A stretch of DNA of 64,000 nt from an uncultured Lacinutrix sp. Lineage in GTDB: Bacteria; Bacteroidota; Bacteroidia; Flavobacteriales; Flavobacteriaceae. Both the position numbers and the translations under genes were made by a program. Location of the stretch: assembly GCF_947500325.1 (NCBI RefSeq), contig NZ_CANMRQ010000009.1, forward strand, positions 62,001-126,000, written 5' to 3'. Position 1 is the first letter of the stretch; the number at the start of each line of letters is the position of its first letter. The notes under the pieces were generated by a model. It was not told where the DNA came from, made no database searches, and saw nothing but the letters and a program-made list of their open reading frames with translations. Positions 1-64,000 of this stretch are shown here, one piece after another.

Positions 1-440
1 ATGTCTAATTTTACTTTAGAAGGAGAAGTTGAACCAGCAAATTCATAACCAGAATATATCCAAAGCACATTTACCTGCATTGTATAATTAGTTTTAGTCG
101 TGTTATTTATTATTAATTCGGGTGATTTATACTTCGATAGTCTTTCATTAAATTTAGAGATATAAGCTTTAGGCCAAAGCAAGTGTTTGGAGTTTTTATA
201 ATCTTTTAACCAAACAATAGTATCCTTTTTTTTAGATTGAATTTTCTTTTTTCTATTATCAATATACTTAGCTTCAGAAATTCTTTTTCCTCCTCTTTCT
301 TGCTTTTCATAATTAAAAATGACTTGAATAGAATCTTCATTTTTTAAAAATAAAAGTTGCTCTTTATTAATTTTAATATGTTGAGCAAAAGCAAATGTAT
401 AACTAGCAGTTATTAATAAAATTGTCAGTAATAATCTCAT
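1..440 (-). CDS. Secreted protein of unknown function (partial, C-terminus off window)
   Basis: The frame is open from an ATG at 440 to the window edge, giving 146 codons of an unfinished protein. It starts with a hydrophobic signal peptide (about residues 1-19, ending near TFAFAQ), so it should be exported. The visible mature part is lysine-rich, with the stretch RKKKIQSKKKDTIVWLKD followed by strand-like segments. I recognise no family. It is transcribed divergently from the CocE-like gene, with 150 bp of very AT-rich DNA between them. Confidence 0.7.
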   Translation of the reverse strand, partial: MRLLLTILLITASYTFAFAQHIKINKEQLLFLKNEDSIQVIFNYEKQERGGKRISEAKYIDNRKKKIQSKKKDTIVWLKDYKNSKHLLWPKAYISKFNERLSKYKSPELIINNTTKTNYTMQVNVLWIYSGYEFAGSTSPSKVKLD

Positions 441-590
441 GTAATAATTTTATTTTAGTTCAAATATAATGAAGAATTACAGCGAAAAACGGTTGTAATT
501 GTTTTTTTTATATAGATATAATAATTCTTATAATAATAAATAAGACAATTGTTTTTGTAATTTAGACAATCAAAATTATTAACTACCCAT

Positions 591-2519
591 ATGAAACTTC
601 TTTATAAATTATTATTAATTATGCTATTACTTTTTTCTGGATGTAAAAAAGGCAAAAAAGCTGAAATAACTGTAATAGAAGAGGTTGATACATATGTTCA
701 GGACCATTATAATAAACAAGAGGTAAACATAGTTATGCGTGATGGCATAAAATTGCATACTACTATTTATTCTCCAAAAGATAAAAGCAAAGCATACCCA
801 ATTTTAATGATGAGAACACCATACAGTTGCAAGCCCTATGGTGATAATGAGTTTAAAGAAAAAATAGGGCCAAATAGTCATTTAATGAAAGAAGGGAATA
901 TAATAGTCTATCAAGATGTTCGCGGTCGTTGGATGAGCGAAGGTGTTTATGACAATATGAGAGCTTATATTCCTAATAAAAAAAATGAAAAAGATATTGA
1001 TGAATCTTCAGATACGTATGATACAATTGACTGGTTAGTTAATAATGTAGAAAATAATAATGGTCGTGTTGGCACTTGGGGAATTAGTTATCCAGGGTTT
1101 TACGCAACCTATTCAACAATAGATGCTCATCCAGCATTAAAAGCGGCTTCGCCTCAAGCATGTATTGGTGATTTCTTTTTTGATGATTTTCATCATAACG
1201 GCGCCTTTTTATTGAGCTATTTTAGAGCAGTTTCTCTATTTGGAACAGAAAAAAGTAAACCTACAGATTCGACTTGGTATAAATTGCCAGAATTAGGAAC
1301 AGAAGATCAATACCAATTCTTTTTAGATGCTGGACCATTAAGTAATTTGAATAGTTATTTTCAATATGAAAAACCGGATGATAACTCTGTTTCTAAATCA
1401 GATAAAATTGATGATGTATTTTGGAAAGAAATAATAGATCATCCCAATTACGATAGTGTATGGAAACCTAAAGGGTTGATTCAGAATTTAAAAACTATAA
1501 AGTCGTCTGTAGCAACAATGGTAGTCGGCGGTTTTTTTGATGCCGAAGATTTATATGGGCCTTTAGAAACATATAAAACAATTGAAAAATATAACCCTAA
1601 TAATTATAATACGATAGTGTTTGGACCATGGGATCATGGGCGATGGGCAAAATCTGAAGAAAAAAACTATGTAGGGAATTACTTTTTTGGAGACTCTATT
1701 TCTTTAAGATTTCAAAAAGATGTAGAAACTAAATTTTTTAATCACTTTTTAAAAGGCGAAGGTAATGGAAAATCTGGATTGCCAGAAGCTTATGTTTTTG
1801 ATTCGGGAAAGAAAACATGGAGTAGTTTTGATGCCTGGCCTCCAAAATCTATTGTAAAACAAAAAATGTTTTTGAATGAAAATCAGGAATTATCTGTGTC
1901 TAAAAGAGGAATAACTAAAGAAGTATTTATTAGTGATTTAAAAAGACCTGTACCATATTCTGAAGATATTAAAACGGTTTTTACACCAAGAAAATATATG
2001 ACAGACGATCAGCGGTTTACTGCAAGACGTCCAGATGTATTGGTATATGAAACAGATGCTTTAGAAGAAGATTTAACTTTAGCTGGAGATATTTTTGCGC
2101 ATTTAAAAGTAGCAACTACAGGAACAGATGCCGATTGGATAGTTAAAGTTATAGATGTACATCCATCAGATATTGAAGAGCAAGAAGAAGGTATGCAAGA
2201 CCATTTAAAATTAAGTAATTACCATATGATGGTTCGTAGCGAAGTTATGAGAGGTCGTTTTAGAAATAGTTTTGAGAATCCCGAACCATTTACTCCTAAC
2301 GAGAAAACCAATGTAACTATTAAATTACAAGATGTATTTCATACTATCAAAGCGGGGCATAAATTACAAATACAAGTACAAAGCACATGGTTTCCATTAA
2401 TAGATTTAAATCCGCAAACTTTTGTGCCCAATATTTATAAAGCAAAAGAAGCAGATTTTAAAAACCAAACGCATACTGTGTTTAGTGATTCTAGTATAGA
2501 ATTTTCAATATTAAAATAA
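591..2519 (+). CDS. CocE/NonD family alpha/beta hydrolase, lipoprotein
   Basis: Predicted serine hydrolase of the cocaine esterase / X-Pro dipeptidyl-peptidase (S15) class, which cleaves esters or amides such as acyl-peptide bonds. A type II signal peptide with lipobox LFSGC puts the lipidated Cys at 18. The alpha/beta-hydrolase domain carries the nucleophile motif G-I-S-Y-P-G with Ser166. Asp317 (GGFFDAED) and His349 (GPWDHGRW) complete the probable triad. The C-terminal third (about 430-640) is the jelly-roll domain typical of the family, with the pattern KAGHKLQIQVQSTWFP. At 642 aa it has the usual length. Natural substrate is unknown; bacterial homologues are often annotated as peptidases or glutaryl-7-ACA acylases. 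Confidence 0.9.
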   Translation: MKLLYKLLLIMLLLFSGCKKGKKAEITVIEEVDTYVQDHYNKQEVNIVMRDGIKLHTTIYSPKDKSKAYPILMMRTPYSCKPYGDNEFKEKIGPNSHLMKEGNIIVYQDVRGRWMSEGVYDNMRAYIPNKKNEKDIDESSDTYDTIDWLVNNVENNNGRVGTWGISYPGFYATYSTIDAHPALKAASPQACIGDFFFDDFHHNGAFLLSYFRAVSLFGTEKSKPTDSTWYKLPELGTEDQYQFFLDAGPLSNLNSYFQYEKPDDNSVSKSDKIDDVFWKEIIDHPNYDSVWKPKGLIQNLKTIKSSVATMVVGGFFDAEDLYGPLETYKTIEKYNPNNYNTIVFGPWDHGRWAKSEEKNYVGNYFFGDSISLRFQKDVETKFFNHFLKGEGNGKSGLPEAYVFDSGKKTWSSFDAWPPKSIVKQKMFLNENQELSVSKRGITKEVFISDLKRPVPYSEDIKTVFTPRKYMTDDQRFTARRPDVLVYETDALEEDLTLAGDIFAHLKVATTGTDADWIVKVIDVHPSDIEEQEEGMQDHLKLSNYHMMVRSEVMRGRFRNSFENPEPFTPNEKTNVTIKLQDVFHTIKAGHKLQIQVQSTWFPLIDLNPQTFVPNIYKAKEADFKNQTHTVFSDSSIEFSILK

Positions 2520-2897
2520 TTATTTAATACGCCATGGTGGATTTTTTCTATTCTCTCCAGCTTTAAATAATATAACGATATTACCATCAGGATCTTGAAC
2601 TTTAGCCTCGCGCCAAAGCCAAGATTCATCTTTGGGTAGTTGTATAAAAGTAATTCCTTTTAATTGTAATTCTTTAACCAAAATATCTAAATTATCATCT
2701 TCAAAATATAGTGTCGTATTGTTTTTTAGTAAAACATCATCTGTATAATGAATAGATAGAGTTGCCTCACCATCTGGACATTCTAGTCTAGCATAACGAG
2801 GCAAAGCATCTACAATTAACTTTAAACCTAGTTTTTTATAAAAAGACACTAATGGTCTTGTGTTTTCTGTGGTTATAGTGACTTGATTTAAATTCAT
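2520..2897 (-). CDS. VOC family (glyoxalase/bleomycin-resistance fold) protein
   Basis: A 125-aa protein of the vicinal oxygen chelate superfamily. It has the beta-alpha-beta-beta-beta pattern with VSFYKKLGLKL in the first half and the closing motif VQDPDGNIVILF. Such proteins are small dioxygenases, isomerases or antibiotic-binding proteins; which one cannot be told here. Its ATG follows the TAA of the upstream MFS gene with no gap (TAAATG), so the two are translationally coupled. It ends convergently against the CocE-like gene. Association with an exporter could suggest a resistance or detoxification role, but that is inference. Confidence 0.85.
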   Translation of the reverse strand: MNLNQVTITTENTRPLVSFYKKLGLKLIVDALPRYARLECPDGEATLSIHYTDDVLLKNNTTLYFEDDNLDILVKELQLKGITFIQLPKDESWLWREAKVQDPDGNIVILFKAGENRKNPPWRIK

Positions 2898-4103
2898 TTA
2901 TGCGGTTTTTTTCTTCATATATAATTTTAAAATAAATAATAATAACACACATAATATGGCTAAAACTGTCATAATATACCATGTGTTGTCAAAACCTAAT
3001 TTTTCAGCTAGTTGTAGACCAACATTATGACCAAAAATACTTCCAACAGAAAAGGCCATAGCGTACATAGCCATAAATTCTCCTTGATTTCCACGTTTTG
3101 CTCTATCTAAAGCAAATCCGTTTGCAAAAGGAAAGGCAATCATTTCTCCTATAGTCATTAGTAGCATCCCTATTATCAATATTCCAGACCATTCAGTAAT
3201 GTTTAGTACAATTAAACTTAAACCAGTTAGAAAAGCTCCAAATAAAATGAGTCCAACTTTTGTGTTTTTAGTTTTTTCTAACCATTTAATTAGTGGCATT
3301 TCAAATAGAAAAATAAATAAACCATTAGCTCCTAAAAGTAGACCAACTTGTAATTCACTTAACTCATGTGCTTCTCTATAGTAAATTGGCATGGCAGAAA
3401 AATATTGAAAAAATACAATTGCAAATAATACCATTGCTCCAAAAAATATTAGAAAAGGAATATCTCTATATGCAGATTTAGGGTTCTTTACAATTATATC
3501 GTCTTGAATTTTTGCAGTTTTAGGGTTTAGTACATTAAACAACACCAAAGTTGCTAAAATACAAGTAATACCATCAACCCAAAATAACCCACCGTAACTT
3601 AAATGAGTAATTATTAATCCTCCAACTGCAGGTCCAGCAGAGAAACCTAGATTAATGGCTAAACGAATTAGTGTAACACTACGTGTTTTGTTTTCAGGTT
3701 TACTATAAGCACTCATAGCAACAAAAGATGCAGGTCTAAACATGTCTGCAACACACATGGTAAAGAATATACCAATACAAAGTGATTTAAACGTAGTTAA
3801 ATACTGCAGGCCTATAAAAAGAAAGCCAGTAGCAAGAAGACTAAATACCATGATTTTATAGTACCCTATTATATCTGTAAGTTTACCTCCAAACCATGTT
3901 CCAACTAAAGAACCTAAACCAAAACATGTCATAATCCAACCTACATTAGATTTAGATATATCTAAATCCTCTGTTAAGTAAATTGATAAAAAAGGGATAA
4001 CCATAGTGCCAGCTCTATTAATTAATGTAATAAGAGCGAGCCACCATATTTCTTTTGATAATCCACTAAAAGAATCCATGTAATTTTTAAATAGCGTTTT
4101 CAT
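2898..4103 (-). CDS. MFS transporter
   Basis: Inner-membrane major facilitator superfamily permease of 401 aa with about 12 hydrophobic segments. The loop between helices 2 and 3 carries a motif-A-like sequence (GTWFGGKLTDIIGYYK), and a long hydrophilic loop sits in the middle (about 190-215), as in two-times-six-helix transporters. Drug or metabolite efflux is most likely, driven by proton exchange; the substrate is not visible. It is the first gene of a two-gene operon with the VOC protein. A terminator-like hairpin lies just upstream, at 4165-4200, and insulates it from what precedes it. Confidence 0.9.
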   Translation of the reverse strand: MKTLFKNYMDSFSGLSKEIWWLALITLINRAGTMVIPFLSIYLTEDLDISKSNVGWIMTCFGLGSLVGTWFGGKLTDIIGYYKIMVFSLLATGFLFIGLQYLTTFKSLCIGIFFTMCVADMFRPASFVAMSAYSKPENKTRSVTLIRLAINLGFSAGPAVGGLIITHLSYGGLFWVDGITCILATLVLFNVLNPKTAKIQDDIIVKNPKSAYRDIPFLIFFGAMVLFAIVFFQYFSAMPIYYREAHELSELQVGLLLGANGLFIFLFEMPLIKWLEKTKNTKVGLILFGAFLTGLSLIVLNITEWSGILIIGMLLMTIGEMIAFPFANGFALDRAKRGNQGEFMAMYAMAFSVGSIFGHNVGLQLAEKLGFDNTWYIMTVLAILCVLLLFILKLYMKKKTA

Positions 4104-4164
4104 TGGTTTGGTTGTTTTGGTTTATGTCATTTGCTAAAAGTTTAATTCGTTGATAGACCTAAAA

Positions 4165-4200
4165 TAAAAAAGTCCAACTACGAAGTTGGACTTTTAATAT
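4165..4200 (-). terminator. Rho-independent terminator hairpin
   Basis: The 9-bp perfect stem AAGTCCAAC / GTTGGACTT has a short loop. On the minus strand it is followed by a T-rich run (TTTTTTATTTTA). No annotated gene ends just before it on that strand, only a short open frame at 4224-4301, so it may close a small transcript. Confidence 0.7.
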
Positions 4201-4223
4201 TGTATTAATTGATATTTACATCA

Positions 4224-4301
4224 TCATAAAATATAAGAAGCCCAACCTGTATCTCTACAAGAGGTCCATTGTTGCTTATAATTTTTAATGACTAAATACA
4301 T
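4224..4301 (-). other. Possible small ORF or gene remnant (25 aa)
   Basis: An ATG at 4301 reads 25 residues ending WTSCRDTGWASYIL. The same frame stays open upstream (LNTFLFSFEPSKDKK) to about 4352, with a TTG at 4334. Rich in Trp, Cys and aromatic residues, it looks more like the C-terminal end of a protein than random AT-rich DNA. It is followed within 30 bp by a good terminator on the same strand. It could be a microprotein or the decayed tail of a lost gene. The rest of the 320-bp gap (4104-4423) holds a -7 box and a palindrome described separately. Confidence 0.3.
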
Positions 4302-4349
4302 TTTTTTATCTTTTGATGGTTCAAAGCTAAACAAAAAAGTATTAAGTTG

Positions 4350-4357
4350 TATTTTTG
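4350..4357 (+). promoter_or_regulatory. Candidate -7 promoter box for the P450 gene
   Basis: TATTTTTG matches the Bacteroidota -7 consensus TAnnTTTG exactly and lies 66 bp before the P450 start. No clear TTG is found 17-23 bp upstream, so the -33 element is weak or an activator is needed. Confidence 0.4.
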
Positions 4358-4393
4358 ATTAGTAAATATTTTTAAAACTAATTTAAAATATAA

Positions 4394-4407
4394 GCCTTTT
4401 AAAAGGC
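4394..4407 (+). promoter_or_regulatory. 14-bp perfect palindrome before the P450 gene
   Basis: GCCTTTTAAAAGGC is fully self-complementary and ends 16 bp before the P450 ATG, downstream of the candidate -7 box. It could be an operator or a leader hairpin overlapping the translation start region. Confidence 0.4.
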
Positions 4408-4423
4408 AATTATTATATAGTTT

Positions 4424-5839
4424 ATGCATGATGACAAGCTAATTACAATAAAAGATTTAAAATCTCCAAAAGGCACTTTTTTACTTGGCCATTTGCCACA
4501 ATTTAATACTTATAATAAACATCAAGTGCTTGAACGTTGGGTAGAAGAATCTGGTGATTTATTTAAAATACATTTTGTAGGAAAGGAATTTGTAGTATCT
4601 GCTAATCCAGATATTAATAATAAAATGCTAAGACAAAGACCAGAACAATTTAAACGCTTTTCTAAGATTGATGAAATTTTAAAAGAAATGGGTGTTGATG
4701 GTGTTTTTAATGCCGAAGGAGCGTCATGGAAACGACATAGAAAGCCAATAGCAGAAGCTTTAAATGTGAAAAATGTAAAAGCATATTACCCTATCATTTT
4801 AGACAAGACCAATGAAATTCTTAAAAAATTTAAAGCATATGCAACTAAAAAAAGCATTGTAGATGTTCAAAAAGAATTCATGGCTTTTACAATAGATATT
4901 ACGACAGAAATAGCTTTTGGTCACAAATTAGATACTATAAATAACAAGTCTGATGGCTTTCAAAAACATTTAGAAGTTATCTTTCCAATGATTAATTCTA
5001 GAATCACAGCGCCGATACCAATATGGCGATATTTTAAGAAGGAAAAAGGTAAAACACTAGATTATTCTTTAAAATCTATAGAGAAAATAATTTTTGAGTT
5101 TATTGAAGAAGCAAAAAGTAGAATAGTAGATAATCCTAAATTAAAAGCACAACCAACTAATTTTTTAGAAGCTTTATTAGTAGAAAGTGATGAAGAGAAA
5201 TTTAACGATAAAGAAATTTATGGAAACATTTTTACAATGCTATTGGCAGGAGAAGATACTACATCAAACTCATTGTCATGGGCTGTTTTTTATTTAGCAC
5301 AGCATCCAGAAATTGTAAATAAAGTTAGAGAAGAAGCTTTTACTGAATATAATAATCTAGACATACCAAGTAAATATGAGACCATTGAATCATTAAAATA
5401 TGCCAATGCAGTAGTTCAAGAAGCAATGCGTTTAAAGCCAACAACACCTCAATTGTATCTTGAGTCTAATGAAGATGTTATTATTAATAATGTGTCTTTT
5501 CCCAAAGGGACAAGTATTATTCTTCAGAATAAAGTGGCACAAAATCAAGACGAATACTTCTCTAATGCTAATGCTTTTGAGCCCCAAAGGTGGATTGTTA
5601 GTGAATGTCCAATGCATAAAAACCATTCGCCTAATATAATGAGGGCTTTTGGTGGCGGCGCTCGTTTTTGTCCAGGAATGTTTCTAGCAAAAAGTGAAAT
5701 GGTTGTTTTAGTTTCTGCACTGTGTAAACATTTTGATTTTAAATTAGAATCTAAATTGGAAGATATAAGAGAGCGATTTGAGTTTACAATGTATCCAGAA
5801 AACTTAAAAGTAACCCTTAAGCCAGCTAACAAGATTTAG
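4424..5839 (+). CDS. Cytochrome P450
   Basis: Heme-thiolate monooxygenase of 471 aa with no signal peptide or membrane anchor, hence a soluble class needing a separate reductase. Visible landmarks are the I-helix oxygen-activation motif A-G-E-D-T-T (275-280), the K-helix E-x-x-R (Glu333/Arg336), and the heme-ligand loop F-G-G-G-A-R-F-C-P-G with proximal Cys416. The sequence resembles bacterial P450s of the CYP102/CYP4-like clan acting on fatty acids or terpenoids, but no fused reductase is present and no ferredoxin gene is nearby. Substrate unknown. It stands alone, 29 bp before the DUF1684 lipoprotein gene, with which it may be cotranscribed. Confidence 0.93.
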   Translation: MHDDKLITIKDLKSPKGTFLLGHLPQFNTYNKHQVLERWVEESGDLFKIHFVGKEFVVSANPDINNKMLRQRPEQFKRFSKIDEILKEMGVDGVFNAEGASWKRHRKPIAEALNVKNVKAYYPIILDKTNEILKKFKAYATKKSIVDVQKEFMAFTIDITTEIAFGHKLDTINNKSDGFQKHLEVIFPMINSRITAPIPIWRYFKKEKGKTLDYSLKSIEKIIFEFIEEAKSRIVDNPKLKAQPTNFLEALLVESDEEKFNDKEIYGNIFTMLLAGEDTTSNSLSWAVFYLAQHPEIVNKVREEAFTEYNNLDIPSKYETIESLKYANAVVQEAMRLKPTTPQLYLESNEDVIINNVSFPKGTSIILQNKVAQNQDEYFSNANAFEPQRWIVSECPMHKNHSPNIMRAFGGGARFCPGMFLAKSEMVVLVSALCKHFDFKLESKLEDIRERFEFTMYPENLKVTLKPANKI

Positions 5840-5868
5840 TTGTATTTTTGAATTAAATAAAAAGTAAA

Positions 5869-6474
5869 ATGAAAAATATTTTCTGTCTATTATGTCTTAG
5901 TGTTTCGTTATTAAGTTGTGCGCAAGAGAAAAAGCCTTTATTAGGTGAAACTGACTTTCAAAAAGAATTAAATGCAGAGTATAAAGATGCTACCAAGTCA
6001 CCTTTATTAGCTAAAGATTTAAAAAATTTCAATGGGTTAGATTTTTTTAAATTTGATTCTACTTTTGTGGTTGTAGCTAAGCTTAAGAGAACACCAGATT
6101 CAGATTTTCATCCCATGGAGACAACTACAAATAGAGTTTCTATGGAGCGTATATATGGCGTCTTATCTTTCGAATTAGTAGGAGAAACTTTTAGCCTTAA
6201 CGTATATCAAGGGGAAGATTTAATGAAGACTGAAGGATATGAAGATTATTTGTTTTTACCTTTTTCTGATGCTACAAATGGTGAAGAAACATATGGAGGT
6301 GGAAGATATATGGATTTAAGAATACCTAATGTAGATACCATAGAATTAGATTTTAATAAAGCGTATAATCCATATTGCGCCTATAACCCAAAATATTCCT
6401 GTCCTATTGTTCCTTTAGAAAATTCATTAGATGTTAGAGTAGAAGCAGGTGTGAAAAAATACGACAAGCATTAA
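5869..6474 (+). CDS. DUF1684 family lipoprotein
   Basis: A 201-aa protein with lipobox LLSCAQ (Cys17), so anchored to the envelope. The C-terminal half carries the DUF1684 hallmark series: PFSDATNGEETYGGGRYMDL, then DFNKAYNPYCAY, then CPIVPLEN. The conserved Tyr/Asn/Cys residues suggest a binding or catalytic site, but the function of the family is unknown to me. It follows the P450 gene by 29 bp and converges on crcB with a single base between the stop codons. Confidence 0.88.
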   Translation: MKNIFCLLCLSVSLLSCAQEKKPLLGETDFQKELNAEYKDATKSPLLAKDLKNFNGLDFFKFDSTFVVVAKLKRTPDSDFHPMETTTNRVSMERIYGVLSFELVGETFSLNVYQGEDLMKTEGYEDYLFLPFSDATNGEETYGGGRYMDLRIPNVDTIELDFNKAYNPYCAYNPKYSCPIVPLENSLDVRVEAGVKKYDKH

Positions 6475-6475
6475 T

Positions 6476-6841
6476 TTATTTTACTAAATGCATGCCTGCA
6501 AAAACAGCTAAAAAACCTATAGCGAAACTAGCTATAGTATAGATAGCAAAGCTTGTAAAATCGCCAGTCTTTAGAAAAGCATGATTTTCATAAGCAAAAG
6601 TAGAAAAGGTTGTAAAACCTCCACAAAAACCTGTAGCTAAAAGTAGCGTATGGTTCTCTGTTAGCGTATTATTTTTTAAGGCTAACCCTAATATAATTCC
6701 TATTAGAAAACTGCCTAAAATATTAGCAGCGAAAGTGCCATATGGAATTCCAGTTTCAGTGCTATTTAAATATTTACCTATAAGATAACGTAATACACTA
6801 CCAAATCCACCGCCAACAAAAACAAGTAAAAGGTTTTTCAT
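6476..6841 (-). CDS. crcB: Fluoride channel CrcB/Fluc
   Basis: Small inner-membrane protein (121 aa, four hydrophobic segments) of the CrcB/Fluc family, whose members form dual-topology dimers exporting fluoride. Diagnostic parts are the N-terminal GGGFGSVLRYLIGKY and the central GFCGGFTTFSTFAYE. The latter contains the Phe residues and the helix break that line the fluoride path. A single crcB copy suggests a homodimer. I looked for a fluoride riboswitch upstream (6842-7061) and did not find its conserved core. Confidence 0.95.
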   Translation of the reverse strand: MKNLLLVFVGGGFGSVLRYLIGKYLNSTETGIPYGTFAANILGSFLIGIILGLALKNNTLTENHTLLLATGFCGGFTTFSTFAYENHAFLKTGDFTSFAIYTIASFAIGFLAVFAGMHLVK

Positions 6842-6965
6842 AGTTGTTTATACTGTTAAGTCTACAATATTATCTTTTTTTTTAGTCTTATTCTATTATT
6901 ACCTAAAATAAATCATTTTTAAAATTTTAACATTTAAGATGTTAATCTTTTTACAAATAGACTAT

Positions 6966-7025
6966 AAAGTGGTTGAGTGAATACTTGATTATTAGTCTCA
7001 CTTTGGCGAAAACCGAAAAGCCAAA
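6966..7025 (+). promoter_or_regulatory. Possible structured 5' leader of the 688-aa orphan gene
   Basis: Two inverted repeats overlap. AAAGTG (6966-6971) can pair with CACTTT (6999-7004), and TTTGGC (7002-7007) can pair with GCCAAA (7020-7025). The three bases TTT at 7002-7004 are shared, so the two stems cannot both form fully. They end 36 bp before the start codon. This may be a regulatory leader; no known riboswitch class was recognised. Confidence 0.3.
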
Positions 7026-7061
7026 ATAGAGTAGGTACGCTATTTAATTTCTATAATTATT

Positions 7062-9128
7062 ATGAAAAAATTAAACGAAAAGCAACTAATAGTTGCGAGA
7101 CAGGAGTATAAACCTTACTTGTCTTTAGGAGAAAAAAAGCTATCAAAGCTTAAGTTAAACACAGAAATGAACTTTTTTAGTCAAAAATTGAATACCACTT
7201 TCGAGTCTTTAGGTTGTGTGGGCTATAATTCGGCTAAACAACAACTAACTGCTACCATTAATATTAAACGTGAAACAGGCTATTTAGGTGGATTGTGTAC
7301 AAATGGATCTTACGAATATGTAAGGTTTTATATGGACTACCAAGATGGTAATGGTTGGGAAGATATGGGAGTAGTTGGTGTAAATGTACATGATATTCCT
7401 ACCGAGAAAGATTGTGTACAGAAAGATGAAAAACCTATTACTTATGTTGCTAGATTAGATATAAGTTCTAAAAGGAAATATTGCTCTGTTCCTAATTTAC
7501 CTATTGTAAGAGCTGTTTTATCATGGAATTCTATACCAGAACCTAATGATCCAGATTTAGCTTTAGGGACTTATGTATGGAGTGATACTAAAGATGCTCA
7601 AATTCAAATTGAGCCATACAAATTTTTTATCCCAGATTTTACAGTATTTGAAATAGACGACATACTAAATACAGCTATTTTAAATCCTAATTTGTCTTTA
7701 AACCAATTAACTTTAGGTCAACCTGAAAAAAAACTTGAACTTGATAAAGTAAAGACCACAATTACACCAAAAGCATTAAATTTTAATGAGCTATCATTAC
7801 TATATAATAATGAGAAAATTGAGCCACATCGTTTTGGGTATAAAGAATTACAAAAAGTAATAAATACACCATATTCATCAGATATTGCTAGCATTTCAAA
7901 TTTATTTGAACTTAACAATTGGAGTTTAGCAGAAAGTTTAGAACAATTGTATAATATAGAATGTAATAATGAATATGAAGAATTGGTTTGCGTTGGAGCA
8001 GATTATAATCGTGAAGCTTTAGTAGGGACATTTAAAGTTAAAAAAAGCTCAGGATACAGTGGTGATTTATGTAGTGACGGAAGTAAAGAGTACGTATCTT
8101 TCTGGGTGCAAACCGAAGAAAATTGCGAATGGGTACATGCAGGAACGACCTCTGTAAATGTTTACGATATTCCAGATGTGCCAGATGATGGACTGTTTTA
8201 TTCAGCTGTATTACCTTATAAATTTAACGGTCTTAAAAAAGACTGTCAACAACCTCAGGTGCTTAAGGTAAAAGCAGTTTTATCATGGAACGTTGCCCCA
8301 GAAGATATGGGATGCCCAAGATGGGGAGATATTTTAGAGTCTTATGTGCAATTACAACCAGAAGAAGTTTCGATTGGCGTAGGTCCAGAAATGAAAGCGA
8401 TAGGTGGTATTCATGTAGATTATATTAATAACATGGGATTCTCTATGTTAAATGCTCACTTTAGATATTCAGGATTACCAGTTACTCTAGATAGCGCTTT
8501 TGCTGGAGTTGTAGTAGTAGAAGCTGAGACTAACAAATTTGATGGACAATCTTATAAAATAAGAGTAGATAATTTAGATACTGGAGAAAGTTATTATGAA
8601 GATACTGCATTTAGAAAAGATGATATTTTTGATTGGTCTTATGCAGATCCAGTTACTAAAGAATATACTTATTATGGAGACGCTACAAATAATTCACTCA
8701 ATATTGTAGCAAGATTTAGACCAAGATATGCAAACAATAGAATTAGAGTTACTATTGAACATTCAGACTTAACATCTTATAGTAAGGTTATTCAAATGGA
8801 TAATATCTCTCCAAAATTAACACTTAATATAGATAATTATGGAGACTGCTCGCATTTTGTAAAAGGAAGTATTATTACTGGAAATTATGAAGTTGAAGAA
8901 ACATACTTAGATGCTTTTACATTAAGTACAACAGTAGCAGATCCTGCAAATTTAATTGTTGCTAGTGGTGTAGCTTCAAATGCTGGAAACTTCTCAATTG
9001 TTACATCGTCTTCTAAAAATTGCGGTGATATTGTATTGTCTGCTAGACCTAGAACAGTTGTTAATAGTGTTAGCATGCACTCTTCAGTACCAAAAAGAAG
9101 GATTATATGTTTAAAAGATCCTAGTTAA
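7062..9128 (+). CDS. Orphan protein with internal duplication, unknown function
   Basis: A 688-aa protein without a signal peptide or membrane segment, beginning MKKLNEKQLIVARQEYKPYL. It contains two copies of a ~125-residue beta-rich module, at about 55-185 and 305-430. Both share the order CVG, then (T)GY.G.LC..GS.EYV.F, then V.V.DIP, then a Cys-containing strand, then VRAVLSWN or VKAVLSWN. Each copy has conserved Cys residues. The C-terminal ~250 residues form a different beta-rich, Ig-like region with IGGIHVDYINNMGF and Lys/Arg-rich ends. I do not recognise the family. It is a monocistronic gene with a strong terminator. Cysteine-rich modules in a protein without an export signal are unusual; leaderless secretion or a phage-tail-like or toxin-delivery role would be guesses. 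Confidence 0.85.
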   Translation: MKKLNEKQLIVARQEYKPYLSLGEKKLSKLKLNTEMNFFSQKLNTTFESLGCVGYNSAKQQLTATINIKRETGYLGGLCTNGSYEYVRFYMDYQDGNGWEDMGVVGVNVHDIPTEKDCVQKDEKPITYVARLDISSKRKYCSVPNLPIVRAVLSWNSIPEPNDPDLALGTYVWSDTKDAQIQIEPYKFFIPDFTVFEIDDILNTAILNPNLSLNQLTLGQPEKKLELDKVKTTITPKALNFNELSLLYNNEKIEPHRFGYKELQKVINTPYSSDIASISNLFELNNWSLAESLEQLYNIECNNEYEELVCVGADYNREALVGTFKVKKSSGYSGDLCSDGSKEYVSFWVQTEENCEWVHAGTTSVNVYDIPDVPDDGLFYSAVLPYKFNGLKKDCQQPQVLKVKAVLSWNVAPEDMGCPRWGDILESYVQLQPEEVSIGVGPEMKAIGGIHVDYINNMGFSMLNAHFRYSGLPVTLDSAFAGVVVVEAETNKFDGQSYKIRVDNLDTGESYYEDTAFRKDDIFDWSYADPVTKEYTYYGDATNNSLNIVARFRPRYANNRIRVTIEHSDLTSYSKVIQMDNISPKLTLNIDNYGDCSHFVKGSIITGNYEVEETYLDAFTLSTTVADPANLIVASGVASNAGNFSIVTSSSKNCGDIVLSARPRTVVNSVSMHSSVPKRRIICLKDPS

Positions 9129-9150
9129 TATCTCTTTCTAGAGGAAACAA

Positions 9151-9183
9151 AAAGCAGTTCTAAATTTAGAACTGCTTTTTTTA
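9151..9183 (+). terminator. Bidirectional Rho-independent terminator
   Basis: The stem AAAGCAGTTC / GAACTGCTTT is followed by T runs in both directions. It serves the 688-aa orphan on the plus strand and the SRPBCC gene on the minus strand. Confidence 0.9.
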
Positions 9184-9202
9184 TTAAGTAACTGTATATA
9201 AC

Positions 9203-10225
9203 TTATTTTACAGCTATATAAATTTCAGTTTTTAAATCTGCAGGATTAGGAGTATTCATTGGAGAATTAAGATAAGATTCCAAATTTGGACCAGTTTCAA
9301 TTTGTTCTAGTCCACTATCCTTTATTTTTTTAGTAGCAGTTTCCCATGCTTCTTTTAGATTATCATAACTTCCATTTAGAGTTGTTTTAACTGCTTTAAA
9401 CGGTTCAAGTTGACCAGTAAGTATATTACTGTCTGTAGTTATAACTTTTGCAGTCGTAGGAACACAACAAGAAAACATAACTGAGTTATTTGTTTCATCC
9501 CATTTATGATATAAAACATAAGGAGCTCCAGCTTTAGTAATGTTGTTTTTTTGAGCATAACCAATTACTTCTTGATACATTTGCCCCATTTTATTTTGAA
9601 AATCTTGAAAGTTTGTTGCTGTAGTATTGTAAATATAAAAACCTCCACTATGTTGTGTTGTTTCTTTATCTACTACAATACTATATTTTTTCATATTAAC
9701 TTGTACTATGCTATCTAGTTTTTCAAGACTGCGTTCATATTCTGGTCCAATTTGTTTTTCCATGCCACCCATTAAAGCCGAAAAAGCTTTAAAAGCAAAT
9801 GGTAAATCTTTACCTGCTATATCCCAAGTGACTTCTGTAGAACCATCAGTATTAGGTTTAAAGGTCCATGATACATCAGACTTTGGGAATTCAGCAAATT
9901 GCATTTCTTGAGTTATAGACTTATTAGGAGTAGTTTTTATAGTTTTCATAGTACCAATGCCATCTTTGTCTTCCCAAGAATAAGAGCCACCAATACCTTC
10001 AGTTTTTTCAGGAAGAGTTATGGTCATATTCGGATCTTTTTCAACCCAAGAAGACCAAGTAGACCAGTTTTTAAAATCTACAACATTATTGTATACTACG
10101 GCTGCGGGTGCTTGTATTGTTTTGGTTCTTGTAACTTTAAACTCATTAGGTTGCACTGCTATATATATAGCTAACGCTATAATAGCAATAAGTAACAAGA
10201 AGAAAATATATTTTAATGCTTTCAT
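9203..10225 (-). CDS. Membrane-anchored SRPBCC protein with GyrI-like domain
   Basis: A 340-aa two-domain protein. One N-terminal hydrophobic helix (about 5-25) anchors it. It is followed by an SRPBCC (polyketide cyclase/START-like) ligand-binding domain (about 30-175) with the typical opening VTRTKTIQAPAAVVYNNVVDFKNWSTW cut by short loops. The C-terminal half (about 180-340) resembles the GyrI-like/AraC effector-binding domain, with GFYIYNTTATNFQDFQNKM and YVLYHKWDE. Both folds bind hydrophobic small molecules, so a sensing or sequestering role is likely, but no enzymatic residues are evident. It is divergent from the M49 peptidase gene. Confidence 0.85.
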   Translation of the reverse strand: MKALKYIFFLLLIAIIALAIYIAVQPNEFKVTRTKTIQAPAAVVYNNVVDFKNWSTWSSWVEKDPNMTITLPEKTEGIGGSYSWEDKDGIGTMKTIKTTPNKSITQEMQFAEFPKSDVSWTFKPNTDGSTEVTWDIAGKDLPFAFKAFSALMGGMEKQIGPEYERSLEKLDSIVQVNMKKYSIVVDKETTQHSGGFYIYNTTATNFQDFQNKMGQMYQEVIGYAQKNNITKAGAPYVLYHKWDETNNSVMFSCCVPTTAKVITTDSNILTGQLEPFKAVKTTLNGSYDNLKEAWETATKKIKDSGLEQIETGPNLESYLNSPMNTPNPADLKTEIYIAVK

Positions 10226-10288
10226 AAGTGGTGTTTTTGATTAGGTATTACCAAAAATACAATTTTTTAATGTTTTTATAAATAACCT

Positions 10289-10296
10289 TACTTTTG
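10289..10296 (+). promoter_or_regulatory. Candidate -7 box for the M49 peptidase gene
   Basis: TACTTTTG fits TAnnTTTG exactly, 26 bp before the ATG at 10323. The -33 region is only T-rich. Confidence 0.45.
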
Positions 10297-10322
10297 TTAG
10301 AAACTAATTAAAATGTATAATA

Positions 10323-12365
10323 ATGAAATTTAGACCCATAATTGGAATTGCTTTAGTAACAGCCTTTTTATTTTCTTGTGGAAATGATACTAATAAAGCT
10401 GAAGTTGAAAGTAAAAAAGAACCAACAGTAGTTAAGGACTTTAATTTTAATGTAGAAGAATTTGCAGATATTAAAGTATTACGTTATAAAATACCTGGTT
10501 GGGAAAATTTAAGCTTGAAAGAGCAGAAACTAGTATATTATCTTACACAGGCAGGTTTAGCCGGACGAGATATTATGTGGGATCAAAATTACAGGCATAA
10601 CCTAAAAATTAGAAAAGCCTTAGAAGCTATTTATAAGAATTATAAAGGTGATAAAAAGTCTGATAATTGGAATGCCTTTACTATTTATTTAAAGCGTGTT
10701 TGGTTCTCTAATGGTATTCACCATCATTATTCTAATGATAAAATAAAACCAGAGTTTTCTTCAGATTATTTAAAAGAATTATTGACAGCTACTAATGTTA
10801 CATTAGAAGGCGAGGCTTTTGATGTGATCTTTAATGATAAAGATCCAAAAAAAGTTAATCTAACAAAAGATGTCGATAACGTATTATTATCTGCAGTTAA
10901 TTTTTATGGGCCGGATGTAACTACTAAAGATGTTGAAAATTTTTATAAAACTAAGATATCACCTAATGCAGATAAGCCATTGTCATTTGGTTTAAACTCT
11001 CAATTAATAAAAGAAAATGGTGTTCTTAAAGAGCGTGTTTATAAATCTGGAGGATTATATGGTGCTGCTATTGATGAGATTGTAAAATGGCTGGAGTTAG
11101 CAAAAGGAGTTGGTGAAAATCAAGAACAAGTTAATGCACTAGGTTTATTAATTAATTATTATAAGACAGGAGACTTACAAACTTGGGATGATTATAATGT
11201 TGCTTGGACTGCAGCAACAGATGGAAACATAGACTATATTAATAGTTTTATTGAAGTATATAATGATCCAGCAGGTTATAGAGGATCTTATGAAACGATT
11301 GTACAAATAAAGGATTTTGACATGTCTGAAAAAATGTCTGTTCTTTCTGCAAATGCGCAATGGTTTGAAGATAATTCACCTTTAATGGATGCGCATAAAA
11401 AGAAAAATGTTGTAGGTGTAACCTATAAAGTTGTTAATGTTGCAGGAGAAGCCGGTGATGCTTCACCAAGTACACCAATAGGTGTAAATTTACCTAATGC
11501 AAATTGGATTCGTGCAGCTGTTGGAAGTAAATCAGTGTCTTTAGGAAATATTATTCATGCTTATAACAATGCAGGAAGTAGTGGACGCTTAAAAGAGTTT
11601 GTGCATGATGAAGAGGAATTAAAATTAGAAGAAAAACATGGACAGTTGGCAGATAAATTACATACAGCATTACATGAAGTTATTGGGCATGCTTCTGGAC
11701 AATTAAATCCTGGTGTTGGAGAAACTAAAGAAACGCTTAAAAAGTACGCATCAACTTTAGAAGAAGGTCGTGCAGATTTAGTTGGACTGTATTATTTATA
11801 CGATTCTAAATTACAAGAGTTAGGTCTAGTAAAAGATTGGAAAGCGGTTGGAATGGCTGCTTACGATGGTTACATTAGAAACGGTTTAATAACACAGCTT
11901 ATTAGATTAAAATTAGGAGATGATGTAGAAGAAGCTCATATGGTTAACAGACAATGGGTTTCTGCTTGGGTATTCGAAAAAGGCTTAGCAGATAATGTTA
12001 TTGAAAAAGTAACTAAAGACGGGAAAACGTATTTTAATATTAACGATTATGATAAGTTACATGAGTTATTCGGACAATTATTACGAGAAACACAACGTAT
12101 AAAATCTGAAGGTGATTACAAAGCAGTAGAAGCCTTGGTAGAAGGTTATGGTGTAAAAGTAGATCAGGCTATACATGAAGAGGTATTAAAACGTAATGAA
12201 CAGTTTCCATCGCCACCTTACAGTGGTTTTGTAAACCCAGTTTTAGTGCCAGAAACTAATGATGCTGGAGAAATTACTAAAATTAACGTCACGCAACCAG
12301 ATACGTTTGATGGGCAAATGTTAGAGTATAGTAAGAACTATAGTTTCTTGCCTGAAGTGAACTAG
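10323..12365 (+). CDS. Dipeptidyl-peptidase III family (M49) zinc peptidase, lipoprotein
   Basis: Lipidated metallopeptidase of 680 aa with lipobox FLFSC near residue 19. The M49 zinc-binding signature is present as H-E-V-I-G-H (His451-His456), with the second motif E-E-G-R-A-D (480-485) supplying the third zinc ligand. The family removes dipeptides from peptide N-termini. Bacteroidota members carry the shorter HExxGH motif seen here rather than the eukaryotic HELLGH, and EEGRAD in place of EECRAE. Periplasmic or outer-membrane peptide scavenging is the probable role. A clear terminator follows. Confidence 0.92.
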   Translation: MKFRPIIGIALVTAFLFSCGNDTNKAEVESKKEPTVVKDFNFNVEEFADIKVLRYKIPGWENLSLKEQKLVYYLTQAGLAGRDIMWDQNYRHNLKIRKALEAIYKNYKGDKKSDNWNAFTIYLKRVWFSNGIHHHYSNDKIKPEFSSDYLKELLTATNVTLEGEAFDVIFNDKDPKKVNLTKDVDNVLLSAVNFYGPDVTTKDVENFYKTKISPNADKPLSFGLNSQLIKENGVLKERVYKSGGLYGAAIDEIVKWLELAKGVGENQEQVNALGLLINYYKTGDLQTWDDYNVAWTAATDGNIDYINSFIEVYNDPAGYRGSYETIVQIKDFDMSEKMSVLSANAQWFEDNSPLMDAHKKKNVVGVTYKVVNVAGEAGDASPSTPIGVNLPNANWIRAAVGSKSVSLGNIIHAYNNAGSSGRLKEFVHDEEELKLEEKHGQLADKLHTALHEVIGHASGQLNPGVGETKETLKKYASTLEEGRADLVGLYYLYDSKLQELGLVKDWKAVGMAAYDGYIRNGLITQLIRLKLGDDVEEAHMVNRQWVSAWVFEKGLADNVIEKVTKDGKTYFNINDYDKLHELFGQLLRETQRIKSEGDYKAVEALVEGYGVKVDQAIHEEVLKRNEQFPSPPYSGFVNPVLVPETNDAGEITKINVTQPDTFDGQMLEYSKNYSFLPEVN

Positions 12366-12386
12366 TATAGAATATATCTTGTATTT

Positions 12387-12419
12387 AAAAAGCCTTAATC
12401 CATAAGATTAAGGCTTTTT
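12387..12419 (+). terminator. Rho-independent terminator
   Basis: The 14-bp stem AAAAAGCCTTAATC / GATTAAGGCTTTTT with loop CATAA follows the M49 gene. The symmetry also allows use by the convergent minus-strand gene at 12458. Confidence 0.9.
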
Positions 12420-12457
12420 GTTATATAAATAATTCATCAACGACATTTAACTTGTAA

Positions 12458-13177
12458 TTAGTTTTTTAATTCTGTCCCTTTGCTTTCTGAAATAGAAAAT
12501 CCAATATTAATGCCTATACCTAACCACGGTTTTTTATTATATTTCCAATTGGTTTCTTTATCATTGTTTCCTAATAAATCTAAACCATAAAAAAGTCCAA
12601 GATTTATGTTTTTGTCAAAATGCAGTATTACACCACTTGATATAGAAAAGGCACTAGCGGTTCTATCTTTTTCAACATCACTATTTTTATTGTTTAAATT
12701 AATGGTTGAGAGCCCTATTCCAATTGCTGGTTCATATAGCCATTTTTCTTTGATTTCTCTATTGAATCTAAATTGAAAACCAATGTTCATCCCAAAATTT
12801 ATGTTTTGTTCAAAATCAAAATCATCAATTCTAATTTTGAATGGGATAGTATAAAATCCAGCTCTTACTCCTTTAAAATTAGAATAAACTTGAGTTGTAT
12901 ATTTATTAAATTTTGATTTTTCAATTGAATGGGTTAGTAAAGTACTGTCTTTTTCTACAAATTTTTTATTTAAATCGTTGTTTCCAAATGGGTATACTCT
13001 AAAAATAACCTTTCCAGTATTTGTTGTATCAATTACTCTTATAGCGTATCCTTCTTTAAATTGGAGATTACTTTCATCTTCGTAAAGAGTATTAAATCTG
13101 TAGCTTCCTTTTAATTCTTGAGCAAAAAAAGTTGTATGAACAGTAAATAATACTAAAAATAAATAATATTTTTTCAT
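12458..13177 (-). CDS. Outer-membrane beta-barrel-like protein, probable target of the neighbouring two-component system
   Basis: A 239-aa protein with a signal peptide (about 1-19, ending TTFFAQ). It then shows alternating polar/hydrophobic strands and a Gly-rich C-terminus (KPWLGIGINIGFSI), as in small Bacteroidota outer-membrane barrels. I recognise no named family. It lies immediately downstream of the LuxR-type regulator gene but has its own promoter region: the -7 box TATGTTTG at 13205-13212 and, at 13235-13252, a palindrome nearly identical to the one before the whole regulator operon. It is therefore the best visible candidate for a regulated target. Confidence 0.75.
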   Translation of the reverse strand: MKKYYLFLVLFTVHTTFFAQELKGSYRFNTLYEDESNLQFKEGYAIRVIDTTNTGKVIFRVYPFGNNDLNKKFVEKDSTLLTHSIEKSKFNKYTTQVYSNFKGVRAGFYTIPFKIRIDDFDFEQNINFGMNIGFQFRFNREIKEKWLYEPAIGIGLSTINLNNKNSDVEKDRTASAFSISSGVILHFDKNINLGLFYGLDLLGNNDKETNWKYNKKPWLGIGINIGFSISESKGTELKN

Positions 13178-13204
13178 GATTTCTAGTTTTGATTATTAGT
13201 GATT

Positions 13205-13212
13205 CAAACATA
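13205..13212 (-). promoter_or_regulatory. -7 promoter box of the outer-membrane-like gene
   Basis: Read on the minus strand, TATGTTTG fits TAnnTTTG exactly. It lies 22 bp downstream of the 18-bp palindrome, which would centre the palindrome roughly 43-45 bp before the transcription start, a usual activator position. No TTG is found at the -33 position. Confidence 0.55.
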
Positions 13213-13234
13213 GAAATCTAGTGTATGTAATAAC

Positions 13235-13252
13235 ATACCCAATAAAAGGTAT
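13235..13252 (-). promoter_or_regulatory. 18-bp palindromic operator, copy 1
   Basis: ATACCCAATAAAAGGTAT on the plus strand has half-sites ATACC and GGTAT separated by 8 bp. It differs by one base from the copy at 17733-17750. It ends 57 bp upstream of the 12458-13177 gene. Probable binding site of the adjacent LuxR-type response regulator (inference). Confidence 0.65.
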
Positions 13253-13254
13253 AT

Positions 13255-13878
13255 CTAAAACTTATATTTTTTTTCTAAAGCATAACGCATTAATTCACCT
13301 TTGCCTTTAAGACCAAGTATACGAACCATGTTTTTTCTATGCGTATCCACGGTATGTATTCCTATAAAAAGTAACTCACCAATTTCACGAGAAGTTTTAC
13401 CTTGGGCAATCAATTCTAGAATTTGGATTTGGCGTTTCGTTAAGACTCCTTTTTTAGAAGATTTAGCATTAGACTGTAATGAATTTGTATCAATATTAGC
13501 GTCGTAATAGGTTTCTCCTCTTTTTATGGCTTCAATGGCATCTTTAACTTCATTTAGAGATGAGTTTTTTAATAAATACCCAGAAGCACCTGCGGCAACC
13601 ATTTGTTCAATAGCATCTAACTGGTCAAACATAGTAAACGCTAATACTTTTATTTCAGGGAATTCTTTTTTTATCTGTTTTGTAGCTGTAATACCATCCA
13701 TTTTTGGCATTCTAATATCAGTAATTACAATATTTGGACGTTTAAGTCTAACAATATCTAATAACTCTTCGCCATTATTTGCAGTACCAACTATAGATAA
13801 ATTATCTTCATATTCAAGAAGGAGTTTAATACCGTCAATTAACGATTGATGATCTTCTGCAATAGCTAATCGTATCAT
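13255..13878 (-). CDS. LuxR/NarL-type response regulator
   Basis: A 207-aa transcription factor. The receiver domain (1-120) has acidic residues at 8-9, the phospho-acceptor Asp54 in IVITDIRMPK, and the conserved Lys near 105 (YLLKNSS). The C-terminal LuxR helix-turn-helix (about 145-205) contains VLTKRQIQILELIAQG and the recognition segment SREIGELLFIGIHTVDTHRKNM. Its start overlaps the sensor kinase stop by 4 bp (ATGA), so it is the output partner of that kinase. The shared palindrome before its own operon and before the neighbouring gene suggests autoregulation. Confidence 0.95.
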   Translation of the reverse strand: MIRLAIAEDHQSLIDGIKLLLEYEDNLSIVGTANNGEELLDIVRLKRPNIVITDIRMPKMDGITATKQIKKEFPEIKVLAFTMFDQLDAIEQMVAAGASGYLLKNSSLNEVKDAIEAIKRGETYYDANIDTNSLQSNAKSSKKGVLTKRQIQILELIAQGKTSREIGELLFIGIHTVDTHRKNMVRILGLKGKGELMRYALEKKYKF

Positions 13879-15662
13879 AATGGGATATCTATTATTATGG
13901 TAGTACCTTGGTTAATTTGAGATTCTATTTTAATGTCGCCTTCTAAATGCTCTATTCTTTTCTCTATACTATGCAATCCCATGCCGTTATTTTTTAGAAT
14001 CTTACTAGTATCAAAACCTTTACCATTATCTTCTATCATAATATTTAAACTGTCTTCATGATTGGTTATATTAATAGTAGCTTCAGAAGCTTTAGCATGT
14101 TTAACAATATTCGCAATGAGTTCTTGTATAATTCTAAAAATAGTAAGCTCTAGGCTGTTTTCTAATCGCTTTTCTAAACCATGATCTATAACATCAATGG
14201 TGATTTTATTTGCTATTGAAATTTTATTAGCCATTTCGTTTATAGCTTTTAAAAGGCCTTGTTTGGCTATTACACCAGAGTTTTTTGCATGGGCAACAGT
14301 TCTTATTTTATTATAAGCTTCGTCTATTAATTGGTTGGTTTTTGCATATAGTTCAGGTGTTTGTTTTTCTTTTAGCGTATTAAAATGGAGTTTAACAGTA
14401 GCCATAAGCCCGCCTAAATCATCATGTAAGTCATTAGCAATACGTTGTCGTTCTTTTTCTTGACCTTCAATCATGGCATCAATGGCACTTAGTTCCTGTT
14501 CCTTAAGAATAGTTGCTAACTTTTGAGTTTCTAATTCTTTTTCTTGCTCAGCTAGTTTTTGTTTTCGTTTAGTGTTTTTTTGAAGTAGAAAAAATAGTAT
14601 GGTCCCAAAAAGTAATAAAGTACCTAATAATAAAGCTACATTTTTATTCTTTTCTTTTTTTCTTTGTTCAATTAAAATTTGTTTTTCATCTTCTGCTTTT
14701 TCAGCACGTAATGTTGCATTATCATATTGTTCTTTTATTTCTGAAATAGCTATATTTTGATTGATATCATTAATACTGTCTTTAAGTTGAATATAGCGTT
14801 CTAAATATTTGCTAAAGTTTCTATAATCTTTTTTTCCTTTGTATGCTTCATATAAGTTTTTAGAAAAAACTAATTCAGATTTAGGAATGTTTTTTTTTAT
14901 TTGAATAGAATCTGCTTTTAGATAATACTTCAAGGCATTATTATAATCTTTTAAATTATAATGAGCTTTACCTTGATTATTATAGTTATATGCAATGGTT
15001 TGCGTGTCATTATATTTAAAAAAGACAGGTAAAGATTTTTTAAAATAATAAAGCGCAGAATCAGGGTTTTTTATATAATCATTAAATACACTTCCTTTAT
15101 TCATAAGTCCATAAGCGATGTACAAAGTGTCTTTGTTCTTTTGAGAAAGTTTAATGTACCTGTCAAAATACTCATTCGCTAAGTTGCCTTTTTCTTCATC
15201 CATATAATTAGATGCAATTCTATAATAAATTGATCTTAAAGCTTTATAATCATTTTTTAAAGAAGCATATTGTTTTAACTCATCTAAAATGGACTCAGTT
15301 TCAATTTTAATATCATTTTGATGACTTAAGATCTTTAGAATATTAATATTACAATTGGCTACATTTTTAATACTATCTGTTTTAATAAAAAGTACTTTTG
15401 CTTTGAGCGTTTGTTTGTAGGCAATTCCATGATTATCATTCATCAAATGTGCTTCTCCTAAAAAATAATAGACTAAAGCTTTATCATAAGTTGTAGCTTT
15501 AAGTGTGTCTATTTTTTCTAAAAGGCTTATGGCTTTATTAGCTTTGTAATTATTTAATTCACTATAAACTTTATCTAAATTTATGTTTTGAGAAAAACAG
15601 GAACAAGTAAGCATAAATATGCTTACTTGTATTAATAAATTATATTGCTTGAGTTTATTCAC
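13875..15662 (-). CDS. TPR-containing sensor histidine kinase (HisKA_3 type)
   Basis: A 595-aa kinase with an N-terminal signal segment (about 1-24). TPR-like helical repeats (about 30-300) form a probably periplasmic sensor. A coiled coil (about 310-340) and one membrane helix (341-360) follow, then a cytoplasmic coiled coil. The dimerisation/phospho-acceptor motif ERQRIANDLHDDLGG places the phosphorylated His at 413. A HATPase domain follows, with ELIANIVKHAKAS and the G-boxes DNGKGFD and NGMGLHSIEKR. The layout is the typical Bacteroidota NarX-like sensor. It is the fourth gene of a five-gene operon, 10 bp after the 146-aa protein. A protein or peptide signal is likely given the TPR sensor. 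Confidence 0.93.
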   Translation of the reverse strand: MNKLKQYNLLIQVSIFMLTCSCFSQNINLDKVYSELNNYKANKAISLLEKIDTLKATTYDKALVYYFLGEAHLMNDNHGIAYKQTLKAKVLFIKTDSIKNVANCNINILKILSHQNDIKIETESILDELKQYASLKNDYKALRSIYYRIASNYMDEEKGNLANEYFDRYIKLSQKNKDTLYIAYGLMNKGSVFNDYIKNPDSALYYFKKSLPVFFKYNDTQTIAYNYNNQGKAHYNLKDYNNALKYYLKADSIQIKKNIPKSELVFSKNLYEAYKGKKDYRNFSKYLERYIQLKDSINDINQNIAISEIKEQYDNATLRAEKAEDEKQILIEQRKKEKNKNVALLLGTLLLFGTILFFLLQKNTKRKQKLAEQEKELETQKLATILKEQELSAIDAMIEGQEKERQRIANDLHDDLGGLMATVKLHFNTLKEKQTPELYAKTNQLIDEAYNKIRTVAHAKNSGVIAKQGLLKAINEMANKISIANKITIDVIDHGLEKRLENSLELTIFRIIQELIANIVKHAKASEATINITNHEDSLNIMIEDNGKGFDTSKILKNNGMGLHSIEKRIEHLEGDIKIESQINQGTTIIIDIPL

Positions 15663-15672
15663 TAAATTTATA

Positions 15673-16113
15673 TTAACCTCCTACTAAAATGTTTCCTTTT
15701 TTTACGTCTGGAATTGTTGCGGTGTCATAACAATCAGAGCATACTTCCTTAAGATGTTCTCCTTTAAAAAGTTCGTCAGGGAAAAAAATAATTCTAGAAA
15801 CTTGAACTTTTTTAAAATCACAACCATTTTTTATTGGAAAGGGAATATTTGTTGTTGTAGAGTTGTCAAATCCTTTAATTTGTAGTTCGTGACAATTATT
15901 TGAATCGTCACAGTTTTTTCCAGTTATGGCTTCAATGCTACCTATTTGATAGCCATTTATATTATTATTAGTTATAGTTAATTCTGTCGCTATTCTTCCT
16001 TGCCATTTAGTGAATTTTCCTTTAATGTAGGTGTTATTAGCTTTGTTATGGAATAAAAAATATTCCTTTTTTGGATTACCTATTTCTACAGGTTCTTCGC
16101 TAGATGTTTTCAT
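15673..16113 (-). CDS. Unknown 146-aa protein in protease/two-component operon
   Basis: Soluble protein without a signal peptide, beginning MKTSSEEPVEIGNPKKEYFL. It has strand-rich segments, two close Cys pairs (CDDSNNC and CSDC) and a Gly-rich end (KKGNILVGG). The CSDC pair could bind metal or form a disulfide. It starts 2 bp after the protease stop codon and ends 10 bp before the kinase, so it is made together with both. It might be a protease substrate or partner; its glycine-rich C-terminus and cytoplasmic location fit but do not prove this. No family recognised. Confidence 0.75.
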   Translation of the reverse strand: MKTSSEEPVEIGNPKKEYFLFHNKANNTYIKGKFTKWQGRIATELTITNNNINGYQIGSIEAITGKNCDDSNNCHELQIKGFDNSTTTNIPFPIKNGCDFKKVQVSRIIFFPDELFKGEHLKEVCSDCYDTATIPDVKKGNILVGG

Positions 16114-16115
16114 AA

Positions 16116-17291
16116 TTAGATGTTTTTAAAAGTGATAAATTCTTTAAAAGTGATTTTAGGTAAACATTCAGTTTCGTCTACCTTTTGATTGAATATTTTT
16201 TGAAAATGATTGGAGAAGGTAGCAGTATTGTTATCATTTTTTGCAAAAATTAAACCTAAAGCGTGATTAGATTTACTAACTAATAGAGAGCCAGAGTCTC
16301 CTGGACTAGCCATACAAGAAGTTAGTATTTGGTTTTTGAAATATTTGTCTTCTTCATGGATATATAAAGTTGAATTAATAGATCTAACTATTCCTTCTGT
16401 ATATCCTGTACTCTTTCCACATTTTTTTACAAACATCCCAATTGCAGCAGGAATAGGAAGTTGAAAAGAAATATTATTACACCTTGTATGATTTCCTATT
16501 TCTTGTTTTTCATATAGCTTGACAATAGCTGCGTCTACTTCTTCATTTTCCAGTTCCCAATGTATTGTTCCTATATCTCTAATTATAGAATTGTCTTCTC
16601 TAGAGGGATGTGTTACTATATTTTTTTTATTATTTTTACATATACCTCCTCTGAGAACATGTTTATTTGTAATAATATATTTGTTTTTATCATTACGCAT
16701 TTTAAAAACAGCTCCTAAAGTTCCAGATAATCCTGAAAGTTTTTTGCTAGAAATACTGATTCCTCCTTCTAAGAATTTTTGACTACTATATGAAGCATTA
16801 TTAGTATTTCCACAGCATAGTAGTTTTATTTCCCCAGATATTTTAAGATTCAACTCTTTTTCTTTTATTATTTTTGAATCTTCTAGCGAATAACCTAAAT
16901 TTAATAATGTATCTTTTTTAAACTCATTTATAGAATAATTATTAAGCTTCAATTCTTCTAATTCCGAATTTGATAAACCAAAATTATTTTGTTTCTTACT
17001 ATATAAACTACTATTTTCAATAGCATTGATATCTATGTTTTTTAGCTTTTCAATTAATAAATTGTTTTTTAGAATTTTTTTTAAGTATTTAATTTTTCTA
17101 GATTTTAAAAAGCCTTCAATTAATCTGGTGTGGTCTGTTTTTCTTAAAAGGCCTACTTCAATAGCATATTTAAATGGATTATTGGGATGAAGTATAACAG
17201 CAGCATAAACTGCTTTCCCGTGAATTTGCTCTATAAAAATTTCATCATGATGGGTTTTTAAATATTCATTAGCTTCTTGCTCTGTCATCAC
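16116..17291 (-). CDS. Trypsin-fold serine protease (NAL1-like), cytoplasmic
   Basis: A 391-aa protein with no signal peptide. Residues about 1-165 form a helical, lysine-rich N-terminal region without a recognised domain. Residues about 175-375 have the chymotrypsin fold, with His211 in IITNKHVL, Asp253 in EEVDAAIVKL and Ser333 in ASPGDSGSLLV. Other marks are CGKSTGYTEGIV and ALGLIFAKNDNNTATFSN. This order and the 'HVL ... GKSTG ... GDSGS ... GL.FA' spacing resemble NAL1-like and other cytoplasmic trypsin-like proteases rather than secreted trypsin or HtrA (no PDZ domain). It overlaps the upstream membrane-protein gene by 4 bp (ATGA). A protease encoded in one operon with a sensor kinase suggests a proteolysis-linked signalling or protection system (inference). 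Confidence 0.85.
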   Translation of the reverse strand: MMTEQEANEYLKTHHDEIFIEQIHGKAVYAAVILHPNNPFKYAIEVGLLRKTDHTRLIEGFLKSRKIKYLKKILKNNLLIEKLKNIDINAIENSSLYSKKQNNFGLSNSELEELKLNNYSINEFKKDTLLNLGYSLEDSKIIKEKELNLKISGEIKLLCCGNTNNASYSSQKFLEGGISISSKKLSGLSGTLGAVFKMRNDKNKYIITNKHVLRGGICKNNKKNIVTHPSREDNSIIRDIGTIHWELENEEVDAAIVKLYEKQEIGNHTRCNNISFQLPIPAAIGMFVKKCGKSTGYTEGIVRSINSTLYIHEEDKYFKNQILTSCMASPGDSGSLLVSKSNHALGLIFAKNDNNTATFSNHFQKIFNQKVDETECLPKITFKEFITFKNI

Positions 17292-17674
17292 AATCCATTT
17301 ATAGGGTTAAATAAATACACTAAAACAAAAACAGCTAAAGCACCACCAGCAGTAATAGTAGATTCTTTTTCTGCTAAAGACATTGGCGCACTTACAGGTT
17401 TGTCTATAGGTTTACCATCAGCATTAAAAGTTTTGATAGAATTTTCTAGAGGTTGACCTTCTTTATTGTATTCAATTTTTAGCATACCCGGTATAGATAT
17501 ACTAACAGCACTAGCAGCTAACGCGGTTATAACTCTAAAAAACCAAAGAATAAATTTTTGATTGTCAGGATCGAATGTTTCATTAGTTGTTAATGAGTTT
17601 AAGTAAATTGCAGATATTCCAAAAGCAACTACAGCTACAATAAACATAGCCAAAGGAGGTACTGTTTTTCTCAT
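17288..17674 (-). CDS. Three-helix membrane protein, first gene of the protease/two-component operon
   Basis: A 128-aa protein with hydrophobic segments at about 7-27, 43-66 and 106-123. The second and third are linked by a polar loop containing SISIPGMLKIEY and AGGALAVFVLVYLFNP. From memory, the combination of a helix ending in IPG, a short beta segment, and then 'GALAVFVxVYxxNP' recurs in small membrane proteins or membrane tails of bacterial signalling and conflict proteins, but I cannot name a characterised member. It overlaps the protease gene by 4 bp and is a plausible membrane anchor or sensor for it. Confidence 0.8.
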   Translation of the reverse strand: MRKTVPPLAMFIVAVVAFGISAIYLNSLTTNETFDPDNQKFILWFFRVITALAASAVSISIPGMLKIEYNKEGQPLENSIKTFNADGKPIDKPVSAPMSLAEKESTITAGGALAVFVLVYLFNPINGL

Positions 17675-17732
17675 AATAGAGTTTAATTAAGAATTATTAG
17701 CGTAAAATTCAACAAAATAGCAAAGTAGAAAA

Positions 17733-17750
17733 ATACCCAATACAAGGTAT
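17733..17750 (-). promoter_or_regulatory. 18-bp palindromic operator, copy 2
   Basis: ATACCCAATACAAGGTAT matches copy 1 at 17 of 18 positions. It ends 58 bp upstream of the first gene of the five-gene operon, essentially the same distance as copy 1 from its gene (57 bp). Downstream sequence has only imperfect -7 boxes (TACTTTGC, TATTTTG). Confidence 0.65.
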
Positions 17751-17814
17751 TCTTGATAAAATGTTGTAATTTTTATATGAAGTTAAGAAAAAACTCTTAT
17801 TTGAAGCTGTTTAC

Positions 17815-18000
17815 TTACTTAAAAATAAACTTTATGGCAGCAATTAATCCTATAAAGCCTATAAAGGCTAATAATACCCATAGCGTACCTCTGTAATGTT
17901 GTTTGTGAATATTAATATCTTTTCTATAAGTATAGATTAATGATGAGATAAACACCATAGCAAAACAAATAGCAAAAATTAATTGTCCTGTACTAAACAT
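17815..18000 (-). CDS. Small conserved two-helix membrane protein
   Basis: I place the start at the ATG at 18000 (MFSTGQLIFAICF), giving 61 aa. An in-frame ATG at 18042 would add 14 residues not expected from similar flavobacterial proteins. Two membrane helices (about 5-22 and 40-58) flank a short basic loop with YRKDINIHKQHYRG. Proteins of this form are widespread in Flavobacteriaceae without known function. It is divergent from the SDR gene, with 60 bp between them. Confidence 0.7.
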   Translation of the reverse strand: MFSTGQLIFAICFAMVFISSLIYTYRKDINIHKQHYRGTLWVLLAFIGFIGLIAAIKFIFK

Positions 18001-18060
18001 ATACTTATTTTTAAATTTTAAAAACTGTTGAAGAATTAACATTTCAAAAATACGACTAAT

Positions 18061-18783
18061 ATGCCAAATGCCATAATTTTTGGTGCCACTTCTGGGATTG
18101 GAAAAACACTAATACATCATCTTATAAAAGATGGTTATACATTAGCAATTACGGGAAGACGATTACAGTTATTACAAGAGATTAAAACCAAACATCCAGA
18201 TAAGATATTTATATACCAACATGATGTGCAAGATATTGAAGCGTCAGATGTTGTATTTAAAACTATTTTAAAGCAATTTAAAACAATCGATTTAGTAGTG
18301 CATAGTTCTGGTGTTGGCTATGAAAACCCTAACTTGGAATGGGAAAAAGAGTACGATACCTTGAAAACTAATGTAATTGGTGCAACTAAAATTTACGATT
18401 TAGTATTTAATCAATTTATAAAACAAAAATTTGGACATCTAGCTGCTATTTCTTCTATAGCTTCGCTTCGTGGTAATCGTGGTGCTCCAGCATATTTCGC
18501 ATCAAAAGCCTTTCAAGTAAACTATCTGGAATCCTTATATTTGAAAACCAAAGAAATTAAAGGAGGAAAAATATATATTACAGACATTCGTCCTGGCTTT
18601 ATAGATACTAAAATGGCACTTGGAGACGGCATATTCTGGATGGCTCCATTAGAAAAAGCAACCAAGCAAATTTACAGAGCGATTAAAAGAAAGAAAAGAC
18701 GAGTGTATATTTCTAGACGCTGGAATGTAATTGCTTGGGTATTAAAAGTAGTGCCTTCATGGCTCATGAAAAAAGTAATGTAA
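18061..18783 (+). CDS. SDR family oxidoreductase
   Basis: A 240-aa short-chain dehydrogenase/reductase with an N-terminal Rossmann fold. The cofactor loop is G-A-T-S-G-I-G (8-14), followed by TGRR at 31-34, which favours NADPH. The catalytic Ser131/132 and Y-F-A-S-K (Tyr145, Lys149) are intact. The C-terminus is basic with a hydrophobic stretch (WNVIAWVLKVVPSWLMKKV), suggesting membrane association. Substrate unknown. It is followed 18 bp later by the MazG-like gene and is probably cotranscribed with it. Confidence 0.9.
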   Translation: MPNAIIFGATSGIGKTLIHHLIKDGYTLAITGRRLQLLQEIKTKHPDKIFIYQHDVQDIEASDVVFKTILKQFKTIDLVVHSSGVGYENPNLEWEKEYDTLKTNVIGATKIYDLVFNQFIKQKFGHLAAISSIASLRGNRGAPAYFASKAFQVNYLESLYLKTKEIKGGKIYITDIRPGFIDTKMALGDGIFWMAPLEKATKQIYRAIKRKKRRVYISRRWNVIAWVLKVVPSWLMKKVM

Positions 18784-18801
18784 AATAAATAAAACTAACT
18801 A

Positions 18802-19188
18802 ATGAAAAACAAAATTGAAGCTGTAAAAGCATTTCACACAGCATTTAAAATAGGACATTTAGAAGCTCCAAAAGCAGATTTAGGCATAGACAAAAACACA
18901 CTACGTTTTAATTTAATGAAAGAGGAAAATGAAGAGTATTTTGAAGCAGCAAATAATAATGATTTAGTTGAAGTTGCAGATGCACTAGGAGATATGCTAT
19001 ATATATTATGCGGTACAATTATAGAACATGGTATGCAACATAAAATTGAAGAAGTTTTTAATGAGATACAACGTAGTAATATGAGTAAATTAGGTGAGAA
19101 TGGAGAGCCTATTTATAGGGAAGATGGCAAAGTTTTAAAAGGACCTAATTATTTTAAACCAAATATTGCAGAGATATTAAATAAATAG
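18802..19188 (+). CDS. MazG-like / all-alpha NTP pyrophosphohydrolase
   Basis: A 128-aa all-helical protein. The metal-binding pattern E-E-N-E-E-Y (about 37-42) is followed by VEVADALGDMLYILCG, giving the ExxE…ExxD arrangement of the MazG/dUTPase-like NTP-PPase superfamily. The C-terminal GENGEPIYREDGKVLKGPNYFKP is typical of the short phosphoribosyl-ATP-pyrophosphohydrolase-like subgroup. It probably hydrolyses a nucleoside triphosphate to the monophosphate and pyrophosphate for pool cleaning. It is not HisE of histidine synthesis, since no his genes are present. Confidence 0.85.
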   Translation: MKNKIEAVKAFHTAFKIGHLEAPKADLGIDKNTLRFNLMKEENEEYFEAANNNDLVEVADALGDMLYILCGTIIEHGMQHKIEEVFNEIQRSNMSKLGENGEPIYREDGKVLKGPNYFKPNIAEILNK

Positions 19189-19212
19189 ATTACTTTGTTA
19201 ATACTATTAATA

Positions 19213-19246
19213 AAAAAAAAGCAGCCTTACTGGCTGCTTTTATATT
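19213..19246 (+). terminator. Bidirectional Rho-independent terminator
   Basis: The stem AAAGCAGCC / GGCTGCTTT with loop TTACT lies between the convergent MazG-like and ilvE genes, with T- and A-rich flanks on both sides. Confidence 0.85.
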
Positions 19247-19248
19247 TT

Positions 19249-20316
19249 CTATACTTTAACTCTCCATCCAAATGGATCGTCTGCTTTATTTGTTTGTATA
19301 TCTACAATACGTTTTTTTAATCGAGTAGCAAAAGGATTTTCTATTTCGGGTAAATCAAAATCCTCACCTCTAAAACCAAAACCAGCAATTGGTGAAATTA
19401 CTGCTGCAGTTCCTGCTCCAAATAATTCTTTTAAACTTCCGTTTTTTGAAGCTTCAATAAGCTCACTCACTTTTACCTTTCTTACTTCAGTATTTATACC
19501 TTCAGCTTTAGCTATATCTATAATACTTTTTCTTGTAATACCGTCTAAAATACGATCGCTTACAGGAGCAGTAATTAAAGTGTCGTTTATACGAGCAAAA
19601 ATATTCATAGCACCAGCTTCCTCAATATATTCATGAGATGTATCGTCTGTCCAAATAACTTGCTGGTAACCTTTGTCTTTAGCTAACTGCGTAGGATAAA
19701 ATTGTCCTGCGTAATTACCACCAGCTTTAGCATAGCCAACACCACCATTTGCAGAGCGCGAATATTTTTCTTCAATTAATACTTTTACTTCTCCAGCAAA
19801 ATAAGATCCAGAAGGCGCACAGGCAATTATAAACTTGTATTCGTCTGCTGGCGTGGCACGAAAACCTTCTCCAGAAGCAAAAATAAATGGTCTAATATAT
19901 AGAGAACTGCCTTCGCTTGTAGGAATCCAGTCTTTTTCAAGATTTAAAAGAGCATTTAAACCATCTTGAAAATAATCTTCAGGAAGTTCAGGTATAGATA
20001 AACGCTTTGCAGAAATATTCATGCGTTTAATATTCTCCATAGGGCGAAATAAAAACACATTGTCATCACAGTCTTTGTAAGCTTTCATTCCTTCAAAAAT
20101 AGACTGCCCGTAATGAAAAATCTTTGCAGAAGGGATTAAACTAATAGGAGCAAAAGGCTCAATTTTTGGCATATGCCATTTGCCGTCTTTATAGTCACAT
20201 GTTAACATGTGATCAGAAAACACTTGTCCAAAAGCTAAATTGTTAAAATCAATACTCTCAATTTTAGACGTTTTTACTTTAGTTATATCAATTACATTTT
20301 TGGTAATACTTGCCAT
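19249..20316 (-). CDS. ilvE: Branched-chain amino acid aminotransferase
   Basis: PLP-dependent fold type IV transaminase of 355 aa. It interconverts Leu, Ile and Val with their 2-oxo acids using glutamate/2-oxoglutarate (EC 2.6.1.42). It belongs to the longer BCAT II type found in Bacteroidota and eukaryotes. The PLP lysine is Lys197 in GVGYAKAGGNYA. Other marks are FHYGQSIFEGMKAY near the N-terminus, EYIEEAGAMNIFARI, and the phosphate-binding TPVSDRILDGITRKS-like segment. Cytoplasmic; the last step in branched-chain amino acid synthesis and the first in degradation. It is monocistronic. Confidence 0.95.
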   Translation of the reverse strand: MASITKNVIDITKVKTSKIESIDFNNLAFGQVFSDHMLTCDYKDGKWHMPKIEPFAPISLIPSAKIFHYGQSIFEGMKAYKDCDDNVFLFRPMENIKRMNISAKRLSIPELPEDYFQDGLNALLNLEKDWIPTSEGSSLYIRPFIFASGEGFRATPADEYKFIIACAPSGSYFAGEVKVLIEEKYSRSANGGVGYAKAGGNYAGQFYPTQLAKDKGYQQVIWTDDTSHEYIEEAGAMNIFARINDTLITAPVSDRILDGITRKSIIDIAKAEGINTEVRKVKVSELIEASKNGSLKELFGAGTAAVISPIAGFGFRGEDFDLPEIENPFATRLKKRIVDIQTNKADDPFGWRVKV

Positions 20317-20389
20317 TACTTATGGTTAATTTTATACTGCAAAAATAGAGAATAAAGAATTAAGAAATTACAAATTAAGCTTAAAATAG

Positions 20390-20397
20390 TATCTTTG
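20390..20397 (+). promoter_or_regulatory. Candidate -7 box for the DUF4920-mnmD unit
   Basis: TATCTTTG fits TAnnTTTG exactly, 35 bp before the ATG at 20433. No clear -33 TTG. Confidence 0.5.
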
Positions 20398-20432
20398 ACG
20401 AAGTAATTATTAAAATAATAAAAAACAACAAA

Positions 20433-20930
20433 ATGAAAAATGCTTTAATAGTAATTATGTTATTTTTTGCTGCAGTTTCTTGTAAAAAAGAAAAAAAGAC
20501 AGTAATCGAAGAGCCTAAAGTTGAAATTGCCTATAAATCTTTTGGAAAAGAGATTATTGCAGATGATGCTATTGCAGCAAAATCAATGGCTACGCAATAC
20601 AAAACCATGAATTTAGGCGATAGTATAAATAGTAAGATGATTGCTAAAGTTGATGAGGTATGTCAAGCAAAAGGTTGTTGGATGAAACTTAATTTAGACA
20701 ATGGCGAACAAGTAATGGTTAAGTTTAAAGATTACGGATTCTTTATGCCAAAAGATATTAAGGGTAAAGAAGTCATAATAAATGGAAAAGCTTATGTAAA
20801 AGAAGTCTCTGTAGATGAGCAAAGGCACTATGCTGAAGATGGTGGAGAAACTAAAGAAGCTATAGCAGCAATTACAGAACCAAAACGTACTTATTCTTTT
20901 GAAGCAGACGGCGTACTTTTGATAGAGTAG
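20433..20930 (+). CDS. DUF4920 domain lipoprotein
   Basis: A 165-aa protein with lipobox AVSCKK (Cys17). The remainder matches DUF4920 from memory: YKSFGKEI at the start, DEVCQAKGCWMKL with two conserved Cys, VKFKDYGFFMPKDIKGKEVIINGKAY, and a C-terminal TYSFEADGVLLIE. The CxxxGCW element and small beta-rich fold resemble OB-fold metal-binding proteins, but the role is unproven. Its TAG is followed one base later by the TTG start of mnmD, so the two are coupled. Confidence 0.85.
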   Translation: MKNALIVIMLFFAAVSCKKEKKTVIEEPKVEIAYKSFGKEIIADDAIAAKSMATQYKTMNLGDSINSKMIAKVDEVCQAKGCWMKLNLDNGEQVMVKFKDYGFFMPKDIKGKEVIINGKAYVKEVSVDEQRHYAEDGGETKEAIAAITEPKRTYSFEADGVLLIE

Positions 20931-20931
20931 T

Positions 20932-21606
20932 TTGAAGCGTGAGATTATTATAACTAATGATGGTTCTAAAACCATTCATATACCAGAATGGAATGAGCAA
21001 TATCATTCTATACATGGTGCAATACAAGAAGCTAAACATGTGTATATTAAACACGGTTTAGCTTTTTTTTTAGCTTCTGAAATGTATTCTAAAGCTTCAG
21101 AAGTTTCAATTCTAGAAATAGGATTTGGCACAGGCTTAAATGCTTTTTTAACTGCTATAGAAGCTGAAAAATTAAATGTTAATTGTAATTACGTTGGAGT
21201 AGAAGGTTTTCCTGTAACTAAAGCGGAAATCGAAGCACTTAATTATTCTGAAGTATTAAAAAATAGAGATTTGTTTAAAGCAATTCATAATACTCTATGG
21301 GAAGAAAAAACTAATGTCTCTAAAAGATTTCAGCTTAAAAAAGAAGAAAAACAATTTTCTAAAATACAGACTATAAATACTTTTGATGTTATCTATTTTG
21401 ATGCTTTTGGCCCCAGAGTCCAACCAGAATTATGGATAGAGTCTATATTTAAAATTATGTATGATGCGTTGAAGTCTAAAGGAGTTCTTGTTACTTATTG
21501 TGCGCAAGGTGATGCAAGACGTGCTATGATGGCCGTTGGATTTACAGTTAGTAAAGTTGAAGGTCCACCTGGAAAACGACATATGCTTAGAGCCATTAAA
21601 GGATAG
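20932..21606 (+). CDS. mnmD: tRNA (5-methylaminomethyl-2-thiouridine)(34) methyltransferase MnmD
   Basis: A 224-aa SAM-dependent methyltransferase. It corresponds to the N-terminal methyltransferase half of E. coli MnmC and completes the wobble base mnm5s2U34 of Lys/Glu/Gln tRNAs. Marks are the N-terminal KREIIITNDGSKTIHIPEWN, the YHSIHGAIQEAKHVYIKHGL segment, the SAM motif ILEIGFGTGLNA, and the active-site region VIYFDAFGPRVQPELW. The FAD-oxidase half of MnmC is absent, as in Gram-positive bacteria and Bacteroidota. Start chosen is TTG at 20932, one base after the previous stop, because conserved family residues begin there. Confidence 0.92.
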   Translation: MKREIIITNDGSKTIHIPEWNEQYHSIHGAIQEAKHVYIKHGLAFFLASEMYSKASEVSILEIGFGTGLNAFLTAIEAEKLNVNCNYVGVEGFPVTKAEIEALNYSEVLKNRDLFKAIHNTLWEEKTNVSKRFQLKKEEKQFSKIQTINTFDVIYFDAFGPRVQPELWIESIFKIMYDALKSKGVLVTYCAQGDARRAMMAVGFTVSKVEGPPGKRHMLRAIKG

Positions 21607-21690
21607 AGTTAAAAAAAGTTAATACTGTTAAATCGAGCTTAAACTCAAGATTATAGTAATAATGAAATTGTATTTTTATAAAAAAAGCTA

Positions 21691-22593
21691 ATGCGTGTTT
21701 TAATTACAGGAGCAACAGGATTAATTGGAAACGATATTGTTAAGCAATGTCAGGAAAATAACATTGCAATTAATTATTTAACAACGCGTAAATCTAAAAT
21801 AGTAAATACTCCAGATTATAAAGGTTTTTATTGGAATCCTGATGCAGATGCTATAGATGTAAATTGTATTGAAAATGTTGATATTATTATACATTTAGTT
21901 GGAGCAAGTATTTCTAAACGTTGGACAAGAGCACAAAAACAAGCTATCTTAGATAGCCGATTAAAAACAACAGCTTTACTTTATAAAACTTTAGAAAGCA
22001 ATCCCAATAACATTACGCAAATAGTATCTGCAAGTGCGATTGGTATTTACCCAGATTCTAAAACTAATTACTATACCGAAGAAGAGCTGCAAGTAAATGC
22101 CTCGTTCTTGGGTAAAGTGGTAAATGCTTGGGAAGAAGCAATAGATGCTTTTAAAGCTTTAAATATTAAAGTTTCTAAAGTACGTATTGGAGTTGTGTTT
22201 TCTAAAAAAGGAGGCGCATTTGTTGAGTTGTTAAAACCAATTAAATATGGAGTAGGTGCAATAATGGGATCTGGAGAACAATGGATGTCATGGATTCATT
22301 TACATGATTTGACTTCTATTTTTATGCATATCATTAATAATAAATTAGAAGGCATTTACAATGCCGTAGCTCCTAATTCTGAAACCAATAAAACGATTAC
22401 AAGGGCTATAGCGAAACATCTAAATAGTCCTTTAATTCTACCAAATATTCCAAAGTTTGCGATGAAAATAGTGTTAGGAGAGATGCATATTATCTTATTC
22501 GAAAGCCAACGCGTAAGTGCTAAGAAAATAGAAAATACAGGTTTTTACTTTCAGTATAATAATTTAGAAATGGCTTTAGATGATTTGATTTAG
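21691..22593 (+). CDS. TIGR01777 family NAD(P)-binding epimerase-like protein
   Basis: A 300-aa extended SDR/epimerase-like protein (YfcH group). It opens with the Rossmann motif MRVLITGATGLIGNDIV. It then shows VDIIIHLVGASISKRWT and SRLKTTALLYK, the region SASAIGIYP, and the C-terminal DUF1731-like segment GIYNAVAPNSETNKTITRAIA. The SDR catalytic Tyr is replaced in context (IGIYPDS then TEE), so enzymatic activity is uncertain. Members occur near heme or cell-division genes in other bacteria but have no settled function. It stands alone, 84 bp after mnmD. Confidence 0.88.
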   Translation: MRVLITGATGLIGNDIVKQCQENNIAINYLTTRKSKIVNTPDYKGFYWNPDADAIDVNCIENVDIIIHLVGASISKRWTRAQKQAILDSRLKTTALLYKTLESNPNNITQIVSASAIGIYPDSKTNYYTEEELQVNASFLGKVVNAWEEAIDAFKALNIKVSKVRIGVVFSKKGGAFVELLKPIKYGVGAIMGSGEQWMSWIHLHDLTSIFMHIINNKLEGIYNAVAPNSETNKTITRAIAKHLNSPLILPNIPKFAMKIVLGEMHIILFESQRVSAKKIENTGFYFQYNNLEMALDDLI

Positions 22594-22719
22594 ATAAGTT
22601 TCATTTAGCGTATTCATAATTAGAGAAGAACTGTTTTTTTGTAAAATAAACTTAGTTAGAGGAAAGAGTAGGGTTTTTAAAGTATCCAAAAAAACACTGT
22701 AAATTATCTATAAAAGTTA

Positions 22720-23199
22720 TTATTGGTCTATGGTGATTTCAATAGATTTAAATGCTGTTATAATAGTTTTTACTTGATTAATGTCTAAATTATATCCACT
22801 TATTTTGAAGTCAAATTTAGATGTAATATTTGATATATACATGCCAATAATATTTTTAGAATTATTATTTTTTGGGATAATTATTTTGCGAGCATAATCT
22901 CCTATTGTATCAAATTCAACAGTGTAATTTTTTAAATCTTTTTTATAACCATTCAAATTACTGGCATAGCCATTAGTACTCATGTCAAATTTTAAGTGAA
23001 TATTTGTTCCTATAAATTCGCCAACAAAACTATCAAGACCAATTAATCTATTGTATTTCCATGTTTCAGGAACTGTAATATTAAATCCAAGGGTTTCAAT
23101 AGTTTTTAGCTTTTCCTGATAATTATTATTGTTTTGGCAAAAAGATATATTAAAAACAAAAAGGGTAAATATTACAAATAATATTTTTTGTAGATTCAT
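22720..23199 (-). CDS. Secreted protein of unknown function
   Basis: A 159-aa protein with a signal peptide (about 1-22, ending NISFCQ). The mature protein contains LGFNITVPETWKYNRLIG, similar in style to PsbP/PrsW-like exported proteins that describe a 'VPxxW' strand, and ends with VKTIITAFKSIEI. No family can be assigned with confidence. It is a monocistronic gene surrounded by more than 120 bp of non-coding DNA on each side. Confidence 0.75.
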   Translation of the reverse strand: MNLQKILFVIFTLFVFNISFCQNNNNYQEKLKTIETLGFNITVPETWKYNRLIGLDSFVGEFIGTNIHLKFDMSTNGYASNLNGYKKDLKNYTVEFDTIGDYARKIIIPKNNNSKNIIGMYISNITSKFDFKISGYNLDINQVKTIITAFKSIEITIDQ

Positions 23200-23320
23200 T
23201 TTATTATTTTGATTTAAATTGTTTACTATGATTTGTTGATAAAAAACGTTTTAATGTTTTATATAGTATTAAACGTAGTAAATTGAATTTTTTTTTAAAC
23301 CAATAATTATAAATAAAACA

Positions 23321-23349
23321 AAAAAGCCACATCTTTCGATATGGCTTTA
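23321..23349 (-). terminator. Rho-independent terminator after the YceI gene
   Basis: A stem of about 11 bp with one mismatch (AAAGCCA / TGGCTTT core) is followed on the minus strand by a T run. It ends the YceI transcript. Confidence 0.75.
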
Positions 23350-23374
23350 CTATAATTTATATTTAAAATGTGTC

Positions 23375-24016
23375 TTAAGCTTTATTCGCTTTTACAGAAA
23401 TTTTAATTTCTACATTATCATTAATCATGTAGTCACCAAGTTTAGCTGCATCCATCACTTTACCAGAGTTGTACATAATATTCCATTCTGTTCTGTCAAT
23501 AGTAAATGTATCACTTGTAATTGTCATTTCGTTACCAGTAGTAGATACTGTAGCATCAAAAGTTACATTTTTCTTAATACCTTTCATCATCAAGTTTCCA
23601 CTTACTTTGTTACCTTCTACCGCAGTAATTTCAAAGGCAGCACTAGGGAATTTTTCAGCATCAAAAAAGTCAGCACTTTTTAAATGCCCAACTAATTTAC
23701 CATTACCTTCTGCATCTTCAATATCTGTGTTCTTTAATGTTGCAATATCAAAAACAAAATTTCCACCAACTAAAGCATCACCTTTCATTTTTGCAACGCC
23801 ATTAGATACGTTAATAGTACCTTCATGACCACCAACAACTTTGTTAGCTTTCCACATAATCATAGATTCTGCAGGAACGGCTTTAAAAGTTGCTTCTGCT
23901 ACTACTTTTTCTACTTCTTTAGCTTCTGTAGTTTGAGCTTCTTTTTCGTTTTTACAACCTACAATAGCAAGGCCTAAAGCAGCTATTGTAAAAATATTTA
24001 ATACTTGTTTTTTCAT
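23375..24016 (-). CDS. YceI family lipoprotein
   Basis: I choose the ATG at 24016 (MKKQVLNIFTIAALG), because it starts a normal lipoprotein signal with lipobox LAIVGC. The in-frame ATG at 24034 adds six residues in front. The YceI lipocalin-like beta-barrel (about 45-213) shows SMIMWKANKVVGGHEGTI, LVGHLKSADFFDAEKFPSAAFEIT and FTIDRTEWNIMY. The family binds isoprenoids or other hydrophobic ligands in the periplasm. Presence of a lipid anchor is common in Bacteroidota. It is divergent from grpE. Confidence 0.92.
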   Translation of the reverse strand: MKKQVLNIFTIAALGLAIVGCKNEKEAQTTEAKEVEKVVAEATFKAVPAESMIMWKANKVVGGHEGTINVSNGVAKMKGDALVGGNFVFDIATLKNTDIEDAEGNGKLVGHLKSADFFDAEKFPSAAFEITAVEGNKVSGNLMMKGIKKNVTFDATVSTTGNEMTITSDTFTIDRTEWNIMYNSGKVMDAAKLGDYMINDNVEIKISVKANKA

Positions 24017-24124
24017 TTTTATGTTTTTTATCATGGTTAAGGCGCAAAGATAAAAAAGATTCCATGGTATATACTTAATTTTTTCTTAAAAAGTATTTGA
24101 TGACATTATGGCATTTTTATAATA

Positions 24125-24143
24125 TTGGCAGTACTTTTGCCAA
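24125..24143 (+). promoter_or_regulatory. grpE promoter region with inverted repeat
   Basis: TACTTTTG (24132-24139) fits the -7 consensus. It sits inside the inverted repeat TTGGC-N9-GCCAA (24125-24129 and 24139-24143). A 9-bp spacer recalls the heat-shock CIRCE element, but the arms are different. Candidate repressor site for the grpE-dnaJ operon. Confidence 0.4.
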
Positions 24144-24175
24144 CCTTAAACTGTGTTTAAAATTTAGAATACAAA

Positions 24176-24715
24176 ATGAGTAAAGCAAAAGATATAAAAG
24201 AAGAAATAGAAGACCAACAAGTAGAAGAGACTCAAACTGAAACCGTTGAAACAGAAGAGTTAACGGTAGAAGAGAAGTTGCAAGAAGAGCTTGGTCAAGA
24301 AAAAGATAAGTTTCTGCGTTTGTTTGCAGAATTTGAAAACTATAAAAAAAGAACGTCTAAAGAACGAGTAGAATTATTTAAAACAGCAAGTAAAGATGTC
24401 ATGGTGTCTATGTTGCCCGTTTTAGACGATTTTGAACGTGCCTTAATGCACATTGAAGACGACAAAGAAGCCGAAGAATTAAGAAAAGGGGTTGTTTTAA
24501 TTTATCAAAAACTATTAACAACATTAGGGCAAAAAGGCTTAGTCGCTATGGAAGTAAAGCAAGGTGATACTTTCGATTCTGAAGTGCATCAAGCCATCAC
24601 CCAAGTGCCAGCACCAAGTGATGATTTAAAAGGTAAAATTATAGACGTAGTAGAGAAAGGATATACATTAGGAGAAACTGTAATTCGTTTCCCAAAAGTG
24701 GTTATCGGACAATAA
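24176..24715 (+). CDS. grpE: Nucleotide exchange factor GrpE
   Basis: A 179-aa cochaperone that releases ADP from DnaK. A long N-terminal acidic coiled coil (about 5-75) contains FLRLFAEFENYKKRTSKER. The C-terminal beta-wing domain is marked by LPVLDDFERAL, GDTFDSEVHQAI and GKIIDVVEKGYTLGETVIRFPKVVIGQ. Length is normal. It lies 26 bp before dnaJ in a classical two-gene heat-shock operon; dnaK itself is not in the window. Confidence 0.97.
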   Translation: MSKAKDIKEEIEDQQVEETQTETVETEELTVEEKLQEELGQEKDKFLRLFAEFENYKKRTSKERVELFKTASKDVMVSMLPVLDDFERALMHIEDDKEAEELRKGVVLIYQKLLTTLGQKGLVAMEVKQGDTFDSEVHQAITQVPAPSDDLKGKIIDVVEKGYTLGETVIRFPKVVIGQ

Positions 24716-24741
24716 TTTTAGTTCGATTTATTTAAGATATT

Positions 24742-25860
24742 ATGGCAAAAAAAGATTATTACGAAACGCTAGGACTTAGCAAAGGCGCATCTGCGAGTGA
24801 AATTAAAAAAGCTTATAGAAAAAAAGCAATAGAATTTCATCCAGATAAAAATCCAGATGATGCAACTGCCGAAGCAAAATTTAAGGAAGCTGCTGAAGCT
24901 TACGAAGTATTAAGCGACGAGAATAAAAAAGCACGTTACGATCAATTTGGTCATCAAGCCTTTGAAGGTGGCGGCGGTTTTGGCGGCGGCGGAATGAATA
25001 TGGATGACATATTCAGCCAGTTTGGAGATATTTTTGGCGGCGGTTTTGGCGGCGGCGGTTTTTCTGGTTTTGGTGGCGGTCAAAGACAACGTCGTGTAAA
25101 AGGTAGTAATTTACGTATTCGTGTTAAATTAACTCTAGAAGAAATTGCTAATGGTGTTGAAAAGAAAATTAAGGTAAAACGTAAAATTCAAGCTGAAGGC
25201 ACTACTTATAAAACCTGCAGTACATGTAATGGATCTGGTCAAGTAACGCGAGTTACAAATACAATTTTAGGTCGTATGCAAACGGCTTCACCATGTACAA
25301 CTTGTGGTGGTGCTGGAGAAACAATCGATAAAAAACCATCTGGGGCAGATAACCAAGGTCTAAAAGTTAGCGAAGAAACAATATCTGTTAAAATTCCTGC
25401 TGGAGTTGTAGATGGTATGCAACTTAAAGTTTCTGGAAAAGGTAATGACGCACCAGGAAATGGTATTGCTGGAGATTTACTAGTTGCCATTGAAGAACAA
25501 AACCATGATACGCTGCAGCGTGAAGGCGATAACCTACATTATGATCTATACGTAAGTATTAGCGATGCAGTTTTAGGTACTTCTAAAGAAATAGATACTG
25601 TAACTGGTAAGGTGCGTATTAAAATTGAAGCAGGTTTACAATCAGGTAAAATTTTACGTCTACGTGGAAAAGGAATACCAAGTATTAATGGCTATGGAAA
25701 AGGAGATTTACTAGTGCATGTAAATGTATGGACACCAAAAACACTAAGTAAACAGCAAAAAGAATTTTTCGAAAATATGAAAGATGACGAACACTTTTCG
25801 CCTAAACCAGAACAGTCAGATAAGTCCTTTTTTGAAAAAGTGAAAGATATGTTTTCATAG
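24742..25860 (+). CDS. dnaJ: Chaperone DnaJ with reduced zinc-binding region
   Basis: A 372-aa Hsp40 that stimulates DnaK ATPase and delivers unfolded proteins. The J-domain (1-70) has H33-P34-D35. A Gly/Phe-rich linker (about 75-113) is coded by repeated GGC codons. The substrate domains and C-terminal dimerisation region are complete. The central region has only two CxxCxGxG motifs (Cys159/162 and Cys185/188) instead of the usual four, so it can hold one zinc site rather than two. From memory this reduced form is common in Flavobacteriaceae and is not a local deletion. It is the last gene of the operon and is followed by a terminator. Confidence 0.96.
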   Translation: MAKKDYYETLGLSKGASASEIKKAYRKKAIEFHPDKNPDDATAEAKFKEAAEAYEVLSDENKKARYDQFGHQAFEGGGGFGGGGMNMDDIFSQFGDIFGGGFGGGGFSGFGGGQRQRRVKGSNLRIRVKLTLEEIANGVEKKIKVKRKIQAEGTTYKTCSTCNGSGQVTRVTNTILGRMQTASPCTTCGGAGETIDKKPSGADNQGLKVSEETISVKIPAGVVDGMQLKVSGKGNDAPGNGIAGDLLVAIEEQNHDTLQREGDNLHYDLYVSISDAVLGTSKEIDTVTGKVRIKIEAGLQSGKILRLRGKGIPSINGYGKGDLLVHVNVWTPKTLSKQQKEFFENMKDDEHFSPKPEQSDKSFFEKVKDMFS

Positions 25861-25884
25861 AACTCACAGTTTATTATATACAAG

Positions 25885-25911
25885 AACCGCAATGTTAGTT
25901 GCGGTTTTTTT
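25885..25911 (+). terminator. Rho-independent terminator of grpE-dnaJ
   Basis: The stem AACCGCAA / TTGCGGTT with a short loop is followed by TTTTTT. Confidence 0.9.
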
Positions 25912-25964
25912 AGTTAAAAATGTAACTAATTCGTTCATTTAAGTAATAGTTAAGCAAAAAATAG

Positions 25965-25972
25965 TATATTTG
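25965..25972 (+). promoter_or_regulatory. -7 box of candidate small RNA
   Basis: TATATTTG fits TAnnTTTG exactly, seven bases before the first hairpin of the candidate RNA. The -33 region lacks a TTG. Confidence 0.5.
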
Positions 25973-25978
25973 ATTTAT

Positions 25979-26060
25979 CACTGGCGTAAGCTGGTGGTAA
26001 TTTTTCTTTTTCATAGCAATTTTTTCCCATCCTTAGTTTACTAAGGGTGGGTTTTGTTTT
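25979..26060 (+). ncRNA. Candidate ~80-nt small RNA with two hairpins
   Basis: After the dnaJ terminator, an independent unit follows: an exact -7 box at 25965-25972, then hairpin 1 (25979-25996, CACTGGC–GTAA–GCTGGTG, closed by a GNRA-type tetraloop). A 29-nt U-rich single-stranded linker follows, then hairpin 2 (26026-26051, CCCATCCTTAG–TTTA–CTAAGGGTGGG) and a T run. Hairpin 2 is a strong intrinsic terminator. No open frame of note lies inside. Nothing else in the 388-bp gap needs these signals, since the ABC gene starts nearly 190 bp later. A further short hairpin GCCTA…TAGGC lies near 26097-26113. I do not recognise an Rfam family. Confidence 0.5.
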
Positions 26061-26248
26061 TTAAGAGGGATTTTATTTTTTGAGTTGTATAAATATGCCT
26101 AGTTTATATAGGCTAAGGAGATAATTTTATTAAAGATGTTAATGTAAATAAAAGGATTTACTATGGGTTGTATTAAAATTAATATAAAGCATTAAGCTGC
26201 TCGTGTTACATTTTTTATATTTACGCTACTAATAGCCAAAACTCATAT

Positions 26249-27175
26249 ATGAACAATTTATTAGAAGCACATTCAGTTTCTAAAAACTTCGGAAATTTTA
26301 CAGCTTTAAATAATGTATCTATTGCTGTGCCAAAAGGAAGCATATTTGGACTGCTTGGTCCTAATGGTGCAGGAAAGACAACATTAATACGTGTTATTAA
26401 TCAAATAACAATGCCAGATACAGGTCATGTATTACTTGATGGAGAACCATTGCAGAGGCATCATATTCAAAATATTGGTTATTTACCTGAAGAAAGAGGG
26501 TTGTATAAATCAATGAAAGTTGGAGAGCAAGCTTTATATTTAGCAAAGTTAAAAGGAATGCACAAAACAGAAGCAAAAAAACGTTTGTTAGATTGGTTTG
26601 AAAGGCTAGAAATTGGAGATTGGTGGAATAAAAAAATTCAAGAGCTGTCTAAAGGAATGGCTCAAAAAATACAATTTGTAGTAACTGTTTTACATCAACC
26701 TAAATTACTTATTTTCGATGAGCCATTCTCAGGTTTTGATCCTATTAATGCTAATATTATTAAAAATGAAATTTTAAGATTACGAGAAGAAGGAGCTACG
26801 GTTATTTTCTCAACACATAGAATGGAATCTGTTGAAGAATTGTGTGATCATATTGCGCTTATTCATAAATCTAATAAAGTGTTAGATGGAAACTTAAATG
26901 CTATAAAAAGAGAGTATAAAACAAATACGTTTGAAATTGGGATTAATGTTTCTAATGCTAAAGATGTAGAGCAACAATTAAATGAACGTTTTCATGTATC
27001 AGCAGCAAATTTTAAATCATTAGGAGATGAATTAAAATTAAATATTAAGCTTTCAGAAAAAGACACCGCTAACGATTTGTTAAATTATTTAACCACTAAA
27101 GGGCAGTTATCTCATTTTGTAGAAGTTGTGCCAAGCGCAAATGATATTTTTATTCAAACTGTAAAGAATAATTAA
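26249..27175 (+). CDS. ABC transporter ATP-binding protein (NatA-like)
   Basis: A 308-aa nucleotide-binding subunit. Walker A is G-P-N-G-A-G-K-T (about 39-46), the signature LSKGMAQK, and Walker B LLIFDEPFSGFDP followed by STHRMES. A C-terminal DUF4162-like regulatory extension (about 225-308) is present, as in NatA/CcmA-like exporters. It starts a co-directional run: the permease follows after 5 bp. Together they are likely to export sodium, a lipid or a peptide; the substrate is not visible. Confidence 0.93.
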   Translation: MNNLLEAHSVSKNFGNFTALNNVSIAVPKGSIFGLLGPNGAGKTTLIRVINQITMPDTGHVLLDGEPLQRHHIQNIGYLPEERGLYKSMKVGEQALYLAKLKGMHKTEAKKRLLDWFERLEIGDWWNKKIQELSKGMAQKIQFVVTVLHQPKLLIFDEPFSGFDPINANIIKNEILRLREEGATVIFSTHRMESVEELCDHIALIHKSNKVLDGNLNAIKREYKTNTFEIGINVSNAKDVEQQLNERFHVSAANFKSLGDELKLNIKLSEKDTANDLLNYLTTKGQLSHFVEVVPSANDIFIQTVKNN

Positions 27176-27180
27176 GAATT

Positions 27181-28497
27181 ATGAACCATTTACCACTTAT
27201 TATAAAAAGAGAGTATTTAACTAAAGTGAAAAATAAGGCTTTTATCTTAATGACTTTTTTAAGTCCATTAATTATGATTGCATTAATTTCGATTGTTGTT
27301 TATTTAATACAAATGAATACCAGTAAAGTGCGTCAAATTTCAATTTTAGATGAATCTGGTTTGGTCAAACAAATTTTTAAGGATACGGAAAACACAAAGT
27401 ATAATATTTTAGATGGCATATCGCTAGAAAATGCTAAAGAAATAGTTAAAGAAAAAGGAGATTATGGCTTACTTCATATATTAAAAATAGATAACCTCAA
27501 TGAAGCTTCAAAAAGTATCCGGTTTTATTCTGAAGATTCTCCTTCAATATCTTTAATTTCTAGTTTAGATGATAAAATTGAAAAAGAGCTCACCAATATT
27601 AATATGTATAGGATGGATGTTAATCCAGAAATTATAGAATCTTCAAAAATTAATATAGATATAGCTCAAGAGAGCTTTGATGGAGAGAAAACATCCGAAA
27701 TTGATAGTGGAGCAAAGATTGTTTTTGGAGTTATAGCTGGTTACTTGTTATTTATGTTTATTATTATTTATGGTAATATGATTATGAGATCGGTAATTGA
27801 AGAAAAAACTAGCCGTATTATTGAAGTTATTATTTCTTCTGTAAAACCAGTCCAATTAATGTTAGGTAAAATTATAGGGACCTCACTTGTTGGTATTACT
27901 CAGTTTGTTATTTGGATTATTTTAGGAAGTGTGTTAATTGTAGTAGTATCTTTAATTTTTGACATAGATATAACGCAAATGAACATGTCTCAGCAAGAAA
28001 CAATACAACATGCTATACAAGGTTCAGGTGATAAAATGAAAGATATACAGGGATTTATGAATGCTTTTTTTAAACTTCCCTTAACTAATTTGATCATAGC
28101 ATTTATTTTGTTTTTTATTAGTGGTTATTTGTTATATAGTTCTTTATATGCCGCAATTGGAGCTGCCGTAGATAACGAAACAGATACGCAACAATTTATG
28201 ATGCCAATTATTTTGCCTTTAATATTAGCAGTTTATGTTGGTGGATTTACTGTAATTGAAGATCCTCATGGAACAATTTCAACAATATTTTCATTTATAC
28301 CGTTTACTTCACCTGTAGTCATGTTAATGCGAATACCATTTGGTGTGCCTATATGGCAACAAATATTATCATTGTTAATATTAATAGGTACATTTATGGG
28401 AACAGTTTGGTTTGCAGCAAAAATATATCGTATAGGTATTTTAATGTATGGCAAAAAACCTAGTTATAAAGAATTAATTAAATGGGTTAAATATTAG
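27181..28497 (+). CDS. ABC-2 type permease (NatB-like)
   Basis: A 438-aa membrane subunit with one N-terminal helix (about 22-42), a large extracytoplasmic domain (about 45-180), then five to six helices. The second half carries RSVIEEKTSRIIEVIISSVKPVQLMLGKIIG, the coupling-helix signature of NatB/YhaP-type ABC-2 permeases. It is the partner of the preceding ATPase gene. It ends with TAG one base before the ATG of the MscS gene, so the two are coupled. Confidence 0.92.
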   Translation: MNHLPLIIKREYLTKVKNKAFILMTFLSPLIMIALISIVVYLIQMNTSKVRQISILDESGLVKQIFKDTENTKYNILDGISLENAKEIVKEKGDYGLLHILKIDNLNEASKSIRFYSEDSPSISLISSLDDKIEKELTNINMYRMDVNPEIIESSKINIDIAQESFDGEKTSEIDSGAKIVFGVIAGYLLFMFIIIYGNMIMRSVIEEKTSRIIEVIISSVKPVQLMLGKIIGTSLVGITQFVIWIILGSVLIVVVSLIFDIDITQMNMSQQETIQHAIQGSGDKMKDIQGFMNAFFKLPLTNLIIAFILFFISGYLLYSSLYAAIGAAVDNETDTQQFMMPIILPLILAVYVGGFTVIEDPHGTISTIFSFIPFTSPVVMLMRIPFGVPIWQQILSLLILIGTFMGTVWFAAKIYRIGILMYGKKPSYKELIKWVKY

Positions 28498-28498
28498 A

Positions 28499-29428
28499 AT
28501 GCAAGAAAAAGTAACTGATAAAATAGAGAAAGAGGTAGAAAAAGTTGGGGATGTAATTTCCGAAAGCTCTATTTGGGAAAAACTAATGAACTTTTTAGAA
28601 TTTAAGCTTATTGACTTTAATTATGGTCAAGGAGAAGATGCTCATACTATAGTGCTAAAAGTTAAATATGTTTTATTAGTTATTGCTATTGTTATAGCTA
28701 CTACTTATATTTTAAGATGGGTAAAAAAACTTGTGACCAAGCACATGCCAGCTGATGATAAAGCAAAATTTAATACTGTTTTTTCATTTGCTAAATGGAT
28801 AATATATGCTATAGTATTACTCGTAGTTTTCGATTTAATAGGTATAAATGTTACGGCTATTTTTGCAGCTTCTGCAGCTTTGTTAATAGGTATAGGTTTA
28901 GCGTTGCAAACCTTATTTCAAGATATTATTTCGGGTGTTTTTATTCTTATAGACCAATCTGTGCATGTTGGTGATATAATAGAAATAGAAGGAAAAGTAG
29001 GGCGTGTTGAAGAAATAAAACTTAGAACAACTCGAGCAGTAACAATTGATAATAAAGTACTTATTATACCAAACCATTTATATTTAACTAAAAGTTTATA
29101 TAATTGGACTCAAAATGGTACAACAACACGAGAAAATATTAGTATAGGTGTTGCTTATGGTAGTGATGTACAGTTAGTGAAAAAACTACTATTACAAGCT
29201 GCAAATAATCATGAGTCGATAATAAAAAAGCCTGAACCTTTAGTCTTATTCAATAATTTTGGAGATAGTGCGTTAGAGTTTAAACTAATATTTACTTTAA
29301 ACGATAGTTTTATTGAATCTATACCCAAAAGTGATTTGAGGTTTGAGATTGATAGATTGTTTAGAGAACATAATATTAGTATTCCATTTCCTCAACGCGA
29401 TATCCATATTGTATCAAAACAAGATTAA
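28499..29428 (+). CDS. MscS-family mechanosensitive channel
   Basis: A 309-aa small-conductance channel with an N-terminal amphipathic segment (about 1-50) and three membrane helices (about 60-80, 95-115, 120-145). The pore helix contains the Ala/Gly-rich ALLIGIGLALQTLFQDIISG. The beta domain follows, with HVGDIIEIEGKVGRVEEIKLRTT and VLIIPNHLYLTKSLYNWT, then the C-terminal vestibule. It opens under osmotic downshock to release solutes. Here it sits between an exporter and an outer-membrane protein, which suggests envelope-stress co-expression. Confidence 0.94.
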   Translation: MQEKVTDKIEKEVEKVGDVISESSIWEKLMNFLEFKLIDFNYGQGEDAHTIVLKVKYVLLVIAIVIATTYILRWVKKLVTKHMPADDKAKFNTVFSFAKWIIYAIVLLVVFDLIGINVTAIFAASAALLIGIGLALQTLFQDIISGVFILIDQSVHVGDIIEIEGKVGRVEEIKLRTTRAVTIDNKVLIIPNHLYLTKSLYNWTQNGTTTRENISIGVAYGSDVQLVKKLLLQAANNHESIIKKPEPLVLFNNFGDSALEFKLIFTLNDSFIESIPKSDLRFEIDRLFREHNISIPFPQRDIHIVSKQD

Positions 29429-29442
29429 AAACACATATTAAT

Positions 29443-30327
29443 TTGAACTATACGCTATTCAAAATTATTGCACCTTTACTTTTCTTTTTTATAGCTATAG
29501 ATGTACAAGCACAATTAACAGATTTAGCACGTATAGAATATTCAACAATACCAAAAAGCCAATCAGACGAACGGTTTGAAAGATTTCGTGCCCTTATAAA
29601 TGTACCATTAAAAACAAAAGAAGATTGTTATTTAATTCTTGGCGCAGAATATAGTCGAATAGCATTAACTTTAGATGATAGAAACCCTTTTGAAGTTTCT
29701 AAGTTAAATACATTACAAGTTATTGATTTTAATTTAGGCTATACGTTTAAAGTTTCAGATAAATGGCGTTTGGGAGCAAAAATCTCACCTAGAATAGCAT
29801 CAACATTAGGTCGGAAATTAAGCAATGATGATCTTTTTTTAAATGGAGGTATATATGCTATAAAAGACAGAACTAAAGATAAATCTTTAAATCGGCCATA
29901 TCGTTTAGTTTTAGGATTAACATATAATAGTACTACTGGAATACCATTACCTTTGCCTTTTATAAGTTATTACCGAAGAGTAAATAAAAACTGGTCTTAT
30001 AATCTGGGCATACCAAAAACGAATGTGAAATATTTTTTTAATGAACACAGTATTATACAAAGTTTTGTTGGAATTGATGGATATTTTGCTAATATTCAAG
30101 ATTCTATTGTTATTGAGAATAGACAAGCAGAAAGTGTGTCTCTTTCAGTTGTTTTAGCAGGATTAGGATATGAATATTATTTTACAAAACATTTGGTATA
30201 TTACGGTTACGTAGGTCATACATTGAGAATGAATAATATGTTGAGGGATAGTAATAGAAATGAAGTATATAAATTAGATAATGTAAACGCTTTTTACATA
30301 AGAACAGGAATTAAATTCAAGATATAA
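29443..30327 (+). CDS. Outer-membrane beta-barrel protein (DUF6268-like)
   Basis: A 294-aa protein starting at TTG (29443), with a signal peptide (about 1-24, ending DVQAQL). The rest alternates amphipathic strands with many aromatic residues and ends in a strand (VNAFYIRTGIKFKI), as outer-membrane barrels do. The pattern resembles the DUF6268 family, though I assign that only tentatively. Its stop codon is directly followed by the ATG of the NtrC-like regulator (TAAATG), 14 bp after the MscS gene, so it belongs to the same operon. Confidence 0.75.
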   Translation: MNYTLFKIIAPLLFFFIAIDVQAQLTDLARIEYSTIPKSQSDERFERFRALINVPLKTKEDCYLILGAEYSRIALTLDDRNPFEVSKLNTLQVIDFNLGYTFKVSDKWRLGAKISPRIASTLGRKLSNDDLFLNGGIYAIKDRTKDKSLNRPYRLVLGLTYNSTTGIPLPLPFISYYRRVNKNWSYNLGIPKTNVKYFFNEHSIIQSFVGIDGYFANIQDSIVIENRQAESVSLSVVLAGLGYEYYFTKHLVYYGYVGHTLRMNNMLRDSNRNEVYKLDNVNAFYIRTGIKFKI

Positions 30328-31491
30328 ATGTCAAAAATATTAGTAATAGAAGACGAAGCAGCGATTAGAAGAGTTTTAATAAAAATTCTTTCTGAAGAGA
30401 ATGATAAATACCAAGTTGAAGAAGCTGAAGATGGATTAGTAGGAATAGAAAAAATTAAAAAAGAAGACTACGATCTTGTACTTTGTGATATTAAGATGCC
30501 AAAAATGGATGGTGTTGAAGTACTTGAAGCTGTCAGGAAAATTAAACCAGAAATACCAATGGTAATGATATCTGGTCATGGTGATCTAGATACAGCTGTT
30601 AATACTATGCGTTTAGGTGCTTTCGATTATATTTCTAAGCCACCAGATTTAAATCGATTACTAAATACAGTACGTAATGCCTTAGATAGAAAAGAGCTTG
30701 TAGTTGAGAATAAAATTCTTAAGAAAAAGGTAAGTAAAAAATATGAAATGATAGGTGAAAGTGATGCCATTTCTAAAATCAAAGAAATGATAGATAAAGT
30801 TGCACCTACAGATGCTAGAGTATTAATTACTGGCCCAAATGGAACAGGAAAAGAATTGGTTGCGCATTGGTTACATGAAAAAAGTGAAAGAGCTAAAGGT
30901 CCAATGATAGAGGTTAATTGTGCTGCAATACCTAGCGAGTTAATTGAGAGTGAGCTTTTTGGTCACGTAAAAGGAGCTTTTACTAGTGCAGCTAAAGATA
31001 GAGCAGGAAAATTTGAGGCCGCAAATGGAGGAACTATTTTTCTTGATGAAATTGGAGACATGAGCTTGTCTGCGCAGGCAAAAGTGTTACGAGCTTTACA
31101 AGAAAGTCGTATTCAACGTGTTGGTAGTGATAAGGATATTAAAGTAGATGTTCGTGTTGTAGCAGCTACTAATAAAAATTTAAAAAAGGAAATTGAAGAT
31201 GGTAAATTTCGAGAAGATTTATATCATAGATTGGCTGTAATCTTAGTAAAAGTACCTGCTTTGAATGAACGTCGAGAAGATATTCCGCTATTAATAAATC
31301 ATTTTGCCAAGAAAATCTCTGCAGAACAAGGTACTGCCGAAAAAAGTTTTTCAGCAAAAGCTATCAAATTGTTACAAGAATATGATTGGACAGGAAATAT
31401 TCGTGAATTACGAAATGTAATTGAGCGATTAATTATACTTGGAGACATTGAAGTTAGTGAACAAGATGTGAAGCTATTTGCAAGTAAATAG
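30328..31491 (+). CDS. NtrC-like sigma-54 response regulator lacking the DNA-binding domain
   Basis: A 387-aa protein with a receiver domain (1-120, phospho-acceptor Asp54 in VLCDIKMPK) and a sigma-54-activating AAA+ domain (about 140-385). Walker A is G-P-N-G-T-G-K-E (169-176) and Walker B GGTIFLDE. The sigma-54 contact loop reads G-A-F-T-S-A (216-221) instead of the usual GAFTGA. The protein stops at about the R-domain (NIRELRNVIERLIILGD), so the usual C-terminal Fis-type helix-turn-helix of ~60 residues is missing. It could act from solution without an enhancer, as FlgR-type regulators do. No cognate kinase is adjacent. Confidence 0.93.
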   Translation: MSKILVIEDEAAIRRVLIKILSEENDKYQVEEAEDGLVGIEKIKKEDYDLVLCDIKMPKMDGVEVLEAVRKIKPEIPMVMISGHGDLDTAVNTMRLGAFDYISKPPDLNRLLNTVRNALDRKELVVENKILKKKVSKKYEMIGESDAISKIKEMIDKVAPTDARVLITGPNGTGKELVAHWLHEKSERAKGPMIEVNCAAIPSELIESELFGHVKGAFTSAAKDRAGKFEAANGGTIFLDEIGDMSLSAQAKVLRALQESRIQRVGSDKDIKVDVRVVAATNKNLKKEIEDGKFREDLYHRLAVILVKVPALNERREDIPLLINHFAKKISAEQGTAEKSFSAKAIKLLQEYDWTGNIRELRNVIERLIILGDIEVSEQDVKLFASK

Positions 31492-31495
31492 AAAT

Positions 31496-31530
31496 AAAAA
31501 AGCCTTAAATTTTAATTTAAGGCTTTTTTA
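31496..31530 (+). terminator. Bidirectional Rho-independent terminator
   Basis: The stem AAAAAAGCCTTAAAT / ATTTAAGGCTTTTTT lies between the convergent NtrC-like gene and the 250-aa secreted protein gene. Confidence 0.9.
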
Positions 31531-31532
31531 TT

Positions 31533-32285
31533 TTACTGTTTACATGATTTTAATTTTGTTAAGTAGATTTCCGATATATTTATAATCTCATCTAAATAAT
31601 ATGTTCTAATTTGTTCTAGGCTTTTTGTAATTAAATTAGCCTTATTAATTCCAACTGTAGATATAGATTCTTCACAATTACATGATTTTAATAAGTTATT
31701 ATAGGCTTTTATGTTTTCCGAAATTGCTTTTGTGTTTTCTGCTATAAACAGGTCTTTCTTTTTAACTTCTTGGTTTGCTAATTGAAGTTTAATCTCTTTT
31801 GCTTTTTGCTCTAATGCAGCTTGCTGTGTTTTTAAATCTAACTGTTGTTGTTCTAAGTCACTTAAAGCAGTGGTGTTATTATTATTATTATTATTATTAT
31901 TATCACTTTCTTCAGTGCTACAGATATCATATTCGTAAAAAGCTTTAATAATTAAATCTTCAGTTTTAGTTAAATATGTTCTGGCATTTACTAATTCTTC
32001 AGCTAATATTGCGGTCTCTAAGTAAATTGAGATACTATTAGAAAGATCGGCTGCATTGTAGCATTGTTCTTTTTCTAATAGTCTTTCAACAATATGTATT
32101 GCTTTTTTTGAAATTTTTGCGTGATATTTTAAGTCTTCTAAGTTGTAAGACTTAATACCTTCAGTTACATTTTTGCTAACCTTACTTAAGTTTAAGCTTA
32201 CATCTTTAGCATTAGAATGTTGACCGAAAGTAATATTAATAATAAGGAAAATAAATAGAAAAAATAAGAAGTAGTTTTTTTTCAT
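31533..32285 (-). CDS. Secreted coiled-coil protein with poly-Asn tract
   Basis: A 250-aa exported protein with a signal peptide (about 1-21, ending ITFGQ). A helical region follows, then an acidic poly-Asn tract (nine Asn) coded by ATT repeats. A Gln/Lys-rich coiled coil comes next (DLEQQQLDLKTQQAALEQKAKEI), and then a C-terminal domain with CNCEES and a final Cys (TKLKSCKQ). The C-terminal ~60 residues align with the neighbouring 167-aa protein, so the two are paralogs. Both genes have an ATCGAT-type motif about 75 bp upstream. Function unknown; a surface or periplasmic structural role is plausible. Confidence 0.75.
   Translation of the reverse strand: MKKNYFLFFLFIFLIINITFGQHSNAKDVSLNLSKVSKNVTEGIKSYNLEDLKYHAKISKKAIHIVERLLEKEQCYNAADLSNSISIYLETAILAEELVNARTYLTKTEDLIIKAFYEYDICSTEESDNNNNNNNNNTTALSDLEQQQLDLKTQQAALEQKAKEIKLQLANQEVKKKDLFIAENTKAISENIKAYNNLLKSCNCEESISTVGINKANLITKSLEQIRTYYLDEIINISEIYLTKLKSCKQ
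31878..31901 (-). repeat. ATT trinucleotide microsatellite (8 units) inside a gene
   Basis: Eight consecutive ATT units on the plus strand, preceded by GTT, code for nine Asn residues on the minus strand. Slippage in steps of three would change tract length without breaking the frame. Confidence 0.9.
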
Positions 32286-32317
32286 AATTGGGGAGTGAAA
32301 AAGTTAAGTAGGTGCTT

Positions 32318-32325
32318 CAAAAATA
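32318..32325 (-). promoter_or_regulatory. -7 box of the 250-aa secreted protein gene
   Basis: TATTTTTG on the minus strand fits TAnnTTTG exactly, 35 bp downstream of the ATCGAT motif at 32361-32370. No TTG is found at -33, consistent with activator dependence. Confidence 0.5.
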
Positions 32326-32360
32326 TTAAAAAGAAACATTTAAACGAAGTAAAAATACAT

Positions 32361-32370
32361 TTAATCGATG
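32361..32370 (-). promoter_or_regulatory. ATCGAT-type motif, copy A
   Basis: CATCGATTAA on the minus strand, within CATTTCATCGATTAAATG. It is 75 bp before the 250-aa gene start and identical over 10 bases to copy B before the paralogous gene. Confidence 0.5.
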
Positions 32371-32475
32371 AAATGTTGTGATTTGAGTGATTTTATATTT
32401 TTAGATTTAAAAAGGGTGGAGGTAGACGGAATTTGTAATAAGTTGAGTATAATAGTAGATTATTTTATCAACCAT

Positions 32476-32510
32476 AAAAAAACCTCAAATTTTAATTTGA
32501 GGTTTTTTTA
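32476..32510 (-). terminator. Rho-independent terminator
   Basis: The stem AAAAACCTCAAATT / AATTTGAGGTTTTT ends the 167-aa gene transcript on the minus strand, 17 bp after its stop. The flanks would also allow use from the other side. Confidence 0.85.
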
Positions 32511-32526
32511 TTATAAGATTTATAAT

Positions 32527-33030
32527 TTATTTTTTGCAATTATTTAGACTTTCCATGTATTTTTTTGCAAAGCTAATATTCTTGTCTATAAAATGCGCTC
32601 GTATTTGCACCATAGATAGTGCTTTAAACTCTATACTTTCATCATCTGTGTCATCAGTAATAGCTTTTCCACATCTACAAGCTTCTAATGATTCGTTATA
32701 AGTTGCTATTTTAGAAACAACCGCTGCTTTATTTAAATCTATAAAAGCTAATTTTCTTTGAAGCGCTTGCTCTGCTGCATATAATCTAGCTTCTCTTTCT
32801 AATTGTTCTTTTTCCTCCTGTTCTTTTGCAGATAAAGTACTTCCAGATTTAGCCGAAGTCGAAGTAGCTTCTCCATTATCTTGTACTGCAGATGATTCTG
32901 TGGCATCATTATTAGTCACAGTATTAGAATTTACATCTGATACATTAGCATAAACATCGTTAGATTGTCCTTGTATATGAAATTGTATAAATACAATAAA
33001 TACGAATAATAGTAGGTTGCTTTTTTTCAT
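32527..33030 (-). CDS. Secreted coiled-coil protein, paralog of the 250-aa protein
   Basis: A 167-aa exported protein with a signal peptide (about 1-21, ending FHIQGQ). A Ser/Thr/Asn-rich low-complexity linker (about 25-68) follows, then a charged coiled coil (KEQEEKEQLEREARLYAAEQ). The C-terminal domain has ACRCGKAIT and ends SLNNCKK. The last ~60 residues match those of the gene at 31533 in Cys spacing and in the VQIRAHFIDK / LEQIRTYYLDE region. Function unknown. It has its own terminator and upstream ATCGAT motif, so the two paralogs are separate transcripts under what looks like common control. Confidence 0.75.
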   Translation of the reverse strand: MKKSNLLLFVFIVFIQFHIQGQSNDVYANVSDVNSNTVTNNDATESSAVQDNGEATSTSAKSGSTLSAKEQEEKEQLEREARLYAAEQALQRKLAFIDLNKAAVVSKIATYNESLEACRCGKAITDDTDDESIEFKALSMVQIRAHFIDKNISFAKKYMESLNNCKK

Positions 33031-33105
33031 GACTTGAGAGTTAATTATTAATTAGCTAGGACTAATATAATAAAAGTAAATACATTATATCGTAATTTTT
33101 TGCAC

Positions 33106-33115
33106 TTAATCGATG
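33106..33115 (-). promoter_or_regulatory. ATCGAT-type motif, copy B
   Basis: CATCGATTAA on the minus strand, in the context ATGTATTTCATCGATTAAG, 75 bp before the 167-aa gene start. An imperfect -7 box (TATATTAG) lies 36 bp downstream. In the same 448-bp gap, a degenerate relative (TTGCATTTTGTCGATTAG, near 33275-33292) follows a long A/T inverted repeat centred near 33263. The rest of the gap has no gene that I can support. Confidence 0.5.
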
Positions 33116-33478
33116 AAATACATGCTGTTGAATGATTTTATATTTAATTATTAATTAGTTTTTAATAAGGAAAATGCTCGTTTATTGTATGTTTAATAGG
33201 GGTTTTCGGGTTTTGTTGTATACTATTTTTTGATTTTTTATAAAATCATTAAAAATGCAAAATATCGTTATTTTTTGCATTTTGTCGATTAGTAAAAATG
33301 TATGATTTGTTTGTATTTTAATATGTTATTTATAATAAAAGGCTCTAAATCAGTCTACTGTTTTTATGTAAATAAAAAAGTAGAATAACGTTTCATGAAT
33401 TAATGAATTTTAAGTTTCACGTTTTTTGAAAGTAAATATTAAAGTAACATTATGTATATTTAGTTATTATATAATATT

Positions 33479-34357
33479 ATGAAAGAAATAAAGATTAAAG
33501 ACTACAAAATAACTTCTAGAATAGAAATTTCTAACCTTAATACTAGAGTAGATTCAGGAGTAGATGATAATGATGTAAAGGATGAGTTAAAAAAAGTAAG
33601 ACGAAAACTAGGTAAGCTTCAGGATACTATGTATGCACATGGTAAATATTCTGTTTTAGTATGTTTACAAGGTATGGATACTTCTGGTAAGGATAGTTTG
33701 ATTCGAGAAGTGTTTAAAGATTTTAACGTTCGCGGTGTTGAAGTAGAAAGTTTTAAAGTACCAACAGAATTAGAGTTAAAACACGATTATTTATGGAGGC
33801 ATTATTTAAAATTACCATCTCGAGGTAAATTTGGTGTACATAATAGAACGCATTATGAAAATGTATTGGTAACAAGGGTACATCCTTATTATATAATGGG
33901 TGAAAATATCCCAGGAGTAAATAATGTAGAAGACGTAAATGAAGCCTTTTGGGATAAGCGTTTTAATCAAATAAATAATTTCGAAAAGCATTTAACCGAA
34001 AATGGTACAATTATTTTTAAGTTCTTTTTGAATCTTTCTAAAGAAGAGCAAAAGTATAGATTGTTAAGACGTTTGGATTTAAAAGAAAAGAATTGGAAGT
34101 TCTCTTCTGGCGATTTAAAGGAACGAAAATTATGGGGTAAATATATGGAGTGTTATGAAGATGCAATAAATCGTACTTCTAAAGAACATGCACCATGGTA
34201 TAATATTCCTGCAGATAATAAGCCAATAGCACGTTTAATTGTAGCTAATATTTTATATCAAACTCTAAAAGGTTATAAAGATATAGATGAACCAGAATTA
34301 GATGATAAAACAAAGGCAAATTTAGATTTGTATAAGCAAGAGCTAAATAATGAGTAA
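33479..34357 (+). CDS. Polyphosphate kinase 2 family protein
   Basis: A 292-aa PPK2-type P-loop kinase that transfers phosphate between polyphosphate and nucleotides (NDP or NMP). Walker A is G-M-D-T-S-G-K-D (65-72). The lid and Walker B region read RGKFGVHNRTHYENVLVTRVHP, where most relatives have FNRSYYE. The C-terminus has EHAPWYNIPADNKPIARLIVANIL, typical of the family. Single-domain form; substrate class (I, II or III) cannot be set from sequence alone. It is monocistronic with a terminator after it. Confidence 0.92.
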   Translation: MKEIKIKDYKITSRIEISNLNTRVDSGVDDNDVKDELKKVRRKLGKLQDTMYAHGKYSVLVCLQGMDTSGKDSLIREVFKDFNVRGVEVESFKVPTELELKHDYLWRHYLKLPSRGKFGVHNRTHYENVLVTRVHPYYIMGENIPGVNNVEDVNEAFWDKRFNQINNFEKHLTENGTIIFKFFLNLSKEEQKYRLLRRLDLKEKNWKFSSGDLKERKLWGKYMECYEDAINRTSKEHAPWYNIPADNKPIARLIVANILYQTLKGYKDIDEPELDDKTKANLDLYKQELNNE

Positions 34358-34380
34358 ATTATATCTAAATAATTTAAAGT

Positions 34381-34409
34381 AAAGCGAAAGTAACACTTTC
34401 GCTTTTTTA
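34381..34409 (+). terminator. Rho-independent terminator after the PPK2 gene
   Basis: The stem AAAGCGAAAG / CTTTCGCTTT is followed by TTTTTA. Confidence 0.85.
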
Positions 34410-34560
34410 TTAGTATGTTTTAAGTAGGTAATCTTACTCAATATAAATTATATAGTAATACCTAATACATTAGAGTTTAGTTTGATCTTTATATTGTGTT
34501 AATGCTACTACTTTTAAAATTATTATATAGTATATTTATCTTTTAAAATTATAGTAAATA

Positions 34561-35961
34561 ATGAAAACAATATTCGTAGCATTTTCTCTTCTTTTTAGTT
34601 CATTAATTTTTTCTCAATCTGATGAAGCTGTATTAAAAACAATATATACACAGTCCTTAACTAATGGTCAGGCTTATAGCTGGTTAGATTATTTGTCAAA
34701 CCAAATTGGCGGAAGATTGTCTGGTTCAATTAATGCAGAAAAAGCTGTAAAATATACTAAAGCTGAATTAGAGAAATTAGGTTTAGATAAAGTGTGGCTT
34801 CAGGATGTTATGGTTCCTAAATGGGAAAGAGGAGATAAAGAAGTAGCATATTATGAAACAAACAATAAAAAAACCAATGTCAATATTTGTGCTTTAGGCG
34901 GTTCTATAGCGACAGCAAAATCTGGATTAATAGCAAATATTATAGAAGTTAGTGGTTTTGAAGAATTAAAAGTATTGGGAGAAAATAACATAAAAGGTAA
35001 AATAGTATTTTTTAATGGAGCTATGCAACCTGATTTAATTCACACATTTGAAGCCTATGGAGGATGTTCAAAACAGCGTTATGCTGGAGCTTACGAAGCT
35101 GTGAAACTAGGAGCTGTTGGAGTTATTGTGCGTTCTTTAAATCTGCGTCAAGACGATTTTCCACATACAGGAAGTATGAGTTATCTTGATTTACCGAATG
35201 AGCAGCGTATTCCTTCTGCAGCTATAAGTACTAATGATGCTAATAAATTATCTGAAGCGTTAAAGAATGATAAAAATTTAAAATTCTATTTCAAGCAAAA
35301 TTGTAAACAGTTCGAAGATGTTAAGTCGTATAATGTTATAGGAGAAATTACTGGTAGTGAGTTTCCTAATGAATATATGATTGTTGGAGGTCATCTTGAT
35401 TCTTGGGATTTAGGTGATGGCTCGCATGATGATGGTGCTGGAGTGGTACAATCTATGGACGTTGTTAGATTATTAAAGCAAAGTGGAATTAAACCCAAAA
35501 GAACTATTAGAGTAGTATTATTTATGAATGAAGAGAATGGGTTAAGAGGAGGGAAAAAGTATGCTGAAGAAGCTAAAAGAAAAAATGAAAATCATGTCTT
35601 TGCTTTAGAAAGTGACTCTGGCGGATTTACACCAAGAGGCTTTAGCTTTGATTGTAGTGAAGCCAATTTAAATAAAGTGTTAAGCTGGGAAGCCTTATTT
35701 AAGCCTTATTTAATACACTATTTTGAGAAAGGTTATAGTGGTGCTGATATCGGTCCGTTAAAGAATGATAATATTGTATTGGTTGGTTTGCGTCCAGATT
35801 CTCAACGCTACTTTGATTATCACCATGCAAGTAATGATACTTTTGATGCAGTAAATAAAAGAGAATTAGAATTAGGAGCTGCAACTATGACAAGTTTAGT
35901 GTATTTGTTCGATAAATATGGAACATCAAATATTGCAGATATTAAAGAAATTAAAGATTAA
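34561..35961 (+). CDS. M28 family zinc aminopeptidase/carboxypeptidase (secreted)
   Basis: A 466-aa exported metallopeptidase with a signal peptide (about 1-18). A PA-like insert (about 120-240) precedes the M28 catalytic domain. Zinc ligands are visible in VGGHLDSWDLGDGSHDDGAG (His and bridging Asp), MNEENGLRGG (Glu-Glu), ESDSGG (Asp) and DYHHASNDTFD (His). The arrangement is that of Q-type carboxypeptidase / aminopeptidase S relatives, which remove amino acids from peptides. It has no T9SS tail, so it is probably periplasmic. Possible role in peptide scavenging together with the M49 and CocE-like lipoproteins elsewhere in the window. Confidence 0.93.
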   Translation: MKTIFVAFSLLFSSLIFSQSDEAVLKTIYTQSLTNGQAYSWLDYLSNQIGGRLSGSINAEKAVKYTKAELEKLGLDKVWLQDVMVPKWERGDKEVAYYETNNKKTNVNICALGGSIATAKSGLIANIIEVSGFEELKVLGENNIKGKIVFFNGAMQPDLIHTFEAYGGCSKQRYAGAYEAVKLGAVGVIVRSLNLRQDDFPHTGSMSYLDLPNEQRIPSAAISTNDANKLSEALKNDKNLKFYFKQNCKQFEDVKSYNVIGEITGSEFPNEYMIVGGHLDSWDLGDGSHDDGAGVVQSMDVVRLLKQSGIKPKRTIRVVLFMNEENGLRGGKKYAEEAKRKNENHVFALESDSGGFTPRGFSFDCSEANLNKVLSWEALFKPYLIHYFEKGYSGADIGPLKNDNIVLVGLRPDSQRYFDYHHASNDTFDAVNKRELELGAATMTSLVYLFDKYGTSNIADIKEIKD

Positions 35962-36085
35962 TAATTATCTAATGAATTGCTGAAAATTTAATAAAATCAC
36001 GAATATGAATCGTCTTCATTCAAATATGAAATGACTATAAAAAAAATACTGTTATTTCATTAAGTTTGTTAGAAAAAAATAAAAA

Positions 36086-36814
36086 ATGAAAAAAGTACTA
36101 CTATTTATAATTACTGTTATATTTTCAATTAATATTAATGCACAAGATTCTCAACTATTTGATAATGTATGGTATATAGAAGATATTGTTATCTCTGGCG
36201 TAAGTACAACTCCGCCAAATTCAGTTAATGAGAATATATCAAGGTCGTTAGAGTTTACAGATTTTAATAGCTTTATTAATTTTGGGTCTACTATTTGTGA
36301 CTCTCTAGGAGGTGTTTTAACTTTTGACGATACTTTGTCTAATTTTTCATTTACAGAATTAAACGCAACACTTGGTGGTGGTTGTAGTTTTATAGAGAAT
36401 ATTAATTTCGAAAGCATTTATTTTTCATTTTATTTTGATAATCAAGGCACTCCATTTACTTATTCTATTATCCAAAACGTAAATAGTAAGACATTAATAG
36501 TTACTGCTGCGAATGGAGATCAAGTTATATATGGAAGTGCTGTTTTAAGTGTTCAAGAATATGAGGATTTTGAAGTTAAACTATACCCAAATCCTACAGT
36601 AAGCAAGGTTTATATTAATAATAAAAGGCAGGAAAGTAATCTAAAACTCCATATTTACGATTTAAATGGAAAATTAATAAAGTCAAAAAAGATTGATACA
36701 GTTGCTATAACTATTGTAGATATAGAAGATTTTAAACCAGGGGCTTATTTTTTTATTTTTGAAACTAAGAAAGGTAATGTTGAAATTAAAAGAATAATTA
36801 AGACTAAAAATTAA
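36086..36814 (+). CDS. Secreted protein with T9SS type A sorting domain
   Basis: A 242-aa protein with a signal peptide (about 1-19, ending NINAQ). A lipocalin-like beta-rich N-terminal domain (about 22-150) contains NVWYIEDIVISG. The C-terminal type A sorting signal (about 165-242) has VKLYPNPTVSKVYI, LHIYDLNGKLI and a basic end (IKRIIKTKN). The tail directs export across the outer membrane by the type IX system and then attachment or release. It lies 11 bp before the DinB-like gene. Function of the cargo domain unknown. Confidence 0.88.
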   Translation: MKKVLLFIITVIFSININAQDSQLFDNVWYIEDIVISGVSTTPPNSVNENISRSLEFTDFNSFINFGSTICDSLGGVLTFDDTLSNFSFTELNATLGGGCSFIENINFESIYFSFYFDNQGTPFTYSIIQNVNSKTLIVTAANGDQVIYGSAVLSVQEYEDFEVKLYPNPTVSKVYINNKRQESNLKLHIYDLNGKLIKSKKIDTVAITIVDIEDFKPGAYFFIFETKKGNVEIKRIIKTKN

Positions 36815-36825
36815 ATTAAAAATTC

Positions 36826-37392
36826 ATGAAAAAATACTTTTTTATTTTCGCTATTATATTAACAACAGTTGTTGCTGCTCAAGAAGAAAAATTACCATAT
36901 TACCAACTTCCAGAAAATGCAGAAAAATTTACAGCAGGAACTGTTGCAGCTAAACAAGTAGATGCTCTTGGTTTTCGTTTTTATTGGGCTAGTGAAGGTT
37001 TAAGTGATAAAGATTTAGCTTATAGGCCAACCGATTCTGTTAGAACATCAATGGAAACTGTTAAGCATATATATGATTTATCACTAATTGTTTTAAATTC
37101 AACTTTAAAAAAGGCAAATTCTAGAAACGAGAAAATTGAAATGAATTTTCAGGAATTAAGAAAACAAACACTTTTAAATTTAAAACAAGCTGCAAATATT
37201 TTAAGGACAAGTACAGATATTTCTCAATACAAGATTATTTTTGGTGATAATAAAATTCCTTATTGGAATAATATTAATGGACCAATAAGTGATGCAATAT
37301 GGCATTGCGGACAGTTAGCTTCATACAGACGTATAACAGGAAATCCTATTAACCCAAAAGTAAATCACTTTACGGGAACAGTTAAGAAATAA
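36826..37392 (+). CDS. Secreted DinB-like protein
   Basis: A 188-aa protein with a signal peptide (about 1-18). The four-helix bundle outline matches DinB/DUF1572-type proteins: RFYWASEGLSDKDLAYRPTDSVRTSMETVKHIYDLS, with the first His of a metal triad in KHIYDL, and a second region DAIWHCGQLASYRR with another His. DinB-like bundles usually bind a divalent metal by three His; here two are clear. Exported members of the family are unusual. Its stop overlaps the start of the VOC gene by one base (TAATG). Confidence 0.8.
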   Translation: MKKYFFIFAIILTTVVAAQEEKLPYYQLPENAEKFTAGTVAAKQVDALGFRFYWASEGLSDKDLAYRPTDSVRTSMETVKHIYDLSLIVLNSTLKKANSRNEKIEMNFQELRKQTLLNLKQAANILRTSTDISQYKIIFGDNKIPYWNNINGPISDAIWHCGQLASYRRITGNPINPKVNHFTGTVKK

Positions 37393-37769
37393 TGCAAAAA
37401 CCATTATTACATCAAATTCATCCAATACTGCCAGTGCAAGATGTAGTGGAAGCTTTAAAATATTATGTAAATAAGTTAGGTTTTAAAATTGCATTTGCAG
37501 ACGATTCTAAAAAACCAACATACGCAGGTATACGCCGAGATCATATAGAGATACATTTACAATGGCATGATTCTAAAGAATGGGAGTTAGGTTTTAATAC
37601 TCCAATGTTACGTATAGTAACTCAAAATGTTGAGAGTTTATTTAATGAACTTAAAGATAGAGATGTGTTTCATAAGGATACTAAAGTTAGAGATACAGAA
37701 TGGCAAACTAGAGAGTTTGCATTTTATGACCTGTATAATAATGGATTAACTTTTTATCAGGATTTATAA
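37392..37769 (+). CDS. Bleomycin-resistance-like VOC protein
   Basis: A 125-aa vicinal oxygen chelate fold protein with HPILPVQDVVEALKYYVNKLGFKIAFAD and ending TREFAFYDLYNNGLTFYQDL. It resembles the Ble/glyoxalase group. Relatives sequester bleomycin or act on small molecules, but no ligand can be assigned. It is translationally coupled to the DinB-like gene and completes a three-gene unit with the type A protein. Confidence 0.85.
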   Translation: MQKPLLHQIHPILPVQDVVEALKYYVNKLGFKIAFADDSKKPTYAGIRRDHIEIHLQWHDSKEWELGFNTPMLRIVTQNVESLFNELKDRDVFHKDTKVRDTEWQTREFAFYDLYNNGLTFYQDL

Positions 37770-38011
37770 AAAATCACTATCTAATTTTATTTAGCTTTTT
37801 TTTTAGAAAAATTTAACATAAAGTAGTTTTTGGTGTGATTTTTGTGATTTATTATGTGAATTTTTTATGAAATATTTACTTTTTATTTAAGTCAATTTAT
37901 AGTACTTAAATAAGAATTGAATTTAGAAAACAAGGTTTTAATTAGGCTTTCTATTTCGTGAAAAATTTGTCTTTGACCAAGACTTAATGCTAACAATCAA
38001 AAAACTCACAC

Positions 38012-40408
38012 ATGAAAAACTACTTCTTTCTAGTATTACTTATTTGTTTCCAATTATCATTTTCTCAAAAAAACTCATATCAAGAAGATCTTATTTCTGC
38101 TTTCGATGATTATGCAGAGATGGATAGAGAAATAGTCTATCTACATCTTAACAAATCAACCTATATAAAAGGAGAATCTATAGGTTTTAAGGCTTACGTG
38201 TTAGATAAAAACACCAAACTTTTGGTTAATGAGACAACTAATTTGTATTGTACGATTAGTGATAAGGATGATAAAGTAATTGCAAAAAAAATGGTTATGG
38301 TAGGTAATGGTACTGCCATTAATGATTTTATTTTGGATGATGTATATACTTCTGGAGAATATACTATTAAGGCTTATACAAATTGGATGCGAAATTTTGA
38401 AGAACAAAATTTCTATGCTCAAAAAATAAAAGTAATAGATCCAGAAATAGAGAATAAAATAAAACCAAAAGAAGCAGATGGGACATTAGATCTTCAGCTT
38501 TTACCAGAAGGAGGTCATTTATTATTAGGAGTAAATAACACTATAGGTGTAATCGCAAAAAATAATTTAGGATTAGGTGTAACATCATTAGAAGGAAGTC
38601 TTTTAGATAAAAGCAATAATGTGGTTACAACTTTTAAACTAAATCAATTTGGAATTGGTAAAATGAGCTTTACACCATTAGAAAATGAAAGTTATAGAGT
38701 TAAAATAAATAATGAAGATAAAGATTATAGTTTCAATATCGAAGGTATTGAAAAAGAAGGAGTCATTTTTACTACCAATAAATTAAAAGATAATTTATCA
38801 ATCACATTTAAAACTAATGAGAAAACGTTATCTAAAATAAAAAACAAGCCATACAAGCTAATTATACATAATGGTAAAAATGTAAAGGAAACTACTATAG
38901 CATTTACAGATAAAAATGAATTGGTTAAAGCCATACCATTTAGAAATTTATATTCAGGTATAAATATTATTACAGTTTTTAACGAAAATAATAAACCAAT
39001 CCTCGAAAGGTTAATATTTAATTATGAAGGAATTAAAGTCGCTAGGTTAGAAGAGCCAATAGTTGATAAAATAAAAGATTCTATTAAAGTTTCAATTCCT
39101 ATTTCTAATATAAATAAGTCGTTATTTAATAGTTTAAGTATTTCTGTTTTGCCAGAAAATACTAAAGCATATAATCACCATCACAATATAGCATCTTATA
39201 ATTTATTAAAACCCTATGTTAAAAACACTATAGAAAAAGCTCATTATTATTTTACAGAAGTAGACGAACGAAAGGCATATGATTTAGATAATTTACTACT
39301 CACACAAGGTTGGAGTAGTTATGATTGGGAAAACATATTTAATAATCCACCAGATTATGTTTATGATTTTGAAGATGGAGTAAGTTATGTGGCTAATTTT
39401 AGTAATGATGATAATAAGCAATTAATAATTTATCCAACATTAAATAGCCCTTTAGAGATTGTAACAATTGAAGAAGAGGATAAATCCTTTGAAAAATCTG
39501 GATTCTTACCAATAAGTAATGAGAAAATCGAAATAGGAGCAGTAAACTCTAGAGGTAAACCTACACAGCCAAAGGTATTTATAAAATTTAGTCCAGATAA
39601 AATTCCAGATTTAATTATAGATAAAAAAGAAACTCTTTTAAGTGTTAATAATTTTAATACAACTACAAATAATGTTTTTAAAGATTTTAATTTAAAAGGA
39701 TGGAAAAAGGTAGAGCAATTAGAGGAAGTAGAAATTAGCGGCAAAAAGAAATATACAGAAGTTGAAAAAATAAGAAAGAGAACAATAGGTAAGGTTGAAT
39801 TTTTTGATGAAGAGAAGAAAATCAAATATCAAACATTAGGAAGGTACTTAAGCAACAAAGGATTTGTGGTTTTAGAAAACAAAGCAGGTTCATTTGGAGG
39901 TTTTCAAATTTATAACCGTAGAGCTGCATCACATAGAGGAGTAACGGCGCCTGATAATATTCCTGTAATATATTTAGATGGGATTATACTACATGGAGAC
40001 TTAAGTGTTTTAAGAGATTTTAGTATGAGAGAGATAGATTATATTGAAATTAATAAAGCTGGAATTGGAGCAGGAATGCGCGGTGGAGCAGGTGTTATTA
40101 AGATAAAAACTAACCCTTTTAAAACAACAAAGAAAAAACCTAAAAAAATAGTATCTAGAGCTTTTGAGATTCCTTTAAAGTTTGATGTAGCCAAACGATT
40201 TTATATCCCCAAGTATAGTACATACGATAGTCCGTTTTTTAATGAATATGGTATTATCGATTGGTTCTCTAATGTAAGTACAGATGAAAACGGAACTCTT
40301 AACCTTAAAGTTTTCAATAATAAATCCTCAAATATTAATTTATATATAGAAGGCGTATCTAACGATGGCACTTTTATTTCTGAAGTAAAAACTATTAAAA
40401 TAGATTAG
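38012..40408 (+). CDS. MG2/TonB-plug surface protein, paralog 1
   Basis: A 798-aa exported protein with a signal peptide (about 1-18, ending LSFSQ). An MG2-like macroglobulin domain follows near the N-terminus (REIVYLHLNKSTYIKGESIGFKAY and YTSGEYTIKAYTNWMRNF, about 39-135). Several beta-sandwich domains come next, with the landmark LLLTQGWSSYDW. Then a TonB-receptor-plug-like domain (about 605-705; IPVIYLDGIILHGDLSVLRDFSMREIDYIEI, GMRGGAGVIKIKT). The final domain has FYIPKYS and TDENGTLNLKVF. There is no 22-strand barrel, so it is not a transporter itself. It is the first of three tandem copies; the next gene begins 2 bp later. Confidence 0.85.
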   Translation: MKNYFFLVLLICFQLSFSQKNSYQEDLISAFDDYAEMDREIVYLHLNKSTYIKGESIGFKAYVLDKNTKLLVNETTNLYCTISDKDDKVIAKKMVMVGNGTAINDFILDDVYTSGEYTIKAYTNWMRNFEEQNFYAQKIKVIDPEIENKIKPKEADGTLDLQLLPEGGHLLLGVNNTIGVIAKNNLGLGVTSLEGSLLDKSNNVVTTFKLNQFGIGKMSFTPLENESYRVKINNEDKDYSFNIEGIEKEGVIFTTNKLKDNLSITFKTNEKTLSKIKNKPYKLIIHNGKNVKETTIAFTDKNELVKAIPFRNLYSGINIITVFNENNKPILERLIFNYEGIKVARLEEPIVDKIKDSIKVSIPISNINKSLFNSLSISVLPENTKAYNHHHNIASYNLLKPYVKNTIEKAHYYFTEVDERKAYDLDNLLLTQGWSSYDWENIFNNPPDYVYDFEDGVSYVANFSNDDNKQLIIYPTLNSPLEIVTIEEEDKSFEKSGFLPISNEKIEIGAVNSRGKPTQPKVFIKFSPDKIPDLIIDKKETLLSVNNFNTTTNNVFKDFNLKGWKKVEQLEEVEISGKKKYTEVEKIRKRTIGKVEFFDEEKKIKYQTLGRYLSNKGFVVLENKAGSFGGFQIYNRRAASHRGVTAPDNIPVIYLDGIILHGDLSVLRDFSMREIDYIEINKAGIGAGMRGGAGVIKIKTNPFKTTKKKPKKIVSRAFEIPLKFDVAKRFYIPKYSTYDSPFFNEYGIIDWFSNVSTDENGTLNLKVFNNKSSNINLYIEGVSNDGTFISEVKTIKID

Positions 40409-40410
40409 TT

Positions 40411-42930
40411 ATGAAAAAAATTATTTTACTATTAGTCGTTATTTTTTATTCAAAAAATAACATTGCGCAAACAGATTATGTTGATTTAGATGTATTGGAG
40501 TCCTATATGGAGTATGTTGAAATGGAACGAGAGGTTGCTTATGCTCATATTAATAAATCTGTTTTTGTAAAGGGAGAAGCTATTGGTCTTCAGGCCTATT
40601 TTTTTAATAAAGAAACGAAGCAACTATCAACCGAAACGTCTAATGCTTACTTTACTATTTCTAATGATAAAGGAAAAGTAATTAAGAGTAAATTAGTAAT
40701 GGCAAATGCAGGTATAGCGGTTAGTGATTTTCAAATAGATAGTTTGTTTACTTCTGGAAATTATAACGTTAAGGTTTTTACCAACTGGATGCGAAATTTT
40801 AATGAGCAAAACTTTTTTACCGAAACTATTAGAATATTAGATCCTGTATTAGATAATGTAAATAAAGATATAGTAAATAAACCAGAAATAGATGCTCAAT
40901 TTTTGGGAGAAAGCGGGCATATATTAATAGATGTTGATAATACCATTGGTGTTGTCTTAAAAAATGAATATGGTATAGGTGTACCTTTTGTTAAAGGAGA
41001 AATAGTAGAATCAAATAATGCCACAGTTGCAACTTTTAAAGTCAATCAATTTGGAATAGGTAAATTTATTTTTAAACCAGAATTAAATAAATCGTACAAG
41101 GCAAAATATAATTACGAAAATAAAGACTATGAAGTAGCTATAAGTACAATACAAAATACAGGTATTGTATTAAATGTTAAAGATGCAAGTGAAAATTTGG
41201 TTTTAAATTTTAAAACTAATTCAAAAACGTTACCCGCTATTAGTAAATATGTATATAAACTAGTAATTCATAATGGTAGTGAGTTAAAAGAATCTTTTTT
41301 CTCATTTAAAAATAAAAAGGATATAAGAATAGAGTTGCCAAAAAAGGACCTATATACAGGTATTAATATTTTTACAGTTTTTGATAAAGATAATAACCCA
41401 ATATTAGAGCGTCAGTATTTTAACTATGATGGTTTGAGTTTTACAAATTCTCTAGAGCCTAAAGTAATAACTAGCCAAGATACTACTACAGTTAAAATTC
41501 CATATAATGCTATAGATTCTGAGGTTTTAAATCAATTTAGTATATCTGTATTACCTGCTAAAACAAAGGCTAATTCAAGGCATCATAATTTAGCTTCGTA
41601 TACGCTATTACAACCATATGTTAAAGGATATATAGAAGAAGCTAATTATTATTTTTCAAACATATCTAACAAAAAAAAATATGATCTAGATAACCTTTTA
41701 ATTACTCAAGGTTGGAGTAGTTATGATTGGAAAACTATTTTTGAAGACGCTCCAGAATATGATTATGATGCAGAAAAAGGGATTGCATATACAGCAACTT
41801 CTTTAACAGATAGTAATGCACGGTTGATGTTATATCCTATACTTAATAGTCAAATGGAATTTGCAAAAATAGATTCAGAAAATAGATCATTTATTAAATC
41901 TGGGTTATTTCCAGTAAATGATGAGCAAATACAAATTGGAGAAATTACTGCTACAGGACAAATATTAAAACCAAAATTAAAATTAAGTTTTAATCCTTCT
42001 TCGGTACCCGAAATAGATAATATAATAAAACCAGGAAATGTTTTGGTAAATGTAACTGATGAAAAAAATATATCTAATAATATTTTAGCATGGAAAGCAG
42101 TAGAGAGTTTAGAAGAGGTCTTTGTTGAAAAGAAAAAAGAATATACAAAAATAGAAAAGTTGCAAAATAGAAGCTTAGGTAAAGTAGAAGCTATTGATGA
42201 AGCAAAGAGTACTAAGTACCAAACATTGGTGCGATATTTAAGAGAAAAAGGGTTTGCAGTAAATGATTCTCCTGGGAGATTTATTATAACTAACAATTTG
42301 GTTAATGATCATAGAGATAAGTCTGTTAGGTTAACAAACTATACTCCTGTTGCTACAGGAGGACAGCAAGCTATTCAATTAGATCAACATAGTTCTCTAA
42401 GAGATAATAATAATTCAAGATTGGCTGGAAGAAATGGAGAATATGTTGATTATGCACAAAACGCAAGCTCAATTCCAATTGTATATTTTAATGGTATGAT
42501 GTTACATCAAAATTTAGAAGTGTTGGCAAACTTAAGAATGAATCAAATTGAATATATAGAAATTAATAAAACTGGAGCAGGTACAGGAATGCGTGGAGGA
42601 GCCGGTGCTGGATTGATAAGGATTAAAACTAAAATACCTTCAGAAATAACTAAAGAAATAGAAAAGAAAGAAATCTCAACTAAATATAATATTCCTTTAA
42701 AATTTAGTGTTGCTAAGTCCTTTTATATTCCTAATTATGTGTCAAAGCAAAATGATTTTTTTAATGAGTTTGGAACTATTGGTTGGTATACAAATTTAAC
42801 ATTAGATGCTAATGGCGAATTAATTATAAAAATACCTAGTAAAGGACTTTCTAGTGTAAAGTTATTTATAGAAGGCGTAACTAACAATAGCACATTTGTT
42901 TCAGAAATTAAAAACATTAAAATAAATTAG
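40411..42930 (+). CDS. MG2/TonB-plug surface protein, paralog 2
   Basis: An 839-aa protein with the same order as paralog 1: signal peptide (about 1-19), MG2-like domain with REVAYAHINKSVFVKGEAIG, beta domains with LLITQGWSSYDW, and a plug-like domain (about 615-735) with IPIVYFNGMMLHQNLEVLANLRMNQIEYIEI and GMRGGAGAGLIRIKT. The FYIPNYVSKQNDFF end domain follows. Much closer to paralog 3 than to paralog 1, including near-identical DNA in places (around 41925-41990 and 44445-44510), which indicates a more recent duplication. A longer Asn/Ser-rich linker precedes the plug. Confidence 0.85.
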   Translation: MKKIILLLVVIFYSKNNIAQTDYVDLDVLESYMEYVEMEREVAYAHINKSVFVKGEAIGLQAYFFNKETKQLSTETSNAYFTISNDKGKVIKSKLVMANAGIAVSDFQIDSLFTSGNYNVKVFTNWMRNFNEQNFFTETIRILDPVLDNVNKDIVNKPEIDAQFLGESGHILIDVDNTIGVVLKNEYGIGVPFVKGEIVESNNATVATFKVNQFGIGKFIFKPELNKSYKAKYNYENKDYEVAISTIQNTGIVLNVKDASENLVLNFKTNSKTLPAISKYVYKLVIHNGSELKESFFSFKNKKDIRIELPKKDLYTGINIFTVFDKDNNPILERQYFNYDGLSFTNSLEPKVITSQDTTTVKIPYNAIDSEVLNQFSISVLPAKTKANSRHHNLASYTLLQPYVKGYIEEANYYFSNISNKKKYDLDNLLITQGWSSYDWKTIFEDAPEYDYDAEKGIAYTATSLTDSNARLMLYPILNSQMEFAKIDSENRSFIKSGLFPVNDEQIQIGEITATGQILKPKLKLSFNPSSVPEIDNIIKPGNVLVNVTDEKNISNNILAWKAVESLEEVFVEKKKEYTKIEKLQNRSLGKVEAIDEAKSTKYQTLVRYLREKGFAVNDSPGRFIITNNLVNDHRDKSVRLTNYTPVATGGQQAIQLDQHSSLRDNNNSRLAGRNGEYVDYAQNASSIPIVYFNGMMLHQNLEVLANLRMNQIEYIEINKTGAGTGMRGGAGAGLIRIKTKIPSEITKEIEKKEISTKYNIPLKFSVAKSFYIPNYVSKQNDFFNEFGTIGWYTNLTLDANGELIIKIPSKGLSSVKLFIEGVTNNSTFVSEIKNIKIN

Positions 42931-42932
42931 AT

Positions 42933-45419
42933 ATGAGAAAAGTTATTTTAGTATTAGTATTAGTTTTTTTTAATCAAAATATAAATGCTCAATCTCCTTA
43001 TGCAGATTATGATTTAATAGAATCATATAGTGATTATGCAGAGATGGATAGAGAGCTAGTCTATACACATATTAATAAATCTACTTTTATAAAAGGTGAA
43101 TCTATAGGGCTTCAAGCTTACTTTTTTGATAAAACAACAAAAGAATTATCAACAGAAACATCTAATGCATACTTTACTATTTCAGACGCTAAAGGAAAAA
43201 TCATTAATAGTAAACTTGTAATGACTAATAATGGTATTGCAATTAGTGATTTCGAAATTAATGACTCATTTACTTCTGGTAATTATATAGTAAAAGTTTA
43301 TACTAATTGGATGCGTAATTTTGAAGAGCAAAACTTCTTTACAGAAACAGTAAAAATTCTAGACCCTAAAGTAGATAATAAAGAAGATAGTAATGTTGTA
43401 GAAACTGATTTAGACGCACAGTTTTTAGGTGAAAGTGGACATGTATTAGCTGCTGTTGATAATACAGTAGGTGTTATTATTAAAAATAAATTAGGTTTTG
43501 GGGTACCGTTTATAGAAGGAAAAATTGTTGATGCTAGTAATATAACAGTATCAACATTTAAAGTAAATCAATTGGGTATAGGTAAATTTATTTTTAAACC
43601 TGAGGCAAACAAAACATATAAAGCAATATTCAATTACGAAAACAAAGATTATAATATTGCCATTGATAATATTAAAAATTTAGGTATTGTTTTAAGCCTA
43701 CAAGATGCAAATGGCAAATTAGTTTTAAACCTTAAAACTAATCTTAAAACCTTGCCAAATATTAGTAAACAAGTATATAAATTGGCAATACATAATGGTA
43801 CAGAGTTAAAAGAAACTTTTTTCGCTTTTAAGGGTAAAAAAGATTTAAGAGTAGAATTACCTAAAAAAGATTTATATAGTGGTATTAATATATTAACTGT
43901 TTTTGATAAAGACAATACTCCAATATTAGAGCGTCAATATTTTAACTACAATGGACTTAATTTTCTAAATTCTGAAACTGTAAAAACAGAAAGTAGAAAT
44001 GACTCAACATTAATTAAAATACCCTACCAAGGTATTAAAGTCAATGATTTAAATCGTTTTAGTGTTTCGGTTTTACCTTCAAAAACAGTGTCAAATTCTA
44101 GACACCATAATATAGCTTCATATGTTTTATTGCAACCTTATGTAAAAGGATATGTAGAACAAGCCCATTACTATTTTTCAAATATTTCTAATCAAAAAAA
44201 ATATGATTTAGATAATTTATTAATTACACAAGGTTGGAGTAGTTATGATTGGGAAGCAATCTTTGAAAATCCTCCAGAATACGATTTTGATTCTGAAATA
44301 GGTGTTAGTTATACAGCAGCTGCTTTAACAGAAAATAATGCGAGATTAATTTTATATCCAATATTAAATAGCCCTTTAGAATTTGCAAGATTGGATTCTC
44401 AAAATAGATCTTTTGTTAAATCTGAATTGTTTCCGGTAAATGACGAGCAAATACAAATAGGTGAAATTACTGCAACAGGGCAGATATTAAAACCAAAATT
44501 GAAATTAAGTTTTAGTCCATCTAAAATACCAGGAATACAGAGTGTTATTAAGCCTCTAGATGTAGGTTTCTTATCTGTTACTGAAGATTTATCAAACAAT
44601 ATTATAACATGGAAAAGAGTCGAAGATTTAGAAGAGGTGTTCATAGAAAAAAAGAAAGCATATACTAAATTAGAAAAGTTACAAAATAGAAGTTTAGGTA
44701 AAGTTGAGGCTATAGATGAAACAACAAGTACTAAATATCAAACATTAGTACGTTACCTAAGAGATAAAGGCTTTACTGTAAATGACTCTCCTGGGAAATT
44801 TATTATTACGAATAATAGTGTTAATCATCATAGAGATAATTCTGTACGAACAATAGATGATAATAATAATGGAGTTTCCTCTGTAGTTCAAAGCGGAGGT
44901 AAACATAGTTCATTATCTCGATTGGATGAGCATAGCACTTATGAACAAAACTCAAGCTCAATTCCATTGGTTTATTTTAATGGAATGCTTCTACATCAAA
45001 ATTTAGAAGTTTTAGCAAATTTAAGAATGAATCAAATTGAATATATAGAAATTAATAAAGCCGGTATTGGTGGAGGAATGAGAGCAGGTACAGCTGGTTT
45101 AATAAGAATAAAGACAAAAGTAGATTATCTCGTTGAAGAAGAAATAGTAGAAAAAGAAGATGTATATATTAAGTACGATATTCCTTTAAAATTTAGTGTT
45201 ACTAAGTCATTCTATATTCCTAATTACGTTTCAAAACAAAATGACTTTTTTAATAAATACGGTACGATTAGCTGGCACACTAATCTAACTATAGATTCTA
45301 AAGGGAATTTAAATATTAAAATACCAAGTAGTGAATTAAAAGACATTAAATTATTTATTGAAGGCGCTACAAATAACAAAACATTTATCTCAGAAATCAA
45401 AGACATAAAAATCAACTAA
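42933..45419 (+). CDS. MG2/TonB-plug surface protein, paralog 3
   Basis: An 828-aa protein with signal peptide (about 1-19, ending NINAQS). The MG2-like domain has RELVYTHINKSTFIKGESIG, and the same beta domains and LLITQGWSSYDW follow. The plug-like domain (about 605-725) contains IPLVYFNGMLLHQNLEVLANLRMNQIEYIEI and GGGMRAGTAGLIRIKT. The C-terminal domain is FYIPNYVSKQNDFFNKYGTISWHTNL. The main differences from paralog 2 are in the linker before the plug (about 630-670) and in the MG2 region. Its stop touches the start of the next gene (TAAATG). Confidence 0.85.
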   Translation: MRKVILVLVLVFFNQNINAQSPYADYDLIESYSDYAEMDRELVYTHINKSTFIKGESIGLQAYFFDKTTKELSTETSNAYFTISDAKGKIINSKLVMTNNGIAISDFEINDSFTSGNYIVKVYTNWMRNFEEQNFFTETVKILDPKVDNKEDSNVVETDLDAQFLGESGHVLAAVDNTVGVIIKNKLGFGVPFIEGKIVDASNITVSTFKVNQLGIGKFIFKPEANKTYKAIFNYENKDYNIAIDNIKNLGIVLSLQDANGKLVLNLKTNLKTLPNISKQVYKLAIHNGTELKETFFAFKGKKDLRVELPKKDLYSGINILTVFDKDNTPILERQYFNYNGLNFLNSETVKTESRNDSTLIKIPYQGIKVNDLNRFSVSVLPSKTVSNSRHHNIASYVLLQPYVKGYVEQAHYYFSNISNQKKYDLDNLLITQGWSSYDWEAIFENPPEYDFDSEIGVSYTAAALTENNARLILYPILNSPLEFARLDSQNRSFVKSELFPVNDEQIQIGEITATGQILKPKLKLSFSPSKIPGIQSVIKPLDVGFLSVTEDLSNNIITWKRVEDLEEVFIEKKKAYTKLEKLQNRSLGKVEAIDETTSTKYQTLVRYLRDKGFTVNDSPGKFIITNNSVNHHRDNSVRTIDDNNNGVSSVVQSGGKHSSLSRLDEHSTYEQNSSSIPLVYFNGMLLHQNLEVLANLRMNQIEYIEINKAGIGGGMRAGTAGLIRIKTKVDYLVEEEIVEKEDVYIKYDIPLKFSVTKSFYIPNYVSKQNDFFNKYGTISWHTNLTIDSKGNLNIKIPSSELKDIKLFIEGATNNKTFISEIKDIKIN

Positions 45420-46973
45420 ATGAAATTACGCTTATTAATTTTTATTACATATTTTTCGCTTGTATCAACCAATGTAATAATCGCTCAAGAAAACAAAGAA
45501 ATATTAGGACAAATAATAAACGAAGTCACCCAAGAAGGTGTTGTGTATGCTACTGTAAGTATTAAGGGTAAAGATAAAGGTGTTGTTGCAGATGAAGATG
45601 GCTATTTTAGATTACCGTACATATATAAGGCGTCAAATGATGTATTAATTATCTCATCTATTGGTTATGCGACATTAGAAATAGAAGTAAACACCTTAGA
45701 AGATAATATTGTAAATATTATAGGATTAGAATCAAAAACAGAATCCTTAGACAATGTTGTTATTCAAGGATCAAAAAAGAAAAAAGAGTTTATTCCTGCT
45801 CGTAAAATTGTAGATAGGGCAATAAAAAAAATTAATGATAACTATCCTAAGATACCACACTCTTATATAGCCTATTATAGAGATTATCAAATTTTGAATA
45901 AAAAGTTTTTTAATTTAAATGAAGGAATTATGGAAGTCTTTGATGCTGGGTTTCATACAAATGCTCTACTCTATAAAGATAACCAAACAGTGCTCTGTGA
46001 TTTTAAGAGTAATCTTGAGTTTCCTAGAGATTCTTTATTAGCGATAGCTTATAGTGAAAAAGGACAGAAGTTTATTAAAGGTGCTACAATTGGAGGATCT
46101 GGTGGAAACGAACTTAGTATTTTAAATATCCATAATGTGATTAGAAATTATGCAAAGCAATCATTTTCTTTTATAGATGTTTTTAAGCAAAACTTTTTAT
46201 TAAATCATGAGTTTAGATTGTCAAAAAAATTATATCTAAATGATGAACCTATTTATGAAATTAAGTTTTTTGCTAAGGAAAAAGTTACAGGTGTTAAAAA
46301 TACTGCAGATGGAATAATATATATTAACTATAATACTTTTGCTATTCATAAATTAGAATACTATGGGTATGAAGCTAATGATTTATCTCCGTTTTACTCT
46401 GTGAAGATAGAGTATAAACCTAAAGGAGATAAAATGTATCTAAATTATATATCATTTAATAATCGTTTTGATGTTAAAAGTGAAGATAATTTTAAAATAG
46501 ATGATGTTACTTTTGATAAATCTGAAAATGCTTTTTTTGTAACATTTAATAATAAGCTAAATAAAAAAACAATAGAGAATAAGAAGAATTTTAGATTTAT
46601 TTATAAAAAGAAAAAGCTAAAAATTAATAAAATTACTGCTACAAAAGACAATATAGTTAAGATAACTTTGGTAAAAGGAACATTGAAAAATGGAGGGGAT
46701 TTTGATGAAGATTCTATGAAAGATTTAACATATAAAATAAAACGTGTACAAGATGCTGTAGGTAGAAAATTAGGGAAAGTTACATATGTAAAAGCTAATC
46801 AATATAGAGAGTTGTTTGTTCAAGAAGTGTTTGAAAGTAAACAAAGACCAAGTACAGAGCACGTTGTTTTTGTAAACAAAAGAGATGTTTTGAGCGAATC
46901 TATAATTAATGAAAATTTTACAGATGCTTCAGCATACTGGATTAACACACCCTTAAAAAGTACTAAGGATTAG
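45420..46973 (+). CDS. CarboxypepD_reg-like outer-envelope protein
   Basis: A 517-aa exported protein with a signal peptide (about 1-23, ending IIAQE). The N-terminal carboxypeptidase-regulatory-like beta-sandwich (about 28-100) has ILGQIINEVTQEGVVYATVSIKGKDKGVVADEDGYF and ISSIGYATLEI, the usual extension of Bacteroidota TonB receptors and DUF5686 proteins. A distinct C-terminal region (about 125-510) has IVDRAIKKINDNYP, SYIAYYRDYQIL and a lysine-rich strand region. It is cotranscribed with the three MG2/plug proteins without any gap, so the four probably act in one complex or pathway. A real transporter partner is not in the window. Confidence 0.82.
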   Translation: MKLRLLIFITYFSLVSTNVIIAQENKEILGQIINEVTQEGVVYATVSIKGKDKGVVADEDGYFRLPYIYKASNDVLIISSIGYATLEIEVNTLEDNIVNIIGLESKTESLDNVVIQGSKKKKEFIPARKIVDRAIKKINDNYPKIPHSYIAYYRDYQILNKKFFNLNEGIMEVFDAGFHTNALLYKDNQTVLCDFKSNLEFPRDSLLAIAYSEKGQKFIKGATIGGSGGNELSILNIHNVIRNYAKQSFSFIDVFKQNFLLNHEFRLSKKLYLNDEPIYEIKFFAKEKVTGVKNTADGIIYINYNTFAIHKLEYYGYEANDLSPFYSVKIEYKPKGDKMYLNYISFNNRFDVKSEDNFKIDDVTFDKSENAFFVTFNNKLNKKTIENKKNFRFIYKKKKLKINKITATKDNIVKITLVKGTLKNGGDFDEDSMKDLTYKIKRVQDAVGRKLGKVTYVKANQYRELFVQEVFESKQRPSTEHVVFVNKRDVLSESIINENFTDASAYWINTPLKSTKD

Positions 46974-47017
46974 TTAGTATAAATGCTTACTGAGGAACTT
47001 ATATTATATCTATGTGT

Positions 47018-47057
47018 AAAAGCACACTAATCTATGTGATTAGTGTGCTTTTTTTGA
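47018..47057 (+). terminator. Rho-independent terminator of the MG2/plug operon
   Basis: The 14-bp stem AAAGCACACTAATC / GATTAGTGTGCTTT with loop TATGT is followed by TTTTTTG. Confidence 0.92.
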
Positions 47058-47109
47058 TTTTATAAAAATACATTGACTTTTAAATTGGTGTATCTAAGAA
47101 GACAGTATT

Positions 47110-47682
47110 TTAATCTGTTTCTTCTATATCTTCTATCTTTTCAATTTCTTCAATAACTTTATTTACATCTTCTTTAGTGTCTTCAACCACTTTTTTTTGA
47201 GAAGCTATAATTTTTAATTCTTCCTCAAGTTCTCCGGTATTCCAATAACCAAATTCAGTAACTATTTTACCTTTTTCAAATTGATAAGTAATATGTACGG
47301 GAATTATAATTTCTTTATTGTTAGCTTTTAAATGTCCTTTCCATAGGCCCCAGAAATTCACCCATCTTTTACCATTATTATCTTCAATCATTTCATATTC
47401 GCGGCTTTCATCTTCAAAAGCACGAGTGGAAAAACTTTCACTATTTCTTGTGAAATATGTTTTTAAATCACTAGGAGCTAAAATATGTTTTCTAGAATTA
47501 TAATAAATTTTAGCTGTATCCGCATAGCTAAATGCTAAACTATCCCATTGGTGATAGTCGTAATAATTAATGGTAGTTTTTACAGTTTCAATTTCTTTAG
47601 AATTTTGTGTGTAGCGATGAGAATTGTTTTTGCAATTTGTAAATAAGACTACAATACTTAGAAATACAATAAGTTTTTTCAT
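47110..47682 (-). CDS. NTF2/SnoaL-like lipoprotein
   Basis: A 190-aa lipoprotein with lipobox LFTNC (Cys17). The NTF2-like cone fold (about 30-150) shows ETVKTTINYYDYHQWDSLAFSYAD, WVNFWGLWKGHLKANNKEIIIPVHITYQFEKGKIVTEFGYWN. Proteins with this fold bind small molecules or act as isomerases; no catalytic Asp/His pair is obvious. It ends in an acidic, repetitive tail (KEDVNKVIEEIEKIEDIEETD), a likely coiled coil. It converges on the surface-protein operon. Confidence 0.85.
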   Translation of the reverse strand: MKKLIVFLSIVVLFTNCKNNSHRYTQNSKEIETVKTTINYYDYHQWDSLAFSYADTAKIYYNSRKHILAPSDLKTYFTRNSESFSTRAFEDESREYEMIEDNNGKRWVNFWGLWKGHLKANNKEIIIPVHITYQFEKGKIVTEFGYWNTGELEEELKIIASQKKVVEDTKEDVNKVIEEIEKIEDIEETD

Positions 47683-47868
47683 AATTGTGGTTTTAGTTAA
47701 TATATAATTGGAACCTATATAAATAGGCTGTTTTTATATTATAAGTGTAGTCTAGATAGAGAAAGTAGGGCAAAAATTAATTTGCATAAATAAAACAGTT
47801 AAAACTCTGTTTTTTAGCGTATTATTAAAGGTAGTTAAAAAAAAGGAGATTTTAAAAATGTAAATAAA

Positions 47869-47896
47869 AAAAAGCACTTCAATTGAAGTGCTTTTT
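47869..47896 (-). terminator. Palindromic terminator after lysA
   Basis: AAAAAGCACTTC / GAAGTGCTTTTT with loop AATT forms a perfect stem immediately after the lysA stop, with T runs on both strands. Confidence 0.88.
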
Positions 47897-47899
47897 AAG

Positions 47900-49132
47900 T
47901 TATACTTTGACAGCTTTTATTTTTGGTTTCAAATCTATTTCTATTTGATTTTTCAAGATATCATCAAAAGTTTCTCGCTTTCTAATTAAATGAGCCTTGC
48001 CTTCATGCCATAAAACTTCTGCTGGACGATAACGAGAATTATAATTACTAGCCATAGAATAACAATAGGCGCCAGCATTTTTAAAAGCTAAAATATCGCC
48101 TTCATTTATTTCATTAATGCGTCTATTGTTTGCAAAAGTATCGGTCTCACATATATAACCAACAACGCTATAAAAGCGTTCTTTGCCTTTTGGATTAGAG
48201 ATGTTTTCTATTTCATGTTGAGCTCCATAAAGCATTGGACGAATAAGATGGTTAAATCCAGAATCTATCTGTGCAAAAACTGTAGAAGTTGTTTGTTTAA
48301 CTACATTAACCTTCGCCAAAAATTGACCAGCTTCACTCACTAAAAATTTTCCAGGCTCGAATGCTAATGTTAATTGTTTTCCATAATCTTTACAAAATTC
48401 ATTAAATCTTGCACTTAATTTTTCTCCAAACTCTTCAATATTGGTCTCTATATCTCCAGGTTTGTATGGTACTTTAAAACCAGATCCAAAATCTATAAAC
48501 TCTAGAGTTTTAAAATTTTTAGCTGTTTCAAATAATATTTCACTCGCATAAAGAAAAACATCAATGTCTAAAATATCACTTCCTGTATGCATATGAATAC
48601 CGTTAATAGTCATCTTTGTATTGTTTACAATACGAAGAATATGTGGGATTTGATGTATTGAAATTCCAAATTTACTGTCAATATGCCCCACAGAAATATT
48701 TGTATTACCACCAGCCATGACATGTGGGTTAATACGAATACAAACTGGAATATCTGGGTATTTGGTTCCAAATTGTTCTAAAATTGATAGATTATCTATA
48801 TTAATTTGACAACCGAGTTTTGCAACAGCTTCAATTTCTTCTAAAGACACTCCGTTTGGAGTGAAAATAATACGCTCAGCAGGAAACCCTGCAATTATAC
48901 CAAGTTTTACTTCTTGAATTGAAACAGTATCTAAGCCAGCTCCTAAAGAATCCATCAATTTTAAAATAGAAATATTTGAGAGTGCTTTTACTGCATAATT
49001 AATTTTCACTTTTTTAACTTTGTTAAAAGCAGTATTTAAACGTTTATATTGTTTTATAATCGTTTCAGAGTTATATATATAAACTGGACTCCCAAAATCT
49101 TTAGCTATTTTTAATAATTGATTATTATGCAT
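47900..49132 (-). CDS. lysA: Diaminopimelate decarboxylase
   Basis: A 410-aa PLP enzyme of the alanine-racemase-fold group that decarboxylates meso-diaminopimelate to lysine (EC 4.1.1.20). The PLP lysine is Lys49 in KINYAVKALSN. The substrate-binding EPGKFLVSEAG and the dimer-contributed GYICETDTF with its Cys are present, together with GAYCYSMASNYNSRYRPAEVLW at the end. Cytoplasmic. Its terminator hairpin begins a few bases after the stop. No lysine riboswitch is seen before it. Confidence 0.95.
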   Translation of the reverse strand: MHNNQLLKIAKDFGSPVYIYNSETIIKQYKRLNTAFNKVKKVKINYAVKALSNISILKLMDSLGAGLDTVSIQEVKLGIIAGFPAERIIFTPNGVSLEEIEAVAKLGCQINIDNLSILEQFGTKYPDIPVCIRINPHVMAGGNTNISVGHIDSKFGISIHQIPHILRIVNNTKMTINGIHMHTGSDILDIDVFLYASEILFETAKNFKTLEFIDFGSGFKVPYKPGDIETNIEEFGEKLSARFNEFCKDYGKQLTLAFEPGKFLVSEAGQFLAKVNVVKQTTSTVFAQIDSGFNHLIRPMLYGAQHEIENISNPKGKERFYSVVGYICETDTFANNRRINEINEGDILAFKNAGAYCYSMASNYNSRYRPAEVLWHEGKAHLIRKRETFDDILKNQIEIDLKPKIKAVKV

Positions 49133-49298
49133 GAGTTAATTTTTTTTCAAAGTTATTTTTTCTGAAGGTTAAAAAAATTTATATCACTTAATATTACACA
49201 TTTTAAACATTTTGTTAATTATTTAACAATTTAAATAAGTCTATTTTGCTATGCTTTTTTTTCATAATTAAATATTAGGGTAAGTTATTGTGATTATT

Positions 49299-49306
49299 TA
49301 CTTTTG
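49299..49306 (+). promoter_or_regulatory. -7 box of sucC
   Basis: TACTTTTG fits TAnnTTTG exactly, 28 bp before the chosen ATG at 49335. It lies downstream of the alternative upstream start at 49290, which argues against that start. Confidence 0.55.
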
Positions 49307-49334
49307 TGACTCTAAAATTTTACTTTCAAAAAAG

Positions 49335-50528
49335 ATGAATTTACACGAATATCAAGGAAAAGAATTATTAAGCAGCTTTGGCGTACGTATCCAACGTGGT
49401 ATTGTTGCTCAAAATGCTGATGAAGCAGTTGCTGCAGCTAAGAAATTAACTGAAGATACAGGTACTGGGTGGCATGTTATTAAAGCACAAGTTCACGCAG
49501 GTGGTCGTGGAAAAGGTGGTGGAGTTAAGCTAGCTAAAAGCTTAGACGAAGTACAAACTATTGCAGGACAGATTATTGGAATGGATTTGGTTACACCTCA
49601 AACTTCTGCAGAAGGAAAGCGTGTACATCAAGTTTTAGTTGCAGAAGATGTTTATTATCCTGGGGATTCTGAACCTGAAGAATATTATATGTCAGTACTT
49701 TTAAATAGAGGTAATGGTCGCAACATGATTATGTATTCTACAGAAGGTGGAATGGATATAGAAACAGTAGCAGAAGAGACTCCTCATTTAATATTTACTG
49801 AAGAAATAGATCCTGCAACAGGAATTTTACCTTTTCAAGCTAGAAAAGTAGCTTTTAATTTAGGTTTATCTGGTGCAGCATTTAAAGATATGACAAAATT
49901 TGTAACGTCTTTATATACTGCCTATGTAAAGTCTGATTCTTCTTTATTTGAAATCAATCCAGTTTTAAAAACGAGTGACGATAAAATAATGGCTGTTGAT
50001 GCAAAAGTATCTTTAGATGATAATGCACTATACCGTCATAAAGATTTAGCTGCATTGCGTGATTTACGTGAAGAAAGCCCTATAGAAGTTGAAGCTGGTG
50101 AATTAGGATTAAACTATGTTGATCTTGATGGAAACGTTGGTTGTATGGTAAATGGTGCTGGTTTAGCAATGGCAACTATGGATTTAATAAAGCAAGCAGG
50201 TGGTGAGCCAGCTAACTTTTTAGATGTTGGTGGTACTGCAGATGCTAAACGTGTAGAAGCTGCATTTAGAATTATATTAAAAGATCCAGCAGTAAAAGCG
50301 ATATTAATTAATATTTTTGGAGGAATTGTACGTTGTGATCGTGTAGCACAAGGTGTTGTAGATGCCTATAAGAATATGGGAGACGCTATTAATGTACCAA
50401 TTATTGTACGTTTACAAGGAACAAACGCAGACATTGCCAAAGAACTTATAGATAGTTCTGGTTTAGATGTAATGAGTGCAACAGAATTTCAAGAAGCAGC
50501 AGATAAAGTGCAAGCTGTTTTAGCGTAA
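49335..50528 (+). CDS. sucC: Succinyl-CoA synthetase (ADP-forming) beta subunit
   Basis: A 397-aa ATP-grasp subunit of the TCA-cycle enzyme that interconverts succinyl-CoA with succinate plus ATP (EC 6.2.1.5). The start is placed at the ATG giving MNLHEYQGKELL, the conserved family N-terminus; a frame extension to 49290 crosses the promoter. ATP-grasp motifs include VIKAQVHAGGRGKGGGVKL and LFEINPVL. The C-terminal ligase domain has GCMVNGAGLAMATMD, FLDVGG and NIFGGIVRCD. The sucD alpha-subunit gene does not follow directly, a separation seen in other Bacteroidota. Confidence 0.96.
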   Translation: MNLHEYQGKELLSSFGVRIQRGIVAQNADEAVAAAKKLTEDTGTGWHVIKAQVHAGGRGKGGGVKLAKSLDEVQTIAGQIIGMDLVTPQTSAEGKRVHQVLVAEDVYYPGDSEPEEYYMSVLLNRGNGRNMIMYSTEGGMDIETVAEETPHLIFTEEIDPATGILPFQARKVAFNLGLSGAAFKDMTKFVTSLYTAYVKSDSSLFEINPVLKTSDDKIMAVDAKVSLDDNALYRHKDLAALRDLREESPIEVEAGELGLNYVDLDGNVGCMVNGAGLAMATMDLIKQAGGEPANFLDVGGTADAKRVEAAFRIILKDPAVKAILINIFGGIVRCDRVAQGVVDAYKNMGDAINVPIIVRLQGTNADIAKELIDSSGLDVMSATEFQEAADKVQAVLA

Positions 50529-50556
50529 GCAATAAATTTATTTTAAACTATATTGA

Positions 50557-50587
50557 AAGAGCAGTGTTTTTAACACTGCTCTTTTTT
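50557..50587 (+). terminator. Rho-independent terminator of sucC
   Basis: The stem AGAGCAGTGTT / AACACTGCTCT is followed by TTTTTT. Confidence 0.9.
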
Positions 50588-50629
50588 GTGCGTTATATTT
50601 TGTGCTTTTAACTCTAAGGATAATATATT

Positions 50630-50685
50630 AACTTATTTTTAAGTTCTATAACTTATTAATAAGTTGTGTAACTTAAAAATAAGTT
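50630..50685 (+). promoter_or_regulatory. Triple 16-bp BlaI-type operator
   Basis: Three perfect palindromes lie at 50630-50645, 50650-50665 and 50670-50685: AACTTATTTTTAAGTT, AACTTATTAATAAGTT and AACTTAAAAATAAGTT. All share half-sites AACTTA/TAAGTT with a 4-bp A/T centre, and their starts are exactly 20 bp apart. The second covers the -33 element and the third fills the space between -33 and -7, ideal for repression by the adjacent BlaI-family protein. Confidence 0.8.
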
Positions 50686-50694
50686 ATATGTTTG
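50664..50694 (+). promoter_or_regulatory. Promoter of the BlaI-M56 operon
   Basis: TTG at 50664-50666 as -33, a 20-bp spacer, and TATGTTTG at 50687-50694 as -7. This is a full match to the Bacteroidota consensus, TTG and TAnnTTTG. Transcription should begin near 50700, upstream of the ATG at 50724. Confidence 0.75.
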
Positions 50695-50723
50695 TATTGC
50701 TGATTAATAAAACTCATAAAGTA

Positions 50724-51092
50724 ATGGTAACGCTAACTAAGGTAGAAGAGAAGATAATGAAGATTCTTTGGGATATAGAAAAAGGGTTTATCAAAGATAT
50801 AATCGAAGAATATCCTAACCCGAAACCTCCTTATAATTCAGTCTCTACAATTGTGAGAGTATTGGTGCAGAAAGAAATTATAGGCTATAAAGCATATGGT
50901 AAGTCTCATCAATATTATCCGTTAATTAGTAAAGAAGAGTATAGTAAGGGGCAAATGAAGCGACTTGTTACCGATTATTATAATAATTCGTTATCTCAAG
51001 TTGTTAGTTTTTTTACAGAAAGTAAACAGTTAAAACAGAGTGAATTGGATGAAGCTATGAGAATGCTAGAAGAACTAAAAACTAAGAGGTAA
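50724..51092 (+). CDS. BlaI/MecI family transcriptional repressor
   Basis: A 122-aa winged-helix repressor. The start is set at the ATG giving MVTLTKVEEKIMKILWD, the usual family N-terminus. The open frame extends 60 bp further upstream, but that part overlaps the promoter and third operator. Residues 1-75 form the winged helix (recognition region PYNSVSTIVRVLVQKEIIGYKAYG); the C-terminal helices dimerise (DEAMRMLEELKTKR). The family is inactivated by proteolysis triggered by the coupled M56 protein. Its TAA overlaps the ATG of that gene by one base. Confidence 0.92.
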   Translation: MVTLTKVEEKIMKILWDIEKGFIKDIIEEYPNPKPPYNSVSTIVRVLVQKEIIGYKAYGKSHQYYPLISKEEYSKGQMKRLVTDYYNNSLSQVVSFFTESKQLKQSELDEAMRMLEELKTKR

Positions 51093-52789
51093 TGATAAAA
51101 TTCGGAATATATTTATTAGAGTCTAGTATTATCTTTTTAGTATTCTACTTGCTTTATGAATTTATTATGAAAAAAGAAACATGCTTTAATTTTAATAGGT
51201 TTTACCTTATAGGAATAGTTGTTTTTTCATTGTTGTTGCCTTTAATGAGTTTTAATTTTAGCAAAGGTAAAATAGCAGCAGTAGATCATTCTATTGAAGA
51301 GTTTAACGATTTTAGAATGTCTTATTATGATGCTATACAGGATTGGGAATCGAACGCTTTTAGTGTACCAATATCTAAAGAAGTATCTGCAAACTCTAAA
51401 GAAATAGCTGGAGTACCAGTAGATTGGAGCTCTGTTTTGATCAAGTTATTATTAGGTATATATGGTATTGGTGTTTGTGTCTGTTTATCTAAGTTACTTT
51501 GGGCACTTTGGCGATTAAAACGAATGGTTTTTTTATATCCCAAAACTAAAATTAATGATGTAACGGTAGTAAAATTACCAAGTGAAATCGCTTCATTTTC
51601 ATTTTTTGGATATGCTTTCATTTATGAAGGAAAAATTGATACTCCAGAACTGAATCAAATTGTTGCTCATGAAAAAGTTCATATAGAGCAACGACATTCA
51701 ATAGACTTAATTTTTGTACAATTCATAGCTTCATTTTTGTGGTTTAATCCATTACTATGGACGCTTATAAAATCTTTAAAGACAACACATGAATATATAG
51801 TAGATCAAAAAATAATAAATACGGGTTATTCCTTAGTAGATTACCAAACCTTACTTTTAAGCGAGTTAGTCAGCAACAACTCATACGGGTTGGTAAACAA
51901 TTTTAATTTATCATTTATAAAAAAGAGAATAACCATGATGACAAACAATAAATCAGGATTTAGTGGCAAAGTAAAAATGGCACTAACAGTAACATGTACA
52001 GTATTATTTAGTCTAGTACTATTTCAATGTAATTCGGAAAAAACAGATGATATTTCTGATGAACTAAGAGAAATGGCTAAGAATAATTATAATAACTTAT
52101 CTAAAGAATCAAAAGAACAATTAAGGAGGCAAGCAGAACTTGTGTTTTCCATATCAAATAATATAATATCTGTAAATGGCAAAACTATCAATATCAAGGA
52201 TATTGAACCTATTCTTACAGAAGTTGGTATAGGGAGACATTATTTAGTGCGATTTAAAATAGAAGGAAACCAGAGTATGAGAACACTAAGTGAAGTACAA
52301 GCAGAGTTGAGAAATATAGATAGGAGGAAAGTGTTATATAATGGAGAGACAGACTCTGGAAAACAAATGATTCAGCCGTTTCTAGTGCCACCAATGCATT
52401 GGGCTAATCCTTCTCATGATGATTCTATTCCTGTAAAACCAGATTTAAGTAAAGCAACGCATAATGGAAATGTAGCGACACTAGATGGTATAGAATACCT
52501 TAATATTAATATAAGTGAGGGAGGAAATTATAGAGAGACTGTTTATAATTTTGTAAAAAATCATATTGCCAGACAATCTACAGCTTATTTAATAAGAGTA
52601 GAATATAATGATACAGATAACTTTAAAAACTATTTAACTAATCTAGCTGAAGTATATCAAGGTTTTGAGACTGTGTATAAAGTTCGTGCTCAGGAATTAT
52701 ATGGTAAAGATTTTAGTGATTTAAAGAAAGAAGAATATATTTCGATTGGAAAAGAAGCACCAAAATCGGTTTTTATAGCTGGAAAATAA
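51092..52789 (+). CDS. M56 family membrane metallopeptidase (BlaR1-like)
   Basis: A 565-aa membrane protease with N-terminal membrane helices (about 3-25, 37-53, 113-138) and the zinc site H-E-K-V-H (193-197) in QIVAHEKVHIEQRHSIDL. Another membrane helix follows (about 300-315). The C-terminal ~250 residues are probably extracytoplasmic. Unlike BlaR1, they show no penicillin-binding SxxK/SxN sensor. Instead they carry a repeated SDELREMAKN / SEVQAELRNIDRRKV region similar in style to the biopolymer-transport or TonB-like tails of Bacteroidota M56 proteins. It should cut the BlaI partner when its signal is sensed; the signal is unlikely to be a beta-lactam. Confidence 0.88.
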   Translation: MIKFGIYLLESSIIFLVFYLLYEFIMKKETCFNFNRFYLIGIVVFSLLLPLMSFNFSKGKIAAVDHSIEEFNDFRMSYYDAIQDWESNAFSVPISKEVSANSKEIAGVPVDWSSVLIKLLLGIYGIGVCVCLSKLLWALWRLKRMVFLYPKTKINDVTVVKLPSEIASFSFFGYAFIYEGKIDTPELNQIVAHEKVHIEQRHSIDLIFVQFIASFLWFNPLLWTLIKSLKTTHEYIVDQKIINTGYSLVDYQTLLLSELVSNNSYGLVNNFNLSFIKKRITMMTNNKSGFSGKVKMALTVTCTVLFSLVLFQCNSEKTDDISDELREMAKNNYNNLSKESKEQLRRQAELVFSISNNIISVNGKTINIKDIEPILTEVGIGRHYLVRFKIEGNQSMRTLSEVQAELRNIDRRKVLYNGETDSGKQMIQPFLVPPMHWANPSHDDSIPVKPDLSKATHNGNVATLDGIEYLNINISEGGNYRETVYNFVKNHIARQSTAYLIRVEYNDTDNFKNYLTNLAEVYQGFETVYKVRAQELYGKDFSDLKKEEYISIGKEAPKSVFIAGK

Positions 52790-52846
52790 ATAAGAAGTCT
52801 AAAAATCGGAGATAAAGTTTAATTACTTATCTGAATAGCCCTAAAT

Positions 52847-52877
52847 AAAAAGAGCAACTTTAATCGTTGCTCTTTTT
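52847..52877 (-). terminator. Terminator hairpin overlapping the DUF1456 stop codon
   Basis: The stem AAAAGAGCAAC / GTTGCTCTTTT is symmetric. On the minus strand its 5' arm is coding (last codons of the DUF1456 gene) and the TAA sits in the loop. It can also serve the M56 gene on the plus strand. Confidence 0.8.
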
Positions 52878-53189
52878 ATTGTTTTTAGGTTTATTAAAAT
52901 TCTTTTTATTACCGTAAGGATTAGGTTTTACTTTTCTTGAAGCCTTTTTTTGGGGTTCTTCACCTTTTTTAGGCATTGGACCTCTAAGATGAATAATTAA
53001 ACCATTTAAAAAATTACGTAAAATCTGATCTCCACATTCTACATAATTGGGATGATCTTCTCGTCTAAAAAAAGCATTTAATTCGCTTTTAGAAACTCTA
53101 AAATCTACAAGCATTAATATTTTAATAATATCATCGTCACGAAGCTTATGAGCAACTCTTAGTTTTTTAAATATATCGTTATTAGTCAT
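52860..53189 (-). CDS. DUF1456 family protein (YehS-like)
   Basis: A 109-aa protein. Residues 1-70 match the DUF1456 repeat (NNDIFKKLRVAHKLRDDDIIKILMLVDFRVSKSELNAFFRREDHPNY), a small helical fold of unknown function found in E. coli YehS. The C-terminal third (about 75-109) is a Lys/Asn/Pro-rich disordered tail that could bind nucleic acid. The last codons form part of the terminator stem. Usual length is longer (~150 aa with two repeats in E. coli); here only one full repeat is clear. Confidence 0.82.
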   Translation of the reverse strand: MTNNDIFKKLRVAHKLRDDDIIKILMLVDFRVSKSELNAFFRREDHPNYVECGDQILRNFLNGLIIHLRGPMPKKGEEPQKKASRKVKPNPYGNKKNFNKPKNNKKSND

Positions 53190-53373
53190 GTGTAATATGT
53201 TGAAAATTAGTTTTTTAACTGTGTTTATTGCTTTTTATAAGGCTAAAGTATTGATAAAGAGCACTTAAAATCGATGTAAAACTAGTCATTTTTCGACAAG
53301 TGACGTGCTTTCTACGATTATTAATTAACATTTATCCTTAATTTTATAGTATACATTTTAATTCCCTCATGTT

Positions 53374-53775
53374 ATGCCTAATAGAGTAGAAAAACTAAGT
53401 TTATTATCCGAGATGATAGCTTTTGCTAAAGCAGATAAAAATATAAAAAAGATTGAATATAGTTTTCTTTTAGGTGTTGCTAAACAGTTAGAAATTTCTC
53501 GTGAGGATTTTGATTATTTAATAGAACATCCAATAAATTACATAAACTTAAAATCGCATAGTGAACGCATTGTTCAATTTCACCGCTTAGTATTATTAAT
53601 GCATATTGACAATGACCGTACTAGAAGTGAAGTTGTAAAACTTTATAATTATGGCTTAAGAATGGGATTAAATCATGAGTCTATTACAAAAGTATTATAT
53701 CTAATGGAAGGTTTTCCAGATATGATTGTGCCAGCTGAGGTATTAATAGATATTTTTAAAGTGCAGTATAATTAA
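53374..53775 (+). CDS. TerB-like domain protein
   Basis: A 133-aa all-helical protein with the TerB/tellurite-resistance-like outline. KLSLLSEMIAFAKADKNIKKIEYSFLLGVAKQLEISREDFDYLI has the helix-acidic-helix pattern, though without the full metal-binding Asp set. No ter operon genes are nearby, so a tellurite role is not supported. It overlaps uvrB convergently by 4 bp (stop codons interlock). Function unknown. Confidence 0.7.
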   Translation: MPNRVEKLSLLSEMIAFAKADKNIKKIEYSFLLGVAKQLEISREDFDYLIEHPINYINLKSHSERIVQFHRLVLLMHIDNDRTRSEVVKLYNYGLRMGLNHESITKVLYLMEGFPDMIVPAEVLIDIFKVQYN

Positions 53776-55775
53776 TATTTTAACTTCTCTAGTTTTTCTT
53801 GGTACGCCTTTATTTCATCACGTAATTGAGCTGCTATAATAAAATCTAATTGTTTTGCCGCTTGCTCCATAAGTTTACGCTTTTCTCGTATCTTCTTTTC
53901 TAACTCTGGTTTACTTAAATATTCACTTTCTGGTTCTGCAGCTCGAGCAGCTTCTAATTCGTAGCTATATGTACTTACTGAATTTTTAGTTAATGCATTA
54001 TCTAAGCTTTTATTCAAAGCAGTAGGTACTAGGTTATTTTCTGTATTATAATTTATTTGTTTAGTACGGCGATATTCGGTTTCGTCAATTGTCTTTTGCA
54101 TGCTCTTAGTAACCTTGTCTGCATACATAATAGCTTTTCCATTAAGATGCCTAGCTGCTCTACCCACGGTTTGCGTTAATGATCTAGCCGATCGTAAAAA
54201 ACCTTCTTTATCTGCGTCTAAAATTGCAACCAAAGAGACTTCAGGTAAATCTAAACCTTCACGTAGTAAATTTACTCCAACTAAAACATCAAATATACCT
54301 TTACGTAAATCTTGCATTATTTCTACGCGTTCTAAAGTATCTACATCACTATGTATATATCTTACACGAATATTAATTCTACTTAGGTATTTAGTTAGCT
54401 CCTCTGCCATACGTTTAGTTAGTGTTGTTACTAATGTACGCTCATCTTTTTCAACACGTTGTTGTATCTCTTCGATTAAATCATCAATTTGGTTTAAACT
54501 AGGACGAACCTCAATAATAGGATCTAAAAGGCCTGTAGGTCTAATAACTTGTTCAACATATATACCATCAGTTTTTTGTAATTCGTAATCTGCTGGTGTT
54601 GCACTTACATATAGGACTTGATTTTGAAGCGCTTCAAATTCTTCAAACTTTAATGGACGATTATCCATTGCAGCTGGTAATCTAAAACCATATTCTACTA
54701 GGTTTTCTTTTCTACTTCTATCGCCTCCATACATAGCGTGTACTTGTGAGATAGTAACATGACTTTCATCAACTACCATTAAATAATCCTCAGGAAAATA
54801 ATCTAATAAACAAAACGGTCTTGTGCCAGGTAATCTACCATCAAGATAACGAGAATAGTTTTCAATACCAGAGCAATACCCTAATTCACGTATCATTTCT
54901 AAATCAAACTCTGTGCGTTCTTTTAGTCGTTTTGCTTCTAGGTGTTTGCCAATTTCTTTAAAATAATCATGTTGTTTTACTAAATCATCTTGAATAGCTT
55001 TTATAGCATTCTGTAATATATCTGGAGAAGTTACAAACATATTTGCTGGATAGATATTTAATCTATCATATTCTTCAATAACTTTATTTGTTTGAATATT
55101 GAATTGCTCAATCATTTCAATTTCATCTCCAAAAAAATGAATTCTAAAGGCATCATCAGCATAACTTGGAAATATGTCAACTGTATCACCTTTAATACGA
55201 AAATTACCGTGTTTAAAATCGGCCTCAGTTCGAGAATACAAACTCTGTACTAATTGATGTAATAATTTTGTTCTAGAAATTTGTTGATCACGTTTTAATG
55301 TAATTACATTTTTTTGGAATTCTATTGGGTTTCCAATACCATATAAGCAGGATACTGATGCTACAACAATAACATCTCGACGCCCAGAGAGTAGAGAAGA
55401 TGTTGTACTTAAACGCATCTTTTCTATTTCTTCATTAATAGATAAGTCTTTTTCTATATAAACTCCAGAAGTGGGAATGTAAGCTTCTGGTTGATAATAA
55501 TCATAATACGATACAAAATATTCAACAGCATTGTTTGGAAAAAACTGTTTAAACTCAGAATATAATTGAGCTGCTAATGTTTTGTTATGTGCTAAAACTA
55601 AAGTAGGCCTTTGTACTTCTTTAATAACATTAGCAACAGTAAACGTTTTACCAGAACCAGTTACTCCTAGTAACGTTTGGTGTTTTTCATTTGAGCCTAT
55701 ACCATTTACTAATTGTTTTATGGCTTGAGGTTGATCTCCTGTAGGACTAAACTCTGATTCAATTTTGAATTTCAT
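53772..55775 (-). CDS. uvrB: Excinuclease ABC subunit B
   Basis: A 667-aa DNA-damage-recognition helicase of nucleotide excision repair. Walker A is G-V-T-G-S-G-K-T (37-44), and the beta-hairpin that clamps DNA reads YYDYYQPEAYIP. Further helicase motifs are MVVDESHVT, YVSATPADYE and the C-terminal TVGRAARHLNGKAIMYAD. The UVR domain at the end (KLMEQAAKQLDFIIAAQLRDEI) contacts UvrC. Full length and intact. It is monocistronic; uvrA and uvrC are elsewhere. Confidence 0.97.
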   Translation of the reverse strand: MKFKIESEFSPTGDQPQAIKQLVNGIGSNEKHQTLLGVTGSGKTFTVANVIKEVQRPTLVLAHNKTLAAQLYSEFKQFFPNNAVEYFVSYYDYYQPEAYIPTSGVYIEKDLSINEEIEKMRLSTTSSLLSGRRDVIVVASVSCLYGIGNPIEFQKNVITLKRDQQISRTKLLHQLVQSLYSRTEADFKHGNFRIKGDTVDIFPSYADDAFRIHFFGDEIEMIEQFNIQTNKVIEEYDRLNIYPANMFVTSPDILQNAIKAIQDDLVKQHDYFKEIGKHLEAKRLKERTEFDLEMIRELGYCSGIENYSRYLDGRLPGTRPFCLLDYFPEDYLMVVDESHVTISQVHAMYGGDRSRKENLVEYGFRLPAAMDNRPLKFEEFEALQNQVLYVSATPADYELQKTDGIYVEQVIRPTGLLDPIIEVRPSLNQIDDLIEEIQQRVEKDERTLVTTLTKRMAEELTKYLSRINIRVRYIHSDVDTLERVEIMQDLRKGIFDVLVGVNLLREGLDLPEVSLVAILDADKEGFLRSARSLTQTVGRAARHLNGKAIMYADKVTKSMQKTIDETEYRRTKQINYNTENNLVPTALNKSLDNALTKNSVSTYSYELEAARAAEPESEYLSKPELEKKIREKRKLMEQAAKQLDFIIAAQLRDEIKAYQEKLEKLKY

Positions 55776-55833
55776 TTAGCTAAATTAATGAAAAATCAAC
55801 GCTTTTTTTAAGAAGAAAAGTTAAGTTTTAGTC

Positions 55834-58167
55834 TTAACGTACTAAGGCGAAATGGCCTTTGTATTGTTTGCCGTTTGGATGATTAATAATATACCAATAA
55901 TCATCACTTGGTAAAACAAAACCATTATAAATGCCATTCCAACCTTTAACAGAATCTACTTCGGCTAATAATTTTCCGTGTCTATTAAATATTAAAATTT
56001 TTAAATTACTATTAAATTGTTCGTTGGTTCCATAAGGTTTCCATGTGTCATTTATAGTATCATTGTTTGGAGAGAAATATTGGGGAAATCCTAGTATAGA
56101 AAAAGTGATTGAATTAGAGCCACAACCCATCTTATCTCTAATATAAATTGTATGAAATCCAGGGGTTAGTCCTGTAAATATATTTTCATCTTGATAAAAA
56201 CCAAGTGCATTATCAATTGCAAACTCATAATCTCCTTCACCAGAGACCATAATTGTTGCTGAGTTATTAGAAGTGAGTTCAGTATATGTTAAATCATCAA
56301 TTGTAGGATCACTAGATGGAAAAACTGTAATATCTCTAGTGTTAGAACATCCATTTGGATCTGTTACCACTACGGTATAAGTCCCTATTTCATTAACTTC
56401 AATAAAACTTGTATCTATACCTGTGTCTACACCGTTAAAAAACCATTGGTAATAGTGATTACTAGGTAAATCATTTGTTATACCTCCAGTTAATGTTATA
56501 GTTTCAGGAAAATTATTTAAACAATATAAAACCGATTCATCTGGTAACAATTGAGGAGTAAATAAAATATTTAATGTTAATTGGGAAATAGCATAACATT
56601 GATTTGTATCTGTAGTAACTTTTACAAAAATAGTTTGCGTGTTTTGAATAGTATTTTCAAAATCTCCATCTATAATATTAGATTCAGTAAAAGCATCATC
56701 AATAGTATTATAAAATGAAATGGTAGAGTTTACGGGAACATTAGATTGAATAGTTGTTCTTATATCATTTAAATTAAATGTAGTAAAACCATCAACAATA
56801 GCATCGTCGCAAGTGTTGTAATTTTGTAGTGCTAATGTATTTGTTGAAATATCTAATATAACTTCAGCTATAGCTTTACATCCAGTATTTTGATTTATAA
56901 CTGAAGCATAAACTGTTTGAAGAATACTAGTATTATTATAATTATTTGGATTACTAATGGCATTAGTTTCCATTTGAGCATCCATAATACTACTATAGAA
57001 GTTAGTAACTCCTATGTTAGCATTATTCATTGTTATATTATCTGCCGAATCAAAAAGATTATATGTTGTTAATCCATCTTGATTTATATCGCATTCAAAA
57101 AGTGTTGTATTTGCTACAATAGGATTTGGTGCGTATTCAATAACAATTTCACCATAAGAAATACAGCTGTTATCTAAAGTAACTTCTACATTATATGTTC
57201 CTTCTTGAGTAACTTCATATGTAGCACTTGTTTCTGTAATCAATTCAATATTGTTTCTAAACCATTTGTAAGTTGTCATTCCTGGTTGAAATGCACTAAG
57301 TGTAATAGTATCATTTCCACAAACAGGGTTATTGTTAGCTAATAATCTGTCTTGCCCTAAGTTAGTATTCAATTCGAAGCTTTCAGCTTCTAAAAAAACA
57401 GCAGAATCAAAACGAAAGTTCTGTTCATCTGCAATAACTAACTTAACATGATAATTTTGATTTGGTATTGTTTGGGCTGTAGCTGTTAAAACGGTAGTTT
57501 GTCCATTAAAATTAATTGGAGATACACTACCATTAAAGCTTTCGAAATACGCTTCGTTTATTGGCCCACAACCACCGGGAATATCTGGATGCACAGTCGT
57601 CACTTTTACAGGTGTTTGCGTGTTAGGTACCAACGCAATGTTTTGATATGCAGTACCAGTTGCTGGACGAATTAAAAAACCAAATAAATCTGAAAAATTA
57701 CAGGTGTTTGGATTGCCTTCTTGATACTCTTCTGAAGCAAAAATATATCTAAAACTAATTTGATCGGCTACAGATGTGAAATCAAATTCAATAATTGTAG
57801 CATTTGTTGTATTGGTTTCTTGTAAAACATTTTCTAAATCTGAATCTCCATTCCAATTTGGAGCATCATCATCACTTAAAGAAGTATTAGGTCCTTGAAC
57901 ATTATTTAATCTCCCTGTAGTTAATACGATACCTGTTTGAAAAGGAAAAGTAGTTCCAGTAGCATCAAAATAACCATAGCTTTGATCTGTATTATTAAAA
58001 TCACCACCAACTACATTTGTTACTAGAACGTTAGAAATACAATCACTATCTATTAAAATGTCTTCAATAAGTTCTTGTGGCGTATAGGTTTGACTATCTA
58101 CACTTATGTTTTGTGAAGTCGCAACATAACAGCAGAAGCTTAAGAGTATTAAAAGGGATTTTCTCAT
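55834..58167 (-). CDS. Choice-of-anchor L surface protein with T9SS type B tail
   Basis: A 777-aa exported protein. I start it at the ATG at 58167 (MRKSLLILLSFCCYVATSQ); a TTG three codons upstream is less likely. A choice-of-anchor L domain (about 20-260) has TPQELIEDILI, FPFQTGIVLTTGRLNNVQGPN and FRYIFASEEYQEGNP. A PKD/Ig-like domain and two ~90-residue CDD-type repeats follow (NTTLFECDINQDGLTTYNL, YNTCDDAIVDGFTTFNL). The C-terminal type B sorting domain (CHU_C, about 690-777) has PQYFSPNNDTINDTWKP and ends GHFALVR. Cell-surface adhesin or gliding-related protein by type. It is downstream of the 1609-aa paralog. Confidence 0.9.
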   Translation of the reverse strand: MRKSLLILLSFCCYVATSQNISVDSQTYTPQELIEDILIDSDCISNVLVTNVVGGDFNNTDQSYGYFDATGTTFPFQTGIVLTTGRLNNVQGPNTSLSDDDAPNWNGDSDLENVLQETNTTNATIIEFDFTSVADQISFRYIFASEEYQEGNPNTCNFSDLFGFLIRPATGTAYQNIALVPNTQTPVKVTTVHPDIPGGCGPINEAYFESFNGSVSPINFNGQTTVLTATAQTIPNQNYHVKLVIADEQNFRFDSAVFLEAESFELNTNLGQDRLLANNNPVCGNDTITLSAFQPGMTTYKWFRNNIELITETSATYEVTQEGTYNVEVTLDNSCISYGEIVIEYAPNPIVANTTLFECDINQDGLTTYNLFDSADNITMNNANIGVTNFYSSIMDAQMETNAISNPNNYNNTSILQTVYASVINQNTGCKAIAEVILDISTNTLALQNYNTCDDAIVDGFTTFNLNDIRTTIQSNVPVNSTISFYNTIDDAFTESNIIDGDFENTIQNTQTIFVKVTTDTNQCYAISQLTLNILFTPQLLPDESVLYCLNNFPETITLTGGITNDLPSNHYYQWFFNGVDTGIDTSFIEVNEIGTYTVVVTDPNGCSNTRDITVFPSSDPTIDDLTYTELTSNNSATIMVSGEGDYEFAIDNALGFYQDENIFTGLTPGFHTIYIRDKMGCGSNSITFSILGFPQYFSPNNDTINDTWKPYGTNEQFNSNLKILIFNRHGKLLAEVDSVKGWNGIYNGFVLPSDDYWYIINHPNGKQYKGHFALVR

Positions 58168-58236
58168 CAACAGCAATTAAAAAGCAAAGATAAGTAACAA
58201 AAGAAATAGTATAACAAAAAGATATGTTAAAGCATT

Positions 58237-61200
58237 TTAACGTCTTAATGCAAAGTGGCCTTTTACTTGAAATTCAATAGCTCCTTTTTTTACATCAGCT
58301 AGAAACCAATAATCTGTTGCAGGCATTGGGTTACCATTGTAGTTACCATCCCAACCACGAGACGAATGTGTTATAACTGATAGTAATTTACCATATCTAT
58401 CAAATATACTTACAACTGTACCTTCTAATAATTCAACACCAGTGATATGCCATGTTTCATTAATAGTGTCACCGTTTGGAGTGAAATATTGAGGAGCATC
58501 TATAATAACAATCTCTTTTGTTGTAGAATTACAACCATTTAAATCTATAACTGTTATAGTATGCGGTCCAATTGGTACGTTGGCAAAAAAGTTAGATTCT
58601 TGAGGCGCTCCATTATCAAATTGATATAAATATTCGCCAATTCCAGAAACGGTAATAGTTAGATTATTTGGATTTCCAAAATCAATTGTTTCTGTAAATT
58701 CAATAACTGCTGCTTCAGATTCTGTTACACTAAAGTTAGAAGTCGTAGTACAACCGTAATTAGAAGTCACAGTTACAGAATAATTACCTACTTGATCAAT
58801 CTCTATTACTGAAGATGTTTCACCAGTTGACCATGAATAAGAATCTGTGTTTACACCTGTTTCAGCAGAAACAGTTAGTGGTAAATTGTCTAAACAAATA
58901 ACTTGATCAGTAATATCTACCTCAGGTTTACGTCTAACTAAAGTAGAAAAACTTGTAGTAGAAAAGCAACCTGTTGTATTATTCTCAACGTAAACATATA
59001 TTATTTGTTCATTTTCTGCATTATAATTTAAATCTGATATAGCATTCGTATTATTATTAGCATCATTTTCAGTTTCAAAATAGTTTACCGTAAAATCGTT
59101 AGGGTTTTGAGTGCCTAGAATTATCGGTGTTTGTTGAGATAAATCGAACATTAAAAAATTATCGAAATCATCATCACATGCTTCAAGATTTTGAGGTGTT
59201 AGATTTGGTATGTTATTAACTACTAAGTTAAAAGAACTAATTTGAAAACAATTAGTTGTACTAAATTCTGCTCTTACAAATATAGTATCACTTGTTGTAA
59301 CATAATTATAATTTGTATCTAAAGCATTTTGTGAGTTCTCTGCATCTATTAGCGAAGAATAAAAAGTTAATACTACATTTTCTTGAGTTCCAATAAGTGC
59401 TTCTGTTGTCTCACTTAAGTTAAAACTATCATCTTCATTATCACAAGTATCATATACAGCTATGTTTGCAATTTCGGGTGGTAGATTTACAATTAAATCA
59501 AAAGAAACGTTTGCTCCACAGTTAGATATTGTATTATAAGCTTCTATATATACTGTTTGCGGGTTGGAAGTGTTGTTATAATTGGTAGGATTAGGAATTT
59601 GATTTGTTCCGGCAATTAAATCGGCTTCATTTGCATAATAGTTAACAATAATATTGTCTTGTCTTATAGCTAAAACTTCAACTTCTACTATTGTTAAATC
59701 GAAAGTTACACTGCCATCAGTATCTGTATCACATTGTGTTAAATCACTAGCACTACTAATTTCAGGAACTTGAATAATATTATACTCATATGTAGCAATG
59801 CCTTTACAATAAGTACCATTATCTATATTAACAAATAGTTGCTGTGGATTAGTTGTATTAGTAAACGTATCTCCTTGTATTGCATTTACTTCATTTTCGG
59901 CATCTTCTAATGTATTATAGAAAGTTATTGTTAAGTTATCTGTACTATTTGCAGATATTTCCGCGGCTTTGTCACTTAAACTAAAAGTATCAATACCGTC
60001 ATTAGAATTATCGTCACAAACATTTACATCTAAAGGAGCGTTAAAAATTGGAACAGAACCTACTTCAATGATAAAGTTTGAAATCCCATAACATGTTGTA
60101 TCTGTAATATTCTCAACACGGACATATAATGTTTGAATTTGTGATGTGTTATTGTAGACAGCATTTTTATCAATTATATTAGTTTTGTTTATGGCATCTG
60201 TCTCATTTTCAAAATAAAAGACTTCTTTACCTGTTTGTCCATTTAAAATTTCGACGTCTTTATCTGCAAGTATAAAATCGGCAATTTGGTTACCATCTGT
60301 CTCACAATTTCTAAAATTTGAGATATTTGGAAAATCGGGTAAAGTGTTAACTGTAATATCGATTGGAACTAAGGCATAACAACTAGTGGTGTTATTTTCT
60401 ACTTTAGCATAAACAGTAGCTGTTTGTGCATTATAATTTGTATTATTTGTTATTTCGTTTACAGAATTATTGGCGTCATCTTCAGATAAATAATAAGAAA
60501 TAATTGTTGTAGCATCAGTGTTTATTTCAACATTTTTTGTTGTTAGATCAATAATTGAAAAACCATCTTGATCATCATCACAGATAACAAAATTGGAAGG
60601 CGTATTTACCGTTGGAGCTGGTAAAACTTCAATTTGAACAGGTATAATATCGCTACATCCATTGCCATTACCACTAACTCTAACAAATACAGTAAATGGA
60701 TTAGAGGTGTTATCATAAAAAGGAGGAAGTTGGTTTTGTTGTAATTCAGCATCTACTAAAGTTTCATAATATTCTACAATAGGAGAAGCGATACCAACAC
60801 TAATAATAGTATTAAAACTGTCTAAATCAACAGAAGTAAATGTATCATCATTTGTATCACAATAATTAAGAAGTCCAGGGTTTTGTATACTAATAGCTGG
60901 GTTTACAATAAAACCAATTTCAGCTGTATTAGTACATGTACTATCTTCTATAAAAATGTATAGTGTATGAAAACTGTTATTAACTGTGTATGGAACGCTA
61001 TCGTCAATAGGGTTTACGTTATTATCCAAATCTTCTTGGCTTTCATAATAAGTGATAGTGATATTAGGTAAACCATTAGCAATAAAAGTAGTAATACTTT
61101 GTAAATCGAAATCTGCAGACCCATCATTAGGGGCTGTGTCACAAGTGCCAAAATTTTGAATATTTGTACCAGTTTGAAGGAGATTTGCATGTAATTCTAT

Positions 61201-63066
61201 AGGAACTATTTCATAACAAGAATTATTATTATTTGAAATTCTTATATAAACTATTTGCAATTCTGCTTCAGTATTTTGAAAAGCGGTTGGATTTGTAATT
61301 GGATTAACATTATTATTCGCATCTTCTATTGTAAGATGATATGTTACAGTAACATTTGTAGCGCCTTGTAAAACATCATTGGCAACACTTGTTATGTCAA
61401 AAATCTCAAAACCATCATCATCCTGTTCACAAGCATTAATTTGTTGCACATCTGTATTTACATTTGGACTATCTAATTGTTGAATTGTTATATCTGTAAA
61501 AGCAACACAACCTGTAGTTACATCTATAACTCTAATAAATAGTTGCTCAGTAGTATTTGTAGGAGTATATGGAGACGGAATTGCATTAGCTCCAGTATTG
61601 GCATCTACTTGGGAAAAGTGATAGGTAACACTATAATTTGCATTGTTATTTGTTATTTCAGAATCAATATCTGTAAGAGTAGCTTCTCCACTTCCATTAC
61701 TACATATATCAATTGGATTGGGTTGTGTTATAGTTGGAAACGGATTGACTATTAAATTAACATTGGATATATAGACACAACCTGAGTTTGTATCTATAGC
61801 ACGAATAAAAACTGTTTGGGGGTTTTGGAAATTATTAAGAGCTAAAAAACTATTTACATTATCAATAGCATCTTGATTTGAAATGTGATATGAGATTGTA
61901 TAATTTGAAGCAGGTAAATTATTTTCTACAGACGTATTTAATGTTGTTAGGTCAAAATTTTCTACTCCATCATTAGAAGCATCATCACATAGAGTAAAAT
62001 CAGAAAGTGGAGTAGTAGTTTGGATTGAATTTAAAGTAACATTAATTTCGTCTTCAAAGGTGCATGTTGTTGTATTTAATGGTACAGTGACAATAACTTG
62101 ATAGGTACCAGAAGTATTAGCTGTTAATGTACTTGAAACCTCACCTCCTATTAAAGAACCATTTAAGAACCATTCGTATGTAGCTTGCGGATTATTAGTA
62201 TCTGCGTTTAATACAGAAGACGCATCACAAGTTGAAAAATCAGGTCCTAAAGTTACGTTATCTGTAAAACTATTACCTTCTATAAATACAGCTGAATCAA
62301 AATTTCTATCTGTTTGATCAGCTATTATAAGTTTAATATTATATTCTACATTTGGAGTAATAGTAGCAGATGCAGACATTACCGTTGTACGACCATTGAA
62401 ATTTGTATCTCCAATATTATAGCCTTCAAAATGTGTTTCGTTTTCAGCATCACAGAATCCAACTATTTCTTGATGAATAGTACTAGTATTTACAGGAGTA
62501 GTAGTTCCAGGAATAACAGCTATATTCTGATAAGGTTGTGTGGTATTAGCTTCTTTAATTAAAAAAGCAAACCCATCAGAATAATTACAAGGATAGTCAG
62601 CAAAGTATTCTTCAGAAGCTAAAATGTAATTAAATTGTACTGTACTTGAAGCAGAAGTAAAATTGAATTCGATTGATGTTGCATTTAATGTATTGTTTAT
62701 GCCTAAAGCATTTTCCAAATCAGGATCGGTTTGCCATGCAGTATCTCCCTCATTTAAAGCATTTGTATTTACAACATTTCCAGCTGAATTTACATTTCCT
62801 GTAGAGAGAACTATTCCATTTTCAAATGGAAAATTTGAATTTGCCCTTTGAAAAGAACCGTAACTTGAGAATCCATTAACATCACCATTTACAGGAGATG
62901 AAATATTTGTAACATCAACACAACCTTCAACTAAACTATTAATTAGTTGTTCTGGCGTTTGAGTATTATCTACTGTTATTTGCTGAGCGTTAAGTTGCAA
63001 AGCACAAGTGAATACAATTAAATAGGCTAAATGATTGACGTAATTATTAAGGGTTTTTACTTTCAA
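58237..63066 (-). CDS. Giant choice-of-anchor L adhesin with 11 repeats and T9SS type B tail
   Basis: A 1609-aa exported protein starting at TTG (63066). A stop codon lies only nine bases upstream in frame, so TTG is the sole possible start near the signal peptide (about 1-27). A choice-of-anchor L domain (about 29-275) has FPFENGIVLSTGNVNSAGN and FNYILASEEYFADYPCN, followed by an Ig-like domain. Then come eleven repeats of about 94 residues, each with a 'C(D/E)…D/NDG…FDL', 'YY.…DA.N..N.I' and 'VYVRV.N…C' pattern (nt ~58935-62030). An Ig-like domain and the CHU_C type B tail follow (PQYFTPNGDTINETWHIT … GHFALRR). The Asp-rich 'CDDxxxDG' segments probably bind calcium. Likely long filamentous adhesin. 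Confidence 0.92.
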   Translation of the reverse strand: MKVKTLNNYVNHLAYLIVFTCALQLNAQQITVDNTQTPEQLINSLVEGCVDVTNISSPVNGDVNGFSSYGSFQRANSNFPFENGIVLSTGNVNSAGNVVNTNALNEGDTAWQTDPDLENALGINNTLNATSIEFNFTSASSTVQFNYILASEEYFADYPCNYSDGFAFLIKEANTTQPYQNIAVIPGTTTPVNTSTIHQEIVGFCDAENETHFEGYNIGDTNFNGRTTVMSASATITPNVEYNIKLIIADQTDRNFDSAVFIEGNSFTDNVTLGPDFSTCDASSVLNADTNNPQATYEWFLNGSLIGGEVSSTLTANTSGTYQVIVTVPLNTTTCTFEDEINVTLNSIQTTTPLSDFTLCDDASNDGVENFDLTTLNTSVENNLPASNYTISYHISNQDAIDNVNSFLALNNFQNPQTVFIRAIDTNSGCVYISNVNLIVNPFPTITQPNPIDICSNGSGEATLTDIDSEITNNNANYSVTYHFSQVDANTGANAIPSPYTPTNTTEQLFIRVIDVTTGCVAFTDITIQQLDSPNVNTDVQQINACEQDDDGFEIFDITSVANDVLQGATNVTVTYHLTIEDANNNVNPITNPTAFQNTEAELQIVYIRISNNNNSCYEIVPIELHANLLQTGTNIQNFGTCDTAPNDGSADFDLQSITTFIANGLPNITITYYESQEDLDNNVNPIDDSVPYTVNNSFHTLYIFIEDSTCTNTAEIGFIVNPAISIQNPGLLNYCDTNDDTFTSVDLDSFNTIISVGIASPIVEYYETLVDAELQQNQLPPFYDNTSNPFTVFVRVSGNGNGCSDIIPVQIEVLPAPTVNTPSNFVICDDDQDGFSIIDLTTKNVEINTDATTIISYYLSEDDANNSVNEITNNTNYNAQTATVYAKVENNTTSCYALVPIDITVNTLPDFPNISNFRNCETDGNQIADFILADKDVEILNGQTGKEVFYFENETDAINKTNIIDKNAVYNNTSQIQTLYVRVENITDTTCYGISNFIIEVGSVPIFNAPLDVNVCDDNSNDGIDTFSLSDKAAEISANSTDNLTITFYNTLEDAENEVNAIQGDTFTNTTNPQQLFVNIDNGTYCKGIATYEYNIIQVPEISSASDLTQCDTDTDGSVTFDLTIVEVEVLAIRQDNIIVNYYANEADLIAGTNQIPNPTNYNNTSNPQTVYIEAYNTISNCGANVSFDLIVNLPPEIANIAVYDTCDNEDDSFNLSETTEALIGTQENVVLTFYSSLIDAENSQNALDTNYNYVTTSDTIFVRAEFSTTNCFQISSFNLVVNNIPNLTPQNLEACDDDFDNFLMFDLSQQTPIILGTQNPNDFTVNYFETENDANNNTNAISDLNYNAENEQIIYVYVENNTTGCFSTTSFSTLVRRKPEVDITDQVICLDNLPLTVSAETGVNTDSYSWSTGETSSVIEIDQVGNYSVTVTSNYGCTTTSNFSVTESEAAVIEFTETIDFGNPNNLTITVSGIGEYLYQFDNGAPQESNFFANVPIGPHTITVIDLNGCNSTTKEIVIIDAPQYFTPNGDTINETWHITGVELLEGTVVSIFDRYGKLLSVITHSSRGWDGNYNGNPMPATDYWFLADVKKGAIEFQVKGHFALRR
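58935..62030 (-). repeat. Eleven tandem ~94-aa protein repeats
   Basis: Repeat starts are recognisable by the C-x-x-x-x-D-G or CDDxxxDG element, for example FTLCDDASNDG, INACEQDDDG, FGTCDTAPNDG, FVICDDDQDG, VNVCDDNSNDG and LTQCDTDTDG. Units are diverged at DNA level, so they are old rather than freshly expanded. Confidence 0.85.
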
Positions 63067-63137
63067 TTTTTTTTTCTATTAGTCAGTCTTTAATATACTA
63101 AAGGCCAAACGATTTGGGTTAATACGGCTAAAGTGTT

Positions 63138-63145
63138 CAAATTTA
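63138..63145 (-). promoter_or_regulatory. -7 box of the giant adhesin gene
   Basis: TAAATTTG on the minus strand fits TAnnTTTG exactly, 24-25 bp downstream of the ATCGAT-type motif. No TTG at the expected -33 position. Confidence 0.45.
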
Positions 63146-63170
63146 ACGATTTTATGTTTAAATGCAAATT

Positions 63171-63179
63171 TTATCGACG
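63171..63179 (-). promoter_or_regulatory. ATCGAT-type motif, copy C
   Basis: CGTCGATAA on the minus strand, in ATGTATTTCGTCGATAAAA. This shares the ATGTATTTC(A/G)TCGAT core with copy B. It lies 104 bp before the giant adhesin start. Confidence 0.45.
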
Positions 63180-63196
63180 AAATACATCTTTTAATT

Positions 63197-64000
63197 TCAA
63201 TTTTGCAAGTAAACCCAACCAGTAATAGATACGTAATTTTTGTCATTTAGGTTCAAAACATAAAAATATGTTCCAGTAGGTACCAGTTTTCCTTGGTTTA
63301 TACCTCTATTTGAAATGCCATACCATTTTAGATCATTATTCCCAACAAAAATTAATTTACCGTAACGACTATAAATTAATAATTTATGATTTTCAAATAT
63401 TGAATAGAGACCTTGTATATTAAAAAAATCATTATAGCCATCATTGTTAGGAGAGAAGCCTTGAGGGATATGTGGAGGGCAGTTTTCTGTTAGTAGTTGA
63501 AATTCATATATATCAAAGCAAATAGAATTTTCTGCTTTTATGTAAATCGTTTGGGGTGTTTCTTGAGATTGATAATTTTGAGGGTTTATAATATTATTTG
63601 AATTATTTTGTAAATCTTCAATTGTTTCATAAAATATGAAATCATCATAGTTATTTATGTTTACCTGACTTAATATTAATTCTAAATTAAAAATAGCTGT
63701 ATTTAAACCTTCATCACAATTGTTTAGGGCATTTAATTGAAACGTCTCTGGTAATGGTATAAGATTTACAGTGATTTCAGTAGTATTGTTGCTTTCTAAA
63801 ATTTCAATTACTGTACTATTTCCATCACCATCATCATCAACAGCAATTATTAATAAAAAATCATCTGGAATAGTTGAAGGAATTGAAATTGAAATGCTTC
63901 CATTTTCAGACCCATTTATATTTATTACGTTTTGGGTTGTAGTTTGGGCTAATAAAATATCATCTACATAAAAAGCTATAGGTGTTGCTGCTGGTAAAGG
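63197..64000 (-). CDS. T9SS type B surface protein (partial, N-terminus off window)
   Basis: The last 267 residues and stop codon of a larger protein. From the window edge inward, a CARDB-like beta-sandwich (PLPAATPIAFYVDDILLAQ, about 80 residues) is followed by one copy of the CDD-type repeat (LNNCDEGLNTAIFNLEL, with QTIYIKAENSICFDIYEF). The type B sorting domain (CHU_C) then has PQGFSPNNDGYNDFFNI, LIYSRYGKLIF and TGTYFYVLNLNDKNYVSITGWVYLQN. It is the upstream neighbour of the giant adhesin, transcribed in the same direction, with 130 bp holding a motif and a promoter between them. Confidence 0.88.
   Translation of the reverse strand, partial: PLPAATPIAFYVDDILLAQTTTQNVININGSENGSISISIPSTIPDDFLLIIAVDDDGDGNSTVIEILESNNTTEITVNLIPLPETFQLNALNNCDEGLNTAIFNLELILSQVNINNYDDFIFYETIEDLQNNSNNIINPQNYQSQETPQTIYIKAENSICFDIYEFQLLTENCPPHIPQGFSPNNDGYNDFFNIQGLYSIFENHKLLIYSRYGKLIFVGNNDLKWYGISNRGINQGKLVPTGTYFYVLNLNDKNYVSITGWVYLQN

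Follow-up and report, generated by a model that had tools for sequence, protein, structure and literature searches.

Five genes lie in a row on the reverse strand of the window (the whole stretch of DNA analysed here, 64,000 nucleotides from an uncultured Lacinutrix sp.), and a sixth follows behind them. The genes, together with two palindromes, are as follows.

17733-17750: palindrome ATACCCAATACAAGGTAT, candidate regulator box about 60 bp before the operon
17674-17288 (-): small membrane protein, 128 aa, first gene behind the upstream box (ORF and hydrophobicity)
17291-16116 (-): trypsin-fold serine protease, 391 aa, GTG start, in an optional payload slot (ORF, Pfam)
16113-15673 (-): X (earlier called the 146-aa protein), 146 aa, with the C-terminal tail KGNILVGG (ORF, alignments)
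15662-13875 (-): TPR sensor histidine kinase, 595 aa, GTG start (ORF, Pfam)
13878-13255 (-): NarL/LuxR-type response regulator, 207 aa (Response_reg 93.6 bits, GerE 53.1 bits)
13235-13252: palindrome ATACCCAATAAAAGGTAT, candidate regulator box between the regulator stop and the outer-membrane gene
12458-13177 (-): outer-membrane beta-barrel-like protein with a signal-like start (OMP_b-brl 24.8 bits, below the cut-off of 28.7)

The earlier note on this DNA had placed the five ORFs here, in this order, with overlaps of 4 bp at the first and last junctions and gaps of 2 and 10 bp between, and the ORF list of the 64-kb window agrees on each of these points and puts all five on the reverse strand; we infer that the five genes form one transcript. 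HATPase_c, HisKA_3, Response_reg and GerE all score above their Pfam cut-offs, identifying a two-component system. The TPR matches of the kinase are weak in Pfam; its sensor half precedes a transmembrane segment near residue 340, and the HisKA_3/HATPase core lies behind that segment. The membrane protein has no Pfam match above cut-off and displays the three hydrophobic segments expected of the "three-helix membrane protein" it had been called. X has no Pfam match at all. A pair of cysteines, once proposed as its mark, does not characterize it: no cysteine is invariant in the X alignments, and the common element is the C-terminal tail.

The protease is a member of the trypsin family by its match to Trypsin PF00089 (26.7 bits, cut-off 20.6), and its match to Trypsin_2 falls below threshold (26.5 bits, cut-off 27.6). 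The residues previously singled out, His211, Asp253 and Ser333, have the right letters in the window protein, and all 14 trypsins that we found in the same operon position retain both His and Ser, with the aligned third residue being Asp in 12/14 and Glu in 2/14. The label "NAL1-like" is weak. NAL1 (NARROW LEAF 1) of plants shares a trypsin-type fold, His/Asp/Ser and weak sequence matches with the window protease, which, unlike NAL1, is bacterial, is an operon partner of X, and stays below the cut-off of the Nal1_C family (PF25819; 22.5 bits vs. 26.1); among solved chains, its best match was streptogrisin B (1.6e-4), with NAL1 at 0.013. The window protein has no N-terminal hydrophobic segment, in keeping with its described lack of a signal peptide, and the proposed arrangement of a protease inside and a kinase sensing outside fits the predicted topology, in which the protease and X look cytoplasmic and the TPR sensor of the kinase, preceded by a signal-like segment, lies outside.

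A protein search matched the protease in 8 of 199 genomes of the family, source genome counted, and in one of 13 genomes of the genus. In all seven of the other protease-bearing genomes, X, the kinase and the regulator adjoin the protease (in L012, a longer protein stands at the X position), and the membrane protein lies beside the protease in four of those seven. The gene order of the window is retained in L013, L014, L016 and L017; no membrane protein was recognised in L012 and L015, and L018 has the regulator placed in front. Six of the seven operons share one chromosomal spot, adjoining a MazG-like gene (labelled by eye), and L012 lies near a contig end. At E ≤ 1e-4, a profile search for the protease matched 31/199 genomes, a number that falls to nine at E ≤ 1e-22; the ninth strong genome (G102, locus L026) also has X, the kinase and the regulator, and no such kinase lies near the weak matches examined besides G102 (in G082, G131 and G086). 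Within the genus, 2 of 13 genomes carry the module, namely the source genome and G205, where X, kinase and regulator are present and the protease is not; the 11 other genomes have no such cassette at this site. The membrane protein gave nine strong matches in the 199 genomes, five of them beside a protease, three beside X and the kinase only (L022-L024) and one with neither (L025). In some loci the ORF starts lie too early (the proteases of L013 and L053), and the membrane protein of L016 was masked during gene picking.

Protease, X, kinase and regulator are thus conserved together. Their failure to co-occur had been set beforehand as the result that would mark the linkage as accidental, and since the linkage is conserved, that outcome did not arise. 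An accidental gathering of unrelated genes would suit the scarcity of the protease in the family (8/199 genomes) and the separability of the membrane protein, but it is exceedingly improbable given X-kinase-regulator neighbours in 7/7 other protease genomes and X beside the kinase in 70/71 loci (below), and we rejected it on those counts. The operon is nevertheless not the fixed five-gene system it had seemed to be: the core is X-kinase-regulator, the protease slot is optional and accepts three folds, and the membrane protein can occur apart from the rest.

We surveyed this core with a kinase search, which gave 32 of 199 family genomes at E ≤ 1e-90, and a contig scan of the best 80 of 460 relatives. 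We set aside loci with a kinase score below 180 bits or without a called kinase ORF (L025, L048-L050, L057) and treated kinases identical over their last 250 residues as one, giving 105 distinct loci. Of these, 33 were cut for a score below 255 bits or a kinase ORF shorter than 500 aa (among them L078, a truncated clade member), and 72 were kept as a clade, including L020 by choice. In 70 of 71 assessable loci, X is the gene immediately before the kinase, on the same strand and with a length of 126-263 aa in the 69 loci where a script picked it; the X of L063 was assigned by hand, L068 has none and L088 is cut by a contig end. The constant core is X, TPR kinase and LuxR regulator.

The X proteins evolve fast and are hardly alignable between types, and their recurrent feature is the tail: 42/69 have one of two C-terminal motifs and 27/69 have neither. 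Motif 1 occurs in 25/69 X vs. 11/796 other ORFs and motif 2, which includes a Cys, in 21/69 vs. 16/796, but these motifs were defined after the tails had been seen and the loci are related, so that the corresponding p-values should not be read as chance probabilities. A trypsin fills the slot before X in 14 loci (the window, L012-L018, L026, L051-L054, L059), a papain-like protease in four (Pfam scores exceed a cut-off for L043 and L073 but not for L039, and L063 was assigned by its motif alone) and a caspase-like protease in one (L047; PADLOC 5.7e-10, no Pfam match). In the remaining loci, which are most of the 72, no protease was recognised before X. Payload and X type go together: trypsins are paired with tail-1 X in 12/14 loci, and papain-like proteases with one X subtype (MAHENLKF-type) in 4/4. 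L018 has an additional Pfam caspase behind the kinase, with a candidate box 54 bp upstream of the caspase.

The similarity of X between loci follows that of the sensor half of the kinase (partial rank r = 0.32, p = 0.001, the minimum for 999 permutations) rather than that of the kinase core (r = 0.04, p = 0.115) in a Mantel test of 63 loci, from which 6 of 69 without an H-box by the expression used were left out. The best X partner was within the top three sensor partners in 45/51 cases and within the top three core partners in 13/51. The regulator behaved in the opposite manner, tracking the core (partial 0.69), with a weak tie to the sensor (partial 0.14, p = 0.019; 61 loci in this control). 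Among 41 pairs of near-identical cores (score >0.86), 38 have a sensor score <0.30, and in these 38 pairs, the fitted similarity split falls between -27 and +20 residues of the transmembrane start; identity in 16 pairs is 0.21-0.35 before the split and 0.83-0.95 after it. The sequences of X and sensor are therefore coupled, and the break lies at the transmembrane segment. On quick trees of 62 loci (L020 left out), protease class required 7 changes on the sensor tree (shuffled mean 15.8; 0/300 shuffles as low) and 14 on the core tree (28/300 shuffles as low). Five Aquimarina-type loci that differ in their cassettes still share part of the DNA surrounding the box, and this similarity fades near the first start codon. 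Because similarity breaks at both ends, the exchanged block spans approximately the promoter to the kinase transmembrane segment. Thus, payload, X and sensor appear, from these comparisons, to be exchanged between species as a block, with the kinase core and regulator staying with the host.

The two 18-base palindromes of the window, which were spotted by eye, are the sole matches to each other within three mismatches in the 64 kb, and 3/100 shuffles gave as many. The second lies 58 bp upstream of the outer-membrane gene (12458-13177). The pattern derived from these two sites, TACC-N8-GGTA, has 114 matches across the 72 loci vs. 7.6 expected from first-order Markov shuffles, with at least one site in 56/72. 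A site lies no more than 3 kb upstream of the kinase in 49/72 loci, shortly behind it in 37, and in either place in 52; the other 20/72 have no box on the cassette side or behind the regulator. A cassette-side box was found in 11/14 trypsin loci and in L063 and L073, and none in L039, L043 and L047. Seventy sites stand 45-75 bp ahead of a start, and in 0.99 of these the pattern is followed by a T. NarL-family proteins recognise inverted heptamers that look broadly like this. The palindromes are likely the box of the operon's own regulator; the operon is probably self-regulated, and the outer-membrane gene is a probable second target.

Beyond these loci, the 32 kinase-bearing genomes contain 86 box sites vs. 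56 for a reversed-pattern control, a modest excess (6 vs. 1 in the source genome). We dropped the idea of a wide regulon, since genome-wide counts are only modestly above control. One further box of the source genome stands 118 bp upstream of a set of caspase-MBL genes (L148); this is outside the usual spacing, and the box was excluded as evidence.

A more conventional explanation is an ordinary two-component system for envelope stress or surface sensing with a quality-control protease, whose diversity would mirror differing envelopes. It accounts for the periplasmic TPR sensor and for the outer-membrane or secreted products of genes that follow the regulator-side box (24/33 look secreted by a crude rule). 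We consider it improbable, as the module is present in only 2/13 genomes of the genus, three protease folds are swapped in one slot, X and sensor are exchanged as a block, and some copies are linked to CBASS.

The first of these CBASS-linked copies, L020, is a divergent second copy of the module in the source genome, beside recombinase-like genes (by eye). It runs X, kinase, regulator, trypsin, membrane protein, CD-NTase, E1-E2 and JAB genes, with boxes preceding X, the trypsin and the CD-NTase, and its PADLOC matches (CD-NTase 5.2e-87, E1-E2 2.7e-223, JAB 1e-50) make up a type II CBASS set. Searching 397 genomes with the L020 kinase returned four copies, L020 included. The copy in G179 (L156), from another genus, has an L020-like layout and PADLOC matches to CD-NTase (5.3e-138) and HORMA (1.4e-72), which by these two genes is type III CBASS-like; boxes stand 51 and 53 bp before its trypsin and CD-NTase, and two before X. 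The copy in G360 consists of X, kinase, regulator, box and trypsin, with no cyclase among the genes scanned, and in G143 (L037) neither trypsin nor cyclase was seen by eye. Two of four copies are therefore linked to CBASS and three of four to a trypsin. The likeness to CBASS of types II and III lies in this joining of the module to CD-NTase with E1-E2 and JAB, or to CD-NTase with HORMA. The window operon, unlike CBASS, has no cyclase: neither Pfam nor PADLOC found a CD-NTase there, and it is L020 and L156 that carry one. PADLOC gave no convincing defence match among the window proteins, so a defence role for the window operon would rest on its relatives. These CBASS-linked copies with candidate boxes lend support to the suggestion in the earlier note that the protease could be of a defence type and regulated in its expression. 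In the open-access library searched, no paper on control of CBASS by a two-component system was found.

In the same library, which lacks most subscription papers, we found no described system with this gene set, as had been supposed. By analogy, ComQXPA of Bacillus is the closest known system in logic. According to its published description (PMC4008528), it combines a variable ligand and kinase N-terminus with a conserved HisKA_3/HATPase core, a NarL/LuxR-type regulator, and adjacent genes on one strand; the module likewise has a variable kinase N-terminus, a conserved core and a LuxR-type regulator. This pattern invites a reading of the locus as one for pheromone signalling or kin recognition, in which the protease would mature X, and X or a fragment would be exported and read by TPR sensors of the same allele, as for ComX/ComP. 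We judge this unlikely, though not negligible, and give the same modest weight to its corollary that payload and surface proteins serve social or competitive traits. The probable autoregulation of the operon and the 24/33 secreted-looking genes agree with such a locus. So does the distribution of signal segments among X proteins: none of the 18 protease-linked X has one, vs. absence in 34/51 others (p = 0.003, or 0.03 if L026 is counted as signalled), and this also hints at contact between protease and X in the cytoplasm. However, X is far larger (126-263 aa in 69 loci) than the 52-73 aa of ComX, and the tail is the common part of X, whereas the C-terminus of ComX is its most variable part (PMC4008528). 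No conserved exporter or maturase adjoins X, many loci have no recognised protease, and six window proteins scanned with Pfam gave no match to the ComQ isoprenyl transferase. CBASS-linked copies also fit poorly. Unlike ComQXPA, the module has a conserved X tail, a TPR sensor between a signal-like and a single transmembrane segment, and, in some loci, an attached protease or CBASS cluster.

Other comparisons are more distant. RRNPP receptors such as NprR/NprX also sense through a TPR domain, and the mature NprX peptide is SKPDIVG (PMC5641580), which loosely resembles the X tail, a resemblance only. Unlike RRNPP receptors, which are cytoplasmic, the module has its TPR in a membrane histidine kinase, outside the cytoplasm by predicted topology, and X is a whole protein. 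The conflict systems of Kaur et al. (2020, 2021) resemble the module in their interchangeable trypsin- or caspase-type effectors and diversifying operons, and are built around MoxR-vWA, STAND or GTPase cores (PMC7159879, PMC8195603). The 2020 paper reports no histidine kinase domains among vWA-associated effectors (PMC7159879), and none of these cores had a Pfam match in the five operon proteins. Nuclease-protease pairs, including caspase-nuclease, likewise place a trypsin- or caspase-like protease in a defence pathway (PMC12799240); unlike them, the window operon has no nuclease and links its protease to X and a two-component system.

We favour, at slightly better than an even chance, a polymorphic partner-receptor two-component module, probably self-amplifying, that drives conflict-type payloads. 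In this model, X would serve the TPR half of the kinase as a dedicated partner, either a ligand or a co-sensor, and would contact it. A changed state of X, perhaps caused by a cue from outside or related to infection, would activate the kinase, which would phosphorylate the regulator. The regulator would then bind two ATACC..GGTAT boxes: one some 60 bp ahead of the operon, giving positive feedback, and one before the outer-membrane gene behind it. In the window, the induced payload would be the cytoplasmic trypsin-fold protease, acting on a presumed substrate, and the small membrane protein; at sister loci, it would be a papain-like or caspase-like protease, and in divergent copies, a trypsin and a CBASS cluster. 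Given the payloads of the sister loci and divergent copies, a conflict or defence role seems likeliest. A more specific version, tentative and short of an even chance, is an immunity switch, in which an allelic X-TPR sensor cassette would turn on proteases and CBASS via its own box and supply lineage-specific defence triggers.

One difficulty concerns location. An N-terminal hydrophobic segment is missing in 51/69 X and present in 65/69 kinases, and X and a periplasmic sensor may therefore not meet. Other observations that weigh against the partner-receptor module are the 20/72 boxless loci, the weak tie between regulator and sensor, and the absence from 11/13 genomes of the genus, as well as the modest genome-wide excess of boxes, the lack of a recognised protease before X in most loci, and the want of a convincing PADLOC match.

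If the partner-receptor module is right, it would unite ComX/ComP-type partner-receptor polymorphism with regulated conflict-type proteases and CBASS, which are usually seen apart. It would also offer a testable transcriptional trigger route for CBASS, together with a likely DNA site, and the natural set of swapped sensors would make it possible to map the part of X that is read by its receptor.

The window's own genome holds a divergent second copy of the set formed by X (in the window, the 146-aa protein encoded directly upstream of the kinase), the kinase and the regulator. This copy (L020) links the three genes with those for a trypsin and a membrane protein and with a type II CBASS set; recombinase-like genes adjoin the locus. 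L156, from a genus other than the window's, shares this layout, with palindromes preceding X, the trypsin and the cyclase.

G000:C2:36000-52000, 820-9087: L020, second X-kinase-regulator copy with CBASS set
G179:C8:166000-183000, 748-10140: L156, L020-like layout with CD-NTase and HORMA genes
G000:C4:334000-344000, 776-4588: L148, consecutive genes for a caspase, a 486-aa protein and an LmuA-like MBL protein
G026:C1, 6622-11606: L043, papain-like locus and opposite-strand neighbours
G000:C20, 677-1381: lipoprotein-like gene (L149/L147), with palindromic box at 1435
Window 17815-18042: small two-helix gene (MFSTGQ...)
L016 4696-5076; L017 2793-3179; L028 3705-4085; L032 12602-12997: ORFs of ~126-131 aa near the operon

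A box-like palindrome lies 118 bp upstream of the L148 caspase, and far from the operon a box stands 53 bp upstream of the 234-aa lipoprotein-like gene. In L043, it is subtilase-like and LmuA-like MBL genes that adjoin the papain-like locus on the opposite strand.

L072 has a tandem pair of X-like genes with similar tails (SCTIPP; 4969-6105), and L029 a tandem pair of operon-type kinases followed by a single regulator (2621-6402). In many loci the conserved two-helix gene is found next to the operon, and it is still present at sites without the cassette. Among the small ORFs, those of L028 and L032 were assessed by eye; the L016 and L017 ORFs show weak similarity to the regulator (54.7 and 55.5 bits, respectively) and look like lone LuxR-type DNA-binding proteins.
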